DNA from: Salipiger pallidus
Lineage (GTDB): Bacteria; Pseudomonadota; Alphaproteobacteria; Rhodobacterales; Rhodobacteraceae
Assembly (NCBI RefSeq): GCF_014643635.1
Contig: NZ_BMJV01000001.1
Location: 682,001-746,000 of the forward strand
DNA length: 64,000 nt
Direction of reading: 5' to 3'
Numbering within the stretch: the first letter of the stretch is position 1; the number at the start of each line of letters is the position of its first letter. The notes under the pieces were generated by a model. It worked only from the letters and a program-made list of their open reading frames with translations, had not been told where the DNA came from and did no database searches. Positions 1-64,000 of the stretch are shown here, piece by piece. Position numbers and translations under genes: made by a program.

Positions 1-386
1 AGCCCTGCCGCCGCAACCGCGCCCCAGCGCCAGCCGAGCGTGGCACCATCCGGATCGGTCCATAGCGCATTGTCCGGCATCTGCCGGACGTGATAGGCCC
101 GAATGCGCTCAGCCGCGATTTCCAGCGCGGCCCGCTCGTTGGCCGGGACCGATGCACAATGGGCCTCGATTTCCTCGGGCGTGAAACGCAGCCCTGATGG
201 CTCCAGCTCAAGCCGGTCGAACTTCGCGGTCAGCTCCACGAGTGCGGCATCGCCCCGTGCGCGCACATCGGCGATGATCGCGGCCACCGTGTCGTCGACG
301 TCAGGGCTGTCCTCGCGCTTGGCGGTCAGCAGCTGCGAGAAGGACAGCTCGAAATCGGCGTCGCTGGTATCTAGAAAGACGGGCAT
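1..386 (-). CDS. hisD: Histidinol dehydrogenase, N-terminal part (cut by window edge)
   Basis: About 128 N-terminal residues of histidinol dehydrogenase, which performs the last two oxidations of histidine synthesis (histidinol to histidine, NAD and zinc dependent, cytoplasmic). The protein opens MPVFLDTSDADFE and continues with the family's N-terminal stretch containing DDTVAAIIADVRARGD and ELTAKFDRLEL. The catalytic and metal-binding parts lie left of position 1. The ATG at 384-386 has a GAAGGA ribosome site about 7 nt upstream. It follows DUF2948 and murA on the same strand, an order I know from many Rhodobacterales. No damage is visible in the part present. Confidence 0.95.
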   Translation of the reverse strand, partial: MPVFLDTSDADFELSFSQLLTAKREDSPDVDDTVAAIIADVRARGDAALVELTAKFDRLELEPSGLRFTPEEIEAHCASVPANERAALEIAAERIRAYHVRQMPDNALWTDPDGATLGWRWGAVAAAG

Positions 387-570
387 CAGTGTTCCTTCAA
401 AAAGCTGGCCCGGTCATAAGCCGCGCCCCCCGCCCCCGCAAGGGTTGCAGGTTTCTCGCGCCGCGCCGGGCACGGCACCCGGCCGCCGGGATCAGCCTGC
501 CTCCCGCGTGGGATACTTGAAGCCAGAGCAATCAGGGGGGCCGCGGTGGGGTGTCGAGCGCGCCCCTGCC

Positions 571-637
571 TTTCTTCTCTTTCAAAATACGCCGGGGGAG
601 TCTCCGCCGGAGACGGGGGCAGAGCCCCCTCCCCCGG
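571..637 (-). repeat. Intergenic repeat, copy A
   Basis: First of five related intergenic elements in this window. On the minus strand it has a GC-rich hairpin (GGGGGCTCTGCCCCC type), then CCCCCGGCGTATTTTGAAAG and AGAAG. It starts a few bases past the DUF2948 stop, so it may act as the 3' hairpin of the murA-DUF2948 transcript. The rest of the 257-bp gap to hisD (387-643) shows nothing else I can name. Related copies lie at 13881, 24611, 53024 and 58991. Confidence 0.6.
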
Positions 638-643
638 TCAGCG

Positions 644-1108
644 TCAGGATCCGTGGTCCGGCAGATGGCCTGACACCGCGCCGTAAGGTCGTGTCACGTC
701 GCGCAGGCCAAGCTCGAGCGCCTCGACCTCGGCGCGCAGGGCACCATCCCCGGCAAGGGTAAAGACGACAAAGCCCGCTCCGTCCTCGCCCGGCTCGAAA
801 TCCACCGAAAGCACCGAGAGCACCGAGTCGCGGTTTGCCGGGTCGATCCCCTGCCCCGCGACGCCCAGTACATTCTCCACCGTCACGAGACTGCGCACCC
901 GCTCGGGCGGAGAGACATGTACCCCGTCCTCGCGGCGCAACCGGTTGACCAGCAGTGCCAGCCGCCGCTTGCGCTTTTGCCACGAGATATCGGCCACGGT
1001 CAGCACCGCATCCTGAAGCAGCGCCGAAAGCACTTGCAGGTCGTCAGGGTCCATCGCCCCGAGGTTCAGCGGCCCGCCGCTGGCATCTTCGAAGCGTGCG
1101 TCGCTCAT
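644..1108 (-). CDS. DUF2948 family protein
   Basis: A 154-residue protein of the DUF2948 family, function unknown. Visible features are the opening [20 protein letters not shown], a basic middle ([20 protein letters not shown]) and a C-terminal beta-rich half ending in [13 protein letters not shown]. It has no signal peptide or membrane helix, so it is probably cytoplasmic. Its ATG overlaps the murA stop by 4 nt, so the two are translationally coupled. hisD follows on the same strand. The pairing with murA and hisD is conserved in Rhodobacterales as far as I know, but says little about the job. Confidence 0.85.
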
Positions 1109-2376
1109 TCGCCCTTCACCCTCTGAATCTTCGCGCCCACGCCCTCGAGCTTGCGGACGACGTGTTCATACCCCCGGTCGAGGTGATAGACGCGACTCAC
1201 CATCGTCTCGCCCTCGGCGGCAAGCCCCGCAAGGATCAGCGACACCGAGGCGCGCAGATCGGTGGCCATCACGGGCGCGCCCTTCAGCCGCTCGACCCCG
1301 GTCACCCGGGCAGTGCCACCGGAGACGTCGATCTTCGCGCCCATGCGCATCAGTTCGGGCGCGTGCATGAAGCGGTTTTCAAAGATTTTTTCCTCGAGCA
1401 CGCTGGTGCCCTCGGCAGTGCAGAGCACGGCCATCATCTGGGCCTGCAGGTCAGTGGGGAAGCCGGGGAACGGCTCGGTGGTCACATCGACCGCAGAGAG
1501 ACGTCCGTTCTTGCGGGCGACCTTCAGCCCGGCGTCGGTTTCCTCGACCGAGATGCCTGCCGCGTCGAGCTTTTCGCAGAAGGCAGCCAGCAGGTCGATC
1601 CGGCCCCCGAGGCACTCCACCTCGCCGCCGCAAATCGCCGGGGCCAGCATGTAGGTGCCCAGCTCGATCCGGTCGGTGACCACGCGGTGGGTGGCCCCGC
1701 CAAGGCGCTCGACGCCCTGGATCTCGATGGTGTCAGTTCCCTCGCCCTCGATCTGGGCCCCCATCTTGCGCAGGCATTGTGCTAGGTCGACGATCTCGGG
1801 CTCGCGCGCGGCGTTCTTCAGAACCGTGCTGCCATTGGCAAGCGTCGCTGCCATCAGCGCGTTCTCGGTGGCGCCCACGCTGACCAGCGGAAACTCGACG
1901 ATCCCGCCCGTCAGCCCGCCAGCCGGGGCCTTGGCGTGGACATAGCCTTCACGCAGGTCAAGCTCGGCGCCCATCGCCTCGAGCGCGCGCAGGTGCAGGT
2001 CCACGGGGCGGGCTCCGATGGCGCAGCCGCCGGGCAGCGACACCTCTGCCTCGCCAAAGCGCGCCAGCAGCGGCCCCAGCACTAGGATCGAGGCGCGCAT
2101 CTTGCGCACGATGTCATACTCGGCACGGGTCGAGGTCAGATTATGGCTGGAAAGCGCCAGCACCTGACCGTCCTGCAGCGCCTGCACCTCGGCACCCAAC
2201 GACTGCAGCAGCTGCGTCATGGTGCGGATATCCGACAGGCGCGGCGCGTTGGTCAGCGTCAGCGGCTCGTCCGACAGCAGAGTCGCGGGCATGAGGGTGA
2301 GGCACGCGTTCTTTGCGCCCGCGATCGGGATCTGGCCGGAAAGCGGCCCGTTCCCGGTGACGATGATGGAATCCAT
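1105..2376 (-). CDS. murA: UDP-N-acetylglucosamine 1-carboxyvinyltransferase
   Basis: MurA (423 aa, usual length ~420) transfers enolpyruvate from PEP to UDP-GlcNAc, the first committed step of peptidoglycan synthesis, in the cytoplasm. Lys22-Asn23 in GAKNACLTL bind substrate, and the catalytic Cys118 sits in [11 protein letters not shown]; having Cys rather than Asp predicts fosfomycin sensitivity. The C-terminal region ([19 protein letters not shown]) is typical. The ATG at 2376 follows a CAGGA site. It lies 6 nt after a small basic-protein gene and overlaps DUF2948 by 4 nt, forming an apparent operon toward hisD. Confidence 0.97.
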
Positions 2377-2382
2377 GTCCTG

Positions 2383-2562
2383 CTAGTCCTTCTTGTCGCT
2401 GCTCGTTTCGGACGAATCCGATGCGTTATTTTCAGTGGCCCTGCCGGAGGCGCGTGCCTTCGCCTGTGCCTTGCGGCGGGCCATGTTGCTTTTCAGCGCG
2501 GCCTTGAGCCGTGCGTCCCGGTCGTTCTTGCCGGATTTAGTGCTGCCTGTCTTGCGCTCCAT
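2383..2562 (-). CDS. Small basic hypothetical protein upstream of murA
   Basis: A 59-codon frame starting MERKTGSTKSGKNDRDARLK and ending SSETSSDKKD. It is preceded by AAGAAAGG three nt before the ATG and ends 6 nt before murA. Composition is strongly biased: a Lys/Arg/Ala helix (DARLKAALKSNMARRKAQAKARA) followed by a Ser/Asp/Glu-rich acidic tail, with no hydrophobic segment. It could bind nucleic acid or a ribosome, but this is only inferred from charge. I believe short proteins of this kind precede murA in related genomes; the evidence here is frame, ribosome site and spacing. Confidence 0.7.
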   Translation of the reverse strand: MERKTGSTKSGKNDRDARLKAALKSNMARRKAQAKARASGRATENNASDSSETSSDKKD

Positions 2563-2759
2563 GCACCTTTCTTAAAGCAGCGGAAAAAAACCGTCCAGAT
2601 TGGGCTTGCGCCCCCCGAAAAGAGCGTTTAGAGACCCGCCCACACCAGATGGCACACAGCGCCAGACGGTGTCGGGCAGCTCCGCCGCCCAGCCCAGAAG
2701 ACCCCTTGCATCGCAAGGAAGATCGGGTAAGACACGGCGGAATTGCTAGTGAAAACAGT

Positions 2760-2834
<75 letters not shown>

Positions 2835-3114
2835 TTCACTTCTTCCCTTCAAACGCCACACGGTAGAACACAGCGCCTCGCGGCTTTGAATTGCGCGGTA
2901 TCCGTCCTATTCATTCTCACGCGTCGGTTCGTGTTTTCCTGTTTTGCAGAGAAAAAGCTGTATCGCTGGTCCGGTGTCGCCACCTCCTCAGGCAGGCTTA
3001 GTCGGTGTTTTCCGTAAAGCTGCGCTCTTGGGTGCGCGAGGCAGCCCGCGCAGGCCCCGGCGTGCATGAGTCCCCGCATGATCTAGCGCATCCGCTTGTC
3101 CGCCACCCCGGCGG

Positions 3115-3509
3115 TCAGAATCGCGCCTCCCGCGCAGGCTGCCACCTCGCCCCCGCCAGAATCAGCCGCGCCACGCGGTCGCAGTGCCCCTGCGCCGTCT
3201 CGCCGCAAGTCTGACCCAAGCGGAACAGTCGCGCGCCAGCCAGCGGAAGGATAGCCGCAACGGTGCGGTCTCTTCACGCACGATGGGCTTTGGCGTCACC
3301 ACAAAGCGGGCACCGCGGGCCAGTAGCGCACCGAAGAAGATAGTGTCATCACCACCGCTGCGCCCAGAGGCGGCATCAAATCGCAGATCCTCCCAGCCGC
3401 TCCCCTGCCACAGCAGCGGCGGGTTGCAGGTGTGGCCCGTGAGGACCTTGCCACCGCGCAGGCGAACGGGCTGGGAATGGACTGCGCCGGGAACAGCCCC
3501 CGGCAGCGC
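3115..3509 (-). pseudogene. Glycosyltransferase family 2 remnant (C-terminal part, frameshifted)
   Basis: No intact frame, but two adjoining minus-strand frames spell the tail of a GT2 (ExoM/ExoO-like) glycosyltransferase. The first holds GGKVLTGHTCNPPLLW, LRFDAASGRSGGDDTIFF and ARGARFVVTPKPIVREE, matching the family's acceptor-side FDxxxGRxGGED motif (here GGDD). Near 3250 the reading moves to a second frame (ARLFRLGQTCGETAQG...), which ends at a TGA at 3115-3117. The N-terminal nucleotide-sugar half is missing, and the remnant abuts the stop of the sulfotransferase relic. The original enzyme would have added a sugar to a surface polysaccharide; the present locus is almost certainly dead. 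Confidence 0.7.
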
Positions 3510-4306
3510 TCAGCCCATGACCGGCGCGCCGGTGTTGGCACGAGGGTATGGACCCGGCGCAATACCGCCGATCCCGCGAAACCGCAGCAGCGGTCCGGTG
3601 CCGCCCTCTCGCGCCGGGTCAAACTCAAGCAGGGCCTCGGGGCGATGGTGGAAATGGTCGCGCACTAGCGCGCTGCGCCGCTTGTAGAGCGACAACAAGA
3701 CGTCCCTGTAGACGGCCAGGTCCCACTGCGTCACCGGCTGGCCCGCCTGATCTTCCACAGAAGGCGCAAGAACACCTCGTGCACGTATCCCTTGCGCAGA
3801 TACAGCAGGAGGTCAGCGAACACCGCCTGATTGGAACGCTGCACGTCCTCTAGGCCAAATTGCCCGCGGCAGAAGTGGATGTAGCTGTCCAACCATGCCT
3901 CGGGGTCGCGCACCGTCAGGATGAACCGAGCCCCCGGGGAACGGCGCATCGCAGGCCACATAAAGCGAGCCTTGTGAAAGCGGCATGTCCTGGAAGGCGT
4001 CGAAATCATCGCAGAAGTCACACCGGCGGGCGTAGGTGCCGTTGTCCGGCACCAGTTCGAGGATCTCTTCCTGTTCCAGCTGCTTGGGCATCCGCCACCG
4101 CGGTCGCACAGCACCTGTTTCAGTGTGGTGGTGGCGGTCTTGTTGAAACCAATGCATAACAGCTTGGAAAAGCCGGTGTTCGTGCGCGGCAATGCCCCCA
4201 TCCGTGCCTCATATGCCTCGGCCTGCACGAACTTGTACCCCAGCGGGCGCAGCGCCGACTGGATGAGCCGCTTTGCGATCGACAAGCCCTTGTAGGCCAT
4301 TGCCAT
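3510..4306 (-). pseudogene. Sulfotransferase family protein, frameshifted
   Basis: Reads as a ~265-residue PAPS-dependent sulfotransferase broken by about three frameshifts. From the ATG at 4306 the first frame gives the phosphosulfate loop LLCIGFNKTATTTL. Near 4105 it shifts to a frame with PDNGTYARRCDFCDDFDAF and LYVACDAPFPG. Within a C5G4 run at 3931-3939 it returns to ARFILTVRDPEAWLDSY. Near 3745 it shifts again to AVYRDVLLSLYKR and EALLEFDP, ending PYPRANTGAPVMG at a TGA (3510-3512). The C-terminal pattern is typical of small roseobacter sulfotransferases. It is divergent from the deacetylase at 4417 and next to other polysaccharide-gene debris. One shift sits in a homopolymer, so sequencing error is possible for that one. 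Confidence 0.75.
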
Positions 4307-4416
4307 TCCTGCCCTAGATGGTTCACGACGCGACGTGCGCAAACCAAACGCTGCAGCGCCCAGGCCACAAGCCCGCCCCATGCTCCACCCATGACCACCA
4401 GGATCGCCACGCCGCC

Positions 4417-5187
4417 ATGACACCGCTCAGAGCCCTTCCCGACCGCTTTCGCAATGCCGCTGCGGGTTATCTTGCGCGCAGGGCGTTCCGTCGCATGCAG
4501 CCGGTCTCCGCGTCCGGTCCACTACTGGCGCTGGGGTTCGATGACGTACCGCAATCCACTGCCCATATCGGCGCAGAGTTATTGAGTGCACATGGCGCAA
4601 ACGCCACCTTCTACGTCTCAGCCGGACTGAGCCGGACCGATACCGGCTGGCCTTGCGCCACGCACGAAGACCTCGTTGCACTTGTCGGCGAGGGCCACGA
4701 GATCGGCTGTCACGGCTATGCCCATATCGACTACAGCAAGCACAGCCGGACGGCCATCCGCGCGGACATCGATGCCAACGCCCGCGCCTTCGAGGCCATG
4801 GGCCTGAGACCGGCGCGCAACTTCGCCTATCCGTTCGGTCGCATCGCTCCGCGCGGGAAGGCCTTGTGCGGTGCCCATTTCGACAGCTGTCGCGGCGTGC
4901 GGCCGGGTTTGCTACAGGGCGGCGAGGCGGACCTTGCGCTGCTGCCTGCCGCGCCATTTGACCAAGGCACCGCGCAGGACGCGCTGCAGCTGATCGACAG
5001 GCTGGCCCGCGACGGCGGTGCTGCGATGCTGTTCAGCCATGCGGTGACGCCGTCGCCCAGCCCCTATGACTGCACCCCAAAGCAGCTGGAAACACTCCTG
5101 AACCGGTGTGCCGAGCATGGGGTCTCGGTGGTCACCACCGCCGAGCTCGTGAAGCGCTGTTTCCCGGGCCGATCCAGACGGCCCTGA
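4417..5187 (+). CDS. Polysaccharide deacetylase family protein
   Basis: An intact 256-residue protein with a NodB-type carbohydrate esterase fold. Visible motifs are GFDD (catalytic Asp and metal Asp) at about residues 41-44, the metal-binding CHGYAH, and NFAYPFG further on; LFSHAV near the C-terminus supplies the later histidine motif. Such enzymes remove N-acetyl groups from surface or wall glycans. No clear signal peptide is visible, so export is uncertain. I take the ATG at 4417 because the frame upstream is only the antisense of the sulfotransferase start. It is the only intact gene of a decayed polysaccharide patch. The substrate cannot be told. Confidence 0.85.
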   Translation: MTPLRALPDRFRNAAAGYLARRAFRRMQPVSASGPLLALGFDDVPQSTAHIGAELLSAHGANATFYVSAGLSRTDTGWPCATHEDLVALVGEGHEIGCHGYAHIDYSKHSRTAIRADIDANARAFEAMGLRPARNFAYPFGRIAPRGKALCGAHFDSCRGVRPGLLQGGEADLALLPAAPFDQGTAQDALQLIDRLARDGGAAMLFSHAVTPSPSPYDCTPKQLETLLNRCAEHGVSVVTTAELVKRCFPGRSRRP

Positions 5188-5409
5188 CTGCCGCATTGCA
5201 GCCGCCAAAGAAACGCCGTTGCAGGACAGCCCTGTTCGCATCATCTCAACTGCATGCTTTGAATTCACTGGAGCGAATATGAAGCCTGTGTGAAATCAGC
5301 GCAGGCATAAGATAAACGCTGGGACACTATTTTCTGAAACCTGTTTGCGCACTGCGCTTTTCAACACTTGCTGGACGAGTCGTCCCGCAACATGCCTCTG
5401 GAAATGTAA

Positions 5410-5631
5410 AGGTCTGCAGAGTTGTGCCTCTATGGCCGCTACTGTGCCTTCTACGAGGCGGTACGACCCGGGCTGTCCAGGTTATGGCAGGTTTGCGGAC
5501 CCAGTGACGTATCCTACCGGCGCAGTATTGCCATGGACGTGATCTATTTGCGGAAGGCCTCACCGCGCCTCGACCTGTTGGTCATCTTGCGCATCATCAA
5601 GGTGCTGATGACGTTGCGCGGCGCCTGCTGA
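5410..5631 (+). pseudogene. C-terminal remnant of an ExoY/PssA-type bacterial sugar transferase
   Basis: The last ~70 codons match the C-terminus of undecaprenyl-phosphate sugar phosphotransferases: LYGRYCAFYEAVRPGL, then LWQVCGPSDVSYRRSIAMD, then LRKASPRLDLLVILRIIKV, ending LRGAC. The family consensus at these points is RPGLTGLWQVSGRSDVSYRR and LDLxILLRT. The frame is closed upstream by a TAA at 5407-5409, and the membrane anchor and catalytic core are absent. The stretch 5188-5409 before it shows no recognisable gene. Such enzymes start exopolysaccharide repeat units, which fits the other glycan-gene debris here. As it stands it is a truncated relic. Confidence 0.75.
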
Positions 5632-5649
5632 CGCCGCGCAAAGCTTGTC

Positions 5650-6702
5650 TCAGGCCTCGACCTCGACCGCGCCCATGGGGTGCGAACAGCAAGCAAGGAT
5701 GTAACCCTCGGCGATGTCCTCTTCGGTGATGCCACCGTTGTGGACCATGTGCACCTCGCCCTTGGTCTTGCGGACCTTGCAGGTGCCGCAGACGCCGAAG
5801 GTGCAACCAGACGGGATGTTGAGCCCGGCGTTGCGTGCAACCCCCAGAACCGTATCGGTCTCGGCGCATTTTTCGATCTTGTCGGACAGCGCGAAGCGGA
5901 TCTCGGAGGTGGCGCCCTCTTCGGGAAGCGAATCCTCGGGGACATCCTCGGCATCCTGCACCGGGGCGTGGAAGCTCTCCTGCGAGTACTTCTCCATGTC
6001 GTAGCCAAGGCCGGCCAGAGCCTCGCGCACGGCGGTCATGAACGGCTCGGGGCCGCAGCAGAACACATCACGCTCGAGGTAGTCGGGCGCCATCAGGCCC
6101 AGCATGAGCTGGTTGAGCATGCCCTGGTAGCCGGTCCACGGCTTGAACGGGTCCTTGTCCTCGACCACCCAGCGCAGCTCAATGCCCGGCACGCGGCTTG
6201 CCATGTGCTCGAGCCGCTCGCGGAAGATGATCTCGGACGGGCGGCGGGCGCAGTTGACGAAGACCACGTCCACGTCATCGCCACGGTCGTAAAGATGCGT
6301 GGTCATCGACATCATCGGGGTGATTCCCGAGCCCGCCGAGATGAACAGGTATTTCTTCGACGGATCACCCTTGTTGGTGAAGCTGCCGCCCGGCCCCATG
6401 GCGTTGATCTTCATGCCGGGGCGAAGATGATCAAGCATCCAGCGCGTGCCGAGCGATCCCGGCTGCGCCTTGACCGTAACGGTCAGCGACAGCGGTCGCG
6501 AGGGCGAGGACGAGATCGTGTAGGTCCGGTAGAGCGGCCCGCCCGGAACCGGCAGTTCCAGGGTGACGAACTGGCCCGGCTCGTAATCGAACAGGGCCCC
6601 CGAGGGCGCGCGGAAGCAGAAGGTGGCGGTGTTGGGAACTTCCTCGAGCACGGAGACGCACTCGAGGGTTTCGCTGTCGGTCCAGTAGTGATGCGCCGCC
6701 AT
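5650..6702 (-). CDS. gbcB: Ferredoxin reductase component of a Rieske oxygenase (GbcB-like)
   Basis: A 350-residue electron-transfer protein. The N-terminal ~230 residues are an FAD/NAD(P)-binding reductase (LYRTYTISSSPS for flavin, SAGSGITPMMSM for nucleotide, FCCGPEPFM near the end). The C-terminal ~90 residues are a plant-type 2Fe-2S ferredoxin (CTFGVCGTC, with a later Cys in ILACCSHP). It would carry electrons from NAD(P)H to the Rieske oxygenase encoded just upstream. The ATG at 6702 overlaps the end of the oxygenase gene, so the pair is coupled. GbcB of glycine-betaine demethylase is the closest functional label I can give; other quaternary-amine oxygenases use the same layout. Confidence 0.85.
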   Translation of the reverse strand: MAAHHYWTDSETLECVSVLEEVPNTATFCFRAPSGALFDYEPGQFVTLELPVPGGPLYRTYTISSSPSRPLSLTVTVKAQPGSLGTRWMLDHLRPGMKINAMGPGGSFTNKGDPSKKYLFISAGSGITPMMSMTTHLYDRGDDVDVVFVNCARRPSEIIFRERLEHMASRVPGIELRWVVEDKDPFKPWTGYQGMLNQLMLGLMAPDYLERDVFCCGPEPFMTAVREALAGLGYDMEKYSQESFHAPVQDAEDVPEDSLPEEGATSEIRFALSDKIEKCAETDTVLGVARNAGLNIPSGCTFGVCGTCKVRKTKGEVHMVHNGGITEEDIAEGYILACCSHPMGAVEVEA

Positions 6703-6703
6703 G

Positions 6704-8023
<1,320 letters not shown>

Positions 8024-8110
8024 TCACGCTTGGGTTATTTCAATTAAGTCAGGTTATCACTCTGCCCCATGGCCGAGCACACACCCCGAAAAAAGGTCAT
8101 TACTCAGGCT

Positions 8111-8998
8111 ATGCCCAAACGCCCCTACGACATGCCGCCCCTTGCCGCGCTCTCCTGCTTCGAGGCCGCCGCGCGCCAGCAGAGTTTTAAAACAGCGGCG
8201 CAGGAACTGAACGTCACGCCCGCCGCCGTATCGCACCGCATCAAGGCGCTGGAGTTCGAGCTGGGCGTGCCGCTGTTCCGCCGCCACCACCGCGGCGTGG
8301 AGCTGACCGAAAGCGGGGCCTGGCTGCTTCTGGCGGTGCAACGCGGGTTCGAGACCATCTCTGAGGCGCTGAGCCACCTGCGCGCCGGTCCCGACAGCCC
8401 CGACGTGACGGTGCGCGCCTCGACCGCCGTAAGCTCGTTGTGGCTAACCCCGCGGCTGGCGGCGTTCTGGAAGGTCCATCCCGATGTCACCGTGGCGCAG
8501 ATGGTCAGCGACGCCGCCGTTGCCGATCAGCGCTGCGATCTGAGCATCGAATACGGCCCGCTCGATTCGTCCGAGGACTGCCGCCTGCTGTTCCAGGGGC
8601 GCATCCAGGCGGTGGGCAGCCCGCACTTTGCCGAAGAAAAGGGCATCACCGCCCTCGAGGACCTGATGCGCGGCCCGCTCATCCACCTCAACGAAGAGGA
8701 GACAGGCTGGACCGGCTGGCGCGACTGGTTTGCCGCGCTCGGGCTCAGCCTGCCGCGCGGGCGAGGCTACTCCGTGAACAACTACGTGGTGGCGCTGCAG
8801 GCGGCGCAGGACGGCATGGGCGCGGTGCTCGGCTGGACCGAGCTGGTGCAGGATCATATCGCCTCGGGGCGGCTGGTGCCGTTGGTCGACGAGGAAATCG
8901 CCTCGCCCTCGGATTTCTACATCCGCGTGCATCCCCACGCCTCGGACAAGGCGATGCTGCTCTGCGACTGGCTGGCCTCCGAAGCCGAAGGGGCCTGA
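8111..8998 (+). CDS. LysR-family transcriptional regulator (GcvA type)
   Basis: A 295-residue LysR regulator. The winged helix-turn-helix fills residues ~8-65 (AALSCFEAAARQQSFKTAAQ, then NVTPAAVSHRIKALE and GVPLFRRHHRGVELTESG). The rest is a periplasmic-binding-like effector domain ending in MLLCDWLASEAEGA. I chose the ATG at 8111 because the family usually begins a few residues before this helix; an in-frame ATG at 8069 would add 14 residues. The 114-bp gap to the divergent gbcA gene is the natural place for its operator. It probably responds to a betaine-type compound and regulates gbcAB, which is inferred from position only. Confidence 0.85.
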   Translation: MPKRPYDMPPLAALSCFEAAARQQSFKTAAQELNVTPAAVSHRIKALEFELGVPLFRRHHRGVELTESGAWLLLAVQRGFETISEALSHLRAGPDSPDVTVRASTAVSSLWLTPRLAAFWKVHPDVTVAQMVSDAAVADQRCDLSIEYGPLDSSEDCRLLFQGRIQAVGSPHFAEEKGITALEDLMRGPLIHLNEEETGWTGWRDWFAALGLSLPRGRGYSVNNYVVALQAAQDGMGAVLGWTELVQDHIASGRLVPLVDEEIASPSDFYIRVHPHASDKAMLLCDWLASEAEGA

Positions 8999-9053
8999 CG
9001 CTTCCGCCGCCGCTGCCCGCCTGCTATGCCGGATGCGACAGAGGGAGCCGCGC

Positions 9054-10070
9054 ATGGCACGTTTCACCATCCTGACGCTGGCCATGGTCGCCCTGCTGCT
9101 GGCGGGGCTGACGCTTGGCGGCTGGCTCGCAGTGATGGCGCTGCTTTATATCACGGTGGTCGCCTTCTTCATGGACCGCATCGTGGCGCTGGCCGCACCC
9201 GACCACCCAGAGGCGGAGTTCCCCGCAGGAGACGGCCTTGCCACCCTGCTGGGGCTGCTGCATTTCCCCCTGCTTTATGGCGGCACCTACGTGGTTTCAG
9301 GTGCCACCGGGATGGAAACCGCAGCCCGCGTGGTGTTGTTCGTGGCGCTGGGGCTGTTCTTCGGGCAGGTGAGCAACTCCAACGCCCACGAGCTCATCCA
9401 CCGTCCCGCGCGGGGGCTGCGGCGGCTGGGGGTAGCGGTCTATTCTTCGCTGCTCTTCGGACACCATGCCTCGGCCCATGTCCGCGTGCATCACGTCCAC
9501 GCCGCCACCGACCGCGACCCGAACTCGGCCCCTCTGGGTCAAAGCTTCTATGCCTTTGCACCGCGCGCATGGATCGGCAGCTTCCGGCAGGGGCTGCGGG
9601 CAGAGACTGCCCTGCGTGCCCGCCGAAGCACGCGGCGCGCTGGCCTGCATCCCTACGCGGTCTACGGGATCGGCGCGGCGTTGTCGTTGGCGCTGGCCTA
9701 CGGGATTGCCGGGGGCAAGGGCGTGTTGGTGCTGCTGGGCCTTGCAAGCTACGCGCAGGCGCAGCTCCTGCTGTCCGATTACGTGCAGCATTACGGCCTG
9801 CGCCGCCGCGAGGTCGCTCCGGGCCGGCCCGAGCCGGTCAGCCTACGGCACAGCTGGAACGCGCCGCATGGCTTCACCTCCGGCCTGATGCTGAACGCGC
9901 CGCGCCATTCGGACCACCACGCCCATCCGCAGCGCCCCTACCCCGGCCTCTCCCTCGACCGGACCCAAATGCCCATGCTCCCGCAATCGCTGCCGGTGAT
10001 GGCGGTGATCGCCCTAGTCCCACCCGCGTGGCGGCGTCTGATGGATCACCGCGCACGGCGCTGGCAATAG
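9054..10070 (+). CDS. AlkB-family membrane hydroxylase (alkane 1-monooxygenase type)
   Basis: A 338-residue integral membrane non-haem di-iron enzyme. The histidine boxes are clear: NAHELIHR (~110-117), HVRVHHVHA (~142-150), DYVQHYGL (~242-249) and NAPRHSDHHAH (~281-291). AlkB normally has NYxEHYGL and LQRHSDHH, so the clade is right although E is replaced by Q in the third box. Hydrophobic helices lie at ~5-40, 64-84, 91-107 and 202-240. AlkB proteins hydroxylate terminal methyl groups of alkanes using rubredoxin. No rubredoxin gene is adjacent, so a lipid or other hydrophobic substrate is also possible. It begins 55 bp after the LysR gene on the same strand. Confidence 0.85.
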   Translation: MARFTILTLAMVALLLAGLTLGGWLAVMALLYITVVAFFMDRIVALAAPDHPEAEFPAGDGLATLLGLLHFPLLYGGTYVVSGATGMETAARVVLFVALGLFFGQVSNSNAHELIHRPARGLRRLGVAVYSSLLFGHHASAHVRVHHVHAATDRDPNSAPLGQSFYAFAPRAWIGSFRQGLRAETALRARRSTRRAGLHPYAVYGIGAALSLALAYGIAGGKGVLVLLGLASYAQAQLLLSDYVQHYGLRRREVAPGRPEPVSLRHSWNAPHGFTSGLMLNAPRHSDHHAHPQRPYPGLSLDRTQMPMLPQSLPVMAVIALVPPAWRRLMDHRARRWQ

Positions 10071-10238
10071 CGGCGCAGGTATCGCAGACCAGTATCAAAG
10101 GCTGGTACAGAGCGCTAATCTCGAAGACGCTGGCCGGAGCGGCACCCTCGGGTCACATCACGGCAAAGTCACGCTGTTCGCGGCCTTCGCGCCACCTCGG
10201 CTCTTCCAAGCCCGGCGGTGCTCTGGCAGTGTCGGGCC

Positions 10239-10637
10239 ATGCGCCATCTCATCCTCGCCGCCATCCTCGCCCTGCCCGTCTCAGCCCAAGCGGCCGAGCC
10301 GATGTCCGGCGCGGAGTTCGAAAACTACGTCACGGGCAAGACGCTCTATTTCGGCATGGAGGGATCTGCCTACGGGGTCGAGGAATACCTCGGCGACCGC
10401 CGCGTGCGCTGGTCCTTCCTCGACGGGCGCTGCAAGGACGGTACATGGTACGAGGAAAAGGCCGGGCTGATCTGCTTCGTCTACGAGGACGAGCCTGCGC
10501 CGCAATGCTGGAGCTTCTTCCGCGAAGGCTCGGGCCTGCGCGCGGTGTTCGAGAACGATCCCGCCAGCACCGTCCTCTACGAGGCCCGTCAGAACGACGA
10601 GCCGATGGTCTGCCTCGGCCCCGAGATCGGAGTCTGA
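10239..10637 (+). CDS. Secreted hypothetical protein
   Basis: A 132-residue protein with a clear Sec signal peptide (MRHLILAAILALPVSAQAAE, cleavage after AQA). The mature part is rich in aromatic residues and has four cysteines (GRCKDG, LICF, QCWSF, MVCLG) that could form two periplasmic disulfides. Wording such as YFGMEGSAYGVEEYLGDRRV and WSFLDGRCKDGTWY resembles small periplasmic proteins common in Rhodobacterales, whose function I do not know. The ATG at 10239 is chosen because the signal peptide begins there. The 168 bp before it (10071-10238) show no gene. Confidence 0.75.
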   Translation: MRHLILAAILALPVSAQAAEPMSGAEFENYVTGKTLYFGMEGSAYGVEEYLGDRRVRWSFLDGRCKDGTWYEEKAGLICFVYEDEPAPQCWSFFREGSGLRAVFENDPASTVLYEARQNDEPMVCLGPEIGV

Positions 10638-10674
10638 GCTCTGTCGATTAGCGCCCTGTTGGGCGCTTCAGGTT

Positions 10675-10717
10675 GAGACGCTGAGACGCTGAGACGCTGA
10701 GACGCTGAGACGCTGAG
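10675..10717. repeat. 8-bp simple sequence repeat, five copies
   Basis: Five perfect head-to-tail copies of GAGACGCT fill 10675-10714, followed by GAG. It lies 37 bp past the stop of the secreted protein and about 180 bp past the convergent end of xseA. It is outside any gene, so slippage would not shift a frame. The rest of 10638-10897 shows no feature I can name. Confidence 0.95.
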
Positions 10718-10897
10718 CACCCATGTCCCCTTCCGTCAAGAAGGCGGCAAGGCATCGCCTCAGAAGACCATTTCCCGAAACGCTCGCGGACCAGCCACCA
10801 TATCCCTATCCGGACGACGCAAATCGCCGCGACATCCACGCCCTCCGACATCCCCCGCCAAACAGCCATTTCGGATCATCCCGAAGGCCCACTCTGT

Positions 10898-12382
10898 TTA
10901 GAACAAAGACCCCTGTTCGGGCTTCGGCTTCGCGGCCTTGCCCTTGCCCGACGACTTGGGCGCACTGCCCCCGAGCGCCAGCTTTCCATCGGCGAACTCG
11001 ATCTCGAGCCCCGCCGCATCGCGCGCCTCGGCCTTGCTGGCCAGGACGTGGCCCTCGCCACTGCGCACCACCGCGTATCCGCGCGCCAGCGTGCCCTTGT
11101 AGCTCAGTGTCTCCAGCAGCCGCGACAGCGACCCGAGCGCCTGCGAGGGCGCTTCGATCCGCCGCTCGCCTGCCTCCTCAAGCCGCCGGGTCAGGGTGTC
11201 GAGCCGATCCCTCCCCTGCACGATCTCGCGCTGAATGGGCCGGATGGACAGCCTGTCGGTCCGCCGCCCAAGGCTCTCGCGGGCCTGCGACAGCGTCCGT
11301 CCCAGCAGCGATGGACGCAGCGCCCCGGCGGCATCCGACAGCGCCACGCGCCGCTGCTCGGTGCCGCGGATCAGCGCTCGGGGTAGCCGGTCCGCCAGCA
11401 GATCGAGCCTCTGACGCGGGTAATCCAGCAGCGTGTCCGCGCGCGGCAACGCGCGGGCCAGATCGCGCAGCCGCTGACCGCGCGCGTCGATGCGCTGCGC
11501 CAGTGCTCCGGTCATCCGCCCGCCCGCCTGGTCGACCCAGGCCAGCAGCTCCATGCGCACCGGCACCGCCATCTCGGCCGCCGCAGAGGGCGTCGGCGCG
11601 CGCCGGTCGGCGGCGTGGTCGATGAGGGTCGTGTCGGTCTCGTGCCCCACGGCGGAAATCAGCGGGATCTGCGAGGCAGCGGCGGCACGCACCACGATTT
11701 CCTCGTTAAAGCCCCACAGGTCCTCAACCGATCCGCCGCCACGGGCGACGATGATGAGGTCTGGCCGTGGCAGCGCGCCGCCGGGGGACAGCTTGTTGAA
11801 CCCTTCGATCCCCCGCGCCACCTCGCCGGCGCTTGCCTTGCCCTGCACCGCAACCGGCCAGATCAGCACCTTGCGCGGAAAGCGGTCGCGCAGCCGGTGG
11901 AGAATGTCGCGGATCACCGCCCCCGAAGGCGAGGTCACGACCCCGATAACTTCCGGCAGATATGGGATCGCCTGCTTGCGCGAGGCATCGAACAGCCCCT
12001 CGGCCTGCAACGCCGCACGCCGCTTTTCCAGCATCGCCATGAGCGCGCCGAGGCCCGCAGGGCGCATGTCCTCGATGACGATCTGGTATTTCGACTGTCC
12101 GGGAAATGTCGTCATGCGCCCGGTGACGATGACCTCCATCCCCTCTTCGGGCCGCATCTCGAGCTTGCCGGCAACCCCTTTCCAGATGATTCCCGAGATC
12201 ACAGAGCGGTCGTCCTTGAGGTCGAGATACACATGCCCCGAGCGCGGTACGGTCACCCGCCCCAGCTCACCCCGGACACGGACAAAGCCGAACTCGCCCT
12301 CGATGGTGCGCTTCACCGCGCCGGAGAGTTCGGACACGGTGAATTCAGGGGTGTTTCCGGGCTCGTCCTCGATCAGAGACAT
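10898..12382 (-). CDS. xseA: Exodeoxyribonuclease VII large subunit
   Basis: XseA (494 aa) is the catalytic large subunit of exonuclease VII, which degrades single-stranded DNA into oligonucleotides in the cytoplasm with the small subunit XseB. The N-terminal OB fold (~13-105) reads FTVSELSGAVKRTIEGEFGF and HVYLDLKDD. The catalytic region follows with VIGVVTSPSGAVIRDI, VARGGGSVEDLWGFNEE and SAVGHETDTTLIDHAADRRA, all family signatures. A helical coiled region and a Lys-rich tail (KSSGKGKAAKPKPEQ) end the protein. The ATG at 12382 matches the usual start MSLIEDEPG. It is divergent from purD; xseB is not in the window. Confidence 0.96.
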   Translation of the reverse strand: MSLIEDEPGNTPEFTVSELSGAVKRTIEGEFGFVRVRGELGRVTVPRSGHVYLDLKDDRSVISGIIWKGVAGKLEMRPEEGMEVIVTGRMTTFPGQSKYQIVIEDMRPAGLGALMAMLEKRRAALQAEGLFDASRKQAIPYLPEVIGVVTSPSGAVIRDILHRLRDRFPRKVLIWPVAVQGKASAGEVARGIEGFNKLSPGGALPRPDLIIVARGGGSVEDLWGFNEEIVVRAAAASQIPLISAVGHETDTTLIDHAADRRAPTPSAAAEMAVPVRMELLAWVDQAGGRMTGALAQRIDARGQRLRDLARALPRADTLLDYPRQRLDLLADRLPRALIRGTEQRRVALSDAAGALRPSLLGRTLSQARESLGRRTDRLSIRPIQREIVQGRDRLDTLTRRLEEAGERRIEAPSQALGSLSRLLETLSYKGTLARGYAVVRSGEGHVLASKAEARDAAGLEIEFADGKLALGGSAPKSSGKGKAAKPKPEQGSLF

Positions 12383-12466
12383 GATTGGCCTGCTCGCTTG
12401 CTTATACTTGGCCGCAACCTTAGAACGCGCCGCAGGCAAGGCCAAGGCATAGGCAGGAGACGGCGC

Positions 12467-13729
12467 ATGAACATCCTCATCTTAGGTGGCGGCGGGCGCG
12501 AACACGCGCTGGCCTGGGCGGTGATGCAGAACCCCAAATGCGATAAGCTCATCGTCGCACCAGGCAACGCAGGCATCGCTCAGATCGCGGAATGCGCGTC
12601 GCTCGATACCGAGGATGGCAGCGCCGTGGTGGATTTTGCCGAAGCCCATGCCATCGACCTCGTGATCGTCGGCCCCGAGGCACCGCTCGCCGCGGGCGTC
12701 GCCGATACCCTGCGCGAGGCGGGCTTCTCGGTCTTCGGGCCCTCGCAGGCCGCAGCCCGGCTCGAGGCGTCGAAAAGCTTCACCAAAGAGATCTGCGACG
12801 CCGCCCACGCCCCCACCGCAGGCTACGGCCACTTCACCGATGCGCTGTCGGCCAAGGCCCACGTCCAGGATCAGGGCGCGCCCATCGTGGTCAAGGCGGA
12901 CGGGCTTGCCGCGGGCAAAGGCGTGATCATCGCGACCACCGTGGCCGAGGCCGAGGCTGCCATTGACGACATGTTCGGCGGGGCCTTCGGCGGCGCGGGC
13001 GCCGAGGTGGTGATCGAGGAATTCATGACCGGCGAAGAGGCATCTTTCTTCGTTCTGGTCGATGGCGAGGATGTGCTGCCCATCGGCACCGCTCAGGATC
13101 ACAAGCGCGTCGGCGAAGGCGACAGCGGCCCCAACACCGGCGGCATGGGTGCCTATTCCCCCGCCCCGATCATGACTGACGAGGTTACGCAAAAGGCGCT
13201 GGACGAGATCGTGCGCCCCACCATGTCGGAAATGGCTCGTCGCGGGACGCCCTATTCCGGCGTGCTCTACGTCGGTCTGATGATCGAACACGGCCAGCCG
13301 CGCCTCGTGGAATACAACGTGCGCTTCGGCGATCCCGAATGCCAGGTGCTGATGATGCGCCTCGGCGCACAGGCGCTCGACCTGATCCACGCGTGCGCCG
13401 AGGGCCGCCTTGGCGACATGCAGGTAACCTGGGGCGACGATCACGCCATGACCGTGGTGCTCGCTGCGAACGGCTACCCCGGTGCCTACGAAAAAGGCAC
13501 CGAGATTGGCGGCCTCGACGCCCTCACAGAAGACAGTTTCACCCAGATGTTCCACGCGGGCACCGCGCTGAAGGACGGCAAGGTCATCGCCACCGGGGGC
13601 CGGGTCCTGAACGCCACCGCTCGCGGTGCCACCCTCGCCGAGGCGAAGGAGCGGGCCTACGCGCTGGTGGATGCGGTGGACTGGCCGCAGGGCTTTTGCC
13701 GTCGCGACATTGGCTGGCGCGCACTGTAA
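12467..13729 (+). CDS. purD: Phosphoribosylamine-glycine ligase (GARS)
   Basis: PurD (420 aa, standard length) joins phosphoribosylamine and glycine using ATP, the second step of purine synthesis, in the cytoplasm. It begins [18 protein letters not shown] and carries ATP-grasp motifs ([45 protein letters not shown] and [10 protein letters not shown]). The usual ending [11 protein letters not shown] is intact. The ATG at 12467 follows a CAGGAG site. The last ~27 bp, including the stop codon, are duplicated immediately downstream (see the repeat at 13705). The 84-bp gap to the divergent xseA must hold both promoters. Confidence 0.97.
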
Positions 13730-13782
13730 AGACGACATTGGCTGGCGCGCACTGTAAAGTGCGACATTGGCCGGTACGCGCC
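13705..13782 (+). repeat. Tandem duplication of the purD 3' end
   Basis: Positions 13705-13731, which hold the last purD codons plus the TAA, are repeated exactly at 13733-13759 (period 28). A third, degenerate copy begins at 13762 (CGACATTGGCC, then diverging). Further GCTGGCGC motifs follow near 13822 and, inverted, near 13850. Only the first copy is translated. This looks like replication slippage or a repeat expansion that captured the gene end. Confidence 0.9.
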
Positions 13783-13880
13783 CAAGGCGAGGCCAGCCAG
13801 CGGCCACCAAAGACAATGGCTGGCGCCAGCCACAAGCAACGCGCCAGCCGTCCACAAAGCGAAGGCAGAGACACCACCCG
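13783..13880. other. Part of a 374-bp gap between purD and minC
   Basis: The gap 13730-14103 has no gene I can support. It contains the purD-tail duplication, this stretch with GCTGGCGC-type motifs in both orientations, repeat copy B (13881-13960), and then sequence up to the minC start with a CGGCGGGTT...AACCCGC inverted pair near 13976-14014. No ribosome-site plus coding-like frame is seen on either strand. Confidence 0.5.
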
Positions 13881-13960
13881 CCCTTCTTCTCTTTGAAAAT
13901 ACGCCGGCGGGTGAATTGGCGCTGCGCGCCAAGAGGGGGCAGAGCCCCCTTCCCGCCTCT
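13881..13960 (-). repeat. Intergenic repeat, copy B
   Basis: Same family as the elements at 571, 24611, 53024 and 58991. Read on the plus strand it begins CTTCTTCTCTTTGAAAATAC, then CGCCGGCGGG, and after a spacer GGGGGCAGAGCCCCC. Here the GC hairpin is itself flanked by CCAAGAGG and CCTCTTGG, giving a nested stem. It lies in the purD-minC gap and could act as a terminator-like hairpin; no T tract follows. Confidence 0.6.
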
Positions 13961-14103
13961 TGGGCAAAAAACAACGGCGGGTTATCGCTGAAACGGCGCG
14001 AACCCGCTTTCGCCAACTCTCCCATTCGTGAAGAATGGACACCCGACAAGAGCGGAGCGGCGCTGAGTCGCGAGCCGCCAATGAGCAGGAGCACCGGACC
14101 CAA

Positions 14104-14847
14104 GTGTCTGACACAACCGCCAGGAACCGACGGGACCCCGCGTCGGCCCATATCGCCCCGTTCCAGATCCGAGGCCGGTTCCTCACGGCACTCGCGCTGC
14201 GGATCGACGCCGAGGACGACATCGACGCCCTTTACGAACATCTCGACGTGCAGCTGAAGCAGACGCCGCAGTTCTACGACGAAGCCCCCATGGTCCTCGA
14301 CCTCAGCAACGCGCCGGGCACCACCGAAACCGGGCGCCTGCGGGTGCTGGTGGCCAACATGCGCCGCCGCAACCTGCGGGTCTTCGGCGTGCAGAGCGGT
14401 GGCACCGTCTCGCAAGATGCCCTGCAGGAACTGGGCCTGATCGAGGTCACCCCCGGCCGCGACGCCCCCTCCCCCGAGGACCGGCGCGCCAAGCGCCGCT
14501 CGCGGCTTGCCGAACCCGAGGCCGAGAACAAGGTCATCAAGGGCCAGGTGCGCTCGGGACAGATGGTGGTTGCCGAACACGGCGACCTGACGATCATCGG
14601 ATCGGTCGCGTCAGGTGCGGAACTGGTTGCCAAGGGCTCCATCCACATCTACGGGCGGATGCGTGGCCGGGCGATGGCAGGCATGCACGGGGACGAGACC
14701 GCGCGCATTTTCTGCCAGAAGCTCGACGCGGAACTGATCGCCATTGCCGGCCTCTACCAGACCAGCGAAACCCTCGCGACGGTCTCAAAGGACGGCTGCG
14801 CGCATATTTATCTGGAAGACGAACAACTTCGTGTGGAGGTGATCTGA
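14104..14847 (+). CDS. minC: Septum site-determining protein MinC
   Basis: MinC (~247 aa) inhibits FtsZ assembly away from mid-cell together with MinD. The N-terminal domain reads APFQIRGRFLTALALRI and LVLDLSNAPGT-like text. A hinge (DRRAKRRSRLAEPEAENK) leads to the C-terminal beta helix (IKGQVRSGQMVVAEHGDLTI, then GRMRGRAMAGMHGDE and IFCQKLDAELIAIAG), which binds MinD. I prefer the GTG at 14104 (VSDTTARNRRD) because the protein then begins close to the domain; an ATG at 14035 would add 23 Arg/Glu-rich residues. Its stop overlaps the minD start by one base. Confidence 0.93.
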   Translation: MSDTTARNRRDPASAHIAPFQIRGRFLTALALRIDAEDDIDALYEHLDVQLKQTPQFYDEAPMVLDLSNAPGTTETGRLRVLVANMRRRNLRVFGVQSGGTVSQDALQELGLIEVTPGRDAPSPEDRRAKRRSRLAEPEAENKVIKGQVRSGQMVVAEHGDLTIIGSVASGAELVAKGSIHIYGRMRGRAMAGMHGDETARIFCQKLDAELIAIAGLYQTSETLATVSKDGCAHIYLEDEQLRVEVI

Positions 14848-15695
14848 TGACTACAGATCTCAAGGAAAAGGCGCCTCTTGGCCGGGTCATCGTGATCACG
14901 TCCGGCAAGGGCGGCGTGGGCAAGACCACGTCATCAGCGGCAATCTCGGCAGGGCTTGCCAAGCAGGGCTTCAAGACGGTCGTCATCGACTTCGACGTGG
15001 GCCTGCGTAATCTCGACATGACCATGGGCTGCGAACGCCGGGTCGTGTTCGATTTCATCAACGTGATCCAGGGCGATGCCCGGCTCAAGCAGGCGCTGAT
15101 CCGTGACAAGCGGCTCGACACCCTGAGCATCCTGCCGACCTCGCAGACCCGCGACAAGAATGCCCTCACCAAGGAGGGCGTCGAGAAGGTGCTGGACGAG
15201 CTCAAGCAGGAATTCGACTATATCATCTGCGACAGCCCTGCAGGCATTGAGCATGGCGCACAGATGGCCATGCACTTCGCCGACGAGGCCGTGGTCGTCA
15301 CCAACCCCGAGGTGTCTTCGGTCCGCGACAGCGACCGCGTCCTCGGCCTGCTCAGCAGCCAGACCAAGCGCGCCGAAACCAAGGATTCCGAGCCGGTGAA
15401 GGCCCAGGTCCTGATCACCCGCCACGATCCTGTCCGTGTCGAAAGCGGTGAGATGATGACCGTCGAGGACGTGCTGGAAATCCTCGCGGTGCCGCTGCTG
15501 GGCGTCATCCCGGAAAGCCAGGCGATCCTGAAGGCGTCGAACACCGGCACACCGGTGGTGCTCGACCAGCCGTCGGTCGCGGGCCGGGCCTATGAAGACG
15601 CGGTAAGCCGCCTCGTGGGCAATGACGTGGAGATGCGCATCGAGGGCGAACGCCGTCCGGGCCTGCTGCACAGGATCTTCGGGCGGGCGTCATGA
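14847..15695 (+). CDS. minD: Septum site-determining ATPase MinD
   Basis: MinD (282 aa) is the membrane-cycling ParA-type ATPase that recruits MinC and is released by MinE. The deviant Walker A GKGGVGKTTSSAA is near residue 20, followed by DFDVGLRNLDMTMGCERRVV, CDSPAGIEHGAQMAMHFADE and VTNPEVSSVRDSDRVLGLL, all characteristic. The C-terminal amphipathic membrane-targeting helix is visible as RRPGLLHRIFGR. Its ATG shares a base with the minC stop (TGATG), and its stop overlaps minE by 4 nt, so all three genes are coupled. Confidence 0.97.
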   Translation: MTTDLKEKAPLGRVIVITSGKGGVGKTTSSAAISAGLAKQGFKTVVIDFDVGLRNLDMTMGCERRVVFDFINVIQGDARLKQALIRDKRLDTLSILPTSQTRDKNALTKEGVEKVLDELKQEFDYIICDSPAGIEHGAQMAMHFADEAVVVTNPEVSSVRDSDRVLGLLSSQTKRAETKDSEPVKAQVLITRHDPVRVESGEMMTVEDVLEILAVPLLGVIPESQAILKASNTGTPVVLDQPSVAGRAYEDAVSRLVGNDVEMRIEGERRPGLLHRIFGRAS

Positions 15696-15961
15696 GCATC
15701 TTCAGCTTCGCGCGCAGGCCGCGCCGCCCCAAGAGCGCCGAGACCGCCAAGAACCGCCTGCAGATCCTGCTCGCGCACGAACGTTCCGGCGGTGGCGGCA
15801 AGCAGCCCGATTACCTGCCCATGTTGCAGCGCGACATCGTCGAGGCGATCCGTAAGCACGTTGCGATCAAGGAGACTGACGTCGACATCCGCATGGAACG
15901 CGGTGACGAGATGTCGAGCCTCGAGATCAACATCGAGCTTCCCGGGGCGACCACGCCCTGA
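15692..15961 (+). CDS. minE: Cell division topological specificity factor MinE
   Basis: MinE (89 aa, normal size) stimulates MinD ATPase and produces pole-to-pole oscillation. It opens MSIFSFARRPRRPKSAETAK, the amphipathic membrane helix, followed by the MinD-interacting stretch NRLQILLAHERS, the family signature, and a dimerisation domain with YLPMLQRDIVEAIRKHVAI. A Gly-rich insert (GGGGKQPDYLP) lies between them. It overlaps minD by 4 nt and is followed by a strong hairpin terminator at 16027. Confidence 0.96.
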   Translation: MSIFSFARRPRRPKSAETAKNRLQILLAHERSGGGGKQPDYLPMLQRDIVEAIRKHVAIKETDVDIRMERGDEMSSLEINIELPGATTP

Positions 15962-16026
15962 ACCTCTGACCGGGCCTCCGGGCCACCATTGCAGGCAGCG
16001 GGCCAAGGTCCGCCGGAACGATCGAG

Positions 16027-16056
16027 GGGGCGAGCATTGGCTCGCCCCTATTTTAT
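16027..16056 (+). terminator. Rho-independent terminator after minCDE
   Basis: A perfect 9-bp stem, GGGGCGAGC (16027-16035) with GCTCGCCCC (16040-16048), and a 4-nt loop ATTG, followed by TATTTTATT. It lies 66 bp past the minE stop, and no other plus-strand gene ends here, so it closes the minCDE transcript. Confidence 0.85.
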
Positions 16057-16101
16057 TGCCATGGCTTGGCCAATCGTGATCAACGAAGGCAGGCCGCCCC
16101 A

Positions 16102-16117
16102 TCTTGGTTGACCAAGA
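16102..16117. repeat. Perfect short inverted repeat
   Basis: TCTTGGT and ACCAAGA separated by TG form a perfect inverted repeat. It lies in the convergent gap between minE and the CBS-domain gene, which is not a usual operator position. Its role is unknown; it has no adjacent T tract on either strand. Confidence 0.4.
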
Positions 16118-16222
16118 CAGGCCAAGGTGCGCCCACATCGCACGTGACGGTGCAGGCTTCGGCCCCCTCCGGTTCGCGGTGCAGGGCCGGATAACAGTCC
16201 GCCACCGATACCGCCTGAAAAG

Positions 16223-16750
16223 TCAGCCAACGATCAGCTGCTTGAGCTGAAGCGCCTCGTGCTCGAGTTCCAGCAGGCGATGGTGCACCACGTCACCGAT
16301 GGTGATCATGCCGACAAGGGTATCGTCTTCGTCCAGAACGGGCATGTGACGGAATCGTCCCTCGGACATCCGGCGCAGCAGAGAGATAAGCGGCTCGTCC
16401 TCGTCCGCCGTCTCGACCTCGCGGGTCATCACGTCGAACGCCGTCAGCTCAAGCGCCTCGCCGCCCTGGACATCGGCCACCTTCCGCACGATGTCGCGCT
16501 CGGACAGGATACCTGCCAAGGCGCCGGTCGAATGGGTGACCACCAGCGCACCGATGCGCAGTGTGCTCAACCGCTCCACCGCGAACGCCAGCGTGTCCTG
16601 CGGGCGGATTGAATGCACGTCGTTGCCCTTGCGCCCAAGCAGGTCCGACACCCGAATCGTGCCGGCGGCAAGGTTGCTCTGGGCGCCCTGGCTCTTGCTG
16701 CGCTGCGGCTCGTGGTCCTGCCGCATGGGGGATTGATAGGATGTAGGCAT
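16223..16750 (-). CDS. CBS-domain protein
   Basis: A 175-residue protein whose core is a CBS pair. The first CBS begins VSDLLGRKGNDVHSIRPQDT and contains LSTLRIGALVV, LAGILSERDIVRKVA; the second has VMTREVETADEDEPL and RFRHMPVLDEDDTLVGMITI. The N-terminal ~45 residues are polar and low-complexity (SYQSPMRQDHEPQRSKSQ). CBS pairs bind adenosyl nucleotides and act as energy sensors. The ATG at 16750 follows a GGAGGAGC-type site. It stands alone, divergent from a small membrane-protein gene, and has no attached enzyme domain, so its partner is unknown. Confidence 0.9.
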   Translation of the reverse strand: MPTSYQSPMRQDHEPQRSKSQGAQSNLAAGTIRVSDLLGRKGNDVHSIRPQDTLAFAVERLSTLRIGALVVTHSTGALAGILSERDIVRKVADVQGGEALELTAFDVMTREVETADEDEPLISLLRRMSEGRFRHMPVLDEDDTLVGMITIGDVVHHRLLELEHEALQLKQLIVG

Positions 16751-16837
16751 GGTGAACGCTCCTCCTCCGAAGTGTTTGCCGTTGCGTGCCGCAACAAGCA
16801 TAACGCGGAAAAGCGAAAAACCAGAAAGAGATTTGTC

Positions 16838-17020
16838 TTGGACGACCTGAGCCTCACGCCCCTCTTCGCCACGATCCTGTTCGTGCTGTCCTGCCTGAGC
16901 GGCTACCAGTATCGCAGGGTCTGGAAACAGGAAGGCCCGCGATGGCAGCTCTGGCTGTTCGGAGCCTTCGCCGCCGCGGGCCTCGCGGTGCTTGGATTCG
17001 TGCCGCTGGACGCGGGCTAA
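16838..17020 (+). CDS. Small two-helix membrane protein
   Basis: A 60-residue frame with a TTG start (16838-16840) preceded by AGAAAGAG. It begins (M)DDLSLTPLFATILFVLSC, has a first hydrophobic helix at ~8-24, a basic/aromatic loop (YQYRRVWKQEGPRWQ) and a second helix LWLFGAFAAAGLAVLGFVP. Both the topology and the charge in the loop suggest an inner-membrane hairpin. It ends 4 nt from the convergent nqrM stop. Similar short proteins occur in Rhodobacterales, but I know of no function. The TTG start is the weak point. Confidence 0.6.
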   Translation: MDDLSLTPLFATILFVLSCLSGYQYRRVWKQEGPRWQLWLFGAFAAAGLAVLGFVPLDAG

Positions 17021-17024
17021 AGGC

Positions 17025-17273
17025 TTAGCGCGCCTCGGGTTCGGCGCCTGCGCGCTCCAGCATCTTGCGGGCGCGTGGGCAATCGCTCAGGCGCTCGCGC
17101 AGCGGACTATCCGGGTCGATTTCCTTTTTGCAGACAAGGCATTGATCCGCATCGCCGATGGCGTTGAGACCGCCGCAACTGCCCTTGATCCGCTTGCCCA
17201 TGAGCATGACGCCCAGTGCCATGCCCAGCATGACAATGAGGAAGACCACGAAGGTCAGGGCGAAGGTGGTCAT
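17025..17273 (-). CDS. nqrM: Na+-NQR maturation protein NqrM
   Basis: NqrM (82 aa, DUF539) is needed to assemble Na+-translocating NADH:quinone reductase, probably by delivering iron to the NqrD/NqrE site. A single N-terminal helix (FALTFVVFLIVMLGMALGVM) is followed by a Cys-rich part: GSCGGLNAIG, then QCLVCKKEID, then a later Cys in SDCPRAR. This matches the family pattern of a CGGL motif plus CxxC. I use the ATG at 17273, since the family starts at the helix. It lies downstream of apbE on the same strand; both serve the nqr operon running the other way. Confidence 0.92.
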   Translation of the reverse strand: MTTFALTFVVFLIVMLGMALGVMLMGKRIKGSCGGLNAIGDADQCLVCKKEIDPDSPLRERLSDCPRARKMLERAGAEPEAR

Positions 17274-17290
17274 GGGGGCGTCCTTTCCGT

Positions 17291-17336
17291 CGAAAGAAAT
17301 GTCTTTCGTCTGCTCCCGGCCCACCGAAGGGCCGGG
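17291..17336 (-). promoter_or_regulatory. Two perfect hairpins in the apbE-nqrM gap
   Basis: In the 118 bp between apbE and nqrM are two adjacent perfect hairpins: CCCGGCCC/GGGCCGGG with a 6-nt loop (17315-17336) and CGAAAGA/TCTTTCG with a 4-nt loop (17291-17308). The first looks like a terminator stem without a T tract. The second ends 18 bp before the nqrM start and could affect its translation. This is from inspection only. Confidence 0.45.
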
Positions 17337-17391
17337 GCTATTGCCTTAGATGGGGACCGGCGCGCGCCGGTCAACCCATGCTGTGGCGCAT

Positions 17392-18420
17392 TCAGGCGGT
17401 CATTGCGCCGAAGCGCGAGCTCGCGTGTGTCTTGAACTGACCTTCGCCCGCCGCGTGATCGCGTTCGATGAAAACAACGGCAATGTCATGAGCTTCGGCG
17501 ATCTCGAGACCGCGCTCGCGACCAAGGGTCAGCATCGCGGTGGCCCATGCGTCCGCCATCATGCCGTTCTCGGCGATGACGGTGGCGGCGGCGGTGTGGT
17601 GCTCGATCGGGCGACCAGTGGCCGGATCAATCACGTGGCTGAAGCGCTTGCCGTCCCGCTCGAAGTAGTTGCGGTAGTCGCCCGAGGACGCGAGGCCAAC
17701 GCCCGAAATGCCGACCACGTCGAGCACACCGCGGGTCAGCGAGTCCGGCTTTTCGATGCCGATCTGCCAGGGCTGGCCCGAGGGATTGCGGCCCGAGGCG
17801 TAGAGGTCACCGCCGATTTCGACCATGTAGTCGGAAATTCCCAGCGATTCCAGAGCGGTGGCGACGCGGTCCGCGCCGTAGCCCTTGCCGATAGCAGCAA
17901 GGTAGACCTGCGCGTCACCACGCACCTTCGACAGGCTGGTTTCGCCCACCGACAGCGTGTTGTCATGGCCAGAGGCAGCCAGCGCGCGCTCGATCTCGAC
18001 ATCGGCAGGCATCGACCGCTCGCCGGGGGCACCAAAGCCCCAAAGCTCGATGAGCGGGCCCATGGTGGTGTCGAAGCGGCCCTCGCTGCGCAGGTTGACG
18101 TCGGCAGCGGCCTGCATCACGTGTCCGAGAGGGCCGGACATCTCGAAGGCGTCGCCTGTTTGCACAGCGTTGAAGCGCGAGATCTCGGAGCCCGAATCCC
18201 AGTTCGACATCTGGCCGTTGACCTCGGTGAGGGCGGTGTCGATGGCGGCCTGAAGATCGGCGCGGGCGACATTGCTGCCCTTGTCCACGGCGACGATGTT
18301 GTAGGAGGTTCCCATCGTCAAGCCGCTGATTTCAAAAACTTCTGCGCTCGGCTTGCAGGCTGCGAATGCCAGCGGCATGACCATGAAGGAACGGCGGGAA
18401 AACTTGATCGGGGTGTGCAC
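17392..18420 (-). CDS. apbE: FAD:protein FMN transferase
   Basis: ApbE (342 aa) attaches FMN covalently to threonines of flavoproteins, here most likely NqrB and NqrC. The N-terminus has a twin-arginine-like SRRSFMVM and a lipobox (AFAAC), so it is an exported lipoprotein, as expected because the flavinylated Thr residues face the periplasm. Family motifs are LTMGTSYNIVAVD, FDTTMGPLIELWGFG, YLAAIGKGYGADRVA, VEIGGDLYASG and the metal-binding MMADAWATAMLTLG. It lies 187 bp upstream of nqrA in the opposite direction; in many bacteria apbE instead follows nqrF. Confidence 0.95.
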   Translation of the reverse strand: MHTPIKFSRRSFMVMPLAFAACKPSAEVFEISGLTMGTSYNIVAVDKGSNVARADLQAAIDTALTEVNGQMSNWDSGSEISRFNAVQTGDAFEMSGPLGHVMQAAADVNLRSEGRFDTTMGPLIELWGFGAPGERSMPADVEIERALAASGHDNTLSVGETSLSKVRGDAQVYLAAIGKGYGADRVATALESLGISDYMVEIGGDLYASGRNPSGQPWQIGIEKPDSLTRGVLDVVGISGVGLASSGDYRNYFERDGKRFSHVIDPATGRPIEHHTAAATVIAENGMMADAWATAMLTLGRERGLEIAEAHDIAVVFIERDHAAGEGQFKTHASSRFGAMTA

Positions 18421-18607
18421 GAACGAACCTCTTGCTGGTGTCGGCCTGGTATCGGCGTAACGGATATGAGCGGATCAGGTGGCGTTTTCCGCGACATTGG
18501 GTGGGTTTACAACACAAAAATTTTTGCCGTCCGCCGCGGTATGCGGTTTCGCTTCGCGCCAGTCTGTTGCAAAAGCCAGCGGAGATTCCGAAAAGAGGGC
18601 GACGAAG

Positions 18608-19954
18608 GTGAAGCGTTTTACGCTACGCAAAGGTTTGAACCTCCCGATCGAGGGAGCGCCTGCTCCTGATGTCGGGGATGCAACGCAAGTGGGCACCGTC
18701 GGCATCCTGGGAGCCGACTATATCGGCCTCAAACCAAGGATCCAGGTCGAAGAAGGTGATGTGATTGCGCGCGGTGCGCCGGTTCTGTTCGACAAGGACA
18801 TGCCCGAGGCGCTGATCGTCTCGCCGGTGTCCGGTCGGATCAAGGCTATCAATCGCGGCGCGCGACGCAAGCTCATCAGCATCGAGATCGAGGTGGACGA
18901 CAGCGCGGCCGCGCCCGTCGATTTCTCGGCCGTCGGTGACGTGAGTACCCGCGAGGGTCTGGTCGAACGGCTTTGCGCCGCGGGCCTGTGGACCTCATTC
19001 CGCACCCGTCCCTATTCCAAGGTACCGGCGCCCGCGTCGACCCCGGCGGCGATCTTCGTCACTGCCATGGACAGCGAACCGCTGGCCGCCGACCCCGCCA
19101 TCGCGATCCTCGCGGAGCCCGAGGCGTTCGAGCGCGGGCTCGAGGCAATCGCGTCCCTGTCGGGCGGCAACACTTACCTGTGCCAGGCCGACCGCGACGC
19201 GCTGCCCGGCGCCGAACTGAACGGCATCACTGCCGCCAGCTTCTCGGGCCCCCACCCCGCTGGTCTTGCCGGCACGCACATGCATTTCCTCGAGCCGCCG
19301 ACCACCGAGCGCACCGTCTGGAGCATCGGCTACCTGGACGTGCTGGCGATCGGCCGCCTTCTTATCACCGGTCAGCACGACAGTTCGCGGATCATAGCGC
19401 TCGCCGGCCCCGTCTGTGCCAACCCACGCCTTCTGCGCACGCAGGCCGGTGCGTCGATGACCGAGCTCGCCGCGAACGATCTGCCCGGCGATCTGCCGGT
19501 GCGCATCATTTCGGGGTCCGTCCTGTCGGGCCGTGCCGGTGAGGGCGTCAACGCCTTCCTTGGCCGCTATGCCCGCCAGATCACGCTGATCGAGGAAGAC
19601 CGCAAGCAGATCCCACTGGGCTGGATCCGCCCGATGCCGTCCAAGTACGCGTTCCAGCCGGTGCTCGGCTCGGCGCTGGCGAAGATGCGCAAGGTGAAGC
19701 TGACGACCAACCTCAATGGCGGCCGCCGCGCCATGGTGCCGATCGGCACCTTCGAACAGCTGATGCCGCAGGATTATCTGCCCACGCAGCTGCTGCGCAG
19801 CCTGCTGGTGATGGACACCGACACGGCACAGGCGCTTGGCGTGCTCGAGCTTGACGAAGAAGACGTCGCGCTCTGCGGGTTCGCCTGCCCGGCCAAGTAT
19901 GAATACGGGCTGGCGCTGCGCGACAGCCTCACCAAGATCGAGAAAGAGGGGTGA
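18608..19954 (+). CDS. nqrA: Na+-NQR subunit A
   Basis: NqrA (448 aa) is the cytoplasmic-side subunit of the Na+-pumping NADH:ubiquinone reductase. It opens (M)KRFTLRKGLNLPIEGAPAP, the family start, from a GTG at 18608, and carries a biotinyl-lipoyl-like swinging fold (LKPRIQVEEGDVIARGAPVL) and FSGPHPAGLAGTHMHFLEPP. The end ALCGFACPAKYEYGLALRDSL is typical. An upstream ATG in frame would add 43 residues that do not resemble the family, so I reject it. First gene of nqrABCDEF; the promoter must lie in the 187 bp shared with apbE. Confidence 0.96.
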   Translation: MKRFTLRKGLNLPIEGAPAPDVGDATQVGTVGILGADYIGLKPRIQVEEGDVIARGAPVLFDKDMPEALIVSPVSGRIKAINRGARRKLISIEIEVDDSAAAPVDFSAVGDVSTREGLVERLCAAGLWTSFRTRPYSKVPAPASTPAAIFVTAMDSEPLAADPAIAILAEPEAFERGLEAIASLSGGNTYLCQADRDALPGAELNGITAASFSGPHPAGLAGTHMHFLEPPTTERTVWSIGYLDVLAIGRLLITGQHDSSRIIALAGPVCANPRLLRTQAGASMTELAANDLPGDLPVRIISGSVLSGRAGEGVNAFLGRYARQITLIEEDRKQIPLGWIRPMPSKYAFQPVLGSALAKMRKVKLTTNLNGGRRAMVPIGTFEQLMPQDYLPTQLLRSLLVMDTDTAQALGVLELDEEDVALCGFACPAKYEYGLALRDSLTKIEKEG

Positions 19955-19957
19955 ACC

Positions 19958-21157
19958 TTGGGCTTGCGTAACTTTTTCGACCGGATCGAGCCGAGCTTTG
20001 AGAAGGGCGGCAAGTGGGAGAAGTGGTTCCCCATCTACGAGATGGTCGAAAGCTTCCTTTACACGCCGAAGACGGTGACCACGGTCGCGCCCCACGCGCG
20101 GTCCTACATCGACATGAAGCGGATCATGACCTACGTCGTGATCGCAACGATCCCGTGCATCCTGATGGCCCTCTACAACACGGGCTACCAGAGCAACCTC
20201 GCCATCGCCGAATACGGTGCATCGGGCTGGCGCGCGGCGATCATCGAAACCCTCGGCATCGGCTTCGACGCTTCCAACCCGCTCGCCAACATGGCCCACG
20301 GGGCGCTGTATTTCCTGCCGATCTACATCGTGACGCTGGTCGCGGGCGGTATCTTCGAGGTTATCTTCGCGACCATCCGCAAGCATGAGGTGAACGAAGG
20401 TTTCCTCGTGTCCTCAATGCTCTACACGCTGATCCTACCCGCCACGACCCCCCTGTGGCAGGTGGCACTGGGGATCATCTTCGGTGTGGTGATCGGCAAG
20501 GAAGTCTTTGGCGGCACCGGCAAGAACTTCCTCAACCCTGCCCTCGTGGGCCGTGCGTTCCTCTACTTCGCCTACCCGGCGCAAATGTCGGGCGACAACG
20601 TCTGGGTGCCCGTCGACGGCTTCACCGGCGCGACCGCGCTGGCCGTGACCGCCTCCGACGGCATGCAGGCACTGGCCGCACAGGGCTTCACATGGTGGGA
20701 CAGCTTCCTTGGCTTCATTCCGGGCTCGCTAGGGGAAACCTCGACGCTGGCGGCGCTCATCGGTCTTTGCTTCCTGCTGTTCACCAAGATCGCCAACTAC
20801 CGCATGGTGGTGGGCTGCCTTGCGGGCATGATCGGCTTCTCCCTGCTGCTGAATTTCATCGGGTCTGACAGCAACCCGATGTTCGCGATGCCGTGGTACT
20901 GGCACCTCGTGGTGGGCGGCTATGCCTTCGGCTTGGTGTTCATGGTGACTGAGCCGGTGTCGGGATCGCACACCAATGCAGGGCGCTACATTTACGGCAT
21001 CCTGATCGGTTTCATGGTCGTGATGATCCGTGTGCTGAACCCCGCATTCCCCGAGGGCATGATGCTGGCCATCCTGTTCGGCAACGTCTTCGCACCGCTG
21101 ATCGACTACTTCGTCGTCCAGGCCAACATCAAACGGAGGGCAAAGCGCAATGTCTGA
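19958..21157 (+). CDS. nqrB: Na+-NQR subunit B
   Basis: NqrB (399 aa) is a multi-helix membrane subunit carrying covalent FMN and part of the sodium channel. The flavinylation motif is visible as DGFTGATAL with the acceptor Thr at about 226, a substrate for ApbE. Other family text is SYIDMKRIMTYVVIATIPC, GGTGKNFLNPALVGRAFLYF and TEPVSGSHTNAGRYIYG. It starts with TTG at 19958, 3 nt after nqrA, with AGAGGGG about 9 nt upstream. It overlaps nqrC by 8 nt. Confidence 0.96.
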   Translation: MGLRNFFDRIEPSFEKGGKWEKWFPIYEMVESFLYTPKTVTTVAPHARSYIDMKRIMTYVVIATIPCILMALYNTGYQSNLAIAEYGASGWRAAIIETLGIGFDASNPLANMAHGALYFLPIYIVTLVAGGIFEVIFATIRKHEVNEGFLVSSMLYTLILPATTPLWQVALGIIFGVVIGKEVFGGTGKNFLNPALVGRAFLYFAYPAQMSGDNVWVPVDGFTGATALAVTASDGMQALAAQGFTWWDSFLGFIPGSLGETSTLAALIGLCFLLFTKIANYRMVVGCLAGMIGFSLLLNFIGSDSNPMFAMPWYWHLVVGGYAFGLVFMVTEPVSGSHTNAGRYIYGILIGFMVVMIRVLNPAFPEGMMLAILFGNVFAPLIDYFVVQANIKRRAKRNV

Positions 21158-21962
21158 CGTACAGGAACACAAGGGCCCGATCCGGCGCTTCCTGGATCTG
21201 CCGCCCGACAGCATAGCCAAGACCGTGACCGTCGCCGTGGGGCTTTGCCTCGTCGCCTCGATCGTGGTGTCCGCCGCCGCCGTTTCGCTGCGCCCGGTGC
21301 AGGAAGAGAACGCCACCCGCGACATGCGGCTCAACGTCCTGCAGGTGGCGGGCGTTTACGACGAGACCGTTCCGGTGAACGATGCCTTCGAGGCGTTCGA
21401 GCCCCACGTGCTCGATCTCTCGACCGGTGAGTTCACCGAAGACTTTGACATCGACAGCTTCGGCGACCTCGCGGCCGCCGACGACCCCGCGATCATCCGC
21501 GCGCTTGACGAGGATCCCGCCGGTCTCGGTGGCTCCATGGAAGCCTTCCGCATGGTCTACATCCTGCGCGACGACGCGGGCGGGATCGACAAGGTGGTTC
21601 TGCCGATCGAAGGCTACGGCCTGTGGTCGACCCTCTACGGCTTCATCGCCCTCGAGGGGAACGGCAACGACATCTTCGGCCTGCAGTTCTACCAGCACGG
21701 CGAGACCCCCGGCCTTGGCGCCGAGGTGGACAACCCGCGCTGGCGTGCTCTGTGGAACGGCAAGAAGCTGTTCGCCGAAGATGGCGACCTGGCGATCACC
21801 GTCGCCAAGTCCGCGCCGCCCGAAGGGCAGGAGTATTACGTGGACGCGCTCGCGGGGGCCACGCTGACCTCGCGCGGGGTGCACAACCTGGTGCGCTTCT
21901 GGATGGGTGAAACCGGCTACGGTGCCTTCCTCGAGCGGCTGCAAGCAGGAGAGATCGACTGA
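21150..21962 (+). CDS. nqrC: Na+-NQR subunit C
   Basis: NqrC (270 aa) has one N-terminal helix ([21 protein letters not shown]) and a periplasmic FMN domain. The flavin acceptor is Thr238 in [14 protein letters not shown]. Other family text includes [15 protein letters not shown] and [17 protein letters not shown]. It passes electrons between the iron centre of NqrDE and the FMN of NqrB. Its ATG lies inside the end of nqrB and its stop overlaps the nqrD ATG by one base. Confidence 0.96.
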
Positions 21963-22615
21963 TGGCACAGACCTATCGTTCGCAACTCGTCGACCCGCTG
22001 GTCGACAACAACCCGATCACCCTGCAGGTGCTTGGCATCTGCTCGGCGCTCGCGGTGACCTCGTCCATGTCCGTGGCCTTTGTCATGGCGCTGGCGGTGA
22101 CCATGGTGACCGGCTTCAGTTCGATGTTCATCTCGATGCTGCGCAACCAGATCCCCAGCTCGATCCGGATCATCGTGCAGATGGTCGTGATTGCATCGCT
22201 GGTGATCCTCGTGGATCAGCTGCTCAAGGCCTATGCCTACGAGATCTCGAAGACCCTGTCGGTGTTCGTGGGCCTCATCATCACCAACTGCATCGTGATG
22301 GGCCGCGCCGAGGCCTTCGCCATGAAGAACCCGCCGGTGGCGAGCTTCATTGACGGCGTCGGCAACGGGCTTGGCTACGGGCTGCTGCTGCTGATCGTGG
22401 GCTTCTTCCGCGAACTCTTTGGTGCAGGCTCGCTGTTCGGCATCACCATTCTGCCGACCGTGAACAACGGCGGCTGGTATGTTCCGAACGGCATGCTGCT
22501 GCTGCCCCCTTCGGCGTTCTTCATTATCGGCCTGCTGATCTGGGCGATCCGCACCTGGAAGCCGGCGCAGGTCGAAGAGCGTGAATACAAGATCCAGACG
22601 GTGGAGGCTCACTGA
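21962..22615 (+). CDS. nqrD: Na+-NQR subunit D
   Basis: NqrD (217 aa) is a six-helix membrane subunit that, with NqrE, forms a pseudo-symmetric pair holding a 2Fe-2S centre in the membrane. It reads [20 protein letters not shown] near the start, with the conserved Cys of GICSAL, then [20 protein letters not shown] with the second conserved Cys. It starts at TGATG directly after nqrC and shares a base with nqrE. Confidence 0.96.
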
Positions 22616-23223
22616 TGGAAGGGCTCGTATCCCTTGCCGTAAAGGCGATCTTCGTCGAGAATCTGGCGCTGTCCTTCTTCCTAGGCATGTGCACCTTCTT
22701 GGCCGTGTCCAAGAAGGTTGCAACGGCGATCGGTCTCGGCGTCTCGGTCATGGTGGTGCAGGCCATCACCGTGCCCGCAAACAACCTGATCCTGAACTAC
22801 CTGCTGGCCCCGGGCGCCCTGTCCTGGGCGGGCTTCCCGGACGTGGACCTGACCTTCCTCGGCCTGATCTCCTACATTGGGGTGATCGCGGCGCTGGTGC
22901 AGATCCTCGAGATGGTGCTCGATAAGTACTTCCCGCCGCTCTACAACGCGCTGGGTGTGTACCTGCCGCTGATCACCGTGAACTGCGCCATCCTTGGTGG
23001 CTCGCTGTTCATGGTGGAACGCTCCTACGATTTCGCCGAGGCGACCACCTACGGCATCTCGTCGGGCTTCGGCTGGGCGCTGGCGATCACCGCGATGGCG
23101 GGCGTTCGCGAAAAGCTCAAGTACTCGGACATCCCCGATGGCCTGCAGGGGCTTGGCATCACCTTCATCTCCGCCGGACTGATGGCTCTTGCCTTCATGT
23201 CCTTCAGCGGCGTGAACCTGTAA
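22615..23223 (+). CDS. nqrE: Na+-NQR subunit E
   Basis: NqrE (202 aa) is the partner of NqrD in the sodium pump. Family signatures are [20 protein letters not shown] with one conserved Cys, and [20 protein letters not shown] with the second, plus [20 protein letters not shown]. Six hydrophobic helices can be counted. The ATG at 22615 overlaps the nqrD stop; nqrF follows after 13 nt. Confidence 0.96.
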
Positions 23224-23236
23224 GGAGACGCAACCC

Positions 23237-24460
23237 ATGATGACTTTCGGACTAGGCGTTGCGCTGTTCACGGTGATCGTGATCGTGCTGGTGACCGTGA
23301 TCCTCGCGGCCCGCTCGAAGCTGGTGAGCTCGGGCAACGTCAACATCACCATCAACGGCGAGAAGACCATCTCGGTCCCGTCCGGCGGCAAGCTGCTGCA
23401 GACGCTGGCGGGCCAGAAGATGTTCGTCCCCTCCGCCTGCGGTGGTGGTGGCACCTGCGCGCAGTGCCGGGTGCGGGTGCATTCGGGCGGCGGGTCGATC
23501 CTGCCAACCGAGGAATCGCACATCACCAAGCGTGAGGCCGCCTGCGGCGACCGGCTGTCCTGCCAGGTCGCGGTCAAGCAGGACATGGAAATCGAGGTGC
23601 CCGAAGAGGTCTTCGGCGTGAAGAAGTGGGAGTGCACCGTGCGCTCCAACGAGAACGTTGCGACCTTCATCAAGGCCCTCGTTCTGGAGCTGCCCGAAGG
23701 CGAGGACGTGAACTTCCGCGCCGGTGGCTACATCCAGATCGAGGCCCCTGCGCACCACGTGAAGTACACCGATTTCGATGTGGCCGAGGAGTACCGGGAA
23801 GACTGGGACAAGTTCAATCTGTGGCAGTACGAGTCGAAGGTGGATGAGCCCATCGAACGCGCGTATTCCATGGCGAACTATCCGGACGAGAAGGGCATGA
23901 TCATGCTTAACGTCCGCGTCGCCTCGCCTCCCCCGGGCTCGACCGGCATCCCCGCTGGTCAGATGTCGTCGTACATCTTCAACCTCAAGCCCGGCGACAA
24001 GGTCACCATTTCCGGCCCGTTCGGCGAATTCTTCGCCCGCGATACCCAGAAAGAGATGGTCTTCATCGGCGGCGGTGCCGGCATGGCGCCCATGCGGAGC
24101 CACATCTTCGACCAGCTCAAGCGGCTCGAGAACCGCGACCGGAAGATTTCCTTCTGGTACGGCGCCCGCTCCAAGCGCGAGATGTTCTTCGTCGAGGACT
24201 TCGACCAGCTTGCCGAGGAGTTCGACAACTTCGAATGGCACGTGGCTCTGTCGGACGCTCAACCGGACGACAACTGGACCGGCTACACCGGCTTCATCCA
24301 CAACGTGCTGCTGGAAGAGTATCTCAAGAACCACCCGGCACCCGAGGATTGCGAGTTCTACATGTGTGGCCCGCCCATCATGAACAGCTCGGTCATCAAC
24401 ATGCTGCTCGATCTGGGCGTGGACCGGGAAGACATCATGCTGGACGATTTCGGCGGCTGA
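23237..24460 (+). CDS. nqrF: Na+-NQR subunit F (NADH dehydrogenase)
   Basis: NqrF (407 aa) takes electrons from NADH. It has an N-terminal membrane helix ([16 protein letters not shown]), a 2Fe-2S domain with Cys68, Cys74, Cys77 and Cys109 ([12 protein letters not shown] and DRLSCQVAV), an FAD domain ([12 protein letters not shown]) and an NADH domain ([34 protein letters not shown]). It ends with the family tail IMLDDFGG. A terminator hairpin follows at 24485. This closes an apparently complete and undamaged nqrABCDEF set. Confidence 0.97.
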
Positions 24461-24484
24461 TGCCGTTACCGGAAACAGTTAGGA

Positions 24485-24512
24485 GGGCCGTGGAGAGATC
24501 CGCGGCCCTTTT
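24485..24512 (+). terminator. Rho-independent terminator after nqrF
   Basis: GGGCCG-T-GG (24485-24493) pairs with CC-G-CGGCCC (24500-24508) around a short loop, followed by TTTT. It lies 25 bp past the nqrF stop and fits the end of the nqr transcript. Confidence 0.85.
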
Positions 24513-24610
24513 GCGTTGGCCCGTCGCCCCCCAGCCGAATGTGTCTGGCATTGCCCCTGACTGCCCGGCCGGACCTGTCCGGCGCTGCCCTCTGCCCTGC
24601 GCCCGGCGAT

Positions 24611-24680
24611 GAGGCTGACGGGGGCTCCGCCCACCTTGGCTGCGCAAGTCCCCCCCGGCGTATTTGGAACGAGAAGAAGG
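24611..24680 (+). repeat. Intergenic repeat, copy C
   Basis: Member of the dispersed family: a GGGGGCTCCGCCC segment, a short spacer, then CCCCCCCGGCGTATTTGGAA and CGAGAAGAAGG. Orientation is the same as the copy at 58991. It lies in the gene-poor stretch after nqrF. Confidence 0.55.
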
Positions 24681-24794
24681 CGTGGCGGCGCGTCATCCGG
24701 CCCGGGGCCACGCGTTACATTGTCGGCCTCCCTGCCTTAAGCGCCCTGATCGGGCCCTTCGGCTTTCGCGTTAAGGCGGCGATCTTCGGAGCAC

Positions 24795-25055
24795 ATGACA
24801 GCGCAATGGGCCAAGGGAGATTTGGGTTTGACGCAGGGCTGGAAGCTGCTCCTTGGCGGGGTGGCCATGATCATGGCGCTGCCGATCCTCAAGGACGGAC
24901 GGCAGGCGCCATCGTTCTGGCACACTGCTGACGTGCAGGCGCGGCTGGTGGAGGGGAGCGGCCCGGTGGCACCGCGTGCGCCATGACAGCAGGTGCGGCG
25001 ACCGGCACAGGTGCTCGATCTGGAAGTCTACAAACCGCGTGCTTTCGCGGATTAG
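24795..25055 (+). pseudogene. Possible decayed small membrane-protein gene
   Basis: The frame from the ATG at 24795 reads MTAQWAKGDLGLTQGWK, then a hydrophobic helix LLLGGVAMIMALPIL, and stops at a TGA at 24984-24986. The same frame continues without another stop to a TAG at 25053-25055, giving QQVRRPAQVLDLEVYKPRAF. One nonsense change in an ~86-codon gene would explain this. I do not recognise the family, so coding status is doubtful. Confidence 0.3.
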
Positions 25056-25082
25056 GCGTTGGGGGTGGTTGAGCTGTCATGA

Positions 25083-25299
25083 CGTGACTACAGGTTCGAC
25101 CGGCAGTCAGGGTTCAGCGGAACAGACTTGGTGCTCGTCTATGGCGCCATGTCGGACCCGGGGGTGGTCGCGCACATTGTGAGCCAGTGCGGGCGCTTCA
25201 GCTACTCGTTAGAAAGGCGCGGCGCGGAACTTGATATGCGGCGGCTGCGCAGTCAGCCGGCCAATGTTCACCTCGTCTTCACCGATCTGACGGATTAAG
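25083..25299 (+). pseudogene. Open frame of unknown origin, possible gene remnant
   Basis: A frame of ~72 codons with protein-like text (SGTDLVLVYGAMSDPGVVAH, then CGRFSYSLERRGAELDMRRL and NVHLVFTDLTD) ending at a TAA. It has no good start codon at its left end; an internal TTG or GTG near 25128 is the first option. Composition looks more like a real protein than the other frames in this stretch, so it may be the tail of a lost gene. I cannot name it. Confidence 0.25.
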
Positions 25300-25822
25300 C
25301 GAACAAGGGGATGCCGCCCTCACCGAAGGGCGTTGGCGGAGATCACGGGACCCAACAGGAGGCACTGGCGCTCTTAGCAGGTGCGCCATGACCTTGGAGC
25401 AGGCGCTTGCCAGCTGCTGCTGGTCGCCCGCATACGCGAGCGCGAGCCGGTGGCCTCTCTTTTGGGGAACTCAAGAAATGTCACAGTCAGACGCGGTGTC
25501 AGTGAAAAGGGAGTGTTCCCGCTCCGAGTTGAACCGCATGCCGTGTGCCAGCCTATACTGTAGAATGCTGGGCCCGCGCCGGACGGGGGCCGCCTCCCAT
25601 CCGGCGACAGCGCTGCGGCGTGCCAAGTGGGGGAGCCGCCACACGTGATGCCGCGCAGACCTGCTCAATGTTTCTATTTTCTTTGCTGTTCCCTCGCCTT
25701 GGGGACGTCTGTGCAAGATGGGAGAAAGCACTGTGGTCGGTTTGCCCGACCTCGTTTGCCTCCCTTTCTACATAGCGGCTGGGCAAAGCAAGGCAGAGGC
25801 CAAGGTTGTGAGGCACGTACAT

Positions 25823-25856
25823 AAAAAGGCGCCGCGTGAGGGAACGCGACGCCTTT
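25823..25856 (-). terminator. Rho-independent terminator after dps
   Basis: Read on the minus strand: AAAGGCGTCGCGT, loop TCCCTC, ACGCGGCGCCTTTTT. The stem has about 12 pairs with one mismatch and ends in a T run. It lies 20 bp past the dps stop. Confidence 0.85.
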
Positions 25857-25876
25857 GGTACATGCCTTGAGTTAGC

Positions 25877-26362
25877 TCAAACCGCCTTGTTGCCGTTGGA
25901 GCCGATGAACCACGCATCTTTCTCAGCGGTACGGCTCACTTCGGTGAGAAGGTCTGCGGTATCCTCGTCACCGGCCTCGTCCGCGGCTTCGATGCCTTGG
26001 CGGAGCTTGGTGGTGAAATCGTTGTAGCGCTCGACCAATGCCTCAACGTGATCGTCGAGTTTCACGATCTCGGTCGGGTAAGCCGAAAGCGAGCTTTTCT
26101 CGGCGACGGTCTTCGACGTACCCTGCGCAAGCCCGCCCATCATGACAACCCGCTCTGCCATCAGGTCCGAACCTTCACGCAGGTGATCCGCGACGTCATC
26201 GAGCAATTCGTGCACACCGATAAAGCCGACGCCCTTGATGTTCCAATGCGCCTGCTTCACGGCGTTCGCCAGATCGATGGTGTCGGCAAGCCGCGCGTTC
26301 AGCAGCTCGATCATCTCGGTGCGGGCGTTTTCCTTCAGGAAGGGGACAAAGTTCTGCGGCAT
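25877..26362 (-). CDS. dps: DNA starvation/stationary-phase protection protein Dps
   Basis: A 161-residue ferritin-like Dps protein, which forms 12-mers that store iron oxidised by peroxide and shield DNA. The ferroxidase motif is clear: VKQAHWNIKGVGFIGVHELL followed by DDVADHLREGSDLMAER. The N-terminus (MPQNFVPFLKENARTEM) lacks a long Lys-rich tail, so DNA binding may be weak. The ATG at 26362 has GAGGAGC upstream. It is a single-gene unit with its own terminator. No clear OxyR or Fur site was identified in the 110 bp before it. Confidence 0.95.
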   Translation of the reverse strand: MPQNFVPFLKENARTEMIELLNARLADTIDLANAVKQAHWNIKGVGFIGVHELLDDVADHLREGSDLMAERVVMMGGLAQGTSKTVAEKSSLSAYPTEIVKLDDHVEALVERYNDFTTKLRQGIEAADEAGDEDTADLLTEVSRTAEKDAWFIGSNGNKAV

Positions 26363-26472
26363 GGATCGGCTCCTCACTCGTGCGTCAAAATTCTAGGTGC
26401 TGCGGGTGTCGCAGCCCCGGCGCGCTGCCGGGCTTCGGTGTCACAACGTCGAAAGCCGCGACCGGTTCCACG

Positions 26473-27027
26473 CTAGAACGATATGATTTCACGCTCGGTG
26501 ACGAGGAGGTCCAGAGGCTCATCGTTGGGGTCGAAGGGCAGTGCCTCGGCCACCTGCGCGGCATAGGCAAAGCCCACCGCGAGCACTGGCCCTGACGCCC
26601 GGAGGGCCTGCAACGTGCGGTCATAGAACCCCCCGCCATAGCCCAGCCGCGAGCCTTCCCGGGTGAACGCCAGCAGCGGCACGATAAGGATTTCGGGGCG
26701 GATGAACACAGGCGACTGGGGAATCCGCGCGCCGAACGGGCCATCGACGAGCGGCATCTCGGGCTCCCACAGCGCGAACTGCAGCGGCTCGGCCTCGGCC
26801 TCGATCACCGGGATGGCGACCGGACCCCAGGCCGCGGCCTCGGCCATGGCGGGGATCGGGTCAATCTCGGACTGGATGGGCATGTAGCCCGACAGCGGCA
26901 CGCCACGATGACCAGCCAAAAGCTCGGACAGGCGCCCTGCCCCCGCGCCGACATCGGCCGCGTGGGCCGCGCGGCGGCGGACGCGGGCGGCCTTGCGCGC
27001 TTCGATCTTGGCCTCGGCGAGGCTCAC
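26473..27027 (-). CDS. fau: 5-formyltetrahydrofolate cyclo-ligase
   Basis: A 184-residue enzyme converting 5-formyl-THF to 5,10-methenyl-THF with ATP. Visible motifs are IEARKAARVRRR at the start (phosphate-binding Lys/Arg), SGYMPIQSEIDP, and the ATP motif GSRLGYGGGFYDRTL, ending with DLLVTEREIISF. It begins with GTG at 27027, which overlaps the mgtE stop by 4 nt (GTGA). In gammaproteobacteria the homologue follows 6S RNA, but here mgtE occupies that place. No defects seen. Confidence 0.93.
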   Translation of the reverse strand: MSLAEAKIEARKAARVRRRAAHAADVGAGAGRLSELLAGHRGVPLSGYMPIQSEIDPIPAMAEAAAWGPVAIPVIEAEAEPLQFALWEPEMPLVDGPFGARIPQSPVFIRPEILIVPLLAFTREGSRLGYGGGFYDRTLQALRASGPVLAVGFAYAAQVAEALPFDPNDEPLDLLVTEREIISF

Positions 27028-28511
27028 AGCAGCACCAGCACGGCAAGGCCGAGGAAGGCGAAGAAGCCCACAACGTCGGTCACCGTGGTCACGAAGGCAC
27101 CCGAGGCCAGCGCCGGGTCGACCTTCAGCTTCTCGAGCAGCACCGGGATGCCGATCCCCGCAAGCCCCGCGATCACCAGGTTGATGACCATCGCCGAGGC
27201 GATCACCACCCCAAGCGCCGGAGAGCCGAACCATGCAAGGCCCACGAGGCCCATGATCACCGCGAAGGCCACGCCGTTGACGAGGCCCACGGCGATCTCG
27301 CGCCGAATGATCCGCCAGACGTTTGAGCCGGTAAGGTCCTTGGTGGCCAGCGCGCGGACCGCCACGGTCAGCGCCTGCGTGCCAGCATTGCCGCCCATGG
27401 AGGCGACGATGGGCATCAGCACCGCCAGCGCCACCACCTGCGCCAGTGCCGCCTCGAACTGCGAAATCACCAGCGAGGCAAGGATCGCCGTCACGAGGTT
27501 CACCGCCAGCCAGGGGAAGCGCTGCCGGGTGGTTTCCAGCACTGTGTCCGACAGGCGGCTTTCCTCGCCCACACCGGCGAGGCGGAGGATGTCTTCCTCG
27601 TGTTCCTCGTCGAGCACGGCCATGGCATCGTCGATCGTGATCATGCCAACCAGCCGTTCATTCTCGTCCACCACGGGGGCCGAGATCAGGTGATACTGGT
27701 TGAACGCATAGGCCACGTCCTTTTCGGGACGGGTGGCGGGGATGACGTGAAAAGTCTCCTCCATGAGATCCGCCAGCTTTACCTCGCGCCGCGAGGCCAT
27801 GAGCCGGCCAAGGGTGACATTGCCCACCGGGTGAAGCTTGGGATCCACCAGCACAAGATGGTAGAACTGATCGGGAAGATCCTGCGAGCTTCGCAGATGA
27901 TCGATGGCCTCACCCACGTTCCAATGCTCGGGGGCCATTACCACCTCGCGCTGCATCAGGCGGCCAGCGGAATATTCCGGGTAGGTCAGCGACTGTTCGA
28001 CCGCGACCCTGTCGCCCTCTTCGAGCACCCCGAGGATGGCGCTTTGCTGCGCCGCGTCGAGATCCTCGATCAGGTCGACCACGTCGTCGGTCTCGAGATC
28101 CCGCACCGCGTCGGCCAGCACCTCGGGGTGCAGCGCCGCGATCACGTCCTCGCGGATCGACTCGTCGAGTTCCGACAGGATGTCGCCGTCGAATTCCTTG
28201 TCGTAAAGCTTGATCAGCCGCATCCGGTCGTAGGCGTTGATCTGCTCGAGAAGGTCGGCGATGTCCGCGGGGTGCAGAGGCTCCATCAGCTCGACGAGCT
28301 GTTCACGGTCCTCCACGTCCACGGCATAAAGGATGGCGGCTACCGATTTCGGCTGCAGCGCGTAGGCGTCGTCGTCACTGGGCCCGTCCTCTTCAGGCGG
28401 GAGCTCGGGGCCGTCCTCGGGGTCCTTCGGGGTGTCCGAAGGATCGCCGGGCTGATCCTCGGCGCGCTCTTCGTCCTCGGGGCGGGTCTTGTTTTCGGTC
28501 GCTTCGGTCAT
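27024..28511 (-). CDS. mgtE: Magnesium transporter MgtE
   Basis: MgtE (495 aa) is a Mg2+ channel gated by its cytoplasmic domains. An acidic, low-complexity N-terminal ~45 residues (EDEERAEDQPGDPSDTPKDP) precede the N domain (LHPADIADLLEQI), then a CBS pair (LMQREVVMAPEHWNVGEA and VVDENERLVGMITIDDAM) and five membrane helices with the pore signature ASMGGNAGTQAL. The ATG at 28511 matches MTEATENKTR. fau follows in the same transcript. No magnesium riboswitch was recognised in the 122 bp shared with guaD. Confidence 0.95.
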   Translation of the reverse strand: MTEATENKTRPEDEERAEDQPGDPSDTPKDPEDGPELPPEEDGPSDDDAYALQPKSVAAILYAVDVEDREQLVELMEPLHPADIADLLEQINAYDRMRLIKLYDKEFDGDILSELDESIREDVIAALHPEVLADAVRDLETDDVVDLIEDLDAAQQSAILGVLEEGDRVAVEQSLTYPEYSAGRLMQREVVMAPEHWNVGEAIDHLRSSQDLPDQFYHLVLVDPKLHPVGNVTLGRLMASRREVKLADLMEETFHVIPATRPEKDVAYAFNQYHLISAPVVDENERLVGMITIDDAMAVLDEEHEEDILRLAGVGEESRLSDTVLETTRQRFPWLAVNLVTAILASLVISQFEAALAQVVALAVLMPIVASMGGNAGTQALTVAVRALATKDLTGSNVWRIIRREIAVGLVNGVAFAVIMGLVGLAWFGSPALGVVIASAMVINLVIAGLAGIGIPVLLEKLKVDPALASGAFVTTVTDVVGFFAFLGLAVLVLL

Positions 28512-28633
28512 GCCTGCTCCGCTGCCTTGCGTTTCGCGCAAATGGTAGGATATCGGCGCGAGATGCAACAGGGGCGCATTGCACTTCCGCCCCCCCGAGG
28601 CCATCGTGCCATGGTTCCCAGACGAGATCGCTC

Positions 28634-29929
28634 ATGCCCAAAGCAACCACCCTTCATCTCGGCCAGGTGCTGAGCTTCGACGCCGCCCCCACCGAAGCCG
28701 GGCCCGACGCGGTGCGTATCAGCAGCGCGATGCTGGTGGACGTGGGCCGGATCGTGGCCGTGGGTGACGCAGCTCAACTGCGCGCGGCCCACCCCGAAGC
28801 CGAGGTCGAGGATCACGGCAAGCGCCTCATCGTGCCAGGCTTTGTCGATGCGCACGCACATTATCCGCAGACCGCGATGATCGCGAGCTGGGGCAAGCGG
28901 CTGATTGACTGGCTCAACCTCTACACTTTTCCCGAGGAACGGCGCTTTGCCGATCCCGCCTATGCGCGTGACGTGGCCGGGCGCTACCTTGACCTGTTGC
29001 TTTCCCATGGCACCACGAGCGTGTGCAGCTATTGCACCATCCACCCCGCGTCGGTGGATGCGCTTTTCGAGGCGGCCGAGGCGCGGGGCATGCGCGTCTT
29101 TGCAGGCAAGACCTGCATGGACCGCCCCGAGACCACGCCCGACTTCCTGCGTGACACGGCGCAATCGGCCTATGACGACAGCCGCGCCCTGCTGGAGCGC
29201 TGGCACGGGAAGGGCCGCGCCGCTTATGTGATCACGCCGCGCTTTTCGCCCACATCGACCGAAGCGCAGCTCGAGGCGCTCGGCGCTCTGTGGGCCGAGA
29301 ACCCGGACTGCCTGATGCAGACCCACCTTTCTGAGCAGACCGACGAGATCACTTGGGTCAAGTCGCTCTACCCCAGCGCACGCGATTACCTCGACACCTA
29401 TGAGGCGCATGGGCTGCTGGGCACGCGCGGGCTTTACGGCCATGCCATCCACCTCGAGCCGCGCGAACGGGACCGGCTGCGCGAGGTCGGCGCGGGCCTG
29501 GTGCATTGCCCGACGTCGAACACCTTCATTGGGTCGGGCCTTTTCGACATGGACGGGCTGCTGCGCGAAGGCCAGCGTATCGGGCTGGCAACGGACACAG
29601 GTGGCGGCTCCTCCTTCTCAATGCTGCGTACAATGGCGGCGGCCTACGAGATCGCCCAGCTGCGCGGACGGGCCCTCCACCCGGCGGAACTGCTGTGGCT
29701 GGCGACGCAGGGCTCCGCCCGGGCGCTGCGCTGCGACGACCGCATCGGCAACCTCGCCCCGGGGATGGAGGCGGATTTCACCGTGCTCGACATGGCCTCG
29801 ACCCCGGCCATCGCACAGCGCGCCGCGGAGGCCGAGACGCTCTGGGAGGCCCTTTTCCCCACCATCATGATGGGCGACGACCGCGCCATCGCGGGCACGT
29901 GGGTAGCAGGCAAGCCGATGCGGGGATGA
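28634..29929 (+). CDS. guaD: Guanine deaminase
   Basis: A 431-residue amidohydrolase that converts guanine to xanthine. Zinc ligands and catalytic residues appear in PGFVDAHAHYPQT, LMQTHLSEQTDEI, YGHAIHLEPRE and GLATDTGGGSSFSM, the last being the guanine-deaminase variant of the final Asp motif. The stretch CPTSNTFIGSGLFD is also typical. It lies 123 bp from the divergent mgtE gene and is followed on the same strand by an NAD(P)-binding protein. A related deaminase for 8-oxoguanine is encoded at 32185. Confidence 0.94.
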   Translation: MPKATTLHLGQVLSFDAAPTEAGPDAVRISSAMLVDVGRIVAVGDAAQLRAAHPEAEVEDHGKRLIVPGFVDAHAHYPQTAMIASWGKRLIDWLNLYTFPEERRFADPAYARDVAGRYLDLLLSHGTTSVCSYCTIHPASVDALFEAAEARGMRVFAGKTCMDRPETTPDFLRDTAQSAYDDSRALLERWHGKGRAAYVITPRFSPTSTEAQLEALGALWAENPDCLMQTHLSEQTDEITWVKSLYPSARDYLDTYEAHGLLGTRGLYGHAIHLEPRERDRLREVGAGLVHCPTSNTFIGSGLFDMDGLLREGQRIGLATDTGGGSSFSMLRTMAAAYEIAQLRGRALHPAELLWLATQGSARALRCDDRIGNLAPGMEADFTVLDMASTPAIAQRAAEAETLWEALFPTIMMGDDRAIAGTWVAGKPMRG

Positions 29930-29982
29930 CTTGGCGCGGCACTGCCCTAGATGGCAGCGCCAATCACCGAAGGAGTCTCCTC

Positions 29983-30639
29983 ATGTCCCGCATCCTGCTT
30001 GTCGGCGCCACCGGCGGCGTCGGTCACCGCCTGCTTCCCCTGCTCATCGAACGTGGCCACGAGGTCACCGCACTGCACCGCAGCCCAGACCAAGCCGAGG
30101 CACTCAGGCAGTCCGGCGCGGCCACTGCCCTTGCCGACCTCATGGAGATCGACGGCTCCGGCTTTGCTGAGCTCGCCAAAGGGCATGATGTCATCGTGTT
30201 CTCGGCCGGTGCGGCGGGCAGCGGCCTCGAGCGGACGGCGAAGATCGACGGCGATGGCCCGCTGCGGATGATCGACGCGGCGCGGACGCACGGCATCTCG
30301 CGGCTTTACCTTGTGTCCGCCATGCCTGACGCCGGGCGTGGCAAGGAGCCGAACGAGAAATTCGAATTCTACATGCAAACCAAGAAGAACGCGGATTCGG
30401 CGCTCGCCGCCACTGCGTTCGACTGGGTGATCCTGCGCCCCGGCACGCTTATCGACAGCGACGAGGCCCGCCCTGTGGCATTGTCGCAGGCCTTGCCCTA
30501 CGCCTCAGTCAGCCGGGGAAGCGTGGCCATGGTGCTGGCCGAGCTCATCGACCGCCCCTCCATCCGCCGCGAGATCCTCGAGCTTACCGACGGCAGTACG
30601 CCGATCACCGCAGCGGTCGGCGCGCTCGCCCGCGCCTAG
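29983..30639 (+). CDS. NAD(P)-binding protein, atypical SDR family
   Basis: A 218-residue Rossmann protein, with the nucleotide loop GATGGVGHRLLPLL at the N-terminus and the SDR-like tail DWVILRPGTLIDSDEARPV. It resembles the NmrA/YwnB-type atypical short-chain dehydrogenases (flavin-reductase-like or sugar-epimerase-like), which often lack a known substrate. The ATG at 29983 has AAGGAG about 7 nt upstream. Its stop TAG (30637-30639) overlaps the convergent CAP-protein stop in the four bases CTAG. Confidence 0.88.
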   Translation: MSRILLVGATGGVGHRLLPLLIERGHEVTALHRSPDQAEALRQSGAATALADLMEIDGSGFAELAKGHDVIVFSAGAAGSGLERTAKIDGDGPLRMIDAARTHGISRLYLVSAMPDAGRGKEPNEKFEFYMQTKKNADSALAATAFDWVILRPGTLIDSDEARPVALSQALPYASVSRGSVAMVLAELIDRPSIRREILELTDGSTPITAAVGALARA

Positions 30640-31223
30640 AGCGGACGGGCCACCACGAGCACCCAGTAGTCGCCGGATCGGCCGATGCCATACTGGGTGG
30701 CCTCGCGCATGCGCAGGTTCTTGCGATGGCCGGGCGAGTCGTCCCAGATCTGCATAACGGTCGGGAATCCGCGCGAGGTCCAGGCGACGTTCTCGCCCAC
30801 GGTGGAATAGTTGTAGCCCTGCGCCTTGGCGCGCGCCCCCACGGTCGACCCGTTGGAACCGGTGTGCCCCACCTTGCCCATACGCGCCACATCGCGGGCA
30901 TGGGCCTGCGCGGCTGCAGCAAGCCGGCCGTTCTGCTGCAACCGCTGCAGACCATGCGCCTGCCGATAGGCATTGAGCGCCTGTCCGGGGTTCACTGCCG
31001 CATCGGGTGCATCATTGCCCTGCCCGTACATGTACCACAGCCCGTCAGAACCAGTCCCGTCGCGAGACGGCGCCGCATTGGTGGCGGGTGAGGTACTGAC
31101 CGCAGCAGGTGTCACCACGGCAGCGCCCCTGCGCTGATCCGCGCCCGGATCAGAGCGGACGTCGATCTCGGCGCAGGCCAGTAGGGGAAGGCAAAGGACG
31201 GTCGTGGCAAACAGGGTCTTCAT
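30636..31223 (-). CDS. CAP-domain lipoprotein
   Basis: A 195-residue exported protein. The signal peptide MKTLFATTVLCLPLLACAE ends in a lipobox (LLAC), so it is probably a lipoprotein. A Ser/Ala/Thr-rich linker (~25-80) leads to a CAP/SCP (PR1-like) domain: LNAYRQAHGLQRL, AQAHARDVARMGKVGHTGSN, YSTVGENVAW and WDDSPGHRKNLR. The His, Glu, Glu, His set of the CAP cavity is present. Function in bacteria is mostly unknown. A second CAP gene lies just upstream on the same strand, which suggests a local duplication, although identity is low. Confidence 0.9.
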   Translation of the reverse strand: MKTLFATTVLCLPLLACAEIDVRSDPGADQRRGAAVVTPAAVSTSPATNAAPSRDGTGSDGLWYMYGQGNDAPDAAVNPGQALNAYRQAHGLQRLQQNGRLAAAAQAHARDVARMGKVGHTGSNGSTVGARAKAQGYNYSTVGENVAWTSRGFPTVMQIWDDSPGHRKNLRMREATQYGIGRSGDYWVLVVARPL

Positions 31224-31387
31224 GGCAACTCCGGCGCGGACATCTCGGGGCGGGCAGACCTGTGGTCGTACATCACCCCTGTTAAGAACGGTTGCTTCCG
31301 ATCTAGTCATCCCCGCGCCATTGGCCAGTAGCATCGGACTTTGAGGCGGGTTCCTGCCGGTTTTACCTGCCACGAGCCTGATCTGGC

Positions 31388-31903
31388 TCAGCGTGGCTCG
31401 GCGACGACGAGGGCCCAGTAGACCCCCGAGCCCGCCAGACCGTACTCCTCCCCGCTTTTCAACAGCATGTTGCGGCGATGACCGGGCGAATCGATCCACA
31501 TGTCAATGACATGGTCCATGCCCCGATCCGACCAGCCGACGTTTTCGACCGCGTTGCGAAACCGGTAGCCCTGCCGTTGCAGGCGCATCTTGAGGGTGCT
31601 GCCGTCCGATCCCCTATGGCTCATCTGGCCCATGCGCTGCATGTCCTGCGCGTGCAGCGCGGCGATGCGCTGTAGGGTTGCATCAGGTTCAATCGCCCCA
31701 AGCCCTTGGCTTGCGCGGAAGGCATTGATCGAACCGGTTTCGCGCACATCTGCAGGCAGGCTCCGACCGTCGAGCTCCACGTCAGGCGTCGGCTGAACCG
31801 AGGCGCCGCAGGCGGACAAAACGCCTCCCGCACCGGCAAGCAAAGGCAATGAGGTCAGCCCCCGCAGCACGGACCTGCGGCTCTTGTGTTCGTTCAGGGA
31901 CAT
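31388..31903 (-). CDS. CAP-domain lipoprotein, second copy
   Basis: A 171-residue CAP-domain protein. It begins MSLNEHKSRRSVLRGLTSL with a twin-arginine-like signal and a lipobox-like SAC (ggvLSACGA). The CAP domain shows INAFRASQGLGAIEPDATLQ, LHAQDMQRMGQMSHRGSD, FRNAVENVGWSDRG and WIDSPGHRRNMLL. The ATG at 31903 is chosen for its AAGGAG at proper distance; a start at 31924 would add 7 residues. It has the same fold as the downstream gene but a different export signal, so the two may differ in placement. Confidence 0.9.
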   Translation of the reverse strand: MSLNEHKSRRSVLRGLTSLPLLAGAGGVLSACGASVQPTPDVELDGRSLPADVRETGSINAFRASQGLGAIEPDATLQRIAALHAQDMQRMGQMSHRGSDGSTLKMRLQRQGYRFRNAVENVGWSDRGMDHVIDMWIDSPGHRRNMLLKSGEEYGLAGSGVYWALVVAEPR

Positions 31904-32184
31904 TGCGGGAAGCTCCTTCGTCATCTCAAGTCCTGCCGCCGAGCGGTCTCATCGATGCGACCAGGCAATGCCTGGGATCGCCGGCTTGTGCAGTTTAGGC
32001 CGTCTTGAACCTTGTATACTGCAACCATCACAGCGGCCCGGTACGCCGTCAGCACAAGCGCGCAGCACGCCCTGCACTGCCGGGCATGGCCACGCGTTCA
32101 CAGCCAGTGTCATTCAGCGTTATGTCCAAACCAAGGCAGTGCAAGGCCATCCCCCGTCCAAGCAGGGATCAGGCACAGACCCGC

Positions 32185-33519
32185 CTATCCGGCCAGCCGC
32201 CGCGCCAGTGCAGTCTGTCTCTCGATGGTTGAGAAAAGATCAATGCTGGTCAACATCCCGTCGCGCACGATCTGCCTGCCCTCGACGAACAGATGGCGCA
32301 CCCGCTGCGGCCCGGCCAGCAGAAGAGCCGCCTTGTCCCAGCTGCCGGCGCTATCGATGCCAGTCACATCCCACAGCGCCAGATCCGCGCGCTTGCCCAC
32401 GGCGACCTGACCGCAATCACGGCGCCCCAGCACCTCGGCCCCGCCCCGCGTCGCGACATAAAGAGCCTCGCGGGCACTCATGGCGTCGGCGCCGCGGCTT
32501 ACCCGCTGCAGCAGCATCGCCTGCCGCGCTTCGACCATCAGGTTTCCAGCGTCGTTGCTCGCAGAGCCGTCGACCCCGAGCCCGACCGGAACGCCCGCGT
32601 CGCGCATCGCCCGCACCGGCGCGATGCCCGAACCAAGGCGGCAGTTTGAGCAGGGGCAATGCGCAACGCCGGTCAAGGAGTTTGCAAAGAGATCAATCTC
32701 CTGCCCGTCAAGCTTCACGCAATGGGCATGCCAGACATCAGGCCCCGTCCAGCCCAGCTCCTCGGCATATTGACCGGGGCGGCAGCCGAACTTTTCGAGG
32801 GAATAAGCGATATCTTCATCATTTTCGGCCAAGTGAGTATGCATCATCACCCCCTTGTCCCGCGCAAGGATCGCAGCGTCGCGCATCAGCTCACGGCTGA
32901 CCGAGAATGGCGAACAGGGCGCAACGCCGACGCGCACCATTGCCCCGTCGCGCGGATCGTGGAACGCATCGATTACGCGGATACAATCCTCGAGGATGGC
33001 CTCCTCGCGTTCCACCAGGCTGTCAGGCGGCAAGCCACCGGCGCTTTCGCCGATCGACATGGCTCCGCGGGTCGCATGGAATCGCAAGCCGATCTCGCGC
33101 GCGGCATCGATGGTATCGTCCAGCCGTGCGCCGTTGGGATAAAGGTAAAGGTGATCGGAGGTCAGCGTACATCCCGAAAGGGCCAGCTCGGCGAGGCCCG
33201 TAAGCGCCGAGACGCGCATCTCTTCCGGGCCGAACCGCGCCCAGATCGGGTAGAGAGTCTGCAACCAGCCGAAGAGCAGCGCATCCTGGCCGCCAGGCAC
33301 CGCGCGGGTCAGGGTCTGGTAGAGATGGTGGTGCGTGTTCACCAGACCCGGAGTGACCACGCAGCCGGCGGCATCGACGATGTCTCCGGAAGTTTGCAGG
33401 CCTTGACCGATCGCAGCAATGACACCGTCCCTCAGAAGGACGTCGGCGCCGCAGAGCTCGCGGGCGGTGTCATCCATGGTCAGGATGGTGTGGGCGTTGC
33501 GGATCAACGTTTCGGGCAT
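32185..33519 (-). CDS. 8-oxoguanine deaminase
   Basis: A 444-residue amidohydrolase of the 8-oxoguanine deaminase group (EC 3.5.4.32), removing oxidised guanine to urate. Motifs are VTPGLVNTHHHLYQTLTRAV, MMHTHLAENDEDI, VWHAHCVKLDGQE, CPCSNCRLGSGIAPVR and VGLGVDGSASNDAGN. These fit the 8-oxoguanine rather than the guaD clade. The ATG at 33519 has a GGAGCG-type site. It is not in a clear operon; a plain guanine deaminase is encoded nearby at 28634. A related triazine or atrazine hydrolase role is less likely. Confidence 0.88.
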   Translation of the reverse strand: MPETLIRNAHTILTMDDTARELCGADVLLRDGVIAAIGQGLQTSGDIVDAAGCVVTPGLVNTHHHLYQTLTRAVPGGQDALLFGWLQTLYPIWARFGPEEMRVSALTGLAELALSGCTLTSDHLYLYPNGARLDDTIDAAREIGLRFHATRGAMSIGESAGGLPPDSLVEREEAILEDCIRVIDAFHDPRDGAMVRVGVAPCSPFSVSRELMRDAAILARDKGVMMHTHLAENDEDIAYSLEKFGCRPGQYAEELGWTGPDVWHAHCVKLDGQEIDLFANSLTGVAHCPCSNCRLGSGIAPVRAMRDAGVPVGLGVDGSASNDAGNLMVEARQAMLLQRVSRGADAMSAREALYVATRGGAEVLGRRDCGQVAVGKRADLALWDVTGIDSAGSWDKAALLLAGPQRVRHLFVEGRQIVRDGMLTSIDLFSTIERQTALARRLAG

Positions 33520-33611
33520 GGAACGCTCCTGCGGTTTGGCCCATGCTGCCGCCCTGCCCGACCAATGGGAAGCCCCTTCCGGGACGGACCGGCAGGTCTT
33601 CAGGGTGGCGT

Positions 33612-34412
33612 TCAGGCGTTGAGCAGTGCCAGCGCTTCTGCGTGAATTTCAGCATTGGCAGCAGCAATGACGCGCCCGCCCATGTGCACGGGGTTGCCCT
33701 GCCAGTCAGTGACGATACCGCCAGCCGCCTCGATCACCGCGATCGGACCTTGGACGTCATAGGGATACAGTCCCGCCTCGATAACAAGATCCACCTGGCC
33801 TGCCGCCACCAAGGCGTACCCGTAACAATCCATGCCATAGCGGGTCAGGCGAACCGCATCGCGAACCCTTTCGAACCCGGCACGCTCTTCGGCAGAGCCG
33901 ACTTCGGGGAAGGTCGAGAACATGATCGCCTGATCCAGGGGGCGCGGCGCGCGGCTTGCAAGGGGGCGCGTCCCAAGTGGCCCCGTCACCTCGGCGAGGC
34001 CGGGACCGCCGCAGAACCGCTCTCCGATGTAGGGTTGATCGATGATGCCCAAAACCGGGCCGCTCTCGTCACTGACCGCGATCAGAACGCCCCAAGTGGG
34101 CGTGCCGCTGAGAAATCCACGTGTTCCGTCAATGGGATCGAGCACCCATGTCAGGCCGCTGGTGCCCGTGGTGGTGCCCAACTCTTCACCGAGAATGCCG
34201 TCCTGCGGGCGCTGAGCCGCAAGGATGTCGCGCATCGCGACCTCGGCGGCACGGTCGGCGACGGTGACAGGATCAAAGCCGCCGGCCAGCTTGTTTTCAG
34301 CGTCAAGGCCAGTGGCCCGGAAATGTGGAAGGATTGCCGCGCGCGCGGCATCCGCGAGCGCATGAGCCGTCTTCCAGAGGTCTGAAACGAGCTCTTTCGA
34401 GATATCTGCCAT
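33612..34412 (-). CDS. hisN: Histidinol-phosphatase, inositol-monophosphatase family
   Basis: A 266-residue magnesium phosphatase of the IMPase fold, most likely HisN (histidinol-phosphate to histidinol). Metal-binding motifs are ILGEELG (Glu), WVLDPIDGTRGFLSG (Asp-x-Ile-Asp-Gly-Thr) and YPYDVQGPIAVIEAAGG (late Asp). The sequence TPTWGVLIAVSDE is typical of the histidinol-phosphatase clade. With hisD at the left edge and hisA at 61883 it adds a third histidine gene in this window. An inositol or 3'-phosphoadenosine phosphatase is the alternative. Confidence 0.88.
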   Translation of the reverse strand: MADISKELVSDLWKTAHALADAARAAILPHFRATGLDAENKLAGGFDPVTVADRAAEVAMRDILAAQRPQDGILGEELGTTTGTSGLTWVLDPIDGTRGFLSGTPTWGVLIAVSDESGPVLGIIDQPYIGERFCGGPGLAEVTGPLGTRPLASRAPRPLDQAIMFSTFPEVGSAEERAGFERVRDAVRLTRYGMDCYGYALVAAGQVDLVIEAGLYPYDVQGPIAVIEAAGGIVTDWQGNPVHMGGRVIAAANAEIHAEALALLNA

Positions 34413-34465
34413 TGCGCCGCTCCGTCACTGATCAAGAGATCAGTTAACGCAGCGGCGCAACAGGC

Positions 34466-34846
34466 TCAAGCGACGTCGGAGAGAACGCGGGCAAGTTCGA
34501 AGAGACGGCGGCGCTGGTTCTCGGGGATCGCATAATAAGACCGCACGAGATCCAGGGCTTCCTTGTCGCCAAGGATGTCCGCAGGCATTGCGGCTGCCTC
34601 GCCGGCAGCCTCTGCCTCGGCCTGTTCACCTTCGATGCCCTCGAAGAAGAAGCTCACCGGAACGTCGAGGGCATCGGCGATGTCCCAAAGACGGGAAGCG
34701 CTGACGCGGTTGGCCCCGGTTTCGTATTTCTGGATCTGCTGAAACTTGATCCCGACCTGCTCGGCCAGCTGTTGCTGGGTCATGCCCACCAGCCAGCGGC
34801 GATGGCGAATGCGTTTGCCGACATGGACATCAACCGGATGCGTCAT
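34466..34846 (-). CDS. XRE-family regulator
   Basis: A 126-residue regulator. The helix-turn-helix lies at ~10-65 (RIRHRRWLVGMTQQQLAEQV, then FQQIQKYETGANRVSASRLW and LDVPVSFFFEG). The C-terminal part is acidic (EGEQAEAEAAGEAAAM) and then helical. This form, with the VGMTQQQLAEQVGIKFQQIQ core, is common in Rhodobacterales. Targets are unknown. The 288-bp gap to the divergent oxidoreductase (34847-35134) is unusually AT-rich, with runs of T and GTTTT/AAAAC arms at 35063-35076, and may hold its operator. Confidence 0.9.
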   Translation of the reverse strand: MTHPVDVHVGKRIRHRRWLVGMTQQQLAEQVGIKFQQIQKYETGANRVSASRLWDIADALDVPVSFFFEGIEGEQAEAEAAGEAAAMPADILGDKEALDLVRSYYAIPENQRRRLFELARVLSDVA

Positions 34847-35134
34847 TTTGTTTTTTTCCTTCTTTCACCCGATCAGGGCGTTTGTCATTAGTTCACACGA
34901 AAGGTGCCGACAAGGCCGGCCTGACGTTCGCGATGGCCCCTCTTCCCGATGCGCCAAAAGATACATCGCATAACGGGAAAGGGCAAGCCAAGCGCGCGCG
35001 TAGCGGTAGGCATAGCAAATCACGCACACTTTAAGATTGCGTTATTATCCTTTCGTATTAACGTTTTACGCAAAACAGATATTTGACATCCATAAATTGA
35101 TCATCGACCATTCTCTCAAAGATTTGAGGACCCT

Positions 35135-36100
35135 ATGCGCGCACTGCATCTCACGTCACATGACCTGCAACCCAAGATTGCCATCCTCGACACCCCCACT
35201 CCACAGGCGGGCGAAGTGGCGGTTACAATCATGGCGTGTGGACTAAATTTCGCCGATCTCCTCATGATGGAGGGGCGCTACCAGGACACGCCAGCGCTCC
35301 CGTTTACTCTTGGCATGGAGGTTGCAGGGACCGTCGAAAGCCTCGGAGACGGGGTGTCAGGGCTTTCGCGCGGGGATCGGGTGGCGGTCTTTGGTGGCCA
35401 AGGTGGCCTTGCTGAACAGGGGGTTTTCGATGCCCGCCGCGCGGTCCGGATGCCGAGCGCAATGAGCTTCGAGGACGCCGCTGCGTTCCAGATCGCCTAC
35501 GGAACGAGCCACCTGGCGCTCGCCCATCGCGCGAAACTGCAAGCCGGTGAAACGTTGCTTGTTCTCGGCGCTGCGGGAGGTGTCGGGCTGACCGCGGTCG
35601 AGATCGGAAAGTTGATGGGCGCGCGGGTCATCGCCTGCGCTCGCGGCGCGGAAAAGCTCGAGATCGCGCGAAAGGCCGGTGCGGATCATCTCATCGATGC
35701 ACAATCAGAAGATATTCGTGAGCAAGTTCTGGCACTTGGTGGATCGGATGTAGTTTACGATGCGGTTGGCGGCGACCAGTTCACCGCGGCGTTCAGATCC
35801 TGCAAGCCCGAGGCGCGCATTCTCAGCATCGGGTTTGCCAGCGGCGAAGTGCCGCAGGTCAAGGCCAACCATCTTCTGGTGAAGAACCTCACCGTCATGG
35901 GCCTTTACTGGGGAGGCTACCTGACGTTCGCCCCCGACATCCTGACCGGCTCACTCGCGCAACTGTTCAGCTGGTACGAGGAAGGTCGCATTCGCCCGCA
36001 CGTCAGCCACGTGCTGCCGCTCGAGCGCGCCATGGAGGGGCTCGAGCTTCTGCGCAGCCGCAAATCGACCGGAAAAGTGGTCATCCGGACACAAGATTGA
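35135..36100 (+). CDS. NADPH:quinone oxidoreductase, zinc-free MDR family
   Basis: A 321-residue medium-chain dehydrogenase/reductase without the zinc-binding cysteines. The N-terminal catalytic domain reads ACGLNFADLLMMEGRYQ and PFTLGMEVAGTVESLG. The NADPH-binding domain has LVLGAAGGVGLTAVEIGKLM. The ending LRSRKSTGKVVI is typical. It reduces quinones or enones with NADPH; substrate is unknown. The ATG follows TTGAGGACC. The convergent ThDP gene ends 8 bp away. Confidence 0.9.
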   Translation: MRALHLTSHDLQPKIAILDTPTPQAGEVAVTIMACGLNFADLLMMEGRYQDTPALPFTLGMEVAGTVESLGDGVSGLSRGDRVAVFGGQGGLAEQGVFDARRAVRMPSAMSFEDAAAFQIAYGTSHLALAHRAKLQAGETLLVLGAAGGVGLTAVEIGKLMGARVIACARGAEKLEIARKAGADHLIDAQSEDIREQVLALGGSDVVYDAVGGDQFTAAFRSCKPEARILSIGFASGEVPQVKANHLLVKNLTVMGLYWGGYLTFAPDILTGSLAQLFSWYEEGRIRPHVSHVLPLERAMEGLELLRSRKSTGKVVIRTQD

Positions 36101-36107
36101 TCCGCGC

Positions 36108-37754
36108 TCAGCTCCCCTCCCGGATCTGGGTCAGGGTGCGGTACGGAGTGAGGGCCTCCTTGTCGACGGTCAGCTCCAGAAGCGCGCCGGTGGGCGACGC
36201 CATGGCCCGCTCGAACGCCGCGGCGAAGGCCCCGGTGCTCTCGACACGCTCACCGTGCAGCCCGCAAGCCCGTGCGATGGAGGCGAAATCAGGGTTCACG
36301 AGGTCGGTGCCGCTGACCCGCGCGGGGAATTCCCGCTCCTGGTGGGCGCGGATGGTGCCGTAGGTGCCGTTGTTGACCACGATCACGATGATGCCCGCAC
36401 CCGCCTGCCGGGCGGTGGCGAGCTCCTGAAGGGTCATCTGGATGTCCCCGTCGCCGGCGAAGCAGATCACCGGAGCCCCGGGACGCTCCAGCTTGGCCGC
36501 GATGGCCGCCGGCAGCCCGTAGCCCATGGCGCCCGACTGCGGCGCCAGCAGCCGCATTCCCGGCGTGAAGCGGAAGAAGCGCGTCGGCCAGACGGTGAAG
36601 TTCCCTGCCCCGTTTGTCAGCACCAGCGGCTGCCCCGCGAGGCGTTCGCGCAGGTGCGCACAGACCGCGACCATGTCCACCGGCCCGGGCTGCGCAGGTG
36701 CCTTGTCGATGAAGCTAAGGTGCGCCTTGCGCGCGGCACGTCGCCAGTCCGACCAGCTCCCCTGCACCGGCGCGCCGAGGGCAAGCGCGAAACGCTCGGG
36801 GGATGCGGTGACGCCCAGCGCCGGGCGGTAGACCTTGCCGATTTCACCATCGCCAGCGTGCACATGGACGATTTTCTGAACCGGGTCCGGCACGGACAGC
36901 AGCTCGTAGCCGTCGGTCATGTTCTCCCCGAACCGGGTGCCTAGCGCGAGGATCACATCCGCGTCACGCAACAGCCCGCGCACACTGCCAGCCATGCCGA
37001 CACCGGCATCACCACAGAACACGTCCGAGCCATGATCCACCTGATCCTGGTAGCGGAACGAGGTGATGACAGGCACGTCAGACCCTTCGGCAAATCGCAT
37101 CAGCGCCTCCGAGGCAGCACGATCCCACGGCGCCCCGCCAAGGACGATCAGCGGACGCTCGGCGCCGGCCAGCAGCCTGCGCGCCTCCTCGATGGCGGCA
37201 GGCGCAGGCTCGGCGGGATGGATGGCAATCGGCCCAACGACGGGGGCAGCGGCGCTCGTGGCCGACAGGGTGTCCTCGGGCAGCGCGATGACGACGGGCC
37301 CGGGCCGTCCGCTGGTCGCCACGGTCCAGGCCCGTGACAGGAGTTCTGGGATACGGTCCACATGGTCGATCTCGGTCACCCACTTGGACATGGTGCCAAA
37401 GACAGCGCGGTAGTCGACCTCCTGAAAGGCCTCGCGCTCGCGCATGTCCGTTGCGATCTGCCCCACCAGCAGGATCATCGGCGCGCTGTCCTGCATGGCC
37501 GTGTGCACCCCGATGGAGGCATTCGTCGCGCCGGGGCCGCGGGTGACCATGCAGATGCCCGGCTCTCCGGTAAGCTTGCCATGGGCTGCGGCGGCGAAGG
37601 CCGCGCCACCTTCCTGCCGGCAATTCACGAAATCGATGCGACTGCCGTGCAGCGCATCGAGCACCGCGAGATAACTTTCGCCCGGAACCCCGAACGCGCG
37701 CCGCGCCCCGAGGCCTTCAAGACACTCCACCACGAGCTGTCCACCATTGCGCAT
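36108..37754 (-). CDS. Thiamine diphosphate-dependent enzyme, acetolactate synthase-like
   Basis: A 548-residue ThDP enzyme of the acetolactate synthase large-subunit type. The N-terminal domain has GVPGESYLAVLDAL and the activating Glu in NCRQEGGAAF. The ThDP motif is GDGDIQMTLQELATA followed by VVNNGTYG. There is no small regulatory subunit gene beside it, and the text around IATDMREREAFQEVD differs from biosynthetic IlvB, so it is probably a catabolic or side-function enzyme. The ATG at 37754 has AGGAGG at good distance; an upstream ATG at 37811 would add 19 residues. Confidence 0.88.
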   Translation of the reverse strand: MRNGGQLVVECLEGLGARRAFGVPGESYLAVLDALHGSRIDFVNCRQEGGAAFAAAAHGKLTGEPGICMVTRGPGATNASIGVHTAMQDSAPMILLVGQIATDMREREAFQEVDYRAVFGTMSKWVTEIDHVDRIPELLSRAWTVATSGRPGPVVIALPEDTLSATSAAAPVVGPIAIHPAEPAPAAIEEARRLLAGAERPLIVLGGAPWDRAASEALMRFAEGSDVPVITSFRYQDQVDHGSDVFCGDAGVGMAGSVRGLLRDADVILALGTRFGENMTDGYELLSVPDPVQKIVHVHAGDGEIGKVYRPALGVTASPERFALALGAPVQGSWSDWRRAARKAHLSFIDKAPAQPGPVDMVAVCAHLRERLAGQPLVLTNGAGNFTVWPTRFFRFTPGMRLLAPQSGAMGYGLPAAIAAKLERPGAPVICFAGDGDIQMTLQELATARQAGAGIIVIVVNNGTYGTIRAHQEREFPARVSGTDLVNPDFASIARACGLHGERVESTGAFAAAFERAMASPTGALLELTVDKEALTPYRTLTQIREGS

Positions 37755-37943
37755 GTCGAAACCTCCTGTCGTCACCTGCGAAGTAGTGGGCGCATTCGTG
37801 ACAGGCTGCAACCCGGGGGCGGATTCTCATCGGTCCAGAACGCTTTGTTAAGACACCGCCCTTATGCATCGTGCAGGTCCGGTAGAGCCATCATGCCGTC
37901 CGGCCTTCCCGTTCTCGACGCTGCCAGAGGTGCCGATTCCACG

Positions 37944-38228
37944 ATGTCCGATGTACAGTTCCACGCCCTAGAACCCGCGCGCAACCGCAACGGTGAGGAT
38001 GCGCTTGTCCCCTTCCTTCTCGGGGCGCGCCACATGCCCGTGAGGGTCTCCGTTCAGGACGTGAGCCGGATCGATTCCCATCGGCTTCAGATCCTGCTCG
38101 TTGCCCGACGGCAATGGGCAGCGGAAGGGCTGCCGTTCGAACTCGTCGAGGTCAATGAAACGTTCCGTTCCGGGCTGGAAAGGCTCGGCCTCGCCCCCGA
38201 CCATTTCGACAAGGAAGCCGTTCAATGA
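37944..38228 (+). CDS. STAS-domain protein of the chemotaxis cluster
   Basis: About 94 residues from the ATG at 37944 (MSDVQFHALEPARN) forming an anti-sigma-antagonist-like STAS domain: a beta strand RHMPVRVSVQDVSRID, then SHRLQILLVARRQWAAEGLP and ERLGLAPDHF. The usual phosphorylated Ser/Thr is not obvious; Ser near DSHRL is the candidate. An ATG at 37893 would add 17 residues. It overlaps cheY by 4 nt, so it is the first gene of the che operon. STAS proteins are often first in alphaproteobacterial che clusters; role unknown. Confidence 0.8.
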   Translation: MSDVQFHALEPARNRNGEDALVPFLLGARHMPVRVSVQDVSRIDSHRLQILLVARRQWAAEGLPFELVEVNETFRSGLERLGLAPDHFDKEAVQ

Positions 38229-38599
38229 CCACCAAAGTTCTCGCGATCGACGATTCCCGAACCATTCGGAACCTACTGCGCGTCTCTCTCGAGGGTGCGG
38301 GCTTCGAGTATCACTCCGCCTGTGACGGCGTAGAGGGGGTCGAACAGTTCTCCGAGGTGGAGCCAGACGTTGTGATCACCGACATCAACATGCCCAACAT
38401 GGACGGTTTCGGAGTGATTGAAACCCTGCGCAATGGCCCCAACCGCACGACGGTCCCGATCATTGTGCTGACGACGGAAAGCGGCCCGGACCTCAAGGCG
38501 CGGGCCCGGGATGCAGGCGCAACGGGCTGGATCGTGAAACCGTTCGATGACGGTTCTCTTGTTTCGGTGCTTCGCAGGCTCACAGGACACGTGGTGTAA
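38225..38599 (+). CDS. cheY: Chemotaxis response regulator CheY
   Basis: A 124-residue single receiver domain. The acidic pair is in LAIDDSRTIRNLL, the phospho-acceptor Asp in PDVVITDINMPNMDG, the Thr in IIVLTTES and the Lys in GWIVKPFDDG. It receives phosphate from CheA and controls the flagellar motor or acts as a phosphate sink. It overlaps the STAS gene by 4 nt and is 3 nt before cheA. Confidence 0.95.
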   Translation: MTTKVLAIDDSRTIRNLLRVSLEGAGFEYHSACDGVEGVEQFSEVEPDVVITDINMPNMDGFGVIETLRNGPNRTTVPIIVLTTESGPDLKARARDAGATGWIVKPFDDGSLVSVLRRLTGHVV

Positions 38600-38602
38600 A
38601 AC

Positions 38603-40774
38603 ATGTCGATGAATTCGATCCGCGATACTTTCTTCGAGGAATGCGAGGAGCTTCTGGAAGCGCTCGTCGAAGGGCTGTCGGCGATGGAAGAAAACGCCGA
38701 GGACATGGACGTGGTCAACGCCGTGTTCCGCGCAGTGCACTCGATCAAGGGTGGCGCCGGCGCCTTTGCCCTCGATCGGCTTGTTAGCTTCGCCCACACT
38801 TTTGAAACGGTGATGGACAAGGTGCGCTCTCACCAGATCAAGGTCGACGAAGATTTGATGCACCTGTTCCACCGTTCGGGTGACCAGCTTGCCGACCTCG
38901 TGGAAGCAGCACGCGATGACCGAGAGCCAAATGCCGAGTCAGAACAGGCAATTCTCAAGGAGCTCGAAGCCTATCTTGGGGATACCGACGAAGAAGAGGA
39001 GTTCACCTTCGAGGCCATGAGCCTTGATCTGGATGCTGCCCCTATCGACATCGACATGGACGGCGATGAGCGCGAAGCCGACGACGCGGGCGCGGAAAGC
39101 GCAGTGAAGAGCTTCGAGATCAGCTTCAAGCCCACTGCCGCCCTCTATGCCAACGGCCATGAGCCTCTGCTTCTATTCGATGCCCTTGCGGAACTCGGCG
39201 TGCTGAAGGTCACTGCCAACCTGTCGCGTCTGCCTGATTTCGATGCCTTCGATCCAAACGACGCGGTGATCGACTGGCGTCTTACGTTGGAAACTGCCGA
39301 GGACGAAACCGTCCTTCATGAAGTTTTTGAATTCGTGGATTCTCTTTGCGAGCTCGAAATCTCGGTGGATGAAACGTTCTCATCCGAGGAGGCCATCCCC
39401 CCTGCCATCTCCGGCGGCGCAACCACCGATGCCAAGGTGGCCGCCCCAGCAGTCGCAGACACACCCGTTGCAACATCGCCGACGCCCAAGGCGGCCAAGT
39501 CCGAATCGGCGCCGCCTACCAAGCAAGCCGCACAGAAGGATGAACCACGCGGCCCTCGCCCGACGCTTCGAGTGGATCTTGAACGTGTGGACCGGCTCAT
39601 CAATACCGTGGGCGAGCTTATCATCAACCAAGCGATGATTTCGCAGCGGATCGAAGAGCTCGAGCTGCCTGCGGTGGCACATCTCACCAACGAATTGGAA
39701 GCCTACAAGCTGCTCGCCCGAGACATTCAGGAGGGAGTGATGGCGATCCGGGCGCAGCCGGTGAAACCGCTGTTCCAGCGCATGTCCCGGATCGTGCGAG
39801 AGGCATCAGAAGCTACCGGCAAGAAAGCCAAGTTGGTCACCGTCGGCGACTCCACCGAGGTCGACAAGACCGTGATCGAACGCCTCGCAGACCCGCTGAC
39901 TCACATGGTGCGCAACGCTGTAGATCATGGACTGGAAACTTCTGACAAGCGGCAGGAGGCCGGAAAGGATCCCATTGGCTCGATCAGACTATCCGCGTCT
40001 CATCGATCCGGTAGCGTGTTCATCGAGATCGCAGATGACGGAGCTGGCCTGAACCGTCCCCGCATTCTTGAAAAGGCCATCGAAAAAGGGCTCATCGGCG
40101 CAGAGGCCGAACTTTCGGAGCAAGAAATCGATAACCTACTGTTCCTGCCCGGGTTCTCGACCGCCTCTGAAGTGTCGAACCTGTCAGGGCGTGGCGTTGG
40201 CATGGATGTGGTGAAGAACGCGGTGGCAGCCCTCGGAGGGCGGGTATCGATTGCCTCATCACCGGGCGCTGGCACCACTTTCACGATTGTCCTGCCACTT
40301 ACCCTCGCCGTGATGGACGGCTTCGTGATCTCGATTGCGGATCAGACCATGGTGATCCCGATTGCATCGATCATCGAGACCATCCGCCCAAACAAGAAAG
40401 ACCTGCACCACATCGGCACGACGGGCGAGGTCATTTCCGTACGTGGGGCCTATGTGCCCATCGTGGACGTGGCACGAAACCTTGGTCTGTCAGGTGGTGC
40501 AAAGGAAATCAGCAGCGGGGTGTTGTTGCTGGTCACCACCGAAGCGCAAGGCCTTACCGCCCTTCGCGTCGGAGCGATCCACGATCAAAGGCAAGTGGTC
40601 ATCAAGAGCCTTGAGAGCAACTACGGAGCCATTCCCGGCGTCTCGGCTGCCACCATACTTGGAGACGGAAAAATCGCGCTGATTCTCGATCCTGACGAAC
40701 TTGTGAAACTCAACCCTGCGGCACCTTACATGATGCCTGCTTCAGCCCCCAGAATGGAACTGCGCCATGCTTGA
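38603..40774 (+). CDS. cheA: Chemotaxis histidine kinase CheA
   Basis: CheA (723 aa). P1 has the phosphorylated His46 in VFRAVHSIKGGAGAF. A long acidic linker (~115-165) and a second alpha-beta region follow, then a Pro/Ala-rich linker. P3 begins LRVDLERVDRLINTVGELII. The ATPase P4 shows HMVRNAVDHGLE, EIADDGAGLNR and GRGVGMDVVKNAV. P5, which is CheW-like, closes the protein. It autophosphorylates in response to receptors and phosphorylates CheY and, in most systems, CheB. It overlaps cheW by 8 nt. Confidence 0.96.
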   Translation: MSMNSIRDTFFEECEELLEALVEGLSAMEENAEDMDVVNAVFRAVHSIKGGAGAFALDRLVSFAHTFETVMDKVRSHQIKVDEDLMHLFHRSGDQLADLVEAARDDREPNAESEQAILKELEAYLGDTDEEEEFTFEAMSLDLDAAPIDIDMDGDEREADDAGAESAVKSFEISFKPTAALYANGHEPLLLFDALAELGVLKVTANLSRLPDFDAFDPNDAVIDWRLTLETAEDETVLHEVFEFVDSLCELEISVDETFSSEEAIPPAISGGATTDAKVAAPAVADTPVATSPTPKAAKSESAPPTKQAAQKDEPRGPRPTLRVDLERVDRLINTVGELIINQAMISQRIEELELPAVAHLTNELEAYKLLARDIQEGVMAIRAQPVKPLFQRMSRIVREASEATGKKAKLVTVGDSTEVDKTVIERLADPLTHMVRNAVDHGLETSDKRQEAGKDPIGSIRLSASHRSGSVFIEIADDGAGLNRPRILEKAIEKGLIGAEAELSEQEIDNLLFLPGFSTASEVSNLSGRGVGMDVVKNAVAALGGRVSIASSPGAGTTFTIVLPLTLAVMDGFVISIADQTMVIPIASIIETIRPNKKDLHHIGTTGEVISVRGAYVPIVDVARNLGLSGGAKEISSGVLLLVTTEAQGLTALRVGAIHDQRQVVIKSLESNYGAIPGVSAATILGDGKIALILDPDELVKLNPAAPYMMPASAPRMELRHA

Positions 40775-41234
40775 TGTTGTCGAAGCCCCGACCGAAACCC
40801 AGTTCGAATTCATCACCTTTTCGTCCGGTGACCAAAGCTTTTGCCTAGAGATCACACAAATCCGCGAAATCCGTCGCTGGACGCCTGTCACCAAGCTCCC
40901 ACACACTCCGGCAGATGTACTTGGCGTCATGAACCTGCGCGGTGCCGTGATCCCTATCTTCGATTTGGCATCCCGCTTCAGCCTGGGGGTTACCGCCGAC
41001 AACGAACGCAACGTGGTAATCGTTGCGGCCTCGGGCGGCACAACCATCGGCCTTTTGGTTGAATCTGTCTCGGAAATTCTGTCTGTTCCAAAATCTGCCA
41101 TTCAGGAGACGCCCGATATTAAGTCCGAGGCGGCACGACAGGCTATCCTGGGTGTCATCTCTGTCGGTGAAAGCATGGTGCGTGTCGTCAATCTCGATGC
41201 GGTTCTGGATAACGACATGGGGGGTGCCGTATGA
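40767..41234 (+). CDS. cheW: Chemotaxis coupling protein CheW
   Basis: A 155-residue CheW: QFEFITFSSGDQSFCLEITQ, IREIRRWTPVTKLPHTPADV and GVMNLRGAVIPIFDLASRF are the family's first half, and VGESMVRVVNLDAVL its end. It links receptors to CheA. It starts within the end of cheA and overlaps cheR by 4 nt. Confidence 0.95.
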   Translation: MLDVVEAPTETQFEFITFSSGDQSFCLEITQIREIRRWTPVTKLPHTPADVLGVMNLRGAVIPIFDLASRFSLGVTADNERNVVIVAASGGTTIGLLVESVSEILSVPKSAIQETPDIKSEAARQAILGVISVGESMVRVVNLDAVLDNDMGGAV

Positions 41235-42100
41235 CAACCTTCCCGACCGAAACCGGGGCCCGAGAGTTCAGCTTTACGGACGAAGACTTCCGTTCGCTAG
41301 CATCCCTCGCTCGTTCCGAATTCGGTCTGAGCCTCGCCGAAAGCAAGAAGCCCCTCGTCTATTCTCGTCTGGCACGGCGTCTTAGATCACGACAGTTGTC
41401 ACGTTTCCAAGATTATATGTCACTATTAAAAGCGCCGGGAGAAGAAGATGAAAGGCTTGAGCTCATCTCAGCGCTCACAACCAACGTCACCAGTTTCTTC
41501 CGCGAGAAACATCACTTCGAAACGCTCAAGCAGCAGCTCGTGCCGGAACTAAGAGACCAGAAACGGATCCGTCTCTGGTCAGCGGGCTGTTCGTCCGGCC
41601 AAGAGCCTTATTCTCTTGCCATGACACTTATGGCTGAGTTGCCAGACAATGCCGTGCGTAATCTACGCATCCTTGCAACAGATATCGACCCGGTCATCGT
41701 CCGAAAGGCAAGAACCGCCACCTACCCGCAGGAGGATCTGCAGTCGATCCCGCCGCAACTCAGAGAACGCTTCACCACGAAAACAACAGTGCAGGACGGA
41801 CAATTCGAAATTGCACTTGAAGCTCGCGAGCTCATTACCTTTGGCGAGCTAAACCTAATGGAAACATGGCCTTTTCAAGGCCCATTTGACGCGATCCTGT
41901 GCAGGAACGTAGCTATTTATTTCGATCAAGACACACAGCAGGTGCTCTGGCAGCGGTTCGCCGACAAGCTCAGGGTCGGTGGGTATCTCTTCATCGGTCA
42001 TTCAGAACGAGTATCAGGCCCCGCACTCGAACTTCTCTCGACAGCGGGCGTCACAACCTATCGAAGAATCAAAGGGCCGGAAGCGGCCTTAGCGAACTAG
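41231..42100 (+). CDS. cheR: Chemotaxis methyltransferase CheR
   Basis: CheR (289 aa) methylates receptor glutamates with S-adenosylmethionine. The N-terminal helical domain contains LVYSRLARRLRSRQL. The SAM-binding motif is RLWSAGCSSGQEPYSLAM, and the later LCRNVAIYFDQDTQQVLW and YLFIGHSERVSG are typical. It follows cheW with a 4-nt overlap. It lacks TPR repeats, as usual for the simple form. Confidence 0.95.
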   Translation: MTTFPTETGAREFSFTDEDFRSLASLARSEFGLSLAESKKPLVYSRLARRLRSRQLSRFQDYMSLLKAPGEEDERLELISALTTNVTSFFREKHHFETLKQQLVPELRDQKRIRLWSAGCSSGQEPYSLAMTLMAELPDNAVRNLRILATDIDPVIVRKARTATYPQEDLQSIPPQLRERFTTKTTVQDGQFEIALEARELITFGELNLMETWPFQGPFDAILCRNVAIYFDQDTQQVLWQRFADKLRVGGYLFIGHSERVSGPALELLSTAGVTTYRRIKGPEAALAN

Positions 42101-42109
42101 GAGAACACG

Positions 42110-42496
42110 ATGAGTCTGAAGGATTCACTCCGCATTATGGTAGTCGATGACATGGCGACCAGTCGTGGCCTGATAACGCAGGCACTCGATGAAATTGGGA
42201 TCAAGAACTACTTGACCGAAAATGATGGTCAACAAGCATTGGCCCGCATGGCTGCGAACCCAGTCCACCTTGTGCTGTCCGATTTCAATATGCCGAACAT
42301 GGATGGTCTCGCCCTTCTGCAAGCCTTGCGCCAGAACAAGGCAACCCAGAGGATCGGCTTTATCCTCGTAACCGGCAAACCGACCCCGGACATGGTCGCC
42401 GCTGCCAAGAAATGGGGGCTCAACAACATGATCAAGAAGCCCTTTACCTCCGTCGCCATGAAGCAGTGCATTGAAAACGTGGTTGGAAAGCTCTGA
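42110..42496 (+). CDS. CheY-like response regulator, second copy
   Basis: A 128-residue receiver domain. Acidic residues are in IMVVDDMATSRGLI, the phospho-acceptor Asp in LVLSDFNMPNMDG, Thr in GFILVTGKP and Lys in MIKKPFTSV. All key residues are kept, so it should be phosphorylated. Two CheY proteins per cluster are common in alphaproteobacteria, one acting on the motor and the other draining phosphate. It is 9 nt after cheR and is followed at once by a 118-aa protein (42498). Confidence 0.93.
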   Translation: MSLKDSLRIMVVDDMATSRGLITQALDEIGIKNYLTENDGQQALARMAANPVHLVLSDFNMPNMDGLALLQALRQNKATQRIGFILVTGKPTPDMVAAAKKWGLNNMIKKPFTSVAMKQCIENVVGKL

Positions 42497-42497
42497 C

Positions 42498-42854
42498 ATG
42501 CCCCTGAAGGACATACACCTTTCTCCCTGTGAAGCGATCTTGCTCATTTCGCAAGAAATCCGATCTCTTCAGCTGCGGATCGCCCGGCTGGAGCACGGCA
42601 TGGAAGCGTTTTATTCGTCCGATAAGGCAGGTCTTGGACACGTCACCATCACTGCCCTGCAGGAGCTGGACATGCTCGCCCAGTCCACAGAGGCGATCGC
42701 AACATATATGGCAGACCTTTCACATCGTCTTGATGATGATACCCCCATTGATCTCACCCCCGAACTTACAGCGATTCCGCTACGTGAGCTGGGGCACAGA
42801 TTGGGTGGCTTCAAACAGGTGACTCTCACCGCCAATAGCCCGGAGCTCTTCTGA
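42498..42854 (+). CDS. Conserved che-cluster protein of unknown function, CheZ-like motif
   Basis: A 118-residue, mostly helical protein (MPLKDIHLSPCEAILLISQE...). It starts 1 nt after the preceding cheY-like stop, so the two are coupled. The middle helix has ALQELDMLAQSTEAIATYMA, with a D-x-x-x-Q arrangement like the catalytic Asp/Gln of CheZ phosphatases (DLTGQ in E. coli). The tail ends in ANSPELF, acidic-hydrophobic like a CheY-binding peptide. These are resemblances only; CheZ is ~214 aa and I cannot claim homology. It may be a partner or phosphatase of the adjacent regulator. Confidence 0.75.
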   Translation: MPLKDIHLSPCEAILLISQEIRSLQLRIARLEHGMEAFYSSDKAGLGHVTITALQELDMLAQSTEAIATYMADLSHRLDDDTPIDLTPELTAIPLRELGHRLGGFKQVTLTANSPELF

Positions 42855-42958
42855 CCGTTTCACGTACGTCTCGCTTTCACAGAGCCCGAAGCCGCGGCGT
42901 TCCCGTACCAGACCGATTGCGCATGATGCCTGAACCATGCCGGACCAAAGAGGCGCAG

Positions 42959-44026
42959 ATGAGCATGATATCCTTGATTATCGCAACTCCGGACAGGTCT
43001 CTGCGTCGCCGGCTTGCCACCGAATTCCGGGCATCGTCGGAAATCGAGGTGGTGGCTGAAACAGATGACCTGATGACCACCTACACCGAGGTGGAAGAGC
43101 GTGAGCCGCTTGCGGTGGTAATTGCCGGGCGCTTGGCACGGCTTCCGGAATTCGAGGTCATGCGCGCACTGTTCGCGGCACTCGACGTGCGATGGCTTGT
43201 CATTACCGAGGACCTTGACCAGGGAGGGAATGCATCCGCCTCACCTTGGGGCAAGCATTCGGACCTGTTTCCTGTACACCATGACATCCCGGGGGATCAG
43301 CTGGCCTGCACGTTGCGCACCGTGACGCGTACTGCAAGGAGATATGGTCGCAGTCAGGTCCCGAGATTGGCGAGCGCACCTCACGGCACGACCACTGTGA
43401 TGTCCGACGGCGGGGCGAAGCACAGCAACCGCTTCATCCTCATCGGTGCTTCTACTGGTGGCGTAGATGCCTTATTGAATGTCCTTTCAAGTTTTCCCGC
43501 CGATTGCCCCCCCACCTTCATTGTGCAACACACCGGTGGCGGGTTTGGTGACAGCCTTACGCGTCTCCTGGACAGGCAATGTGCGGCCTCCGTTCGCCCC
43601 GCCAGAAGCGGAGATCTGGTGGGGTGCGGACAGGTGGTCCTAGCCGCGGGCTGTCGGGCACATATGCAACTGGCAGGCGGGCGGCCAATGCGCATTATAC
43701 TCGACGCGAATGGCCCCATATCAGGCCACATGCCATCCGTGGATGCCCTGTTCCAGTCGGCCGTCCCAGGCGCGCGCCGCGCAGTAGCGGCATTGTTGAC
43801 GGGCATGGGTCGTGACGGTGCTGTGGGGTTGAAAGCCCTGCATGAGTCCGGAGCCGTAACAATCGCTCAGGACGAGGCAACGAGTACGGTCTACGGCATG
43901 CCCCGGGCCGCGGCCGAACTAGGTGCCGTTCAGCGTGTGCTTCCCCTTCACAAGATCGGTCCAGCACTTCTCGAAGCCTGCGCTGCCGCTAGCTCGGGTC
44001 CAAACCAGAGGGTCATCCAGTCATGA
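42959..44026 (+). CDS. cheB: Chemotaxis methylesterase CheB with degenerate receiver
   Basis: A 355-residue CheB-type protein. The C-terminal methylesterase is intact: Ser165 in LIGASTGGVDAL, His191 in FIVQHTGGGF and Asp286 in GMGRDGAVG, with the end DEATSTVYGMPRAAAELG. The N-terminal ~125 residues hold the receiver position, but the strand that should end in the phospho-Asp reads LAVVIAGRLARL (no acid), the conserved Lys is not visible, and only Asp12 of the acidic pair remains. Phosphorylation control is therefore doubtful. The ATG at 42959 has AGAGG upstream; its stop overlaps cheD by 4 nt. Confidence 0.93.
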   Translation: MSMISLIIATPDRSLRRRLATEFRASSEIEVVAETDDLMTTYTEVEEREPLAVVIAGRLARLPEFEVMRALFAALDVRWLVITEDLDQGGNASASPWGKHSDLFPVHHDIPGDQLACTLRTVTRTARRYGRSQVPRLASAPHGTTTVMSDGGAKHSNRFILIGASTGGVDALLNVLSSFPADCPPTFIVQHTGGGFGDSLTRLLDRQCAASVRPARSGDLVGCGQVVLAAGCRAHMQLAGGRPMRIILDANGPISGHMPSVDALFQSAVPGARRAVAALLTGMGRDGAVGLKALHESGAVTIAQDEATSTVYGMPRAAAELGAVQRVLPLHKIGPALLEACAAASSGPNQRVIQS

Positions 44027-44553
44027 TTGAGGGTACAGAAAAACTCGTGAACGTGATCCAAGGCGAATACAAGATCTCCCAAGACCCCCGGTGTGTGATG
44101 TCCACCGTGCTGGGATCATGCGCGGCCGTTTGCCTCACGGATCCGGAAGTGCGGGTCGGCGGCATGAACCATTTTCTTCTCCCCAGCCGCAGCGGCGCAG
44201 GGGGGGAAGATGTCCGCTACGGCGCATATTCGATGGAACTTCTCATCAACGGGCTGCTCAAACAGGGTGCCCAGAAGAACCGCCTGATTGCCAAGCTGTT
44301 CGGCGGCGCGAAGATGCTGAGCCAGCTGCGTGATATCGGTGTTTCCAACATCGCTTTCGCACGCGAGTTCCTGCAGGCAGAAGGCATCCCCATCGCATCA
44401 GAAAGCACAGGGGGCAACGCGGCGCGAAGGATACGTTTCTGGCCCTGTGATGGGCGGGTAAAGCAATTCATCGTACCCGGAGAAGTGGAGAAGGTTGCGC
44501 CTCCGAAAATTACCCCTCCGCCACCCACGCACGGCGAAATCGACCTTTTCTGA
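44023..44553 (+). CDS. cheD: Chemoreceptor glutamine deamidase CheD
   Basis: CheD (176 aa) deamidates receptor glutamines. The catalytic Cys33 is in STVLGSCAAVCL and His50 in GGMNHFLLPS; KLFGGAKML and RKIRFWP-type text (here ARRIRFWPCDGRV) follow. A Pro-rich end (PPKITPPPPTHGE) is present. It closes the cluster of STAS, cheYAWR, cheY, the 118-aa protein, cheB and cheD. No receptor gene is in the window. Confidence 0.94.
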   Translation: MIEGTEKLVNVIQGEYKISQDPRCVMSTVLGSCAAVCLTDPEVRVGGMNHFLLPSRSGAGGEDVRYGAYSMELLINGLLKQGAQKNRLIAKLFGGAKMLSQLRDIGVSNIAFAREFLQAEGIPIASESTGGNAARRIRFWPCDGRVKQFIVPGEVEKVAPPKITPPPPTHGEIDLF

Positions 44554-45048
44554 GCGGCAGCCATGTTCCTGGCCGCGTTGGAATAGATGGGGAATTCAAA
44601 GCGACAGAGCGCGTTTTCCAATGCGAAGAAAGTTGCTAGCAGGCAACAGCGATCGACACACAGGAGGCGAGCCCTCTCTCTGGGCACCAATTGCATTTTG
44701 AGATGCCTGCGGATCCGAGGTCAGTATCCCGGACTGTCGCTCCGGCAAGCGCGCCGGGCTCAAGGTTCACGGGCGGTTCAAGCCTGTGGCCCTCTTTGAG
44801 CAGCGGCAGAAGTCTAGTCACGAAAGCGTCTAAGAACCGCAGGGCAATTCGGTAAGTGAAAGGAGCCAGCGACCAAGAGCCAATAGCCAATAGCCAGATA
44901 CCAAGAGCCACTGAGAGGAACAGCTTGCAACAGTGAAAGAGACGAAGCCGACGACACGATCAGTGACCAGACCGATCTGCCGCTCCGAACTGGGTTCTGA
45001 CCTCAGTCTGCCAAATGGCCTTCGCCTGCCGCGCCAGACCTCGAGGCG
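44554..45048. other. 495-bp gap between cheD and the Anbu gene
   Basis: Convergent gap. I see no coding frame with a ribosome site. It contains short direct repeats near 44863-44910 (listed separately) and a weak GCGGC/GGCCGC pair just after cheD. No clear terminator with a T tract is visible for either side. Confidence 0.5.
44863..44910. repeat. Short AGCCA direct repeats
   Basis: Six copies of the pentamer AGCCA at irregular spacing; CCAAGAGCCA occurs at 44873-44882 and again at 44901-44910, with ATAGCCA twice in between. It lies outside genes. Too irregular to be a CRISPR. Confidence 0.7.
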
Positions 45049-45771
45049 CTACTCCGATGAGATCTGTTGGAACGCGTCTCGGAGCGCTTCGGACCAGGCG
45101 GCGCTCATGGTGGCGAACGCCTCGTCATCCGGCTCGATACGGCGCTTGCGGCTGATGCAGAACCCTTCGGCTTCGATCACCGCCATATCCAGCGGCATCC
45201 CGACGCTCAGGTTCGAACGGAGCGTGGAGTCCATCGACAGCAGCACAGCCTTTTCAGCATCCTCCAGAGAGGTGGATGGCGTGATCACCCGGTCGAGGAT
45301 GGGCTTGCCGTACTTATGTTCCCCGATCTGCAGGAAGGGCGTGTCGGAGGTGGCCTCAATGAAGTTGCCCTCGGGGTAGATCAGGAACATGCGCATGGGC
45401 CCACCCTTGCGCTGCCCCGCCACGATCATCGAGGCGGTCGCCTTCTGGCTCATCCGTTCCATCTTGGCCGACACTTCGGAGGTCACATCGGACAGCATGC
45501 CACCGACGATCTCGGCAACCTGCAGCATGGTTGGTGCGCGAAGGATCGACTTGTCGCTGTCGAGGTCCTCGTTGGCATCCGACAGGCGCGCCATCACTGT
45601 CTGAGTCACAGACAGCGATCCGGCGGTCATGATGCCGATCACCCGGTCGCCCGGGGTCTCGAACAGAAACATCTTGCGGTAGGTCGAAATGTTGTCCAGT
45701 CCCGCGTTGGTGCGGGTGTCGGACAGCAACACAATGCCGGCATCCAGCATCAAGCCCACGCAATAGGTCAT
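45049..45771 (-). CDS. Anbu-type proteasome-like peptidase
   Basis: A 240-residue N-terminal-nucleophile hydrolase of the Anbu (ancestral beta subunit) group. After Met removal it starts TYCVGLMLDAGIVLLSDTRT, so Thr2 is the expected nucleophile, with Asp18 and Lys33 (STYRKMF) completing the site. The end (MSAAWSEALRDAFQQISSE) is family-like. Anbu subunits assemble into helical, lock-washer particles. It is the last gene of a four-gene set with transglutaminase-like, alpha-E and ATP-grasp proteins, a combination predicted by others to make and process peptide tags. The ATG at 45771 is chosen because the nucleophile must follow it. Confidence 0.93.
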   Translation of the reverse strand: MTYCVGLMLDAGIVLLSDTRTNAGLDNISTYRKMFLFETPGDRVIGIMTAGSLSVTQTVMARLSDANEDLDSDKSILRAPTMLQVAEIVGGMLSDVTSEVSAKMERMSQKATASMIVAGQRKGGPMRMFLIYPEGNFIEATSDTPFLQIGEHKYGKPILDRVITPSTSLEDAEKAVLLSMDSTLRSNLSVGMPLDMAVIEAEGFCISRKRRIEPDDEAFATMSAAWSEALRDAFQQISSE

Positions 45772-45864
45772 CTGCGAATCTCCTGAAGGCGCAGCCAAGG
45801 TCGGCTCGGCTATACTGTCGGCCGCCTCAGCTCGCAACATTGCCCTTGGGACAGGGGTATCACG

Positions 45865-46692
45865 TTATTGCTGCTGCTGCCCAGCAGTGACCGTGACAGA
45901 CACTTCGAGATGCTCTTCGGGACTGCTGTCCTGCACCACGCCACGGATCGGTGCCGCGTCCTGGGCGTCATAGCCGGAGCCAAGGCGAATGTACCGCTCG
46001 TCCGGGCAGCACTTGTTGGCCGCGTCAAAGCCGACCCAGCCGAGATCGGGGACGTAAAGCTCGGCCCAGGCGTGGCTGGCCTCATGGCCGGCACCGGCCT
46101 CGTCCGCGTGCAGGTAGCCGGTGACGTAGCGCGCAGGGATCCCCGCCACATGGGCGAGGGCGATCAGCGCGTGGGTGTGATCCTGGCAGACCCCCTTGCC
46201 CCCCGCCAGCGCTTCGGCGGCGGTGGTGTGGGCGCGGGTTTCGCCGGGCAGGTAGGCGATCTCGGCGGACACGGCCGAGCTTAGCGCGTGGGCCTGCTCG
46301 AGGCAGGTCGCGCTCTGAAGGCCCTCCAGAGTATCGCCCGACAGATCCTTGAGCGCCTGGTCGGCTCGGGTATGGCGAGTGGAGCGCAGGTAAAGCGAAG
46401 CCGGCCCCTTCTCGCGGTGATCGCGCAGCACGCCGAACAGGTCCGTGGTCTCGACCGAGCCGGTGACCATCACGGTGACATCCTCGACCGGTCCACGCCA
46501 CGAGGCCAATGCCGTGCGATCCCCTGCCCCGTCGGTGAATTCCGCGCCGCGCAAGGCGCCATCGGTGGTCACATCCCAGGACAGCAGCTTCTGCGAGGCG
46601 CAGTCCGCCGGCCAGAGCCGCAGGGACTGGACCACGCTGCGCACCGGGTGGTCAAACTTGTAGCGGGTGGTGTGGGTGACGTTGAGCTTCAT
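45865..46692 (-). CDS. Transglutaminase-like cysteine protease family protein
   Basis: A 275-residue protein. The N-terminal ~125 residues are the family's beta domain (LNVTHTTRYKFDHPVRSVVQ, then SLRLWPADCASQ). The transglutaminase-like core has Cys169 in GGKGVCQDHTHAL, His207 in EASHAWAELYV and Asp223 in WVGFDAANK. It may cleave or form isopeptide bonds. No signal peptide, so it is cytoplasmic. It overlaps the alpha-E stop by 4 nt (GTGA/ATGA type) and is followed by Anbu. Ends in a Gln run (GQQQQ). Confidence 0.92.
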   Translation of the reverse strand: MKLNVTHTTRYKFDHPVRSVVQSLRLWPADCASQKLLSWDVTTDGALRGAEFTDGAGDRTALASWRGPVEDVTVMVTGSVETTDLFGVLRDHREKGPASLYLRSTRHTRADQALKDLSGDTLEGLQSATCLEQAHALSSAVSAEIAYLPGETRAHTTAAEALAGGKGVCQDHTHALIALAHVAGIPARYVTGYLHADEAGAGHEASHAWAELYVPDLGWVGFDAANKCCPDERYIRLGSGYDAQDAAPIRGVVQDSSPEEHLEVSVTVTAGQQQQ

Positions 46693-47642
46693 GCCGGGAT
46701 CCCGTGCAGGTAGACATCGTGGATCGTGTTGGCGAGCCCTGCGTTGCGCGCCATGAAACGGCCAAGGAACTCGTGCAGCCCCTCTTCGAAGATGTCGTCC
46801 ACCTCGGCGCGGCTGAGATCAGTCAGCAGCTGGTGTGCGCTCTCTTGCGCCCGGGTGCCGGTGCCATAGATGTCCGCGATGTTGTCGAGGTGATCGCAGG
46901 CCCATTGCACGCAGGACAGAAGCGAGCGCGGGAACTTGCGGTTGAGGATCAGCAGGTGCGCGATCTTCTGCGCCGTGATCTCGCCGGTGTAGGTCCAGTT
47001 GAAGGCGCGCTGCGCGGTCATCGATTGAAGCAGCAGCGCCCATTGCGACTGGTCGAGCCCGGAGCCGACGTAGCTCAGCGATGGCAACAGCACGTAGTAC
47101 TTCACGTCGATGAGCCGCGCGGTGTTGTCCGCCCGCTCGATCGAGGTGCCAAGCCCCATGAAATCGTACCCGTCGTTGCGCAGCTGCGTGGCAAGTATGC
47201 AGCCTCGCACGAGAAAACAGGTGCGCAGCGTCCATTCCGTCAGCTCGGAGGTCATGAGCTTGCTGCGCTCGGTACGCTGGAACTGTTTGAGCTCCTGATA
47301 AGCGGTGTTGATCGCGTCCCACACCGGAGAGGTCAGCGCCGTGCGCACCACCCGTGCGTTTTCCCGCGCGGCGTTGATGCACGACAGCACAGACGCCGGG
47401 TTCTCGGCGTCGAAGAACAGCCACGTCTCGATGTCGCGCTGGTTCAGCTCGCCATACTTGTCGTGGAACTGCTGGTAGGTGCCCTTGGCCCGAAGCACCG
47501 CTTCCCAGTCGTTGCGGTATCCGCCCGACGGGTCAGGCAGCAGCGCGGTGCGCGCCCCGACCTCGAGCAGGCGGGCAGTGGTTTCAGCGCGCTCCATGTA
47601 GCGGGCCAGCCAATAGAGGTGATCTGCGGTACGGCTCAGCAT
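46689..47642 (-). CDS. Alpha-E domain protein (DUF403)
   Basis: A 317-residue all-helical alpha-E protein. It opens MLSRTADHLYWLARYMERAE, the family signature, and contains LRTCFLVRGCILATQLRND and DGYDFMGLGTSIERADNTAR. It almost always accompanies a circularly permuted ATP-grasp protein, and in many cases a transglutaminase and Anbu, as here. Biochemical role unknown; proposed to help a peptide ligase. It lies 18 bp after the ATP-grasp gene and overlaps the transglutaminase-like gene by 4 nt. Confidence 0.93.
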   Translation of the reverse strand: MLSRTADHLYWLARYMERAETTARLLEVGARTALLPDPSGGYRNDWEAVLRAKGTYQQFHDKYGELNQRDIETWLFFDAENPASVLSCINAARENARVVRTALTSPVWDAINTAYQELKQFQRTERSKLMTSELTEWTLRTCFLVRGCILATQLRNDGYDFMGLGTSIERADNTARLIDVKYYVLLPSLSYVGSGLDQSQWALLLQSMTAQRAFNWTYTGEITAQKIAHLLILNRKFPRSLLSCVQWACDHLDNIADIYGTGTRAQESAHQLLTDLSRAEVDDIFEEGLHEFLGRFMARNAGLANTIHDVYLHGIPA

Positions 47643-47660
47643 CTTTGTCTTCCTTCGCCC

Positions 47661-49085
47661 TTATTCCGCCAGAACCCAGGTGTCCTTGACACCCCCGCCC
47701 TGCGACGAGTTCACCACCAGCGACCCTTCGGTCAGCGCCACGCGCGTCAGGCCACCGGGCACCAGCTCGATCTTTTCCCCGACAAGGCAGTAAGGCCGCA
47801 GGTCCACGTGGCGCGGCGCGATGCCCTCGTCCACGAAGGTCGGACAGGCCGACAGGGCCAGCGTCGGCTGGGCGATGTAGTTCTCGGGCTTCTCGCGGAT
47901 CTTCGCGGCGAAGGCCTCGATGGTGGACTTGTCGGACTTGGGCCCCACGAGCATGCCGTAGCCGCCCGAGCCGTGCACTTCTTTGACCACCAGTTCGGGC
48001 AGGTTCTCAAGCACGTACCTGCAGTCATCCGCCTTGGCGCATTGCCAGGTGGGCACGTTTTCAAGCACCGGCTCTTCGCCAAGGTAGAAGCGCACCATCT
48101 CAGGCACGTAAGTGTAGATCGCCTTGTCATCGGCCACACCCGCGCCGGGCGCGGAGCAGATGGACACTCCGCCGGACCGGTAGACATTCATCAGCCCCGG
48201 CACGCCCAGCATGCTGTCGGGGCGGAAGCACAGCGGATCGAGGAAGGTGTCGTCGATGCGGCGGTAGATCACGTCGACCTTCTTGGGGCCTTCTGTGGTC
48301 TTCATCCAGACGAAATCCCCCTCGACGAAAAGGTCCTGTCCTTCCACCAGCTCGACCCCCATGAGGTCCGCAAGGAAGCTGTGTTCGTAATAGGCCGAGT
48401 TGAACTGCCCCGGCGTCAGGATGACGATCTTGGGCTCGCCAGTGCATTTCTTGGGCGCAACCGACGCCAGCGTCTTGCGCAGCAGGCCGGCATAGCCATC
48501 CACCGGCGCGATGCGGTTTTCCATGAACAGCTGCGGGAACATGCGCATCATGATCTCGCGGTTCTGAAGCATATAGCTGACACCGGACGGGGTGCGGCAA
48601 TTGTCCTCGAGCACGTAGAACTGGTCTGGCCCGGTGCGCACCAGATCGACGCCGACAATGTGGCTGAACACGCCCTTGGGGGGCATGAAACCAATGGCGG
48701 CCTTCTCGTAGGCTGCGTTGTTGGTGACGAGGTGTTCGGGGATCTTGCCCGCGCGGATCATCTCGCGGCGCCCGTACATGTCGCACAGGAAGGCATTGAG
48801 CGCCGCGGCCCGCTGGCGGATGCCCTTGTCGAGCCGTCGCCATTCAGAGGCAGTCAGCACCCGTGGGAACATGTCGAATGGGATCAGCCGTTCGGGGTCG
48901 CCGCCTTCGCCATAGACCGCGAAAGTGATGCCCACCCGGCGGAAAAGCTCTTCGGCCTCGGATTGCTTGAGCGTTCGGAACTCGTCCGGCATCGAGCGGT
49001 ACCATTGCTCCAAGTTGGCGTAGGAGGGCCGGACCTCCGCGCCATTCATCATCTCGTTAAAGATCTGGGCAGGATTTGCGTTCAT
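47661..49085 (-). CDS. Circularly permuted type 2 ATP-grasp protein
   Basis: A 474-residue protein of the circularly permuted ATP-grasp family (DUF404/407). Typical text: FNEMMNGAEVRPSYANLEQW, GITFAVYGEGGDPERLIPFD, PRVLTASEWRRLDKGIRQRA, LEDNCRTPSGVSYMLQNRE, GGVSICSAPGAGVADDKAIY and VVKEVHGSGGYGMLVGP. By fold it should be an ATP-dependent amide or peptide ligase. It is the first gene of the ATP-grasp, alpha-E, transglutaminase and Anbu set. The ATG at 49085 is chosen since family members begin close to FNEMM. Confidence 0.94.
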   Translation of the reverse strand: MNANPAQIFNEMMNGAEVRPSYANLEQWYRSMPDEFRTLKQSEAEELFRRVGITFAVYGEGGDPERLIPFDMFPRVLTASEWRRLDKGIRQRAAALNAFLCDMYGRREMIRAGKIPEHLVTNNAAYEKAAIGFMPPKGVFSHIVGVDLVRTGPDQFYVLEDNCRTPSGVSYMLQNREIMMRMFPQLFMENRIAPVDGYAGLLRKTLASVAPKKCTGEPKIVILTPGQFNSAYYEHSFLADLMGVELVEGQDLFVEGDFVWMKTTEGPKKVDVIYRRIDDTFLDPLCFRPDSMLGVPGLMNVYRSGGVSICSAPGAGVADDKAIYTYVPEMVRFYLGEEPVLENVPTWQCAKADDCRYVLENLPELVVKEVHGSGGYGMLVGPKSDKSTIEAFAAKIREKPENYIAQPTLALSACPTFVDEGIAPRHVDLRPYCLVGEKIELVPGGLTRVALTEGSLVVNSSQGGGVKDTWVLAE

Positions 49086-49251
49086 CGTATTCCCTTCGCT
49101 CTTGCCCTCAAATTTCACGAACCATTCGCGAAGGGAAAGCCCTGCGCCTTGAATTCGCCCCAATGTGCAAGGGCACGCACATTTTTACAGCAATCCCCTC
49201 CACCGAATCCAAAGCGTCGGTTTCAACACAAGAAAGGTCGCAGTTTTGGGC

Positions 49252-49265
49252 ATCTTGCGCAAGAT
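49252..49265. promoter_or_regulatory. Perfect 14-bp palindrome, candidate operator
   Basis: ATCTTGCGCAAGAT is a perfect palindrome 166 bp before the ATP-grasp start and 310 bp before urtA. It sits in the AT-rich part of the divergent gap. The regulator is unknown. Confidence 0.35.
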
Positions 49266-49387
49266 ATCGTCATTAAACCGTTCTAACCTCTAAGTTTATG
49301 CACAATAATTAGGCATTCTCTATTTTCTGATAGGCCGACGCGGCTCTGAGGTCTTTCCCCTCCCTGCCCCGTCAGTATCAATCCGAA

Positions 49388-49409
49388 CATGCCGTCACGG
49401 AACGGCATG
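49388..49409. promoter_or_regulatory. Inverted repeat upstream of urtA
   Basis: CATGCCGT (49388-49395) and ACGGCATG (49402-49409) form perfect 8-bp arms with a 6-bp spacer, 166 bp before the urtA start. It could be an operator or a short RNA hairpin in the urtA leader. Confidence 0.35.
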
Positions 49410-49575
49410 ACACACGAACCAGGGGACGCCGCGTTTTCGGCTTTCAGAAGAAAAGTCTAGCGCGGCACAACAAGAAAAAAAGAGCGGCTCAATTCCTGAC
49501 GCCCCGGTCATCGGGACGACTGCATCGGTGTGCGCCGATGAAATAGAGCGGCTCAAACAAGGGAAGCGATCCGAC

Positions 49576-50865
49576 ATGATCAAGACACTCAAGCTTTCGG
49601 GCGTTGCTGCCATTGCCCTCGTCGCGGCCGGTGCCGCGCAGGCACAGGACGCCGACTGCCCGATCAAGGTGGGCGTGCTGCATTCGCTCTCCGGCACCAT
49701 GGCAATTTCCGAGACCACTCTGAAAGATACCATGCTGATGTTGATCGAAACGCAGAACGAGGCAGGCGGCCTTCTGGGCTGCGAGCTCGAGGCAGTGGTC
49801 AAGGACCCGGCCTCCGACTGGCCGATGTTTGCGGAGAAAGCGCGCGAGCTGGTCTCGAACGACGAGGTCGACGTGACCTTCGGCAGCTGGACCTCGGCGT
49901 CGCGCAAAGCGGTGCTGCCGGTTCTGGAAGAGCTGAACGCGCTCTATTTCTACCCCGTACAGTACGAGGGCGAGGAGTCGTCCAAGAACGTCTTCTACAC
50001 CGGCGCCGCGCCGAACCAGCAGGCGATCCCGGCCACCGACTATTTCCTAGAGGAACTGGGCGTCGAGAAGTTCGCGCTTCTGGGCACCGACTACGTGTAC
50101 CCGCGCACCACGAACAACATCCTCGAAAGCTATCTTGAGTCCAAGGGCATCGCCAAGGAAGACATCTTCGTCAACTACACCCCCTTCGGTCACTCCGACT
50201 GGTCGACCATCGTGTCGGACGTCGTGGCGCTGGGTGAGGACGGCAAGCAGGTTGGCGTCATCTCGACCATCAACGGCGACGCCAACATCGGCTTCTACAA
50301 GGAACTCGCCGCGCAGGGCGTATCGGCGGACGACATCCCTGTCGTGGCGTTTTCGGTGGGTGAAGAGGAACTTTCGGGGCTCGACACCTCGAACCTCGTG
50401 GGCCACCTCGCGGCCTGGAACTACTTCATGACCGCGGAATCCGAAGCCAACGACGAATTCATCGCTGCATGGCACGCGTTCATCGGCGACGACGCGCGCG
50501 TCACAAACGACCCGATGGAAGCGCATTACATCGGCTTCAACATGTGGGTGAACGCCGTGACCGACGCGGGCACCACCGACGTGGACGCCGTGCGTGAAGC
50601 CATGTGGGGCCAGGAGTTCCCGAACCTCACCGGCGGCACCGCGGTCATGGGCACCAACCACCACCTCAGCAAGCCGGTTCTGATTGGTGAGATCCGCGAA
50701 GACGGCATGTTCGACATCATCTCAGAAACTGATCCGGTTCCCGGAGATGCATGGACCGACTTCCTGCCGGATTCCGCCGTCCTGACCTCGGACTGGCAGG
50801 AGCTTGAGTGCGGCATGTACAACACCGAGACCTCGACCTGCGTGCAGATCAAGTCCAACTATTGA
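49576..50865 (+). CDS. urtA: Urea ABC transporter substrate-binding protein
   Basis: UrtA (429 aa) is the periplasmic urea receptor. Signal peptide: MIKTLKLSGVAAIALVAAGA, cleavage near AQA. The mature protein begins DADCPIKVGVLHSLSGTMAI, the UrtA signature, then VEYEGEES-type text (here PVQYEGEESSKNVFYTGAAP) and YVYPRTTNNILESYL. The tail has two cysteines. It is the first gene of urtABCDE; the nitrogen-limitation response usual for such genes is an inference. Its leader is unusually long and structured. Confidence 0.96.
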   Translation: MIKTLKLSGVAAIALVAAGAAQAQDADCPIKVGVLHSLSGTMAISETTLKDTMLMLIETQNEAGGLLGCELEAVVKDPASDWPMFAEKARELVSNDEVDVTFGSWTSASRKAVLPVLEELNALYFYPVQYEGEESSKNVFYTGAAPNQQAIPATDYFLEELGVEKFALLGTDYVYPRTTNNILESYLESKGIAKEDIFVNYTPFGHSDWSTIVSDVVALGEDGKQVGVISTINGDANIGFYKELAAQGVSADDIPVVAFSVGEEELSGLDTSNLVGHLAAWNYFMTAESEANDEFIAAWHAFIGDDARVTNDPMEAHYIGFNMWVNAVTDAGTTDVDAVREAMWGQEFPNLTGGTAVMGTNHHLSKPVLIGEIREDGMFDIISETDPVPGDAWTDFLPDSAVLTSDWQELECGMYNTETSTCVQIKSNY

Positions 50866-51004
50866 TCGGACCTACCGGGACCGGGGCGTGACCTCCCCGG
50901 TTCCACTCCAGTCCATCACCAAGCCCATCGAGTGCATCGCCGCGGACACCTTTGCCGTGCCCGCGGCGTCCTCCCCTCCTCAAGACTTTCAGACAAGGCT
51001 AGCC

Positions 51005-52966
51005 ATGCTGCGTGCGCTATTTCCGGCCCTCGCGCTGACCTTGTGTCTCTGCCTGCCTTCCGGCAAGGCGGCGGCACAGGATCAGCGAGACCTCCAGTCG
51101 ATCCTGCAAACCGAAGCCGAAGAGGTGGCCAGTCCCGGCCGCCGCAGCGTGGGGTCGGTGATTGACGCGCTGGTCGCCTCCGAGCTGCCTCAGGCGCCGG
51201 AATTCCTGCAACGCTGGTCCGAACGCGAGGTGCTGCAGCGCACCACCGACGGGCTGTTCTTCTACGGCACCCGCGAGGGCGACAGCTACGCGCTGACCGA
51301 CCTGTCCACCGGTGAACCGGCGGGCAGCGCGCCTGCCTCCGAGATCGAGGAAATCCGTCCCAACGGTGGTGTCCGCCGGGTGATCGCCTCGGCGCTGGTG
51401 CAGTTCCAGCTGTCGGACCCGATTGAGGCGCGGCGCATAGAGGCGCTGGACTCCATCGCCCGCAACCCCTCCGCCGACCAGCTCGAGCCGCTGCTTGCCT
51501 CGATCGAGGACGAACCCAGCCCCCGCATCCGCGCCCGCAAGGAAGAACTTGCGGGGATGCTTGCCGCCACCTTCGGCGACACCCCCGAAGAGCGCATCGC
51601 GGCGATCTCGGCCCTGTCGGACGGTGTGTCGGTGCAGATCCGTGCGGTATTGAACCAGATCCTGTCCACTCGATCCGAAGTCGGCACCGAGATCCCCGAA
51701 GGCACCAACATCGCCCGCGAACTGACCCCGGGCGACGATCTGACCCGCGACGACGCCTACGCCCGCCTCGTGTCCGAGGATCTCGCCCCCGAGATCCAGT
51801 CCCGCGATCAGCTCAAGGCCGCCCTCACCGCCAACATCGACGGCGGCACCGTGGGCGGCGTGCCCATCGGCGCGCTTGATACCGAAGAGGCCCGCGCCCG
51901 CGCCTACGAGACGCTGGCCGCCGCTGGCACCATACCGCGGCTTGTCACCGAGGAAGACGTAGACGCGGCGCTCGCCAGCCACGTCTTCTTCGAGGCCTAC
52001 GACGAGGACGACCCCGCCATCACCGACGCCGCCCGCGCCGCCCTGAACGAGGTGGAGACCCGCGTTGCCGTTCACCAGGTGGCAGACCTAGCGCTGGACG
52101 CGGTGTCGCTGGCGTCGATCTACTTCCTCGCGGCCATTGGACTTGCCATCACCTTTGGCGTGATGGGTGTCATCAACATGGCCCACGGCGAATTCATCAT
52201 GATGGGCGCCTACACCGGCTACGTTGTACAGCAGATCATCCCCGATTACACGGTGTCTCTGATCGTCGCCCTGCCGCTGGCCTTCGCGGTGACCTTCGCC
52301 GCAGGCGTCGCGATGGAGCGGCTGGTGATCCGCTGGCTCTACCATCGCCCGCTGGAAACCCTGCTGGCAACCTTCGGCATCTCCATCGCCCTGCAACAGC
52401 TGGCCAAGAACATCTTCGGCACACAGGCGCGTCCCCTCACCTCGCCCTCGTGGCTCGAAGGGGCATGGGTGGTAAACGACGTGATCGGTATCGCCAACAT
52501 CCGCATCGCGATCTTCGTGCTGGCGCTGATCTTCCTCGCGCTGATCCTATTCATCCTCAAGCGCACCCGCGTGGGGCTAGAGGTTCGCGCGGTCACCCAG
52601 AACCCCGGCATGGCCGCCTCCATGGGCATCAACCCAGAGCGCATCAACATGCTGACCTTCGGCCTCGGCTCGGGCATCGCGGGCATCGCCGGCGTAGCGA
52701 TCGGCCTCTACGCGCAGGTCACCTCGGAAATGGGCGCCAACTACATCGTTCAAAGCTTCATGACCGTGGTCGTGGGCGGCGTCGGGAACGTCTGGGGCAC
52801 CCTCGCGGGAGCCAGCCTCATCGGCGTGCTGCAGAAGGGCATCGAATGGATGAACCCATCCAACACGCTCGCGGCGCAGACCTACATGATCCTCTTCATC
52901 ATCCTCTTCATCCAGGTCCGTCCCAAGGGCATCGTCGCCCTCAAGGGCCGCGCTGCGGGGGATTGA
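51005..52966 (+). CDS. urtB: Urea ABC transporter permease UrtB
   Basis: UrtB (653 aa). A signal peptide (MLRALFPALALTLCLCLPSG) is followed by a ~340-residue extracytoplasmic region with HEAT-like helices (ADQLEPLLASIEDEPSPRIR), normal for UrtB, and then a LIV-H type permease domain from ~365 (ASIYFLAAIGLAITFGVMGV, NMAHGEFIMMGAYTGYVVQQ and the coupling loop RTRVGLEVRAVTQNPGMAAS). It ends with VRPKGIVALKGRAAGD. It lies 139 bp after urtA. A repeat element (53024) separates it from urtC. Confidence 0.95.
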   Translation: MLRALFPALALTLCLCLPSGKAAAQDQRDLQSILQTEAEEVASPGRRSVGSVIDALVASELPQAPEFLQRWSEREVLQRTTDGLFFYGTREGDSYALTDLSTGEPAGSAPASEIEEIRPNGGVRRVIASALVQFQLSDPIEARRIEALDSIARNPSADQLEPLLASIEDEPSPRIRARKEELAGMLAATFGDTPEERIAAISALSDGVSVQIRAVLNQILSTRSEVGTEIPEGTNIARELTPGDDLTRDDAYARLVSEDLAPEIQSRDQLKAALTANIDGGTVGGVPIGALDTEEARARAYETLAAAGTIPRLVTEEDVDAALASHVFFEAYDEDDPAITDAARAALNEVETRVAVHQVADLALDAVSLASIYFLAAIGLAITFGVMGVINMAHGEFIMMGAYTGYVVQQIIPDYTVSLIVALPLAFAVTFAAGVAMERLVIRWLYHRPLETLLATFGISIALQQLAKNIFGTQARPLTSPSWLEGAWVVNDVIGIANIRIAIFVLALIFLALILFILKRTRVGLEVRAVTQNPGMAASMGINPERINMLTFGLGSGIAGIAGVAIGLYAQVTSEMGANYIVQSFMTVVVGGVGNVWGTLAGASLIGVLQKGIEWMNPSNTLAAQTYMILFIILFIQVRPKGIVALKGRAAGD

Positions 52967-53023
52967 TCATGCTGCACGCCAAAGCACCGACCCCGGCCCC
53001 CGGCCCCACCGCTTCAACTGCCT

Positions 53024-53138
53024 CCGGCGGGGATATTTCGGGTCAAAGGAAAACACAGGCACACCGCTCCGTTTCCTTTGACCGCAAATATCCCGGGGGT
53101 AAGCGAGCCCCGGCTCGCGAAGGGGGCAGCGCCCCCTC
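53024..53138. repeat. Intergenic repeat, copy D (inverted pair)
   Basis: Two copies of the element face each other: 53031-53052 (GGATATTT-N2-GGTCAAAGGAAA) and its near-exact complement at 53072-53093, separated by 19 bp. A GGGGGCAGCGCCCCC hairpin follows at ~53122-53136. The long stem would sit in the urtBC transcript, ending 24 bp before the urtC start, and could lower urtC expression. Confidence 0.8.
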
Positions 53139-53162
53139 CCTGCCCGCCACCAGGAGAACCGC

Positions 53163-54407
53163 ATGACCCGCAAGACCTTCCTCACCGAGAACCGCTCCGT
53201 CTTCTGGTTTCTCCTGTCCCTTGGCGTCTTCGCGCTGATCATCACCGTTCTGGCCGACGGCAGCGGCAACGGGATGATTTCCACCAGCTTTGTCAAGACG
53301 CTGGGCCGCACGCTTTGCCTCATGCTGGTGGCCATCGCCATGGACGTGGTCTGGGGCTACACCGGAATCCTCAGCCTCGGGCACATGGCCTTCTTCGGGC
53401 TTGGTGGCTACATGATCGGCATGTGGCTTATGTATGCCCGCACCGAGATCGTGCTCACGGCCTCGCTCAATGCCGCGCCCATTCCTCCCACACCCGAAGA
53501 GATACACGACGCCATCGGCAGCCAGATCTTTGGCCTCGTGGGCAGTTCCGAGTTTCCCGCCATCTGGTATTTTGCCCCGAGCCTTCCGGCGCAGCTCGCG
53601 CTGGTGGTGCTGGTGCCCGGAGTGCTGGCACTGGTCTTTGGCTGGCTTGCCTTCCGCAGCCGGGTCACCGGCGTGTACCTGTCGATCCTCACGCAGGCCA
53701 TGACCCTCGCCCTGTCGCTCTACCTCTTCCAGAACGACAGTGGCCTGCGTGGCAACAACGGCCTATCGGGCCTGCAGAACATTCCCGGTCTCGGGGACGT
53801 GCCGCAATCGCACCTGTCCATCGCCTTTTTCTGGGCCTCGGCCGTGGCGCTGGGGGCGGGCTACGTGCTGTTTGCCTGGGTGGTCTCAGGCAAGATGGGT
53901 TCGGTCATCCGCGGCGTGCGCGACAATGAAAGCCGCGTGCGGTTCCTCGGATACCATGTGGAAAGCTACAAGCTTTTCATCTTCACCCTCACGGGCATCG
54001 TGTCGGGCATCGCCGGCGCGCTCTACTACCCGCAGGCTGGCATCATCAACCCGAACGAGATCGCGCCCATCGCCTCGATCTACCTCGCGGTCTGGGTCGC
54101 CATCGGCGGACGCGGACGGCTTTACGGGGCGGCCATCGGCGCCGCCGTGGTCTCGCTTCTGTCGAGCTGGTTCACCGGGGGCAGCGCGCCCGACGTGAAC
54201 CTCGGCATCTACACCATCCAATGGACCGACTGGTGGCTGGTCCTGCTGGGGCTCAGCTTCGTGGCGGTCACGCTTCTGGCACCCAAGGGCATCGGCGGGC
54301 TGTTCGACCTTATCGGAAACCGCCACCCCGTGCCCGCCACCAGCAGCACCGCCGCAGGACCCGATCTGGGCGCGCGCCGCACCGTCGAAGGAGAGGAAGA
54401 GAAATGA
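53163..54407 (+). CDS. urtC: Urea ABC transporter permease UrtC
   Basis: UrtC (414 aa) is the LIV-M type partner permease. Family text: MDVVWGYTGILSLGHMAFFG, GGYMIGMWLMY, FRSRVTGVYLSILTQAMTLA, GLSGLQNIPGLG and SVIRGVRDNESRVRFLGYHV, the ATPase-coupling loop. About nine helices can be counted. The ATG at 53163 follows AGGAGAACC. It overlaps urtD by 4 nt. Confidence 0.96.
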   Translation: MTRKTFLTENRSVFWFLLSLGVFALIITVLADGSGNGMISTSFVKTLGRTLCLMLVAIAMDVVWGYTGILSLGHMAFFGLGGYMIGMWLMYARTEIVLTASLNAAPIPPTPEEIHDAIGSQIFGLVGSSEFPAIWYFAPSLPAQLALVVLVPGVLALVFGWLAFRSRVTGVYLSILTQAMTLALSLYLFQNDSGLRGNNGLSGLQNIPGLGDVPQSHLSIAFFWASAVALGAGYVLFAWVVSGKMGSVIRGVRDNESRVRFLGYHVESYKLFIFTLTGIVSGIAGALYYPQAGIINPNEIAPIASIYLAVWVAIGGRGRLYGAAIGAAVVSLLSSWFTGGSAPDVNLGIYTIQWTDWWLVLLGLSFVAVTLLAPKGIGGLFDLIGNRHPVPATSSTAAGPDLGARRTVEGEEEK

Positions 54408-55144
54408 AGACCCTTCTCGAGATGTCCGGCGTCTCCGTCAGCTTCGACGGGTTCAAGGCGATCAACAACCTCTCCTTCCAGATCGGCGAGCCCGAACTGC
54501 GGGCCATCATCGGCCCCAACGGCGCGGGCAAGACCACCTTCATGGACATCATCACCGGCAAGACGCGGCCCGACAGCGGCACGGTGATCTACGGTGAGAA
54601 ATCCATCTCGCTGCTGAAGATGAGCGAAAGCCAGATCGCCATGGCCGGTGTCGGGCGCAAGTTCCAGAAGCCTACCGTCTTCGAGGCCCAGACCGTGCGC
54701 GAGAACCTCGCCATGGCGCTCAAGAACAGGCGCGGGCCGTTCGACGTGCTGCTCTACCGCAAGACCAGCCGCGGCGCCAAGCGCATCGAGGAGCTGGCCG
54801 AGACCATCGGCCTGACCGACGCCCTGCCCCGCATCGCGGGCGAGCTCAGCCATGGCCAGAAGCAATGGCTCGAGATTGGCATGCTGCTGGCGCAGGACCC
54901 GCGTCTTCTGCTGGTGGACGAGCCCGCCGCAGGCATGACCCCGGCCGAGCGCGAACACACCACGGATCTGCTGAAACGCGCCGCCAAGAAGCACGCCGTG
55001 GTGGTGGTCGAGCATGACATGGAGTTCATACGAAGGCTTGATTGCCGGGTGACCGTACTCTGCGAAGGTTCGGTGCTGGCGGAAGGCTCGCTCGATCATG
55101 TCACCTCGGATCCACAGGTGATCGAAGTATATCTCGGGCGCTGA
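54404..55144 (+). CDS. urtD: Urea ABC transporter ATP-binding protein UrtD
   Basis: UrtD (246 aa): Walker A GPNGAGKTTFMDIITG, signature LSHGQKQWLEIGM, Walker B LLLVDEPAAGMTPAE and His in VVVVEHDMEFIRRL. FQKPTVFEAQTVRENLAMAL is specific to UrtD-like LivG proteins. It works as a heterodimer with UrtE. Starts 4 nt inside the end of urtC. A 73-bp gap with palindromes separates it from urtE. Confidence 0.96.
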   Translation: MKTLLEMSGVSVSFDGFKAINNLSFQIGEPELRAIIGPNGAGKTTFMDIITGKTRPDSGTVIYGEKSISLLKMSESQIAMAGVGRKFQKPTVFEAQTVRENLAMALKNRRGPFDVLLYRKTSRGAKRIEELAETIGLTDALPRIAGELSHGQKQWLEIGMLLAQDPRLLLVDEPAAGMTPAEREHTTDLLKRAAKKHAVVVVEHDMEFIRRLDCRVTVLCEGSVLAEGSLDHVTSDPQVIEVYLGR

Positions 55145-55160
55145 GCGTGGTGCCCGCCAA

Positions 55161-55176
55161 ATCTTTCGGGAAAGAT
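55161..55176. repeat. Short inverted repeat in the urtD-urtE gap
   Basis: ATCTTTC (55161-55167) and GAAAGAT (55170-55176), perfect 7-bp arms with a 2-bp spacer, directly next to the 24-bp palindrome. Confidence 0.7.
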
Positions 55177-55178
55177 AT

Positions 55179-55202
55179 GCAAATTCCTTGCAAGGAATTT
55201 GC
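55179..55202. promoter_or_regulatory. Perfect 24-bp palindrome between urtD and urtE
   Basis: The 12-bp half GCAAATTCCTTG is followed directly by its exact reverse complement. With the neighbouring 16-bp inverted repeat it fills most of the 73-bp gap and ends 15 bp before the urtE start, overlapping the region just before its AAGGAG site. It could be an operator, an RNA processing stem, or a dispersed repeat. It has no T tract, so it is not a standard terminator. Confidence 0.7.
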
Positions 55203-55217
55203 CCAAGGAGACCGCCG

Positions 55218-55913
55218 ATGCTGCGCGTAGACAACCTTACCCTTCATTACGGCCAGAGCCAGATCCTGAACGGCATCTCGCTGACCGCGAAGCCTGGAGA
55301 GGTCACCGCCGTGACCGGCACCAACGGTGTGGGCAAGACCTCGTTGCTCAAGGCCATCGCTGGGCGTCACCCCTATTCGGGCGGCACCATCAGCCTCGAC
55401 GACCGGCCGCTCGATCACCTCAACGCCTACCAGGCGGGCCGCGCGGGCATCGCCTACGTGCCGCAGGGCCGCGAGGTCTTCCCCTTGATGACCGTGCAGG
55501 AAAACCTCGAGACCGGCTTTGCCTGCCTGCCGAAATCGGATCACAAGGTGCCCGAGCACATCTTTGATCTGTTCCCCATCCTCAAGGATTTCCTGCACCG
55601 CAGGGGCGGTGATCTTTCGGGCGGGCAACAGCAGCAGCTGGCCATCGCACGCGCGCTCATCATGCGCCCCCGCGTGCTTCTGCTCGACGAGCCGACCGAG
55701 GGCATCCAGCCAAACATCATCCAGCAGATTGGCCGGGTGATTGCCCAGCTGCGCGCCGATGGCGACATGGCGATCATCCTCGTGGAGCAGTATTTCGACT
55801 TCATGTGGGAGCTTGCGGACAATTTCGTCGCCGTGCAGCGCGGGTCGGTCGCCATGGAAGGCCGCGCCGGCGAGATCGACCGCGAGGCCCTGCTCGCCAA
55901 GGTCTCGATCTAG
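55218..55913 (+). CDS. urtE: Urea ABC transporter ATP-binding protein UrtE
   Basis: UrtE (231 aa): Walker A VTGTNGVGKTSLLKAIAGR, signature LSGGQQQQLAIARAL, Walker B VLLLDEPTEGIQPNII and AIILVEQYFDF. The Asn-Gly-Val variant of Walker A (usual GRNGVGKT) is still functional. The ATG at 55218 has AAGGAG upstream. It closes urtABCDE. No urease genes are in the window. Confidence 0.96.
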   Translation: MLRVDNLTLHYGQSQILNGISLTAKPGEVTAVTGTNGVGKTSLLKAIAGRHPYSGGTISLDDRPLDHLNAYQAGRAGIAYVPQGREVFPLMTVQENLETGFACLPKSDHKVPEHIFDLFPILKDFLHRRGGDLSGGQQQQLAIARALIMRPRVLLLDEPTEGIQPNIIQQIGRVIAQLRADGDMAIILVEQYFDFMWELADNFVAVQRGSVAMEGRAGEIDREALLAKVSI

Positions 55914-56280
55914 GCAGACGGCGGATAAAGCTCCGCAGCGGCCCAACTTTTTCTTGCCATGCTGGGCGGCAGGCCCAATTCTCCCGTTAGGGGGGAAGTT
56001 ACGGCATGGCACTATCGGTACAGATGACAGCTCGCGCGCAGGCGCGAACCGCCGATCGGTCTTGCCTTGCACAGGCCCATTTTCAAGCGCTGGCCCATTC
56101 TCAAGCGCCAGCCCAATCTCAAGCGCAGGCGAGGGCCCGGTGGCGGGGCACAGCCCGGCACATGATCCGGCCCGCGCGCTCCGCGCTGCAGCACTTGCAC
56201 CCCTCCCACCGGTATTCGACGCCCGGCCGCTTCAGGCCGCGCCCACAGTCATTGAACCCACGTACCGACAGGAGACCACG
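55914..56280. other. 367-bp gap between urtE and the sugar importer
   Basis: No gene is apparent. The stretch includes a CCCGTTAGGGGGG segment near 55983-55995, the 18-bp tandem repeat at 56075 (listed separately) and the promoter region of the ABC importer. I could not identify an operator for a sugar regulator. Confidence 0.45.
56075..56128. repeat. 18-bp tandem repeat, three copies
   Basis: Three head-to-tail units of the pattern GCCCATTYTCAAGCGCNN begin at 56075, 56093 and 56111 with one to four differences. They lie 150-205 bp before the substrate-binding-protein start. An 18-bp period equals six codons, but neither strand gives a credible gene. Confidence 0.85.
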
Positions 56281-57630
56281 ATGAAGACGATCCGCACACC
56301 ACTGCTTGGCACGGTGGCCATGGGGCTGGCGCTCACCGCCTCTGCCGCCAGCGCCGAGACCATCCGTTTCTGGACCATCGAGGAACAGCCCGAGCGGCTG
56401 GCCCGCCAGCAGGCGATGGCCGACGCCTTCGAAGAGGAAAGCGGCCACACCGTCGAGGTCATCCCCGTCACCGAATCCGAGCTCGGCACCCGCGCCACCG
56501 CCGCCTATGCCGCCGGTGACATGCCCGACGTGATCTACCATCCGCTGTCCTACGCCCTGCCCTGGGCCGAGGCGGGCATCCTTGACCCTGACGCTGCCAT
56601 GGATGTGATCGAGGATCTGGGCGGTGCCACCTTCGCCCCCGGTGCCCTTGCCATGGCCGAGTTCGACGGCGGCTATGCGTCGGTGCCCGCTGATGGCTGG
56701 ACGCAGATGATCCTTTACCGTTCGGACCTCTTCGACGAGGCGGGGCTCGAGCCGCCGACCTCCTACGCCAACGTGGAAGCGGCCATCGAGGCGCTGCACA
56801 ACCCACCGGACATGTACGGTTTCGTCGCCGCCACCAAGGTGGACGAGTCGTTCATGAGCCAGGTGCTGGAGCATGTCTTCCTTGCCAATGGCGTCTCCCC
56901 CGTGGGGCCTGACGGCTTTGCCGAGCTGGACGAGGCCGCCACCACCGAGGTGCTCGAGTTCTACAAGACCCTGGCCGATGCCTCGCCTCCCGGGGATCTC
57001 TACTGGGACCAGTCGCGCACGCTCTATTTCTCGGGGAACGCGGCGATGGTGATCTGGTCACCCTTCATCCTCGATGAGCTTGCGGGACTGCGGGACAGCG
57101 CGCCGCCCACCATCAACGACGATCCCACCTCGGCAGAGCTGGCGTCGATGACCGGGATCGTGACCAACTTCGCGGGCCCGTCGAACCCCGATGGCGCGGC
57201 ATGGGCGGCGATCAACATGCTGGGCATCACCGGCGATGCCTCAACCGATGCGGCCATCGAGTTCGTCGAGTATTCCATGGACCAGGGCTATCTCGAGACG
57301 CTGGCCATTGCGCCCGAGGGCAAGTTTCCGGTGCGCCGGGGCACCGATGAGGACCCCGAGATGTTCGTCACCGAATGGGCCAAGCTGCCTGTGGGCGTCG
57401 ACCGCACCGCCCCCTTGGGCGATCTCTACCCGCAGGAGATGATCGACGAGATCGTCGCCGGCCTTGACGTGGCCCAGCGCTGGGGCGCCGAGGAAGGTCA
57501 GCTCGCGCTGGCGTCCAAGATGATCAACAGCCAGGCGGTCAACCGCATCGTGCGCGAATACATCGACGGCGGGATCGACGCCTCCGAGGCCGTGGCGCAG
57601 ATGAACGAGGAACTGGGCGCGCTGCAATAA
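56281..57630 (+). CDS. Carbohydrate ABC transporter substrate-binding protein
   Basis: A 449-residue family 1 extracellular solute-binding protein. Signal peptide: MKTIRTPLLGTVAMGLALTA, cleavage after ASA. The mature part begins ETIRFWTIEEQPERLARQQA, followed by FEEESGHTVEVIPVTESEL and AAYAAGDMPDVIYHPLSYAL. Substrate cannot be told; oligosaccharide or alpha-glucoside is likely from the company of two permeases and a MalK-type ATPase. The ATG follows an AGGAGACC site. It is rich in Asp/Glu, as is usual for a marine secreted protein. Confidence 0.92.
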   Translation: MKTIRTPLLGTVAMGLALTASAASAETIRFWTIEEQPERLARQQAMADAFEEESGHTVEVIPVTESELGTRATAAYAAGDMPDVIYHPLSYALPWAEAGILDPDAAMDVIEDLGGATFAPGALAMAEFDGGYASVPADGWTQMILYRSDLFDEAGLEPPTSYANVEAAIEALHNPPDMYGFVAATKVDESFMSQVLEHVFLANGVSPVGPDGFAELDEAATTEVLEFYKTLADASPPGDLYWDQSRTLYFSGNAAMVIWSPFILDELAGLRDSAPPTINDDPTSAELASMTGIVTNFAGPSNPDGAAWAAINMLGITGDASTDAAIEFVEYSMDQGYLETLAIAPEGKFPVRRGTDEDPEMFVTEWAKLPVGVDRTAPLGDLYPQEMIDEIVAGLDVAQRWGAEEGQLALASKMINSQAVNRIVREYIDGGIDASEAVAQMNEELGALQ

Positions 57631-57714
57631 GCGCCCTTGCCCAAGCGTCCAGACATGAGCGCCCTCCCCTTCGCCGCGCGGCGGAGGGGCACCACGACAC
57701 CTGAGGACCACCCC

Positions 57715-58965
57715 ATGAGCACAGCCATTCCCCCCACCGGCAGAGGCCCCCTTGCCCGGCGCGAGGCGCGGCTGGCTTGGGGTCTTCTTCTCCCGACCCT
57801 GACGGCGGTGTCTCTGGTGGTGATCCTGCCGCTGCTTGCGGTGTTCTGGATCGCGTTCAAGCCCGTGGGGCTGGCCGAGCTGCGCCCGCCCACGATCATG
57901 GCCCGCGAGGACGTGCGCGGCGGCCCCGAAGCCCCCGGCGACGAGGCCACCCTGCGCTACCGGCTGCGCAATTCCTCTCAGGATCAGCAGATCCGGGGCG
58001 TGACGCTGACCGACGCCTGGCCCGAGGGGGTGACGCTCGTCGATCCAGGCGCTCTGAACCCGGCCTGCGAGATCACCGATGGCCGCCTGATGTGCGACTT
58101 CGGCGACTGGGAGGGCGGCGCGCGCGAGACGCTTGCTATCGACGTGACCGTGGATCAGGCGTTCCTCGACGCCCCTGATCCTTCTGACAGCGCGCCGGTC
58201 ATCACCGGAGATGGCGACAACGTGCTGACCAACCTTGAGTTCACCTTCGAGAACTTCGCGCAGATCTTCAACGGCTCGGAGTTCTGGGGCGTGCTGGGCG
58301 TGACGCTGTTCTACACGGTCTTTGGCACGCTGGGCGCGCTGGTGATGGGGCTGTTCGCGGCGCTACTGCTCAACAAGTCGTTCCGGGGACAGGGCGTTTT
58401 GCGGGGGCTCTACCTTTTCCCTTACGTGGCGCCGGTGATTGCCGTGGCGTTTGCGTGGGTCCTGCTGTTCGATCCGTTCTCGGGGTCGATGAACGCGCTG
58501 CTGATCCAGATGGGGGTGACCTCGGAGGCGATCAACTTCTTCGGGGAGCGCCCGCTTGCGCTCATCATGGTGACGCTGTTCGAGATTTGGCGCTACTTCC
58601 CGCTGTCCTTCCTGTTCATCCTTGCGCGCATGCAGTCGATCGACACGGACATGTACGAGGCGGCGGACATGGACGGGGCATCGCCCTTTCAGAAGTTCCG
58701 CTTCCTGTCGCTGCCACAGCTGCTGGGCATCCTGTCGGTGCTGTTCCTGCTGCGCTTCATCTGGACCTTCAACAAGTTCGACGACATCTTCCTGCTGACG
58801 GGCGGCAACGCGGGCACGAGGGTGCTGACCGTGAACGTCTATGAGCAGGCCTTTGCGCTCTCGAACATCGGCGCAGGGGCGGCGGTGGCGGTGGTGATCT
58901 TCTGCTGCCTGTTGGTGTTCTCGGCCTTCTTCTTCAAGGTGATGAGCCGGGAGGAGGGGCTGTGA
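57715..58965 (+). CDS. Sugar ABC transporter permease with inserted DUF11-like domain
   Basis: A 416-residue MalF-type permease. Residues ~20-48 form the first helix (WGLLLPTLTAVSLVVILPLL). Then comes an insert of ~105 residues (~58-165) with a DUF11-like beta-sandwich pattern: ATLRYRLRNSSQ, GVTLTDAWPEGVTLVDPGAL, two cysteines (118 and 127) and ARETLAIDVTVDQ. The normal permease resumes at LTNLEFTFENFAQIF and contains the coupling helix EAADMDGASPFQKFRFLSLP. The insert would lie in the periplasm, near the binding protein. The ATG at 57715 is the first after the binding-protein gene. Confidence 0.9.
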   Translation: MSTAIPPTGRGPLARREARLAWGLLLPTLTAVSLVVILPLLAVFWIAFKPVGLAELRPPTIMAREDVRGGPEAPGDEATLRYRLRNSSQDQQIRGVTLTDAWPEGVTLVDPGALNPACEITDGRLMCDFGDWEGGARETLAIDVTVDQAFLDAPDPSDSAPVITGDGDNVLTNLEFTFENFAQIFNGSEFWGVLGVTLFYTVFGTLGALVMGLFAALLLNKSFRGQGVLRGLYLFPYVAPVIAVAFAWVLLFDPFSGSMNALLIQMGVTSEAINFFGERPLALIMVTLFEIWRYFPLSFLFILARMQSIDTDMYEAADMDGASPFQKFRFLSLPQLLGILSVLFLLRFIWTFNKFDDIFLLTGGNAGTRVLTVNVYEQAFALSNIGAGAAVAVVIFCCLLVFSAFFFKVMSREEGL

Positions 58966-58990
58966 GCGTGGTGGTTCGCGGACGGGTCGG

Positions 58991-59053
58991 AGGGGGCTCT
59001 GCCCCCGTCCCTGTGGGACTCCCCCGGGATATTTTCGGTCAAAGGAAACAGGG
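58991..59053 (+). repeat. Intergenic repeat, copy E
   Basis: GGGGGCTCTGCCCCC, a spacer, then CTCCCCCGGGATATTTTCGG and TCAAAGGAAAC. It fills the gap between the two permease genes, ending 10 bp before the second. Its AAAGGAAACAGG end may serve as part of that gene's ribosome site. Confidence 0.75.
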
Positions 59054-59062
59054 GGGCGCGCG

Positions 59063-60265
59063 ATGAAGGCGGCATGGAACGGGTATGTGACCGCGCCGGT
59101 GATCGGGGCGCTCTGGTGCGCGGTGATCGCGGTGACCGTGGCGGTGGCCATGAGCTTTGCCACAGGGGCGCCGTTCCGACCGTCCTGGCTGGCGCTGTCT
59201 TGGGGGGCGGCGGCGGGGTTTTCGGCGCTTTATGGCGCGCTGGTGCTTTGGGGCGCGGCGGCGGCCTTGCTGGTGGCGGGGCTCTTGGGCTTTGGGCCAA
59301 TGCTGTCGGGGGACGGCGCGGGGCTGGCCGCGCAGCTGGTGGGGCATGGGGGCGTTGCCCTGTTCACCGCGCTGGGGCTTGCCAAGATGTGCGAGGAGCT
59401 GCGACCCGGACCTGCGACGCGCCACGAGTTCGAGGAGGCGGTGATCCGGTTCCTCACCGGATTTGGCTACATCTTTTTTACCGCCATTGTGGTCATTCCT
59501 TTCTATGTCATGGTGATGACCAGCCTGAAGAACCAGGCGGCGCTGATGGCGAACCCGCTGGATTTCTCGCTGGACCTCACGCGGCGCTGGCATCTGTTCG
59601 ACAGCTACGTGGAACTGCTCACGCAGTATAATTTCGGCAGCTACCTGTGGACCAGCTTCTATGTGTCGGTGCTGACTGTGGTCATCACGCTGGCCTTCGC
59701 CATCCCCGGCGCCTATGCCGTGGCGCGGCTGCGGTTCCGGGGGCAGGCGCTGATGTCGCGCTCGGTGCTGCTGATCTACATGGTGCCGATGATCGTGCTC
59801 GCGCTGCCGATCTACATCGCGTTCTCCATGGCGGGGCTGCGCAACACCATCTTCGGGATCGTCCTGATCTATCCGGTGACCACCATTCCCGTCGCACTTT
59901 ACATGCTGCAGGGCTATTTCCGGGGCCTGCCCGCCGAAATCGAGGAGGCGGGGCTCATGGACGGGCTGAGCCGGCTCAAGGTGATCTGGAAGATCACCCT
60001 GCCGCTGAGCCTTCCGGCGCTGGCGAGCGTGTCGCTTTACGTCTTCATGATCGCCTGGAACGAGTTCCTGCTGGCCTTCATGCTGCTGGACGATCCGGGC
60101 AAGTTCACCCTGACGCGGGGGATCGCGTCGCTCAACAGCTCGGAGGTGCCCCGGCAGCATCTGATGGCGGGGGCGGTGATCGCCACAGTGCCGATCATGG
60201 CGATCTTCCTCGGGCTGGAGCGGTTCATGACCAAGGGGCTGACCGCAGGCTCGGTCAAGGGATAA
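59063..60265 (+). CDS. Sugar ABC transporter permease with N-terminal membrane extension
   Basis: A 400-residue MalG-type permease. The standard part begins near residue 130 (FGYIFFTAIVVIPFYVMVMT) and includes SLYVFMIAWNEFLLAFMLL and the coupling motif EIEEAGLMDGLSRLKVIWKI. Before it lie ~125 extra residues with about three hydrophobic helices (IGALWCAVIAVTVAVAMSFA, then FSALYGALVLWGAAAALLVA) and Gly/Ala-rich text. Typical MalG proteins have ~280-300 residues. It forms the importer with the previous permease. The ATG at 59063 follows copy E of the repeat. Confidence 0.9.
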   Translation: MKAAWNGYVTAPVIGALWCAVIAVTVAVAMSFATGAPFRPSWLALSWGAAAGFSALYGALVLWGAAAALLVAGLLGFGPMLSGDGAGLAAQLVGHGGVALFTALGLAKMCEELRPGPATRHEFEEAVIRFLTGFGYIFFTAIVVIPFYVMVMTSLKNQAALMANPLDFSLDLTRRWHLFDSYVELLTQYNFGSYLWTSFYVSVLTVVITLAFAIPGAYAVARLRFRGQALMSRSVLLIYMVPMIVLALPIYIAFSMAGLRNTIFGIVLIYPVTTIPVALYMLQGYFRGLPAEIEEAGLMDGLSRLKVIWKITLPLSLPALASVSLYVFMIAWNEFLLAFMLLDDPGKFTLTRGIASLNSSEVPRQHLMAGAVIATVPIMAIFLGLERFMTKGLTAGSVKG

Positions 60266-60294
60266 GGCCGAGAGGCTTTGAGAAGGGTTAAGAC

Positions 60295-61317
60295 ATGGCA
60301 AGCATAGAATTGAAATCCGTCGAGAAATGGTTCGGCGAGGCGCAGGTCATCAAGGGCGTCGACCTTGTCATCGAGGAAGGTGAGTTCGTCATCTTCGTCG
60401 GCCCCTCTGGCTGCGGGAAATCGACGCTTCTGCGGATGATCGCGGGGCTCGAGGAAACCTCGCGCGGGCAGATCCTGATCGGCGGCCGCGACGCCACTGC
60501 CGAGCCGCCCGCCCGGCGCGGGCTGGCCATGGTGTTCCAGAGCTACGCGCTTTATCCGCACATGTCGGTTCGCGACAACATGGGGTTCTCGCTCAAGGCG
60601 GCGGGCGTGCCGAAGCCCGAGATGGACGCCAAGGTGGACGAGGCGGCGCGGGTGCTGAAGCTCGAGCCGCTACTGGACCGGCGGCCCAAGGATCTGAGCG
60701 GCGGGCAGCGCCAGAGGGTCGCCATCGGGCGGTCCATCGTGCGCGACCCCACCGCGTTCCTCTTTGACGAGCCTTTGTCGAACCTCGATGCCGCACTGCG
60801 GGTCGAGATGCGCTACGAGATCGCCAAACTCCACCAGTCGCTGAAATCCACGATGATCTACGTCACCCACGACCAGGTTGAGGCGATGACGCTGGCCGAC
60901 CGGATCGTGGTGCTCGAGGCGGGGCGGGTGAGCCAGGTGGGCAGCCCGCGCGAGCTTTATGAGCGTCCCGGCAACCTTTTCGTGGCGCAGTTCATCGGCA
61001 GCCCCAAGATGAACGTCTTTGCCGTGGCGACGGACGGCCTTCGGGTCGGCGGCCTGCCCGGCGAGGCGGACAGCTTCGGCATCCGGCCCGAGCACATCGC
61101 GCTGGTTGCGCCCGGGGAGGGGCACATGGACGGCACGGTGGACGTGCTCGAGTACCTCGGGGCGGATACCTATGTCATCGTGGATTGCGGCGATGCCGGC
61201 AAGCTGACCGTGCGGGCGCAGGGCGACACCGGAATGCGCCCCGGCGCGGCGGTGGGGCTGCGGTTCGAGGACGGCCAGACCCACCTTTTCGACAAGGCGG
61301 GGCTGGCGATACGCTAG
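60295..61317 (+). CDS. Sugar ABC transporter ATP-binding protein, MalK/UgpC type
   Basis: A 340-residue ATPase: Walker [18 protein letters not shown] loop [13 protein letters not shown], signature [19 protein letters not shown], Walker [14 protein letters not shown] loop [13 protein letters not shown]. The C-terminal TOBE-type domain ([11 protein letters not shown]) is present and shorter than in E. coli MalK. It energises the preceding permeases; it could serve other importers as MsmK-like proteins do. It begins 29 bp after the second permease. Confidence 0.94.
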
Positions 61318-61327
61318 GGCGCCTGCG

Positions 61328-61729
61328 TCACTGCATCCGCGACCATGTCTGACCTCGGCAGATGCCGAGAACGCAGCCCTCGACCTTCAGACGGTTGCCA
61401 GACAGGGTCATCTTCGAATTGTAGGTCCTGTCCTGATCAGGGACCCAGATCTTGCCGCCGGTGTAACGTCCGCCCTGCCCCGGCTGCATGTCCCAGATCA
61501 TCCGCTTGCCGGTATGGTCGCTCTCCACCACCGTGCCGTCGGGCGCGAAGGCCCGGCCCATGGTGCCGCAGATCGTCGGCCCGCAGGTGCCGATGCGCAC
61601 CTCTGTGGAATAGCCGTTGTCCCCCGATTGGGTACGCCACAGCCCCTCGACCGGATCGGCCGCAGCCACTCCCGCCGACGCGCACAACGCGATCCCGCCA
61701 GCCGCGCAGGCCGTTGCGAGCGCCTTCAT
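61328..61729 (-). CDS. DUF2147 family secreted protein
   Basis: A 133-residue exported protein. Signal peptide: MKALATACAAGGIALCASAG, cleavage after AAA. The mature part has DPVEGLWRTQSGDNGYSTEV, CGPTICGTMGRAF and GGRYTGGKIWVPDQDRTYNS, the DUF2147 signature, and ends CVLGICRGQTWSRM. Four cysteines could form two disulfides. Function unknown; these are periplasmic or secreted small beta-rich proteins. It is convergent with the ATPase gene (10-bp gap). Confidence 0.92.
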   Translation of the reverse strand: MKALATACAAGGIALCASAGVAAADPVEGLWRTQSGDNGYSTEVRIGTCGPTICGTMGRAFAPDGTVVESDHTGKRMIWDMQPGQGGRYTGGKIWVPDQDRTYNSKMTLSGNRLKVEGCVLGICRGQTWSRMQ

Positions 61730-61882
61730 GATGTTCAGTGTCACGGTCCCTTTCCTCCCCTTTGAAACCATGCGAACAGCGTCGCGCAAATGTCCCCGAC
61801 CGTTCAATGGTGACGCAAGGGCCGATTGCGCCTGACCTTCCGTCATGAAAGGATGAAAAAAACGGCTATGTGTGGTGAGACA

Positions 61883-62605
61883 ATGATCCTTTATCCCGCA
61901 ATCGACCTCAAGGACGGCAAGGCCGTGCGGCTGCTTCGCGGTGACATGGACAAAGCAACCGTGTTCAATGACGACCCCGCCGCGCAGGCGCTGGAGTTCG
62001 TGGCCGCGGGCTGCGAATGGCTGCACCTCGTCGACCTCAACGGCGCCTTCGCGGGCGAGCCGGTGAACGGAGACGCGGTCGAAACCATCCTCAAGACCAC
62101 CAACACCCCGGCGCAGCTTGGGGGGGGAATCCGCGACATGGCCACCATCGAGCGCTGGATCGAACGCGGCCTTGCCCGTGTCATCCTTGGCACCGTGGCG
62201 GTGGAGAACCCGGCGCTGGTGCGCGAGGCGGCCAAGGCATTCCCCGGCAAGATCGCCGTGGGCATCGACGCCCGTGACGGCATGGTCGCCACCAAGGGCT
62301 GGGCCGAGGTGACGGACGTGGACGCGGTCGAGTTGGCGAAAAGCTTCGAGGACGATGGCGTCGCGGCGATCATCTACACGGACATCAACCGCGACGGCGC
62401 CATGCAGGGGCCGAACATCGAATACACCGCCGCCATGGCGCGCGCCGTGACCATCCCGGTGATCGCTTCGGGCGGCGTGTCGTCCCTGCGCGACCTCAAG
62501 GCGCTGCGCGATTGCGGCGCGTCGCTCAACGGTGCGATCTCGGGGCGGGCGCTTTACGATGGGGCCATTGACCTCGCCGAGGCGCTCAAGCTGCTCAAGG
62601 GGTGA
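61883..62605 (+). CDS. hisA: ProFAR isomerase
   Basis: HisA (240 aa) isomerises ProFAR to PRFAR in histidine synthesis. It begins [20 protein letters not shown] with the catalytic Asp of AIDLKDG, and has [49 protein letters not shown] (second Asp) and [14 protein letters not shown]. The ATG at 61883 matches the family start. The last 11 bp overlap the convergent EEP gene. The usual next gene hisF is not adjacent. Confidence 0.96.
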
Positions 62606-63590
62606 TTGCAAGGTCCAGCGTGACCGGGAAATGGTCTGACGCTGTCAAAAGGGCGTCCCGCAAGCGGGGCGCCTCTTTTATGTCGGGGTCCCGCAGCGGG
62701 TGCCAGATCAGCCAATGCGGGCCGAGCGCGGCAAGGTCCGGCGACACCATGATGTAGTCGAGCATCGCCTCGAGCACGCCGCCATCCTCATGCACGAAAC
62801 GCGCTGAGCTGGGGCCGCCGGCCCCTTCGGCATCCTGCGCATGGGGATCGAACAGCGCCCGGTCCCCCTCCCCCGCGATGATCTCGACCGAGCTGCGCCC
62901 GAAGAGGTTCTCGTACTCGTCGAGGCCCGGCCCGTCGTTGAGATCACCCAGCACGATGACGCTGTGCCCGTCATCCAGAAGGGCATCCACCCGGCGACGC
63001 AGCCATATCGCCTGAGCCAGCTGCTTGCGCCGGTTGGCGATGGACAGGCGCATCACCTCGTCGCGGGTGCGTGCGCCGTGGGGAGCCTTGGATTTCAGAT
63101 GCGCGCCGATGAGGTGCAGCACCTTGCCGTGGACGGACAGCGACACCTCGAGCGGTGGTTTCGAAAAGCTCACCCGATCCATGGTGGCATCCACATCGAG
63201 GTCGATGTCGAACGTGCCATCGAAGCGCGGCGCGGCATCGCTGCCCATGGGCGCATGGCGGGCATGGATCACCGCCGGGTCGTACATCAGCGCGATTTCC
63301 TGCTGGGTGTCGTTGACGAAGCCCGTGAGCACGCCGGTGGTCCTGAGACCGAACGCGGCGGCGAATTGCGACAGCGCCCGCGCTGTGGACCGGCGCGAGC
63401 CGGTGTCGGGGGCCTCAACCACCATGATGGCATCGGCATCCATGGCCGCAAAGACCGTGCCCAGCGCCTCGGCCTGCATGGCGCGGGTGATGCCATAGCG
63501 GCCGGACCGTCCACCGTCATGGCGCAGCAGGTGACCGGAATCATCGAACAGCGCATCGAACCATTCGATATTCCAAGTGGCAATGCGCAA
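62595..63590 (-). CDS. Endonuclease/exonuclease/phosphatase family protein
   Basis: A 331-residue EEP-fold hydrolase: [13 protein letters not shown] (metal Asn), VVEAPDTG (metal Glu), [23 protein letters not shown] (Asp-x-Asn) and [15 protein letters not shown] (final Asp-His). The family includes nucleases, phosphodiesterases and lipid phosphatases; no signal peptide is seen, so I expect it to be cytoplasmic. It starts with TTG at 63590, directly after the stop of the TerB/J-domain gene, which suggests coupling. Its 3' end overlaps hisA. Confidence 0.87.
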
Positions 63591-64000
63591 TCAGGCAGCC
63601 CGCTGCGCCGAGATCTCTTCCCAGGCGCGGTTGATATCGATGAGGCGGGTCTCGGACAGTTTCACCGCCTCTTCAGGCACGCCGCGGGCGATCATCACGT
63701 CCGGGTGGCTGTCGCGAACCAGCTTGCGCCACCGGCGGCGGATCTCGTCCATGGGGGCATCGGGCGATACGCCAAGCACCGAGTAGGGATCGGGCTCGGC
63801 CCCTTCGACGAAACGGCAGCGCAGCTGCTGGAATTCACGCTCGGTAAAGCCGAAGATCTCGGACACCCGTTCAAGAAAGCGGTCCTCGTCCTCGTGGTAA
63901 TGCCCGTCGGCCACGGCGATGTGGAACAGCCCCTCCATGAGATCCTGCAGCGGCTCGGGTGTCTCGAGGAACATGCGCCGGATGCGCCGGGCGTATTCCT
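63591..64000 (-). CDS. TerB/J-domain protein, C-terminal part (cut by window edge)
   Basis: The visible ~135 residues are the end of a DjlA-like protein. A TerB-like helical part (LMEGLFHIAVADGHYHEDED, RVSEIFGFTEREFQQL) leads to a J domain (DPYSVLGVSPDAPMDEIRRR, RKLVRDSHPDVM with the HPD motif) and ends WEEISAQRAA. The frame is open to the right edge (REYARRIRRMFLE), so the N-terminus is missing. It may act as a DnaK co-chaperone. It is followed directly by the EEP gene. Confidence 0.92.
   Translation of the reverse strand, partial: EYARRIRRMFLETPEPLQDLMEGLFHIAVADGHYHEDEDRFLERVSEIFGFTEREFQQLRCRFVEGAEPDPYSVLGVSPDAPMDEIRRRWRKLVRDSHPDVMIARGVPEEAVKLSETRLIDINRAWEEISAQRAA

Follow-up and report, generated by a model that had tools for sequence, protein, structure and literature searches.

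Introduction

In the maltose importer, the P2 domain of MalF is a textbook feature. Most importers related to it nevertheless do without such a domain, and the reason for its presence is debated. P2 reportedly interacts with MalE throughout the transport cycle and is said to communicate substrate availability. The P2 region (residues 91-271 of MalF) touches MalE, with residues 240-249 in direct contact (PMC3150292). The DUF11 domain, in turn, is mostly described as a stalk domain in the study that presents a crystallised example, 9IFR, and that renames the domain CLIPPER (PMC12617251). In 9IFR an isopeptide bond involves Lys715, Asp748 and Asn806, and the same text notes that this bond is absent from some DUF11 domains (PMC12617251).

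Here we describe an ABC sugar permease, subunit F of an importer of Salipiger pallidus, in which a DUF11 domain separates the first helix from the conserved core. The gene lies in the window, i.e. the whole stretch of 64,000 nucleotides that was analysed. The parts of the protein are of known kinds, and what is new is their combination, a DUF11 domain in the permease of an importer; within the open-licence literature, in so far as its text was available, no paper on DUF11 in a permease was found (DUF11 papers PMC12282271, PMC12617251 and PMC9210967).

The importer operon

F is encoded in an operon (Table 1) that contains a permease pair, a binding protein and a MalK/UgpC-type ATPase, and is thus a type I (MalFGK-like) carbohydrate ABC importer. 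Where enough upstream sequence is available (73 loci), a LacI regulator is found 56 times. In the window, a urea-type ABC transporter gene set, whose genes we take to be urt-like, is located directly upstream of the operon (49528-55913). This adjoining transporter (~49.5-55.9 kb) was considered as a functional partner and set aside, since urtD is present in just 15 of the 73 loci with upstream room, so that it is probably a mere neighbour. In Pseudooceanicola antarcticus, a 790-aa frame just downstream of the operon (L058 10841-13213, minus strand) shows, by eye, repeated Ig-like segments and a C-terminus with the look of an outer-membrane barrel.

Table 1. Features of the importer operon (positions in the window; residues are those of F)
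Feature	Position	Strand	Basis or occurrence
Periplasmic sugar-binding protein	56281..57630	+	SBP_bac_1/SBP_bac_8; 80/80 named loci
Permease subunit F (MalF-type, 416 aa), carries the DUF11 insert	57715..58965	+	ORF, Pfam
F first transmembrane helix (residues ~20-48)	57772..57858	+	Hydropathy peak 29-47; predicted helix 12-48; alignment to MalF 57-92
F insert (residues ~57-172), predicted DUF11/CLIPPER-fold beta-sandwich in the MalF-P2 slot	57883..58230	+	
Pfam DUF11 match within the F insert	57931-58167	+	Residues 73-151
C118 to C127 of the F insert	58066..58095	+	Neighbouring strands of a predicted hairpin
F BPD_transp_1 core	58339..58926	+	Pfam, residues 209-404
Permease subunit G (MalG-type, 400 aa)	59063..60265	+	79/80 named loci; the miss is a contig ending just after F
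G extra hydrophobic N-terminal block, ~120 aa	59063..59422	+	2-4 additional helices by hydropathy (number varies among orthologs)
ATPase subunit K (UgpC/MalK type)	60295..61317	+	NF008653, 447 bits, cut-off 432; 78/80 named loci, misses on short contigs

Identity and predicted fold of the insert

A first-pass annotation had described F as an ABC sugar permease with a DUF11-like domain after its first helix, and this description stands. Pfam assigns BPD_transp_1 to residues 209-404 (E 3e-14) and DUF11 (PF01345) to residues 73-151 with a score barely above the cut-off (E 2.2e-5; 25.2 bits against 24.6), while DUF7933 scored under its family cut-off on F. The DUF11 motifs and the two cysteines quoted in that annotation are present, the latter being C118 and C127, and the insert is placed as had been proposed, with an extent of ~57-172 in place of ~58-165. 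Scanned singly, 64 of the 66 aligned orthologs match DUF11 at E up to 1. A profile of the insert, run against 398 genomes of the phylum, scored above 100 bits in permease-size frames of 16 genomes, all from one class, and also gave weaker matches to long frames (1006-3202 aa; E 1.3e-7 to 5e-4), of which two were matched three and five times. Since these long frames with repeated copies resemble DUF11 surface proteins as portrayed in the literature (PMC12617251), the assignment holds in both directions, and on sequence grounds the insert belongs to the DUF11 type. Chance or mis-annotation is ruled out, as frame, domain and cysteines are kept in other genomes besides the 80 named loci. Two shorter frames of the phylum, of 235 and 401 aa, were matched by the profile as well, and the 235-aa frame (L222) reached an E-value of 5e-10. 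In a sequence search of the profile against solved structures 9ifr was absent, and the sole match, to YicC nucleases at E 0.36, was taken as chance.

Modelled alone with AlphaFold2 and 66 sequences, the insert is beta-rich, with eight strands of at least three residues and a pLDDT of 88.4. A Foldseek comparison of this model with the PDB consistently pointed to Ig-like and carbohydrate-binding folds, although the matches were weak, with E up to 0.001 in 7 of the 1530 rows. 9ifr ranked second by E-value (E 4.7e-4; TM 0.60/0.60; 16% identity; rmsd 4.7) and had the best TM-score by both lengths among the best 50 of the 1530 rows. The structural match anticipated by the first-pass annotation is found in that the predicted fold agrees with this solved DUF11 domain, and the insert is well predicted by the model to be an Ig-like beta-sandwich as in 9ifr. 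The model of full-length F was poor (pLDDT 64.7) and gives nothing on the orientation of the insert.

The insert of the window contains no lysine, and in every column of the alignment lysine is limited to 20 of the 106 rows at most, so that a Lys-Asn isopeptide bond is not conserved. Cys118 and Cys127, on the other hand, are both kept in 106 of 106 distinct insert sequences, and a C118-C127 disulfide in the periplasm naturally suggests itself in place of the isopeptide bond.

Position in the slot of MalF-P2

Residues 176-367 of F align to residues 268-453 of E. coli MalF (phmmer, 63.7 bits) and residues 13-49 to MalF 57-92 (2.9 bits, weak alone), while Pfam places MalF_P2 (PF14785) at residues 100-260 of MalF, so that the insert lies in the slot of P2. 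Its position after the first core helix and before the second is well predicted from these alignments, and the topology of the permease suggests that it faces the periplasm. F had earlier been called a normal MalF-type permease, which is loose wording, since E. coli MalF itself carries MalF_P2 in the same loop. The slot of MalF-P2 had been missed at that stage, and with it the fact that a periplasmic domain in the F loop has a known precedent.

Homology to MalF-P2 by sequence is ruled out: hhalign against MalF gave a probability of 0.1, and PF14785 was not matched up to E 1. MalF was also absent from the best 50 of the 1530 Foldseek rows for the insert model. A deep structural kinship of the two Ig-like folds is conceivable.

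Distribution and constraint of the insert

All 80 named loci, kept of at least 574 relatives, match F across the insert with 71-82% identity. In a survey of the order the insert was matched in 78 of 292 genomes, and 75 of these matches lie in frames between 412 and 603 aa long. Of the remaining three, one falls in a frame of 173 aa, one in a frame of 2617 aa and one in a frame interrupted by stops. A survey of the class with the insert profile found it in 10 of 385 genomes. As most of the 106 insert sequences were obtained with insert-containing queries, a core-only query is the fairer test; with up to seven candidates scored per genome, the listed matches that reach 53% identity or more all come from the same 10 genomes of the class, the other listed matches being at 41% or below, and all 10 of these genomes with an F ortholog have the insert. 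A MAG labelled Thiotrichales (L052) contains a copy of the operon that is Rhodobacteraceae-like, with F 75% identical, and is perhaps mis-binned.

In 66 rows sampled from the fetched homologs, the gap between helix 1 and the core measures 111-124 residues in all 34 rows with the insert, while the loops of the other 32 homologs all have 7-20 residues, and in the genome of the window DUF11 occurs at one place as against 90 places with BPD_transp_1. The insert is thus not shared by nearly all MalF-type permeases, which the first-pass annotation had named as the finding that would speak against its reading, and is universal only inside its own ortholog clade, as sampled. In a tree built from the core alone (56 rows, of which 23 carry the insert), the distribution of the insert requires a single change (support 98/88), and the nearest insert-less row is Nonomuraea, an actinobacterium (100/95); several long branches elsewhere in this tree are uncertain. 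From the sampled tree, the insert seems to have been gained once and then retained in a marine bacterial lineage.

The insert is more variable than the core. Mean identity to F of the window is 54% for the insert (residues 56-165) and 90% for the core (196-404) over 100 rows that include duplicates, and among the insert, the core and the binding protein, the insert evolves fastest, with a median dN/dS of 0.43 (0.04-1.20, so that some pairs lie above 1) as compared to 0.15 and 0.18, respectively (983 non-independent pairs). A rate about three times that of the core, together with the existence of related importers that lack the insert, would suit a neutral passenger that became fixed on one occasion and has been tolerated since. 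However, the median dN/dS of the insert is below 1, the insert is missing from none of the 106 distinct sequences, which all keep both cysteines, R57, N86 and S88, and in Alphaproteobacteria it is kept down to 44% identity of F, to which the uniform result of the core-only query adds; we regard a passenger as improbable. L53, R57, N86, S88 and both cysteines are unchanged in 105 of the 105 rows tallied, and judged by these patterns the insert is under selection, though loosely apart from its fixed points.

Possible roles of the insert

Docking, substrate capture and wall contact had been put forward earlier as roles of the insert. The precedent of MalF-P2 in the same slot makes docking the best of these three ideas, and by analogy we infer that the insert most likely docks the binding protein or couples it to transport. 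With about even confidence, we propose that a DUF11 module inserted into an importer of the glucosylglycerate/mannosylglycerate type works on the binding protein as MalF-P2 does. A single DUF11/CLIPPER Ig-like domain would have entered the loop between helices 1 and 2 of F on one occasion; it would hang in the periplasm, held by the C118-C127 disulfide rather than by a Lys-Asn isopeptide bond; and it would do the job of P2, touching the binding protein and helping to relay the “loaded” state to the membrane subunits. Importers of the SugA type and that of Nonomuraea, which lack the insert, presumably transport, so that the insert is not generally required.

Correlations of evolutionary distances are divided over the partner of the insert. 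After removal of rows in which any part had over 20% gaps (105 to 99), it was the binding protein that the insert followed most closely when raw distances were used (partial r 0.35, with 0 of 500 permutations as high), whereas on ranks G was slightly above the binding protein (partial 0.28 vs 0.26). In the 76 named loci, K came out above the binding protein (0.36 vs 0.18), although K, a cytoplasmic ATPase, should not touch the insert, and G showed no partial correlation (-0.03 raw, 0.01 on ranks). The ranked values for the 99 rows are in line with another role, in which the insert is a structural brace, either steadying the heterodimer of F and G or leaning on the additional helices at the N-terminus of G, with no direct part in docking. 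The insert of F and the N-terminal block of G do occur together: the block is present in 103 of 104 orthologs, the one miss being a frame split in two, and is missing from the three other MalG-type subunits compared, those of Nonomuraea and Haladaptatus and E. coli MalG. This co-occurrence may, however, reflect shared ancestry only. Furthermore, the block is very loose in sequence, almost free to vary (mean distance 1.5), its partial correlation with the insert is 0.01 (262 of 300 permutations as strong), and it is mainly hydrophobic and so probably lies in the membrane. Together with the null values for G in the named loci, this makes a brace unlikely in our view.

The resemblance of the insert fold to carbohydrate-binding modules and adhesin domains in the Foldseek comparison raises the alternative that the insert binds a ligand itself, be it by substrate capture in the periplasm, by binding a glycan or by contact with the envelope or wall. 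DUF11 is typical of surface adhesins, and the gain of binding by stalk domains has been raised as a question (PMC9210967). On the other hand, the domain is portrayed mainly as a stalk in PMC12617251. A binding protein is already present in 80 of 80 named operons, and most of the conserved residues of the insert look, by eye, like the core or linker of any DUF11 domain. One Ig-like domain alone is short, and the lone DUF11 copy gives no long reach; a reach to the wall or outer membrane was discarded for this reason. The suggestion of wall contact also finds nothing to lean on in the conserved neighbourhood, where no gene points to the wall. Direct ligand binding is accordingly improbable, and docking or coupling to the binding protein is retained as the preferred reading.

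Substrate of the importer

Most orthologous operons add a gene for a GH63 hydrolase with conserved contact residues, and the cargo call follows from this. GH63 is found in 64 of the 74 named loci with at least 4.5 kb downstream, in 18 of the 18 divergent order-level loci fetched (L141-L158) and in 6 of 7 class relatives (L172-L178; not L173). The operon GH63 matches PF22422 (E 2.5e-112) as well as TTHA0978 of T. thermophilus (2z07) and mycobacterial hydrolases (5ohc). Thirteen catalytic and substrate-contact residues are described as common to glucosylglycerate and mannosylglycerate hydrolases, including that of M. hassiacum (PMC6608630). By alignment, all 13 map onto the operon GH63, and they are kept in 89 of 91 orthologs. 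The cargo is thus probably glucosylglycerate or mannosylglycerate, an assignment that is good for the family as a whole and fair for the strain of the window, whose own genome contains no GH63, at the operon or elsewhere, which weakens the call for this strain.

In the operon of Paroceanicella, which is without GH63, an adjoining GH13 carries PYELN and TETN, the marks of glucosylglycerate phosphorylase according to PMC10608839. In the strain of the window, where neither GH63 nor GH13 lies beside the operon, a GH13 with both motifs is encoded on the same contig ~680 kb away (C1:694-2295). As a genus marker linked to the transporter this phosphorylase was rejected, since a homolog is present in 20 of 20 genomes of the genus, including some (G007, G010 and G016) without a listed F ortholog; both motifs were seen in 12 of the 20 in the stretches fetched.

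The Nonomuraea gerenzanensis relative of the operon (L227), with a binding protein 38% and an F core 46% identical, has no insert and a short G, and a GH63-like gene (34% identity) lies near its binding protein. Should this relative take up the same compound, transport of that substrate would not depend on the insert. Glucosylglycerate is described as a major compatible solute of Prochlorococcus NATL2A, for which genus a putative transporter gene is reported (PMC11631117). In the literature consulted, as far as its text was accessible (including PMC11631117, PMC10608839, PMC6608630 and PMC10130141), no proposal of a glucosylglycerate transporter for Rhodobacteraceae was found. An operon of the type in the window is a candidate glucosylglycerate importer in marine Rhodobacteraceae.

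The helix 1-helix 2 loop as a possible socket

Among 10 stretches from the genome of the window with other permeases, most of them with long frames, one contains a 418-aa permease (minus strand, C1:348500-352500), which we take to be of the AglG kind. It has ~160 extra residues in the loop between helices 1 and 2, and this stretch matches no Pfam family and does not resemble the DUF11 insert. Together with MalF-P2 and the DUF11 insert, the AglG-like stretch brings the occupants of this loop to three, all unrelated, and these few examples are suggestive of a socket. A tentative extension, to which we give somewhat less than even credence, is that the loop between helices 1 and 2 serves MalF/MalG-type permeases as a general socket, which took up unrelated periplasmic domains independently as docks or couplers, so that the pairing with the binding protein would evolve by domain swap. 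A second, sequence-unrelated Ig-like domain in the P2 slot would constitute an independent natural experiment on the purpose of the slot.

Comparison with known systems

The insert shares with MalF-P2 the same periplasmic loop and the nature of an extra periplasmic domain. MalF-P2, however, comprises ~160 residues, whereas the insert comprises ~116 residues with invariant cysteines and without sequence kinship to PF14785. Extra N-terminal helices are carried by MalF (MalF_N_TM) in E. coli, but by G in the operon of the window, where F has the extra domain and G the extra helices. By contrast, the closest solved permeases by F core sequence, SugA (8ja7; E 1e-26) and the related sugar permease 7cad (E 2.8e-27), are without the insert, and their alignment to F starts right at its end (F 178/180).

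For the cargo, the closest described enzymes are MhGgH (5ohc) and TTHA0978 (2z07), since the GH63 of most orthologous operons belongs to the same family and keeps the contact residues. For the insert itself, the closest solved system is the DUF11/CLIPPER domain 9ifr, which it resembles in its above-cut-off Pfam match and its predicted fold. DUF11/CLIPPER domains of adhesins act as a stalk, whereas the insert is a single copy within a membrane permease, and where these domains typically contain a Lys-Asn isopeptide bond, the insert of the window lacks lysine and is likely to form a disulfide instead.
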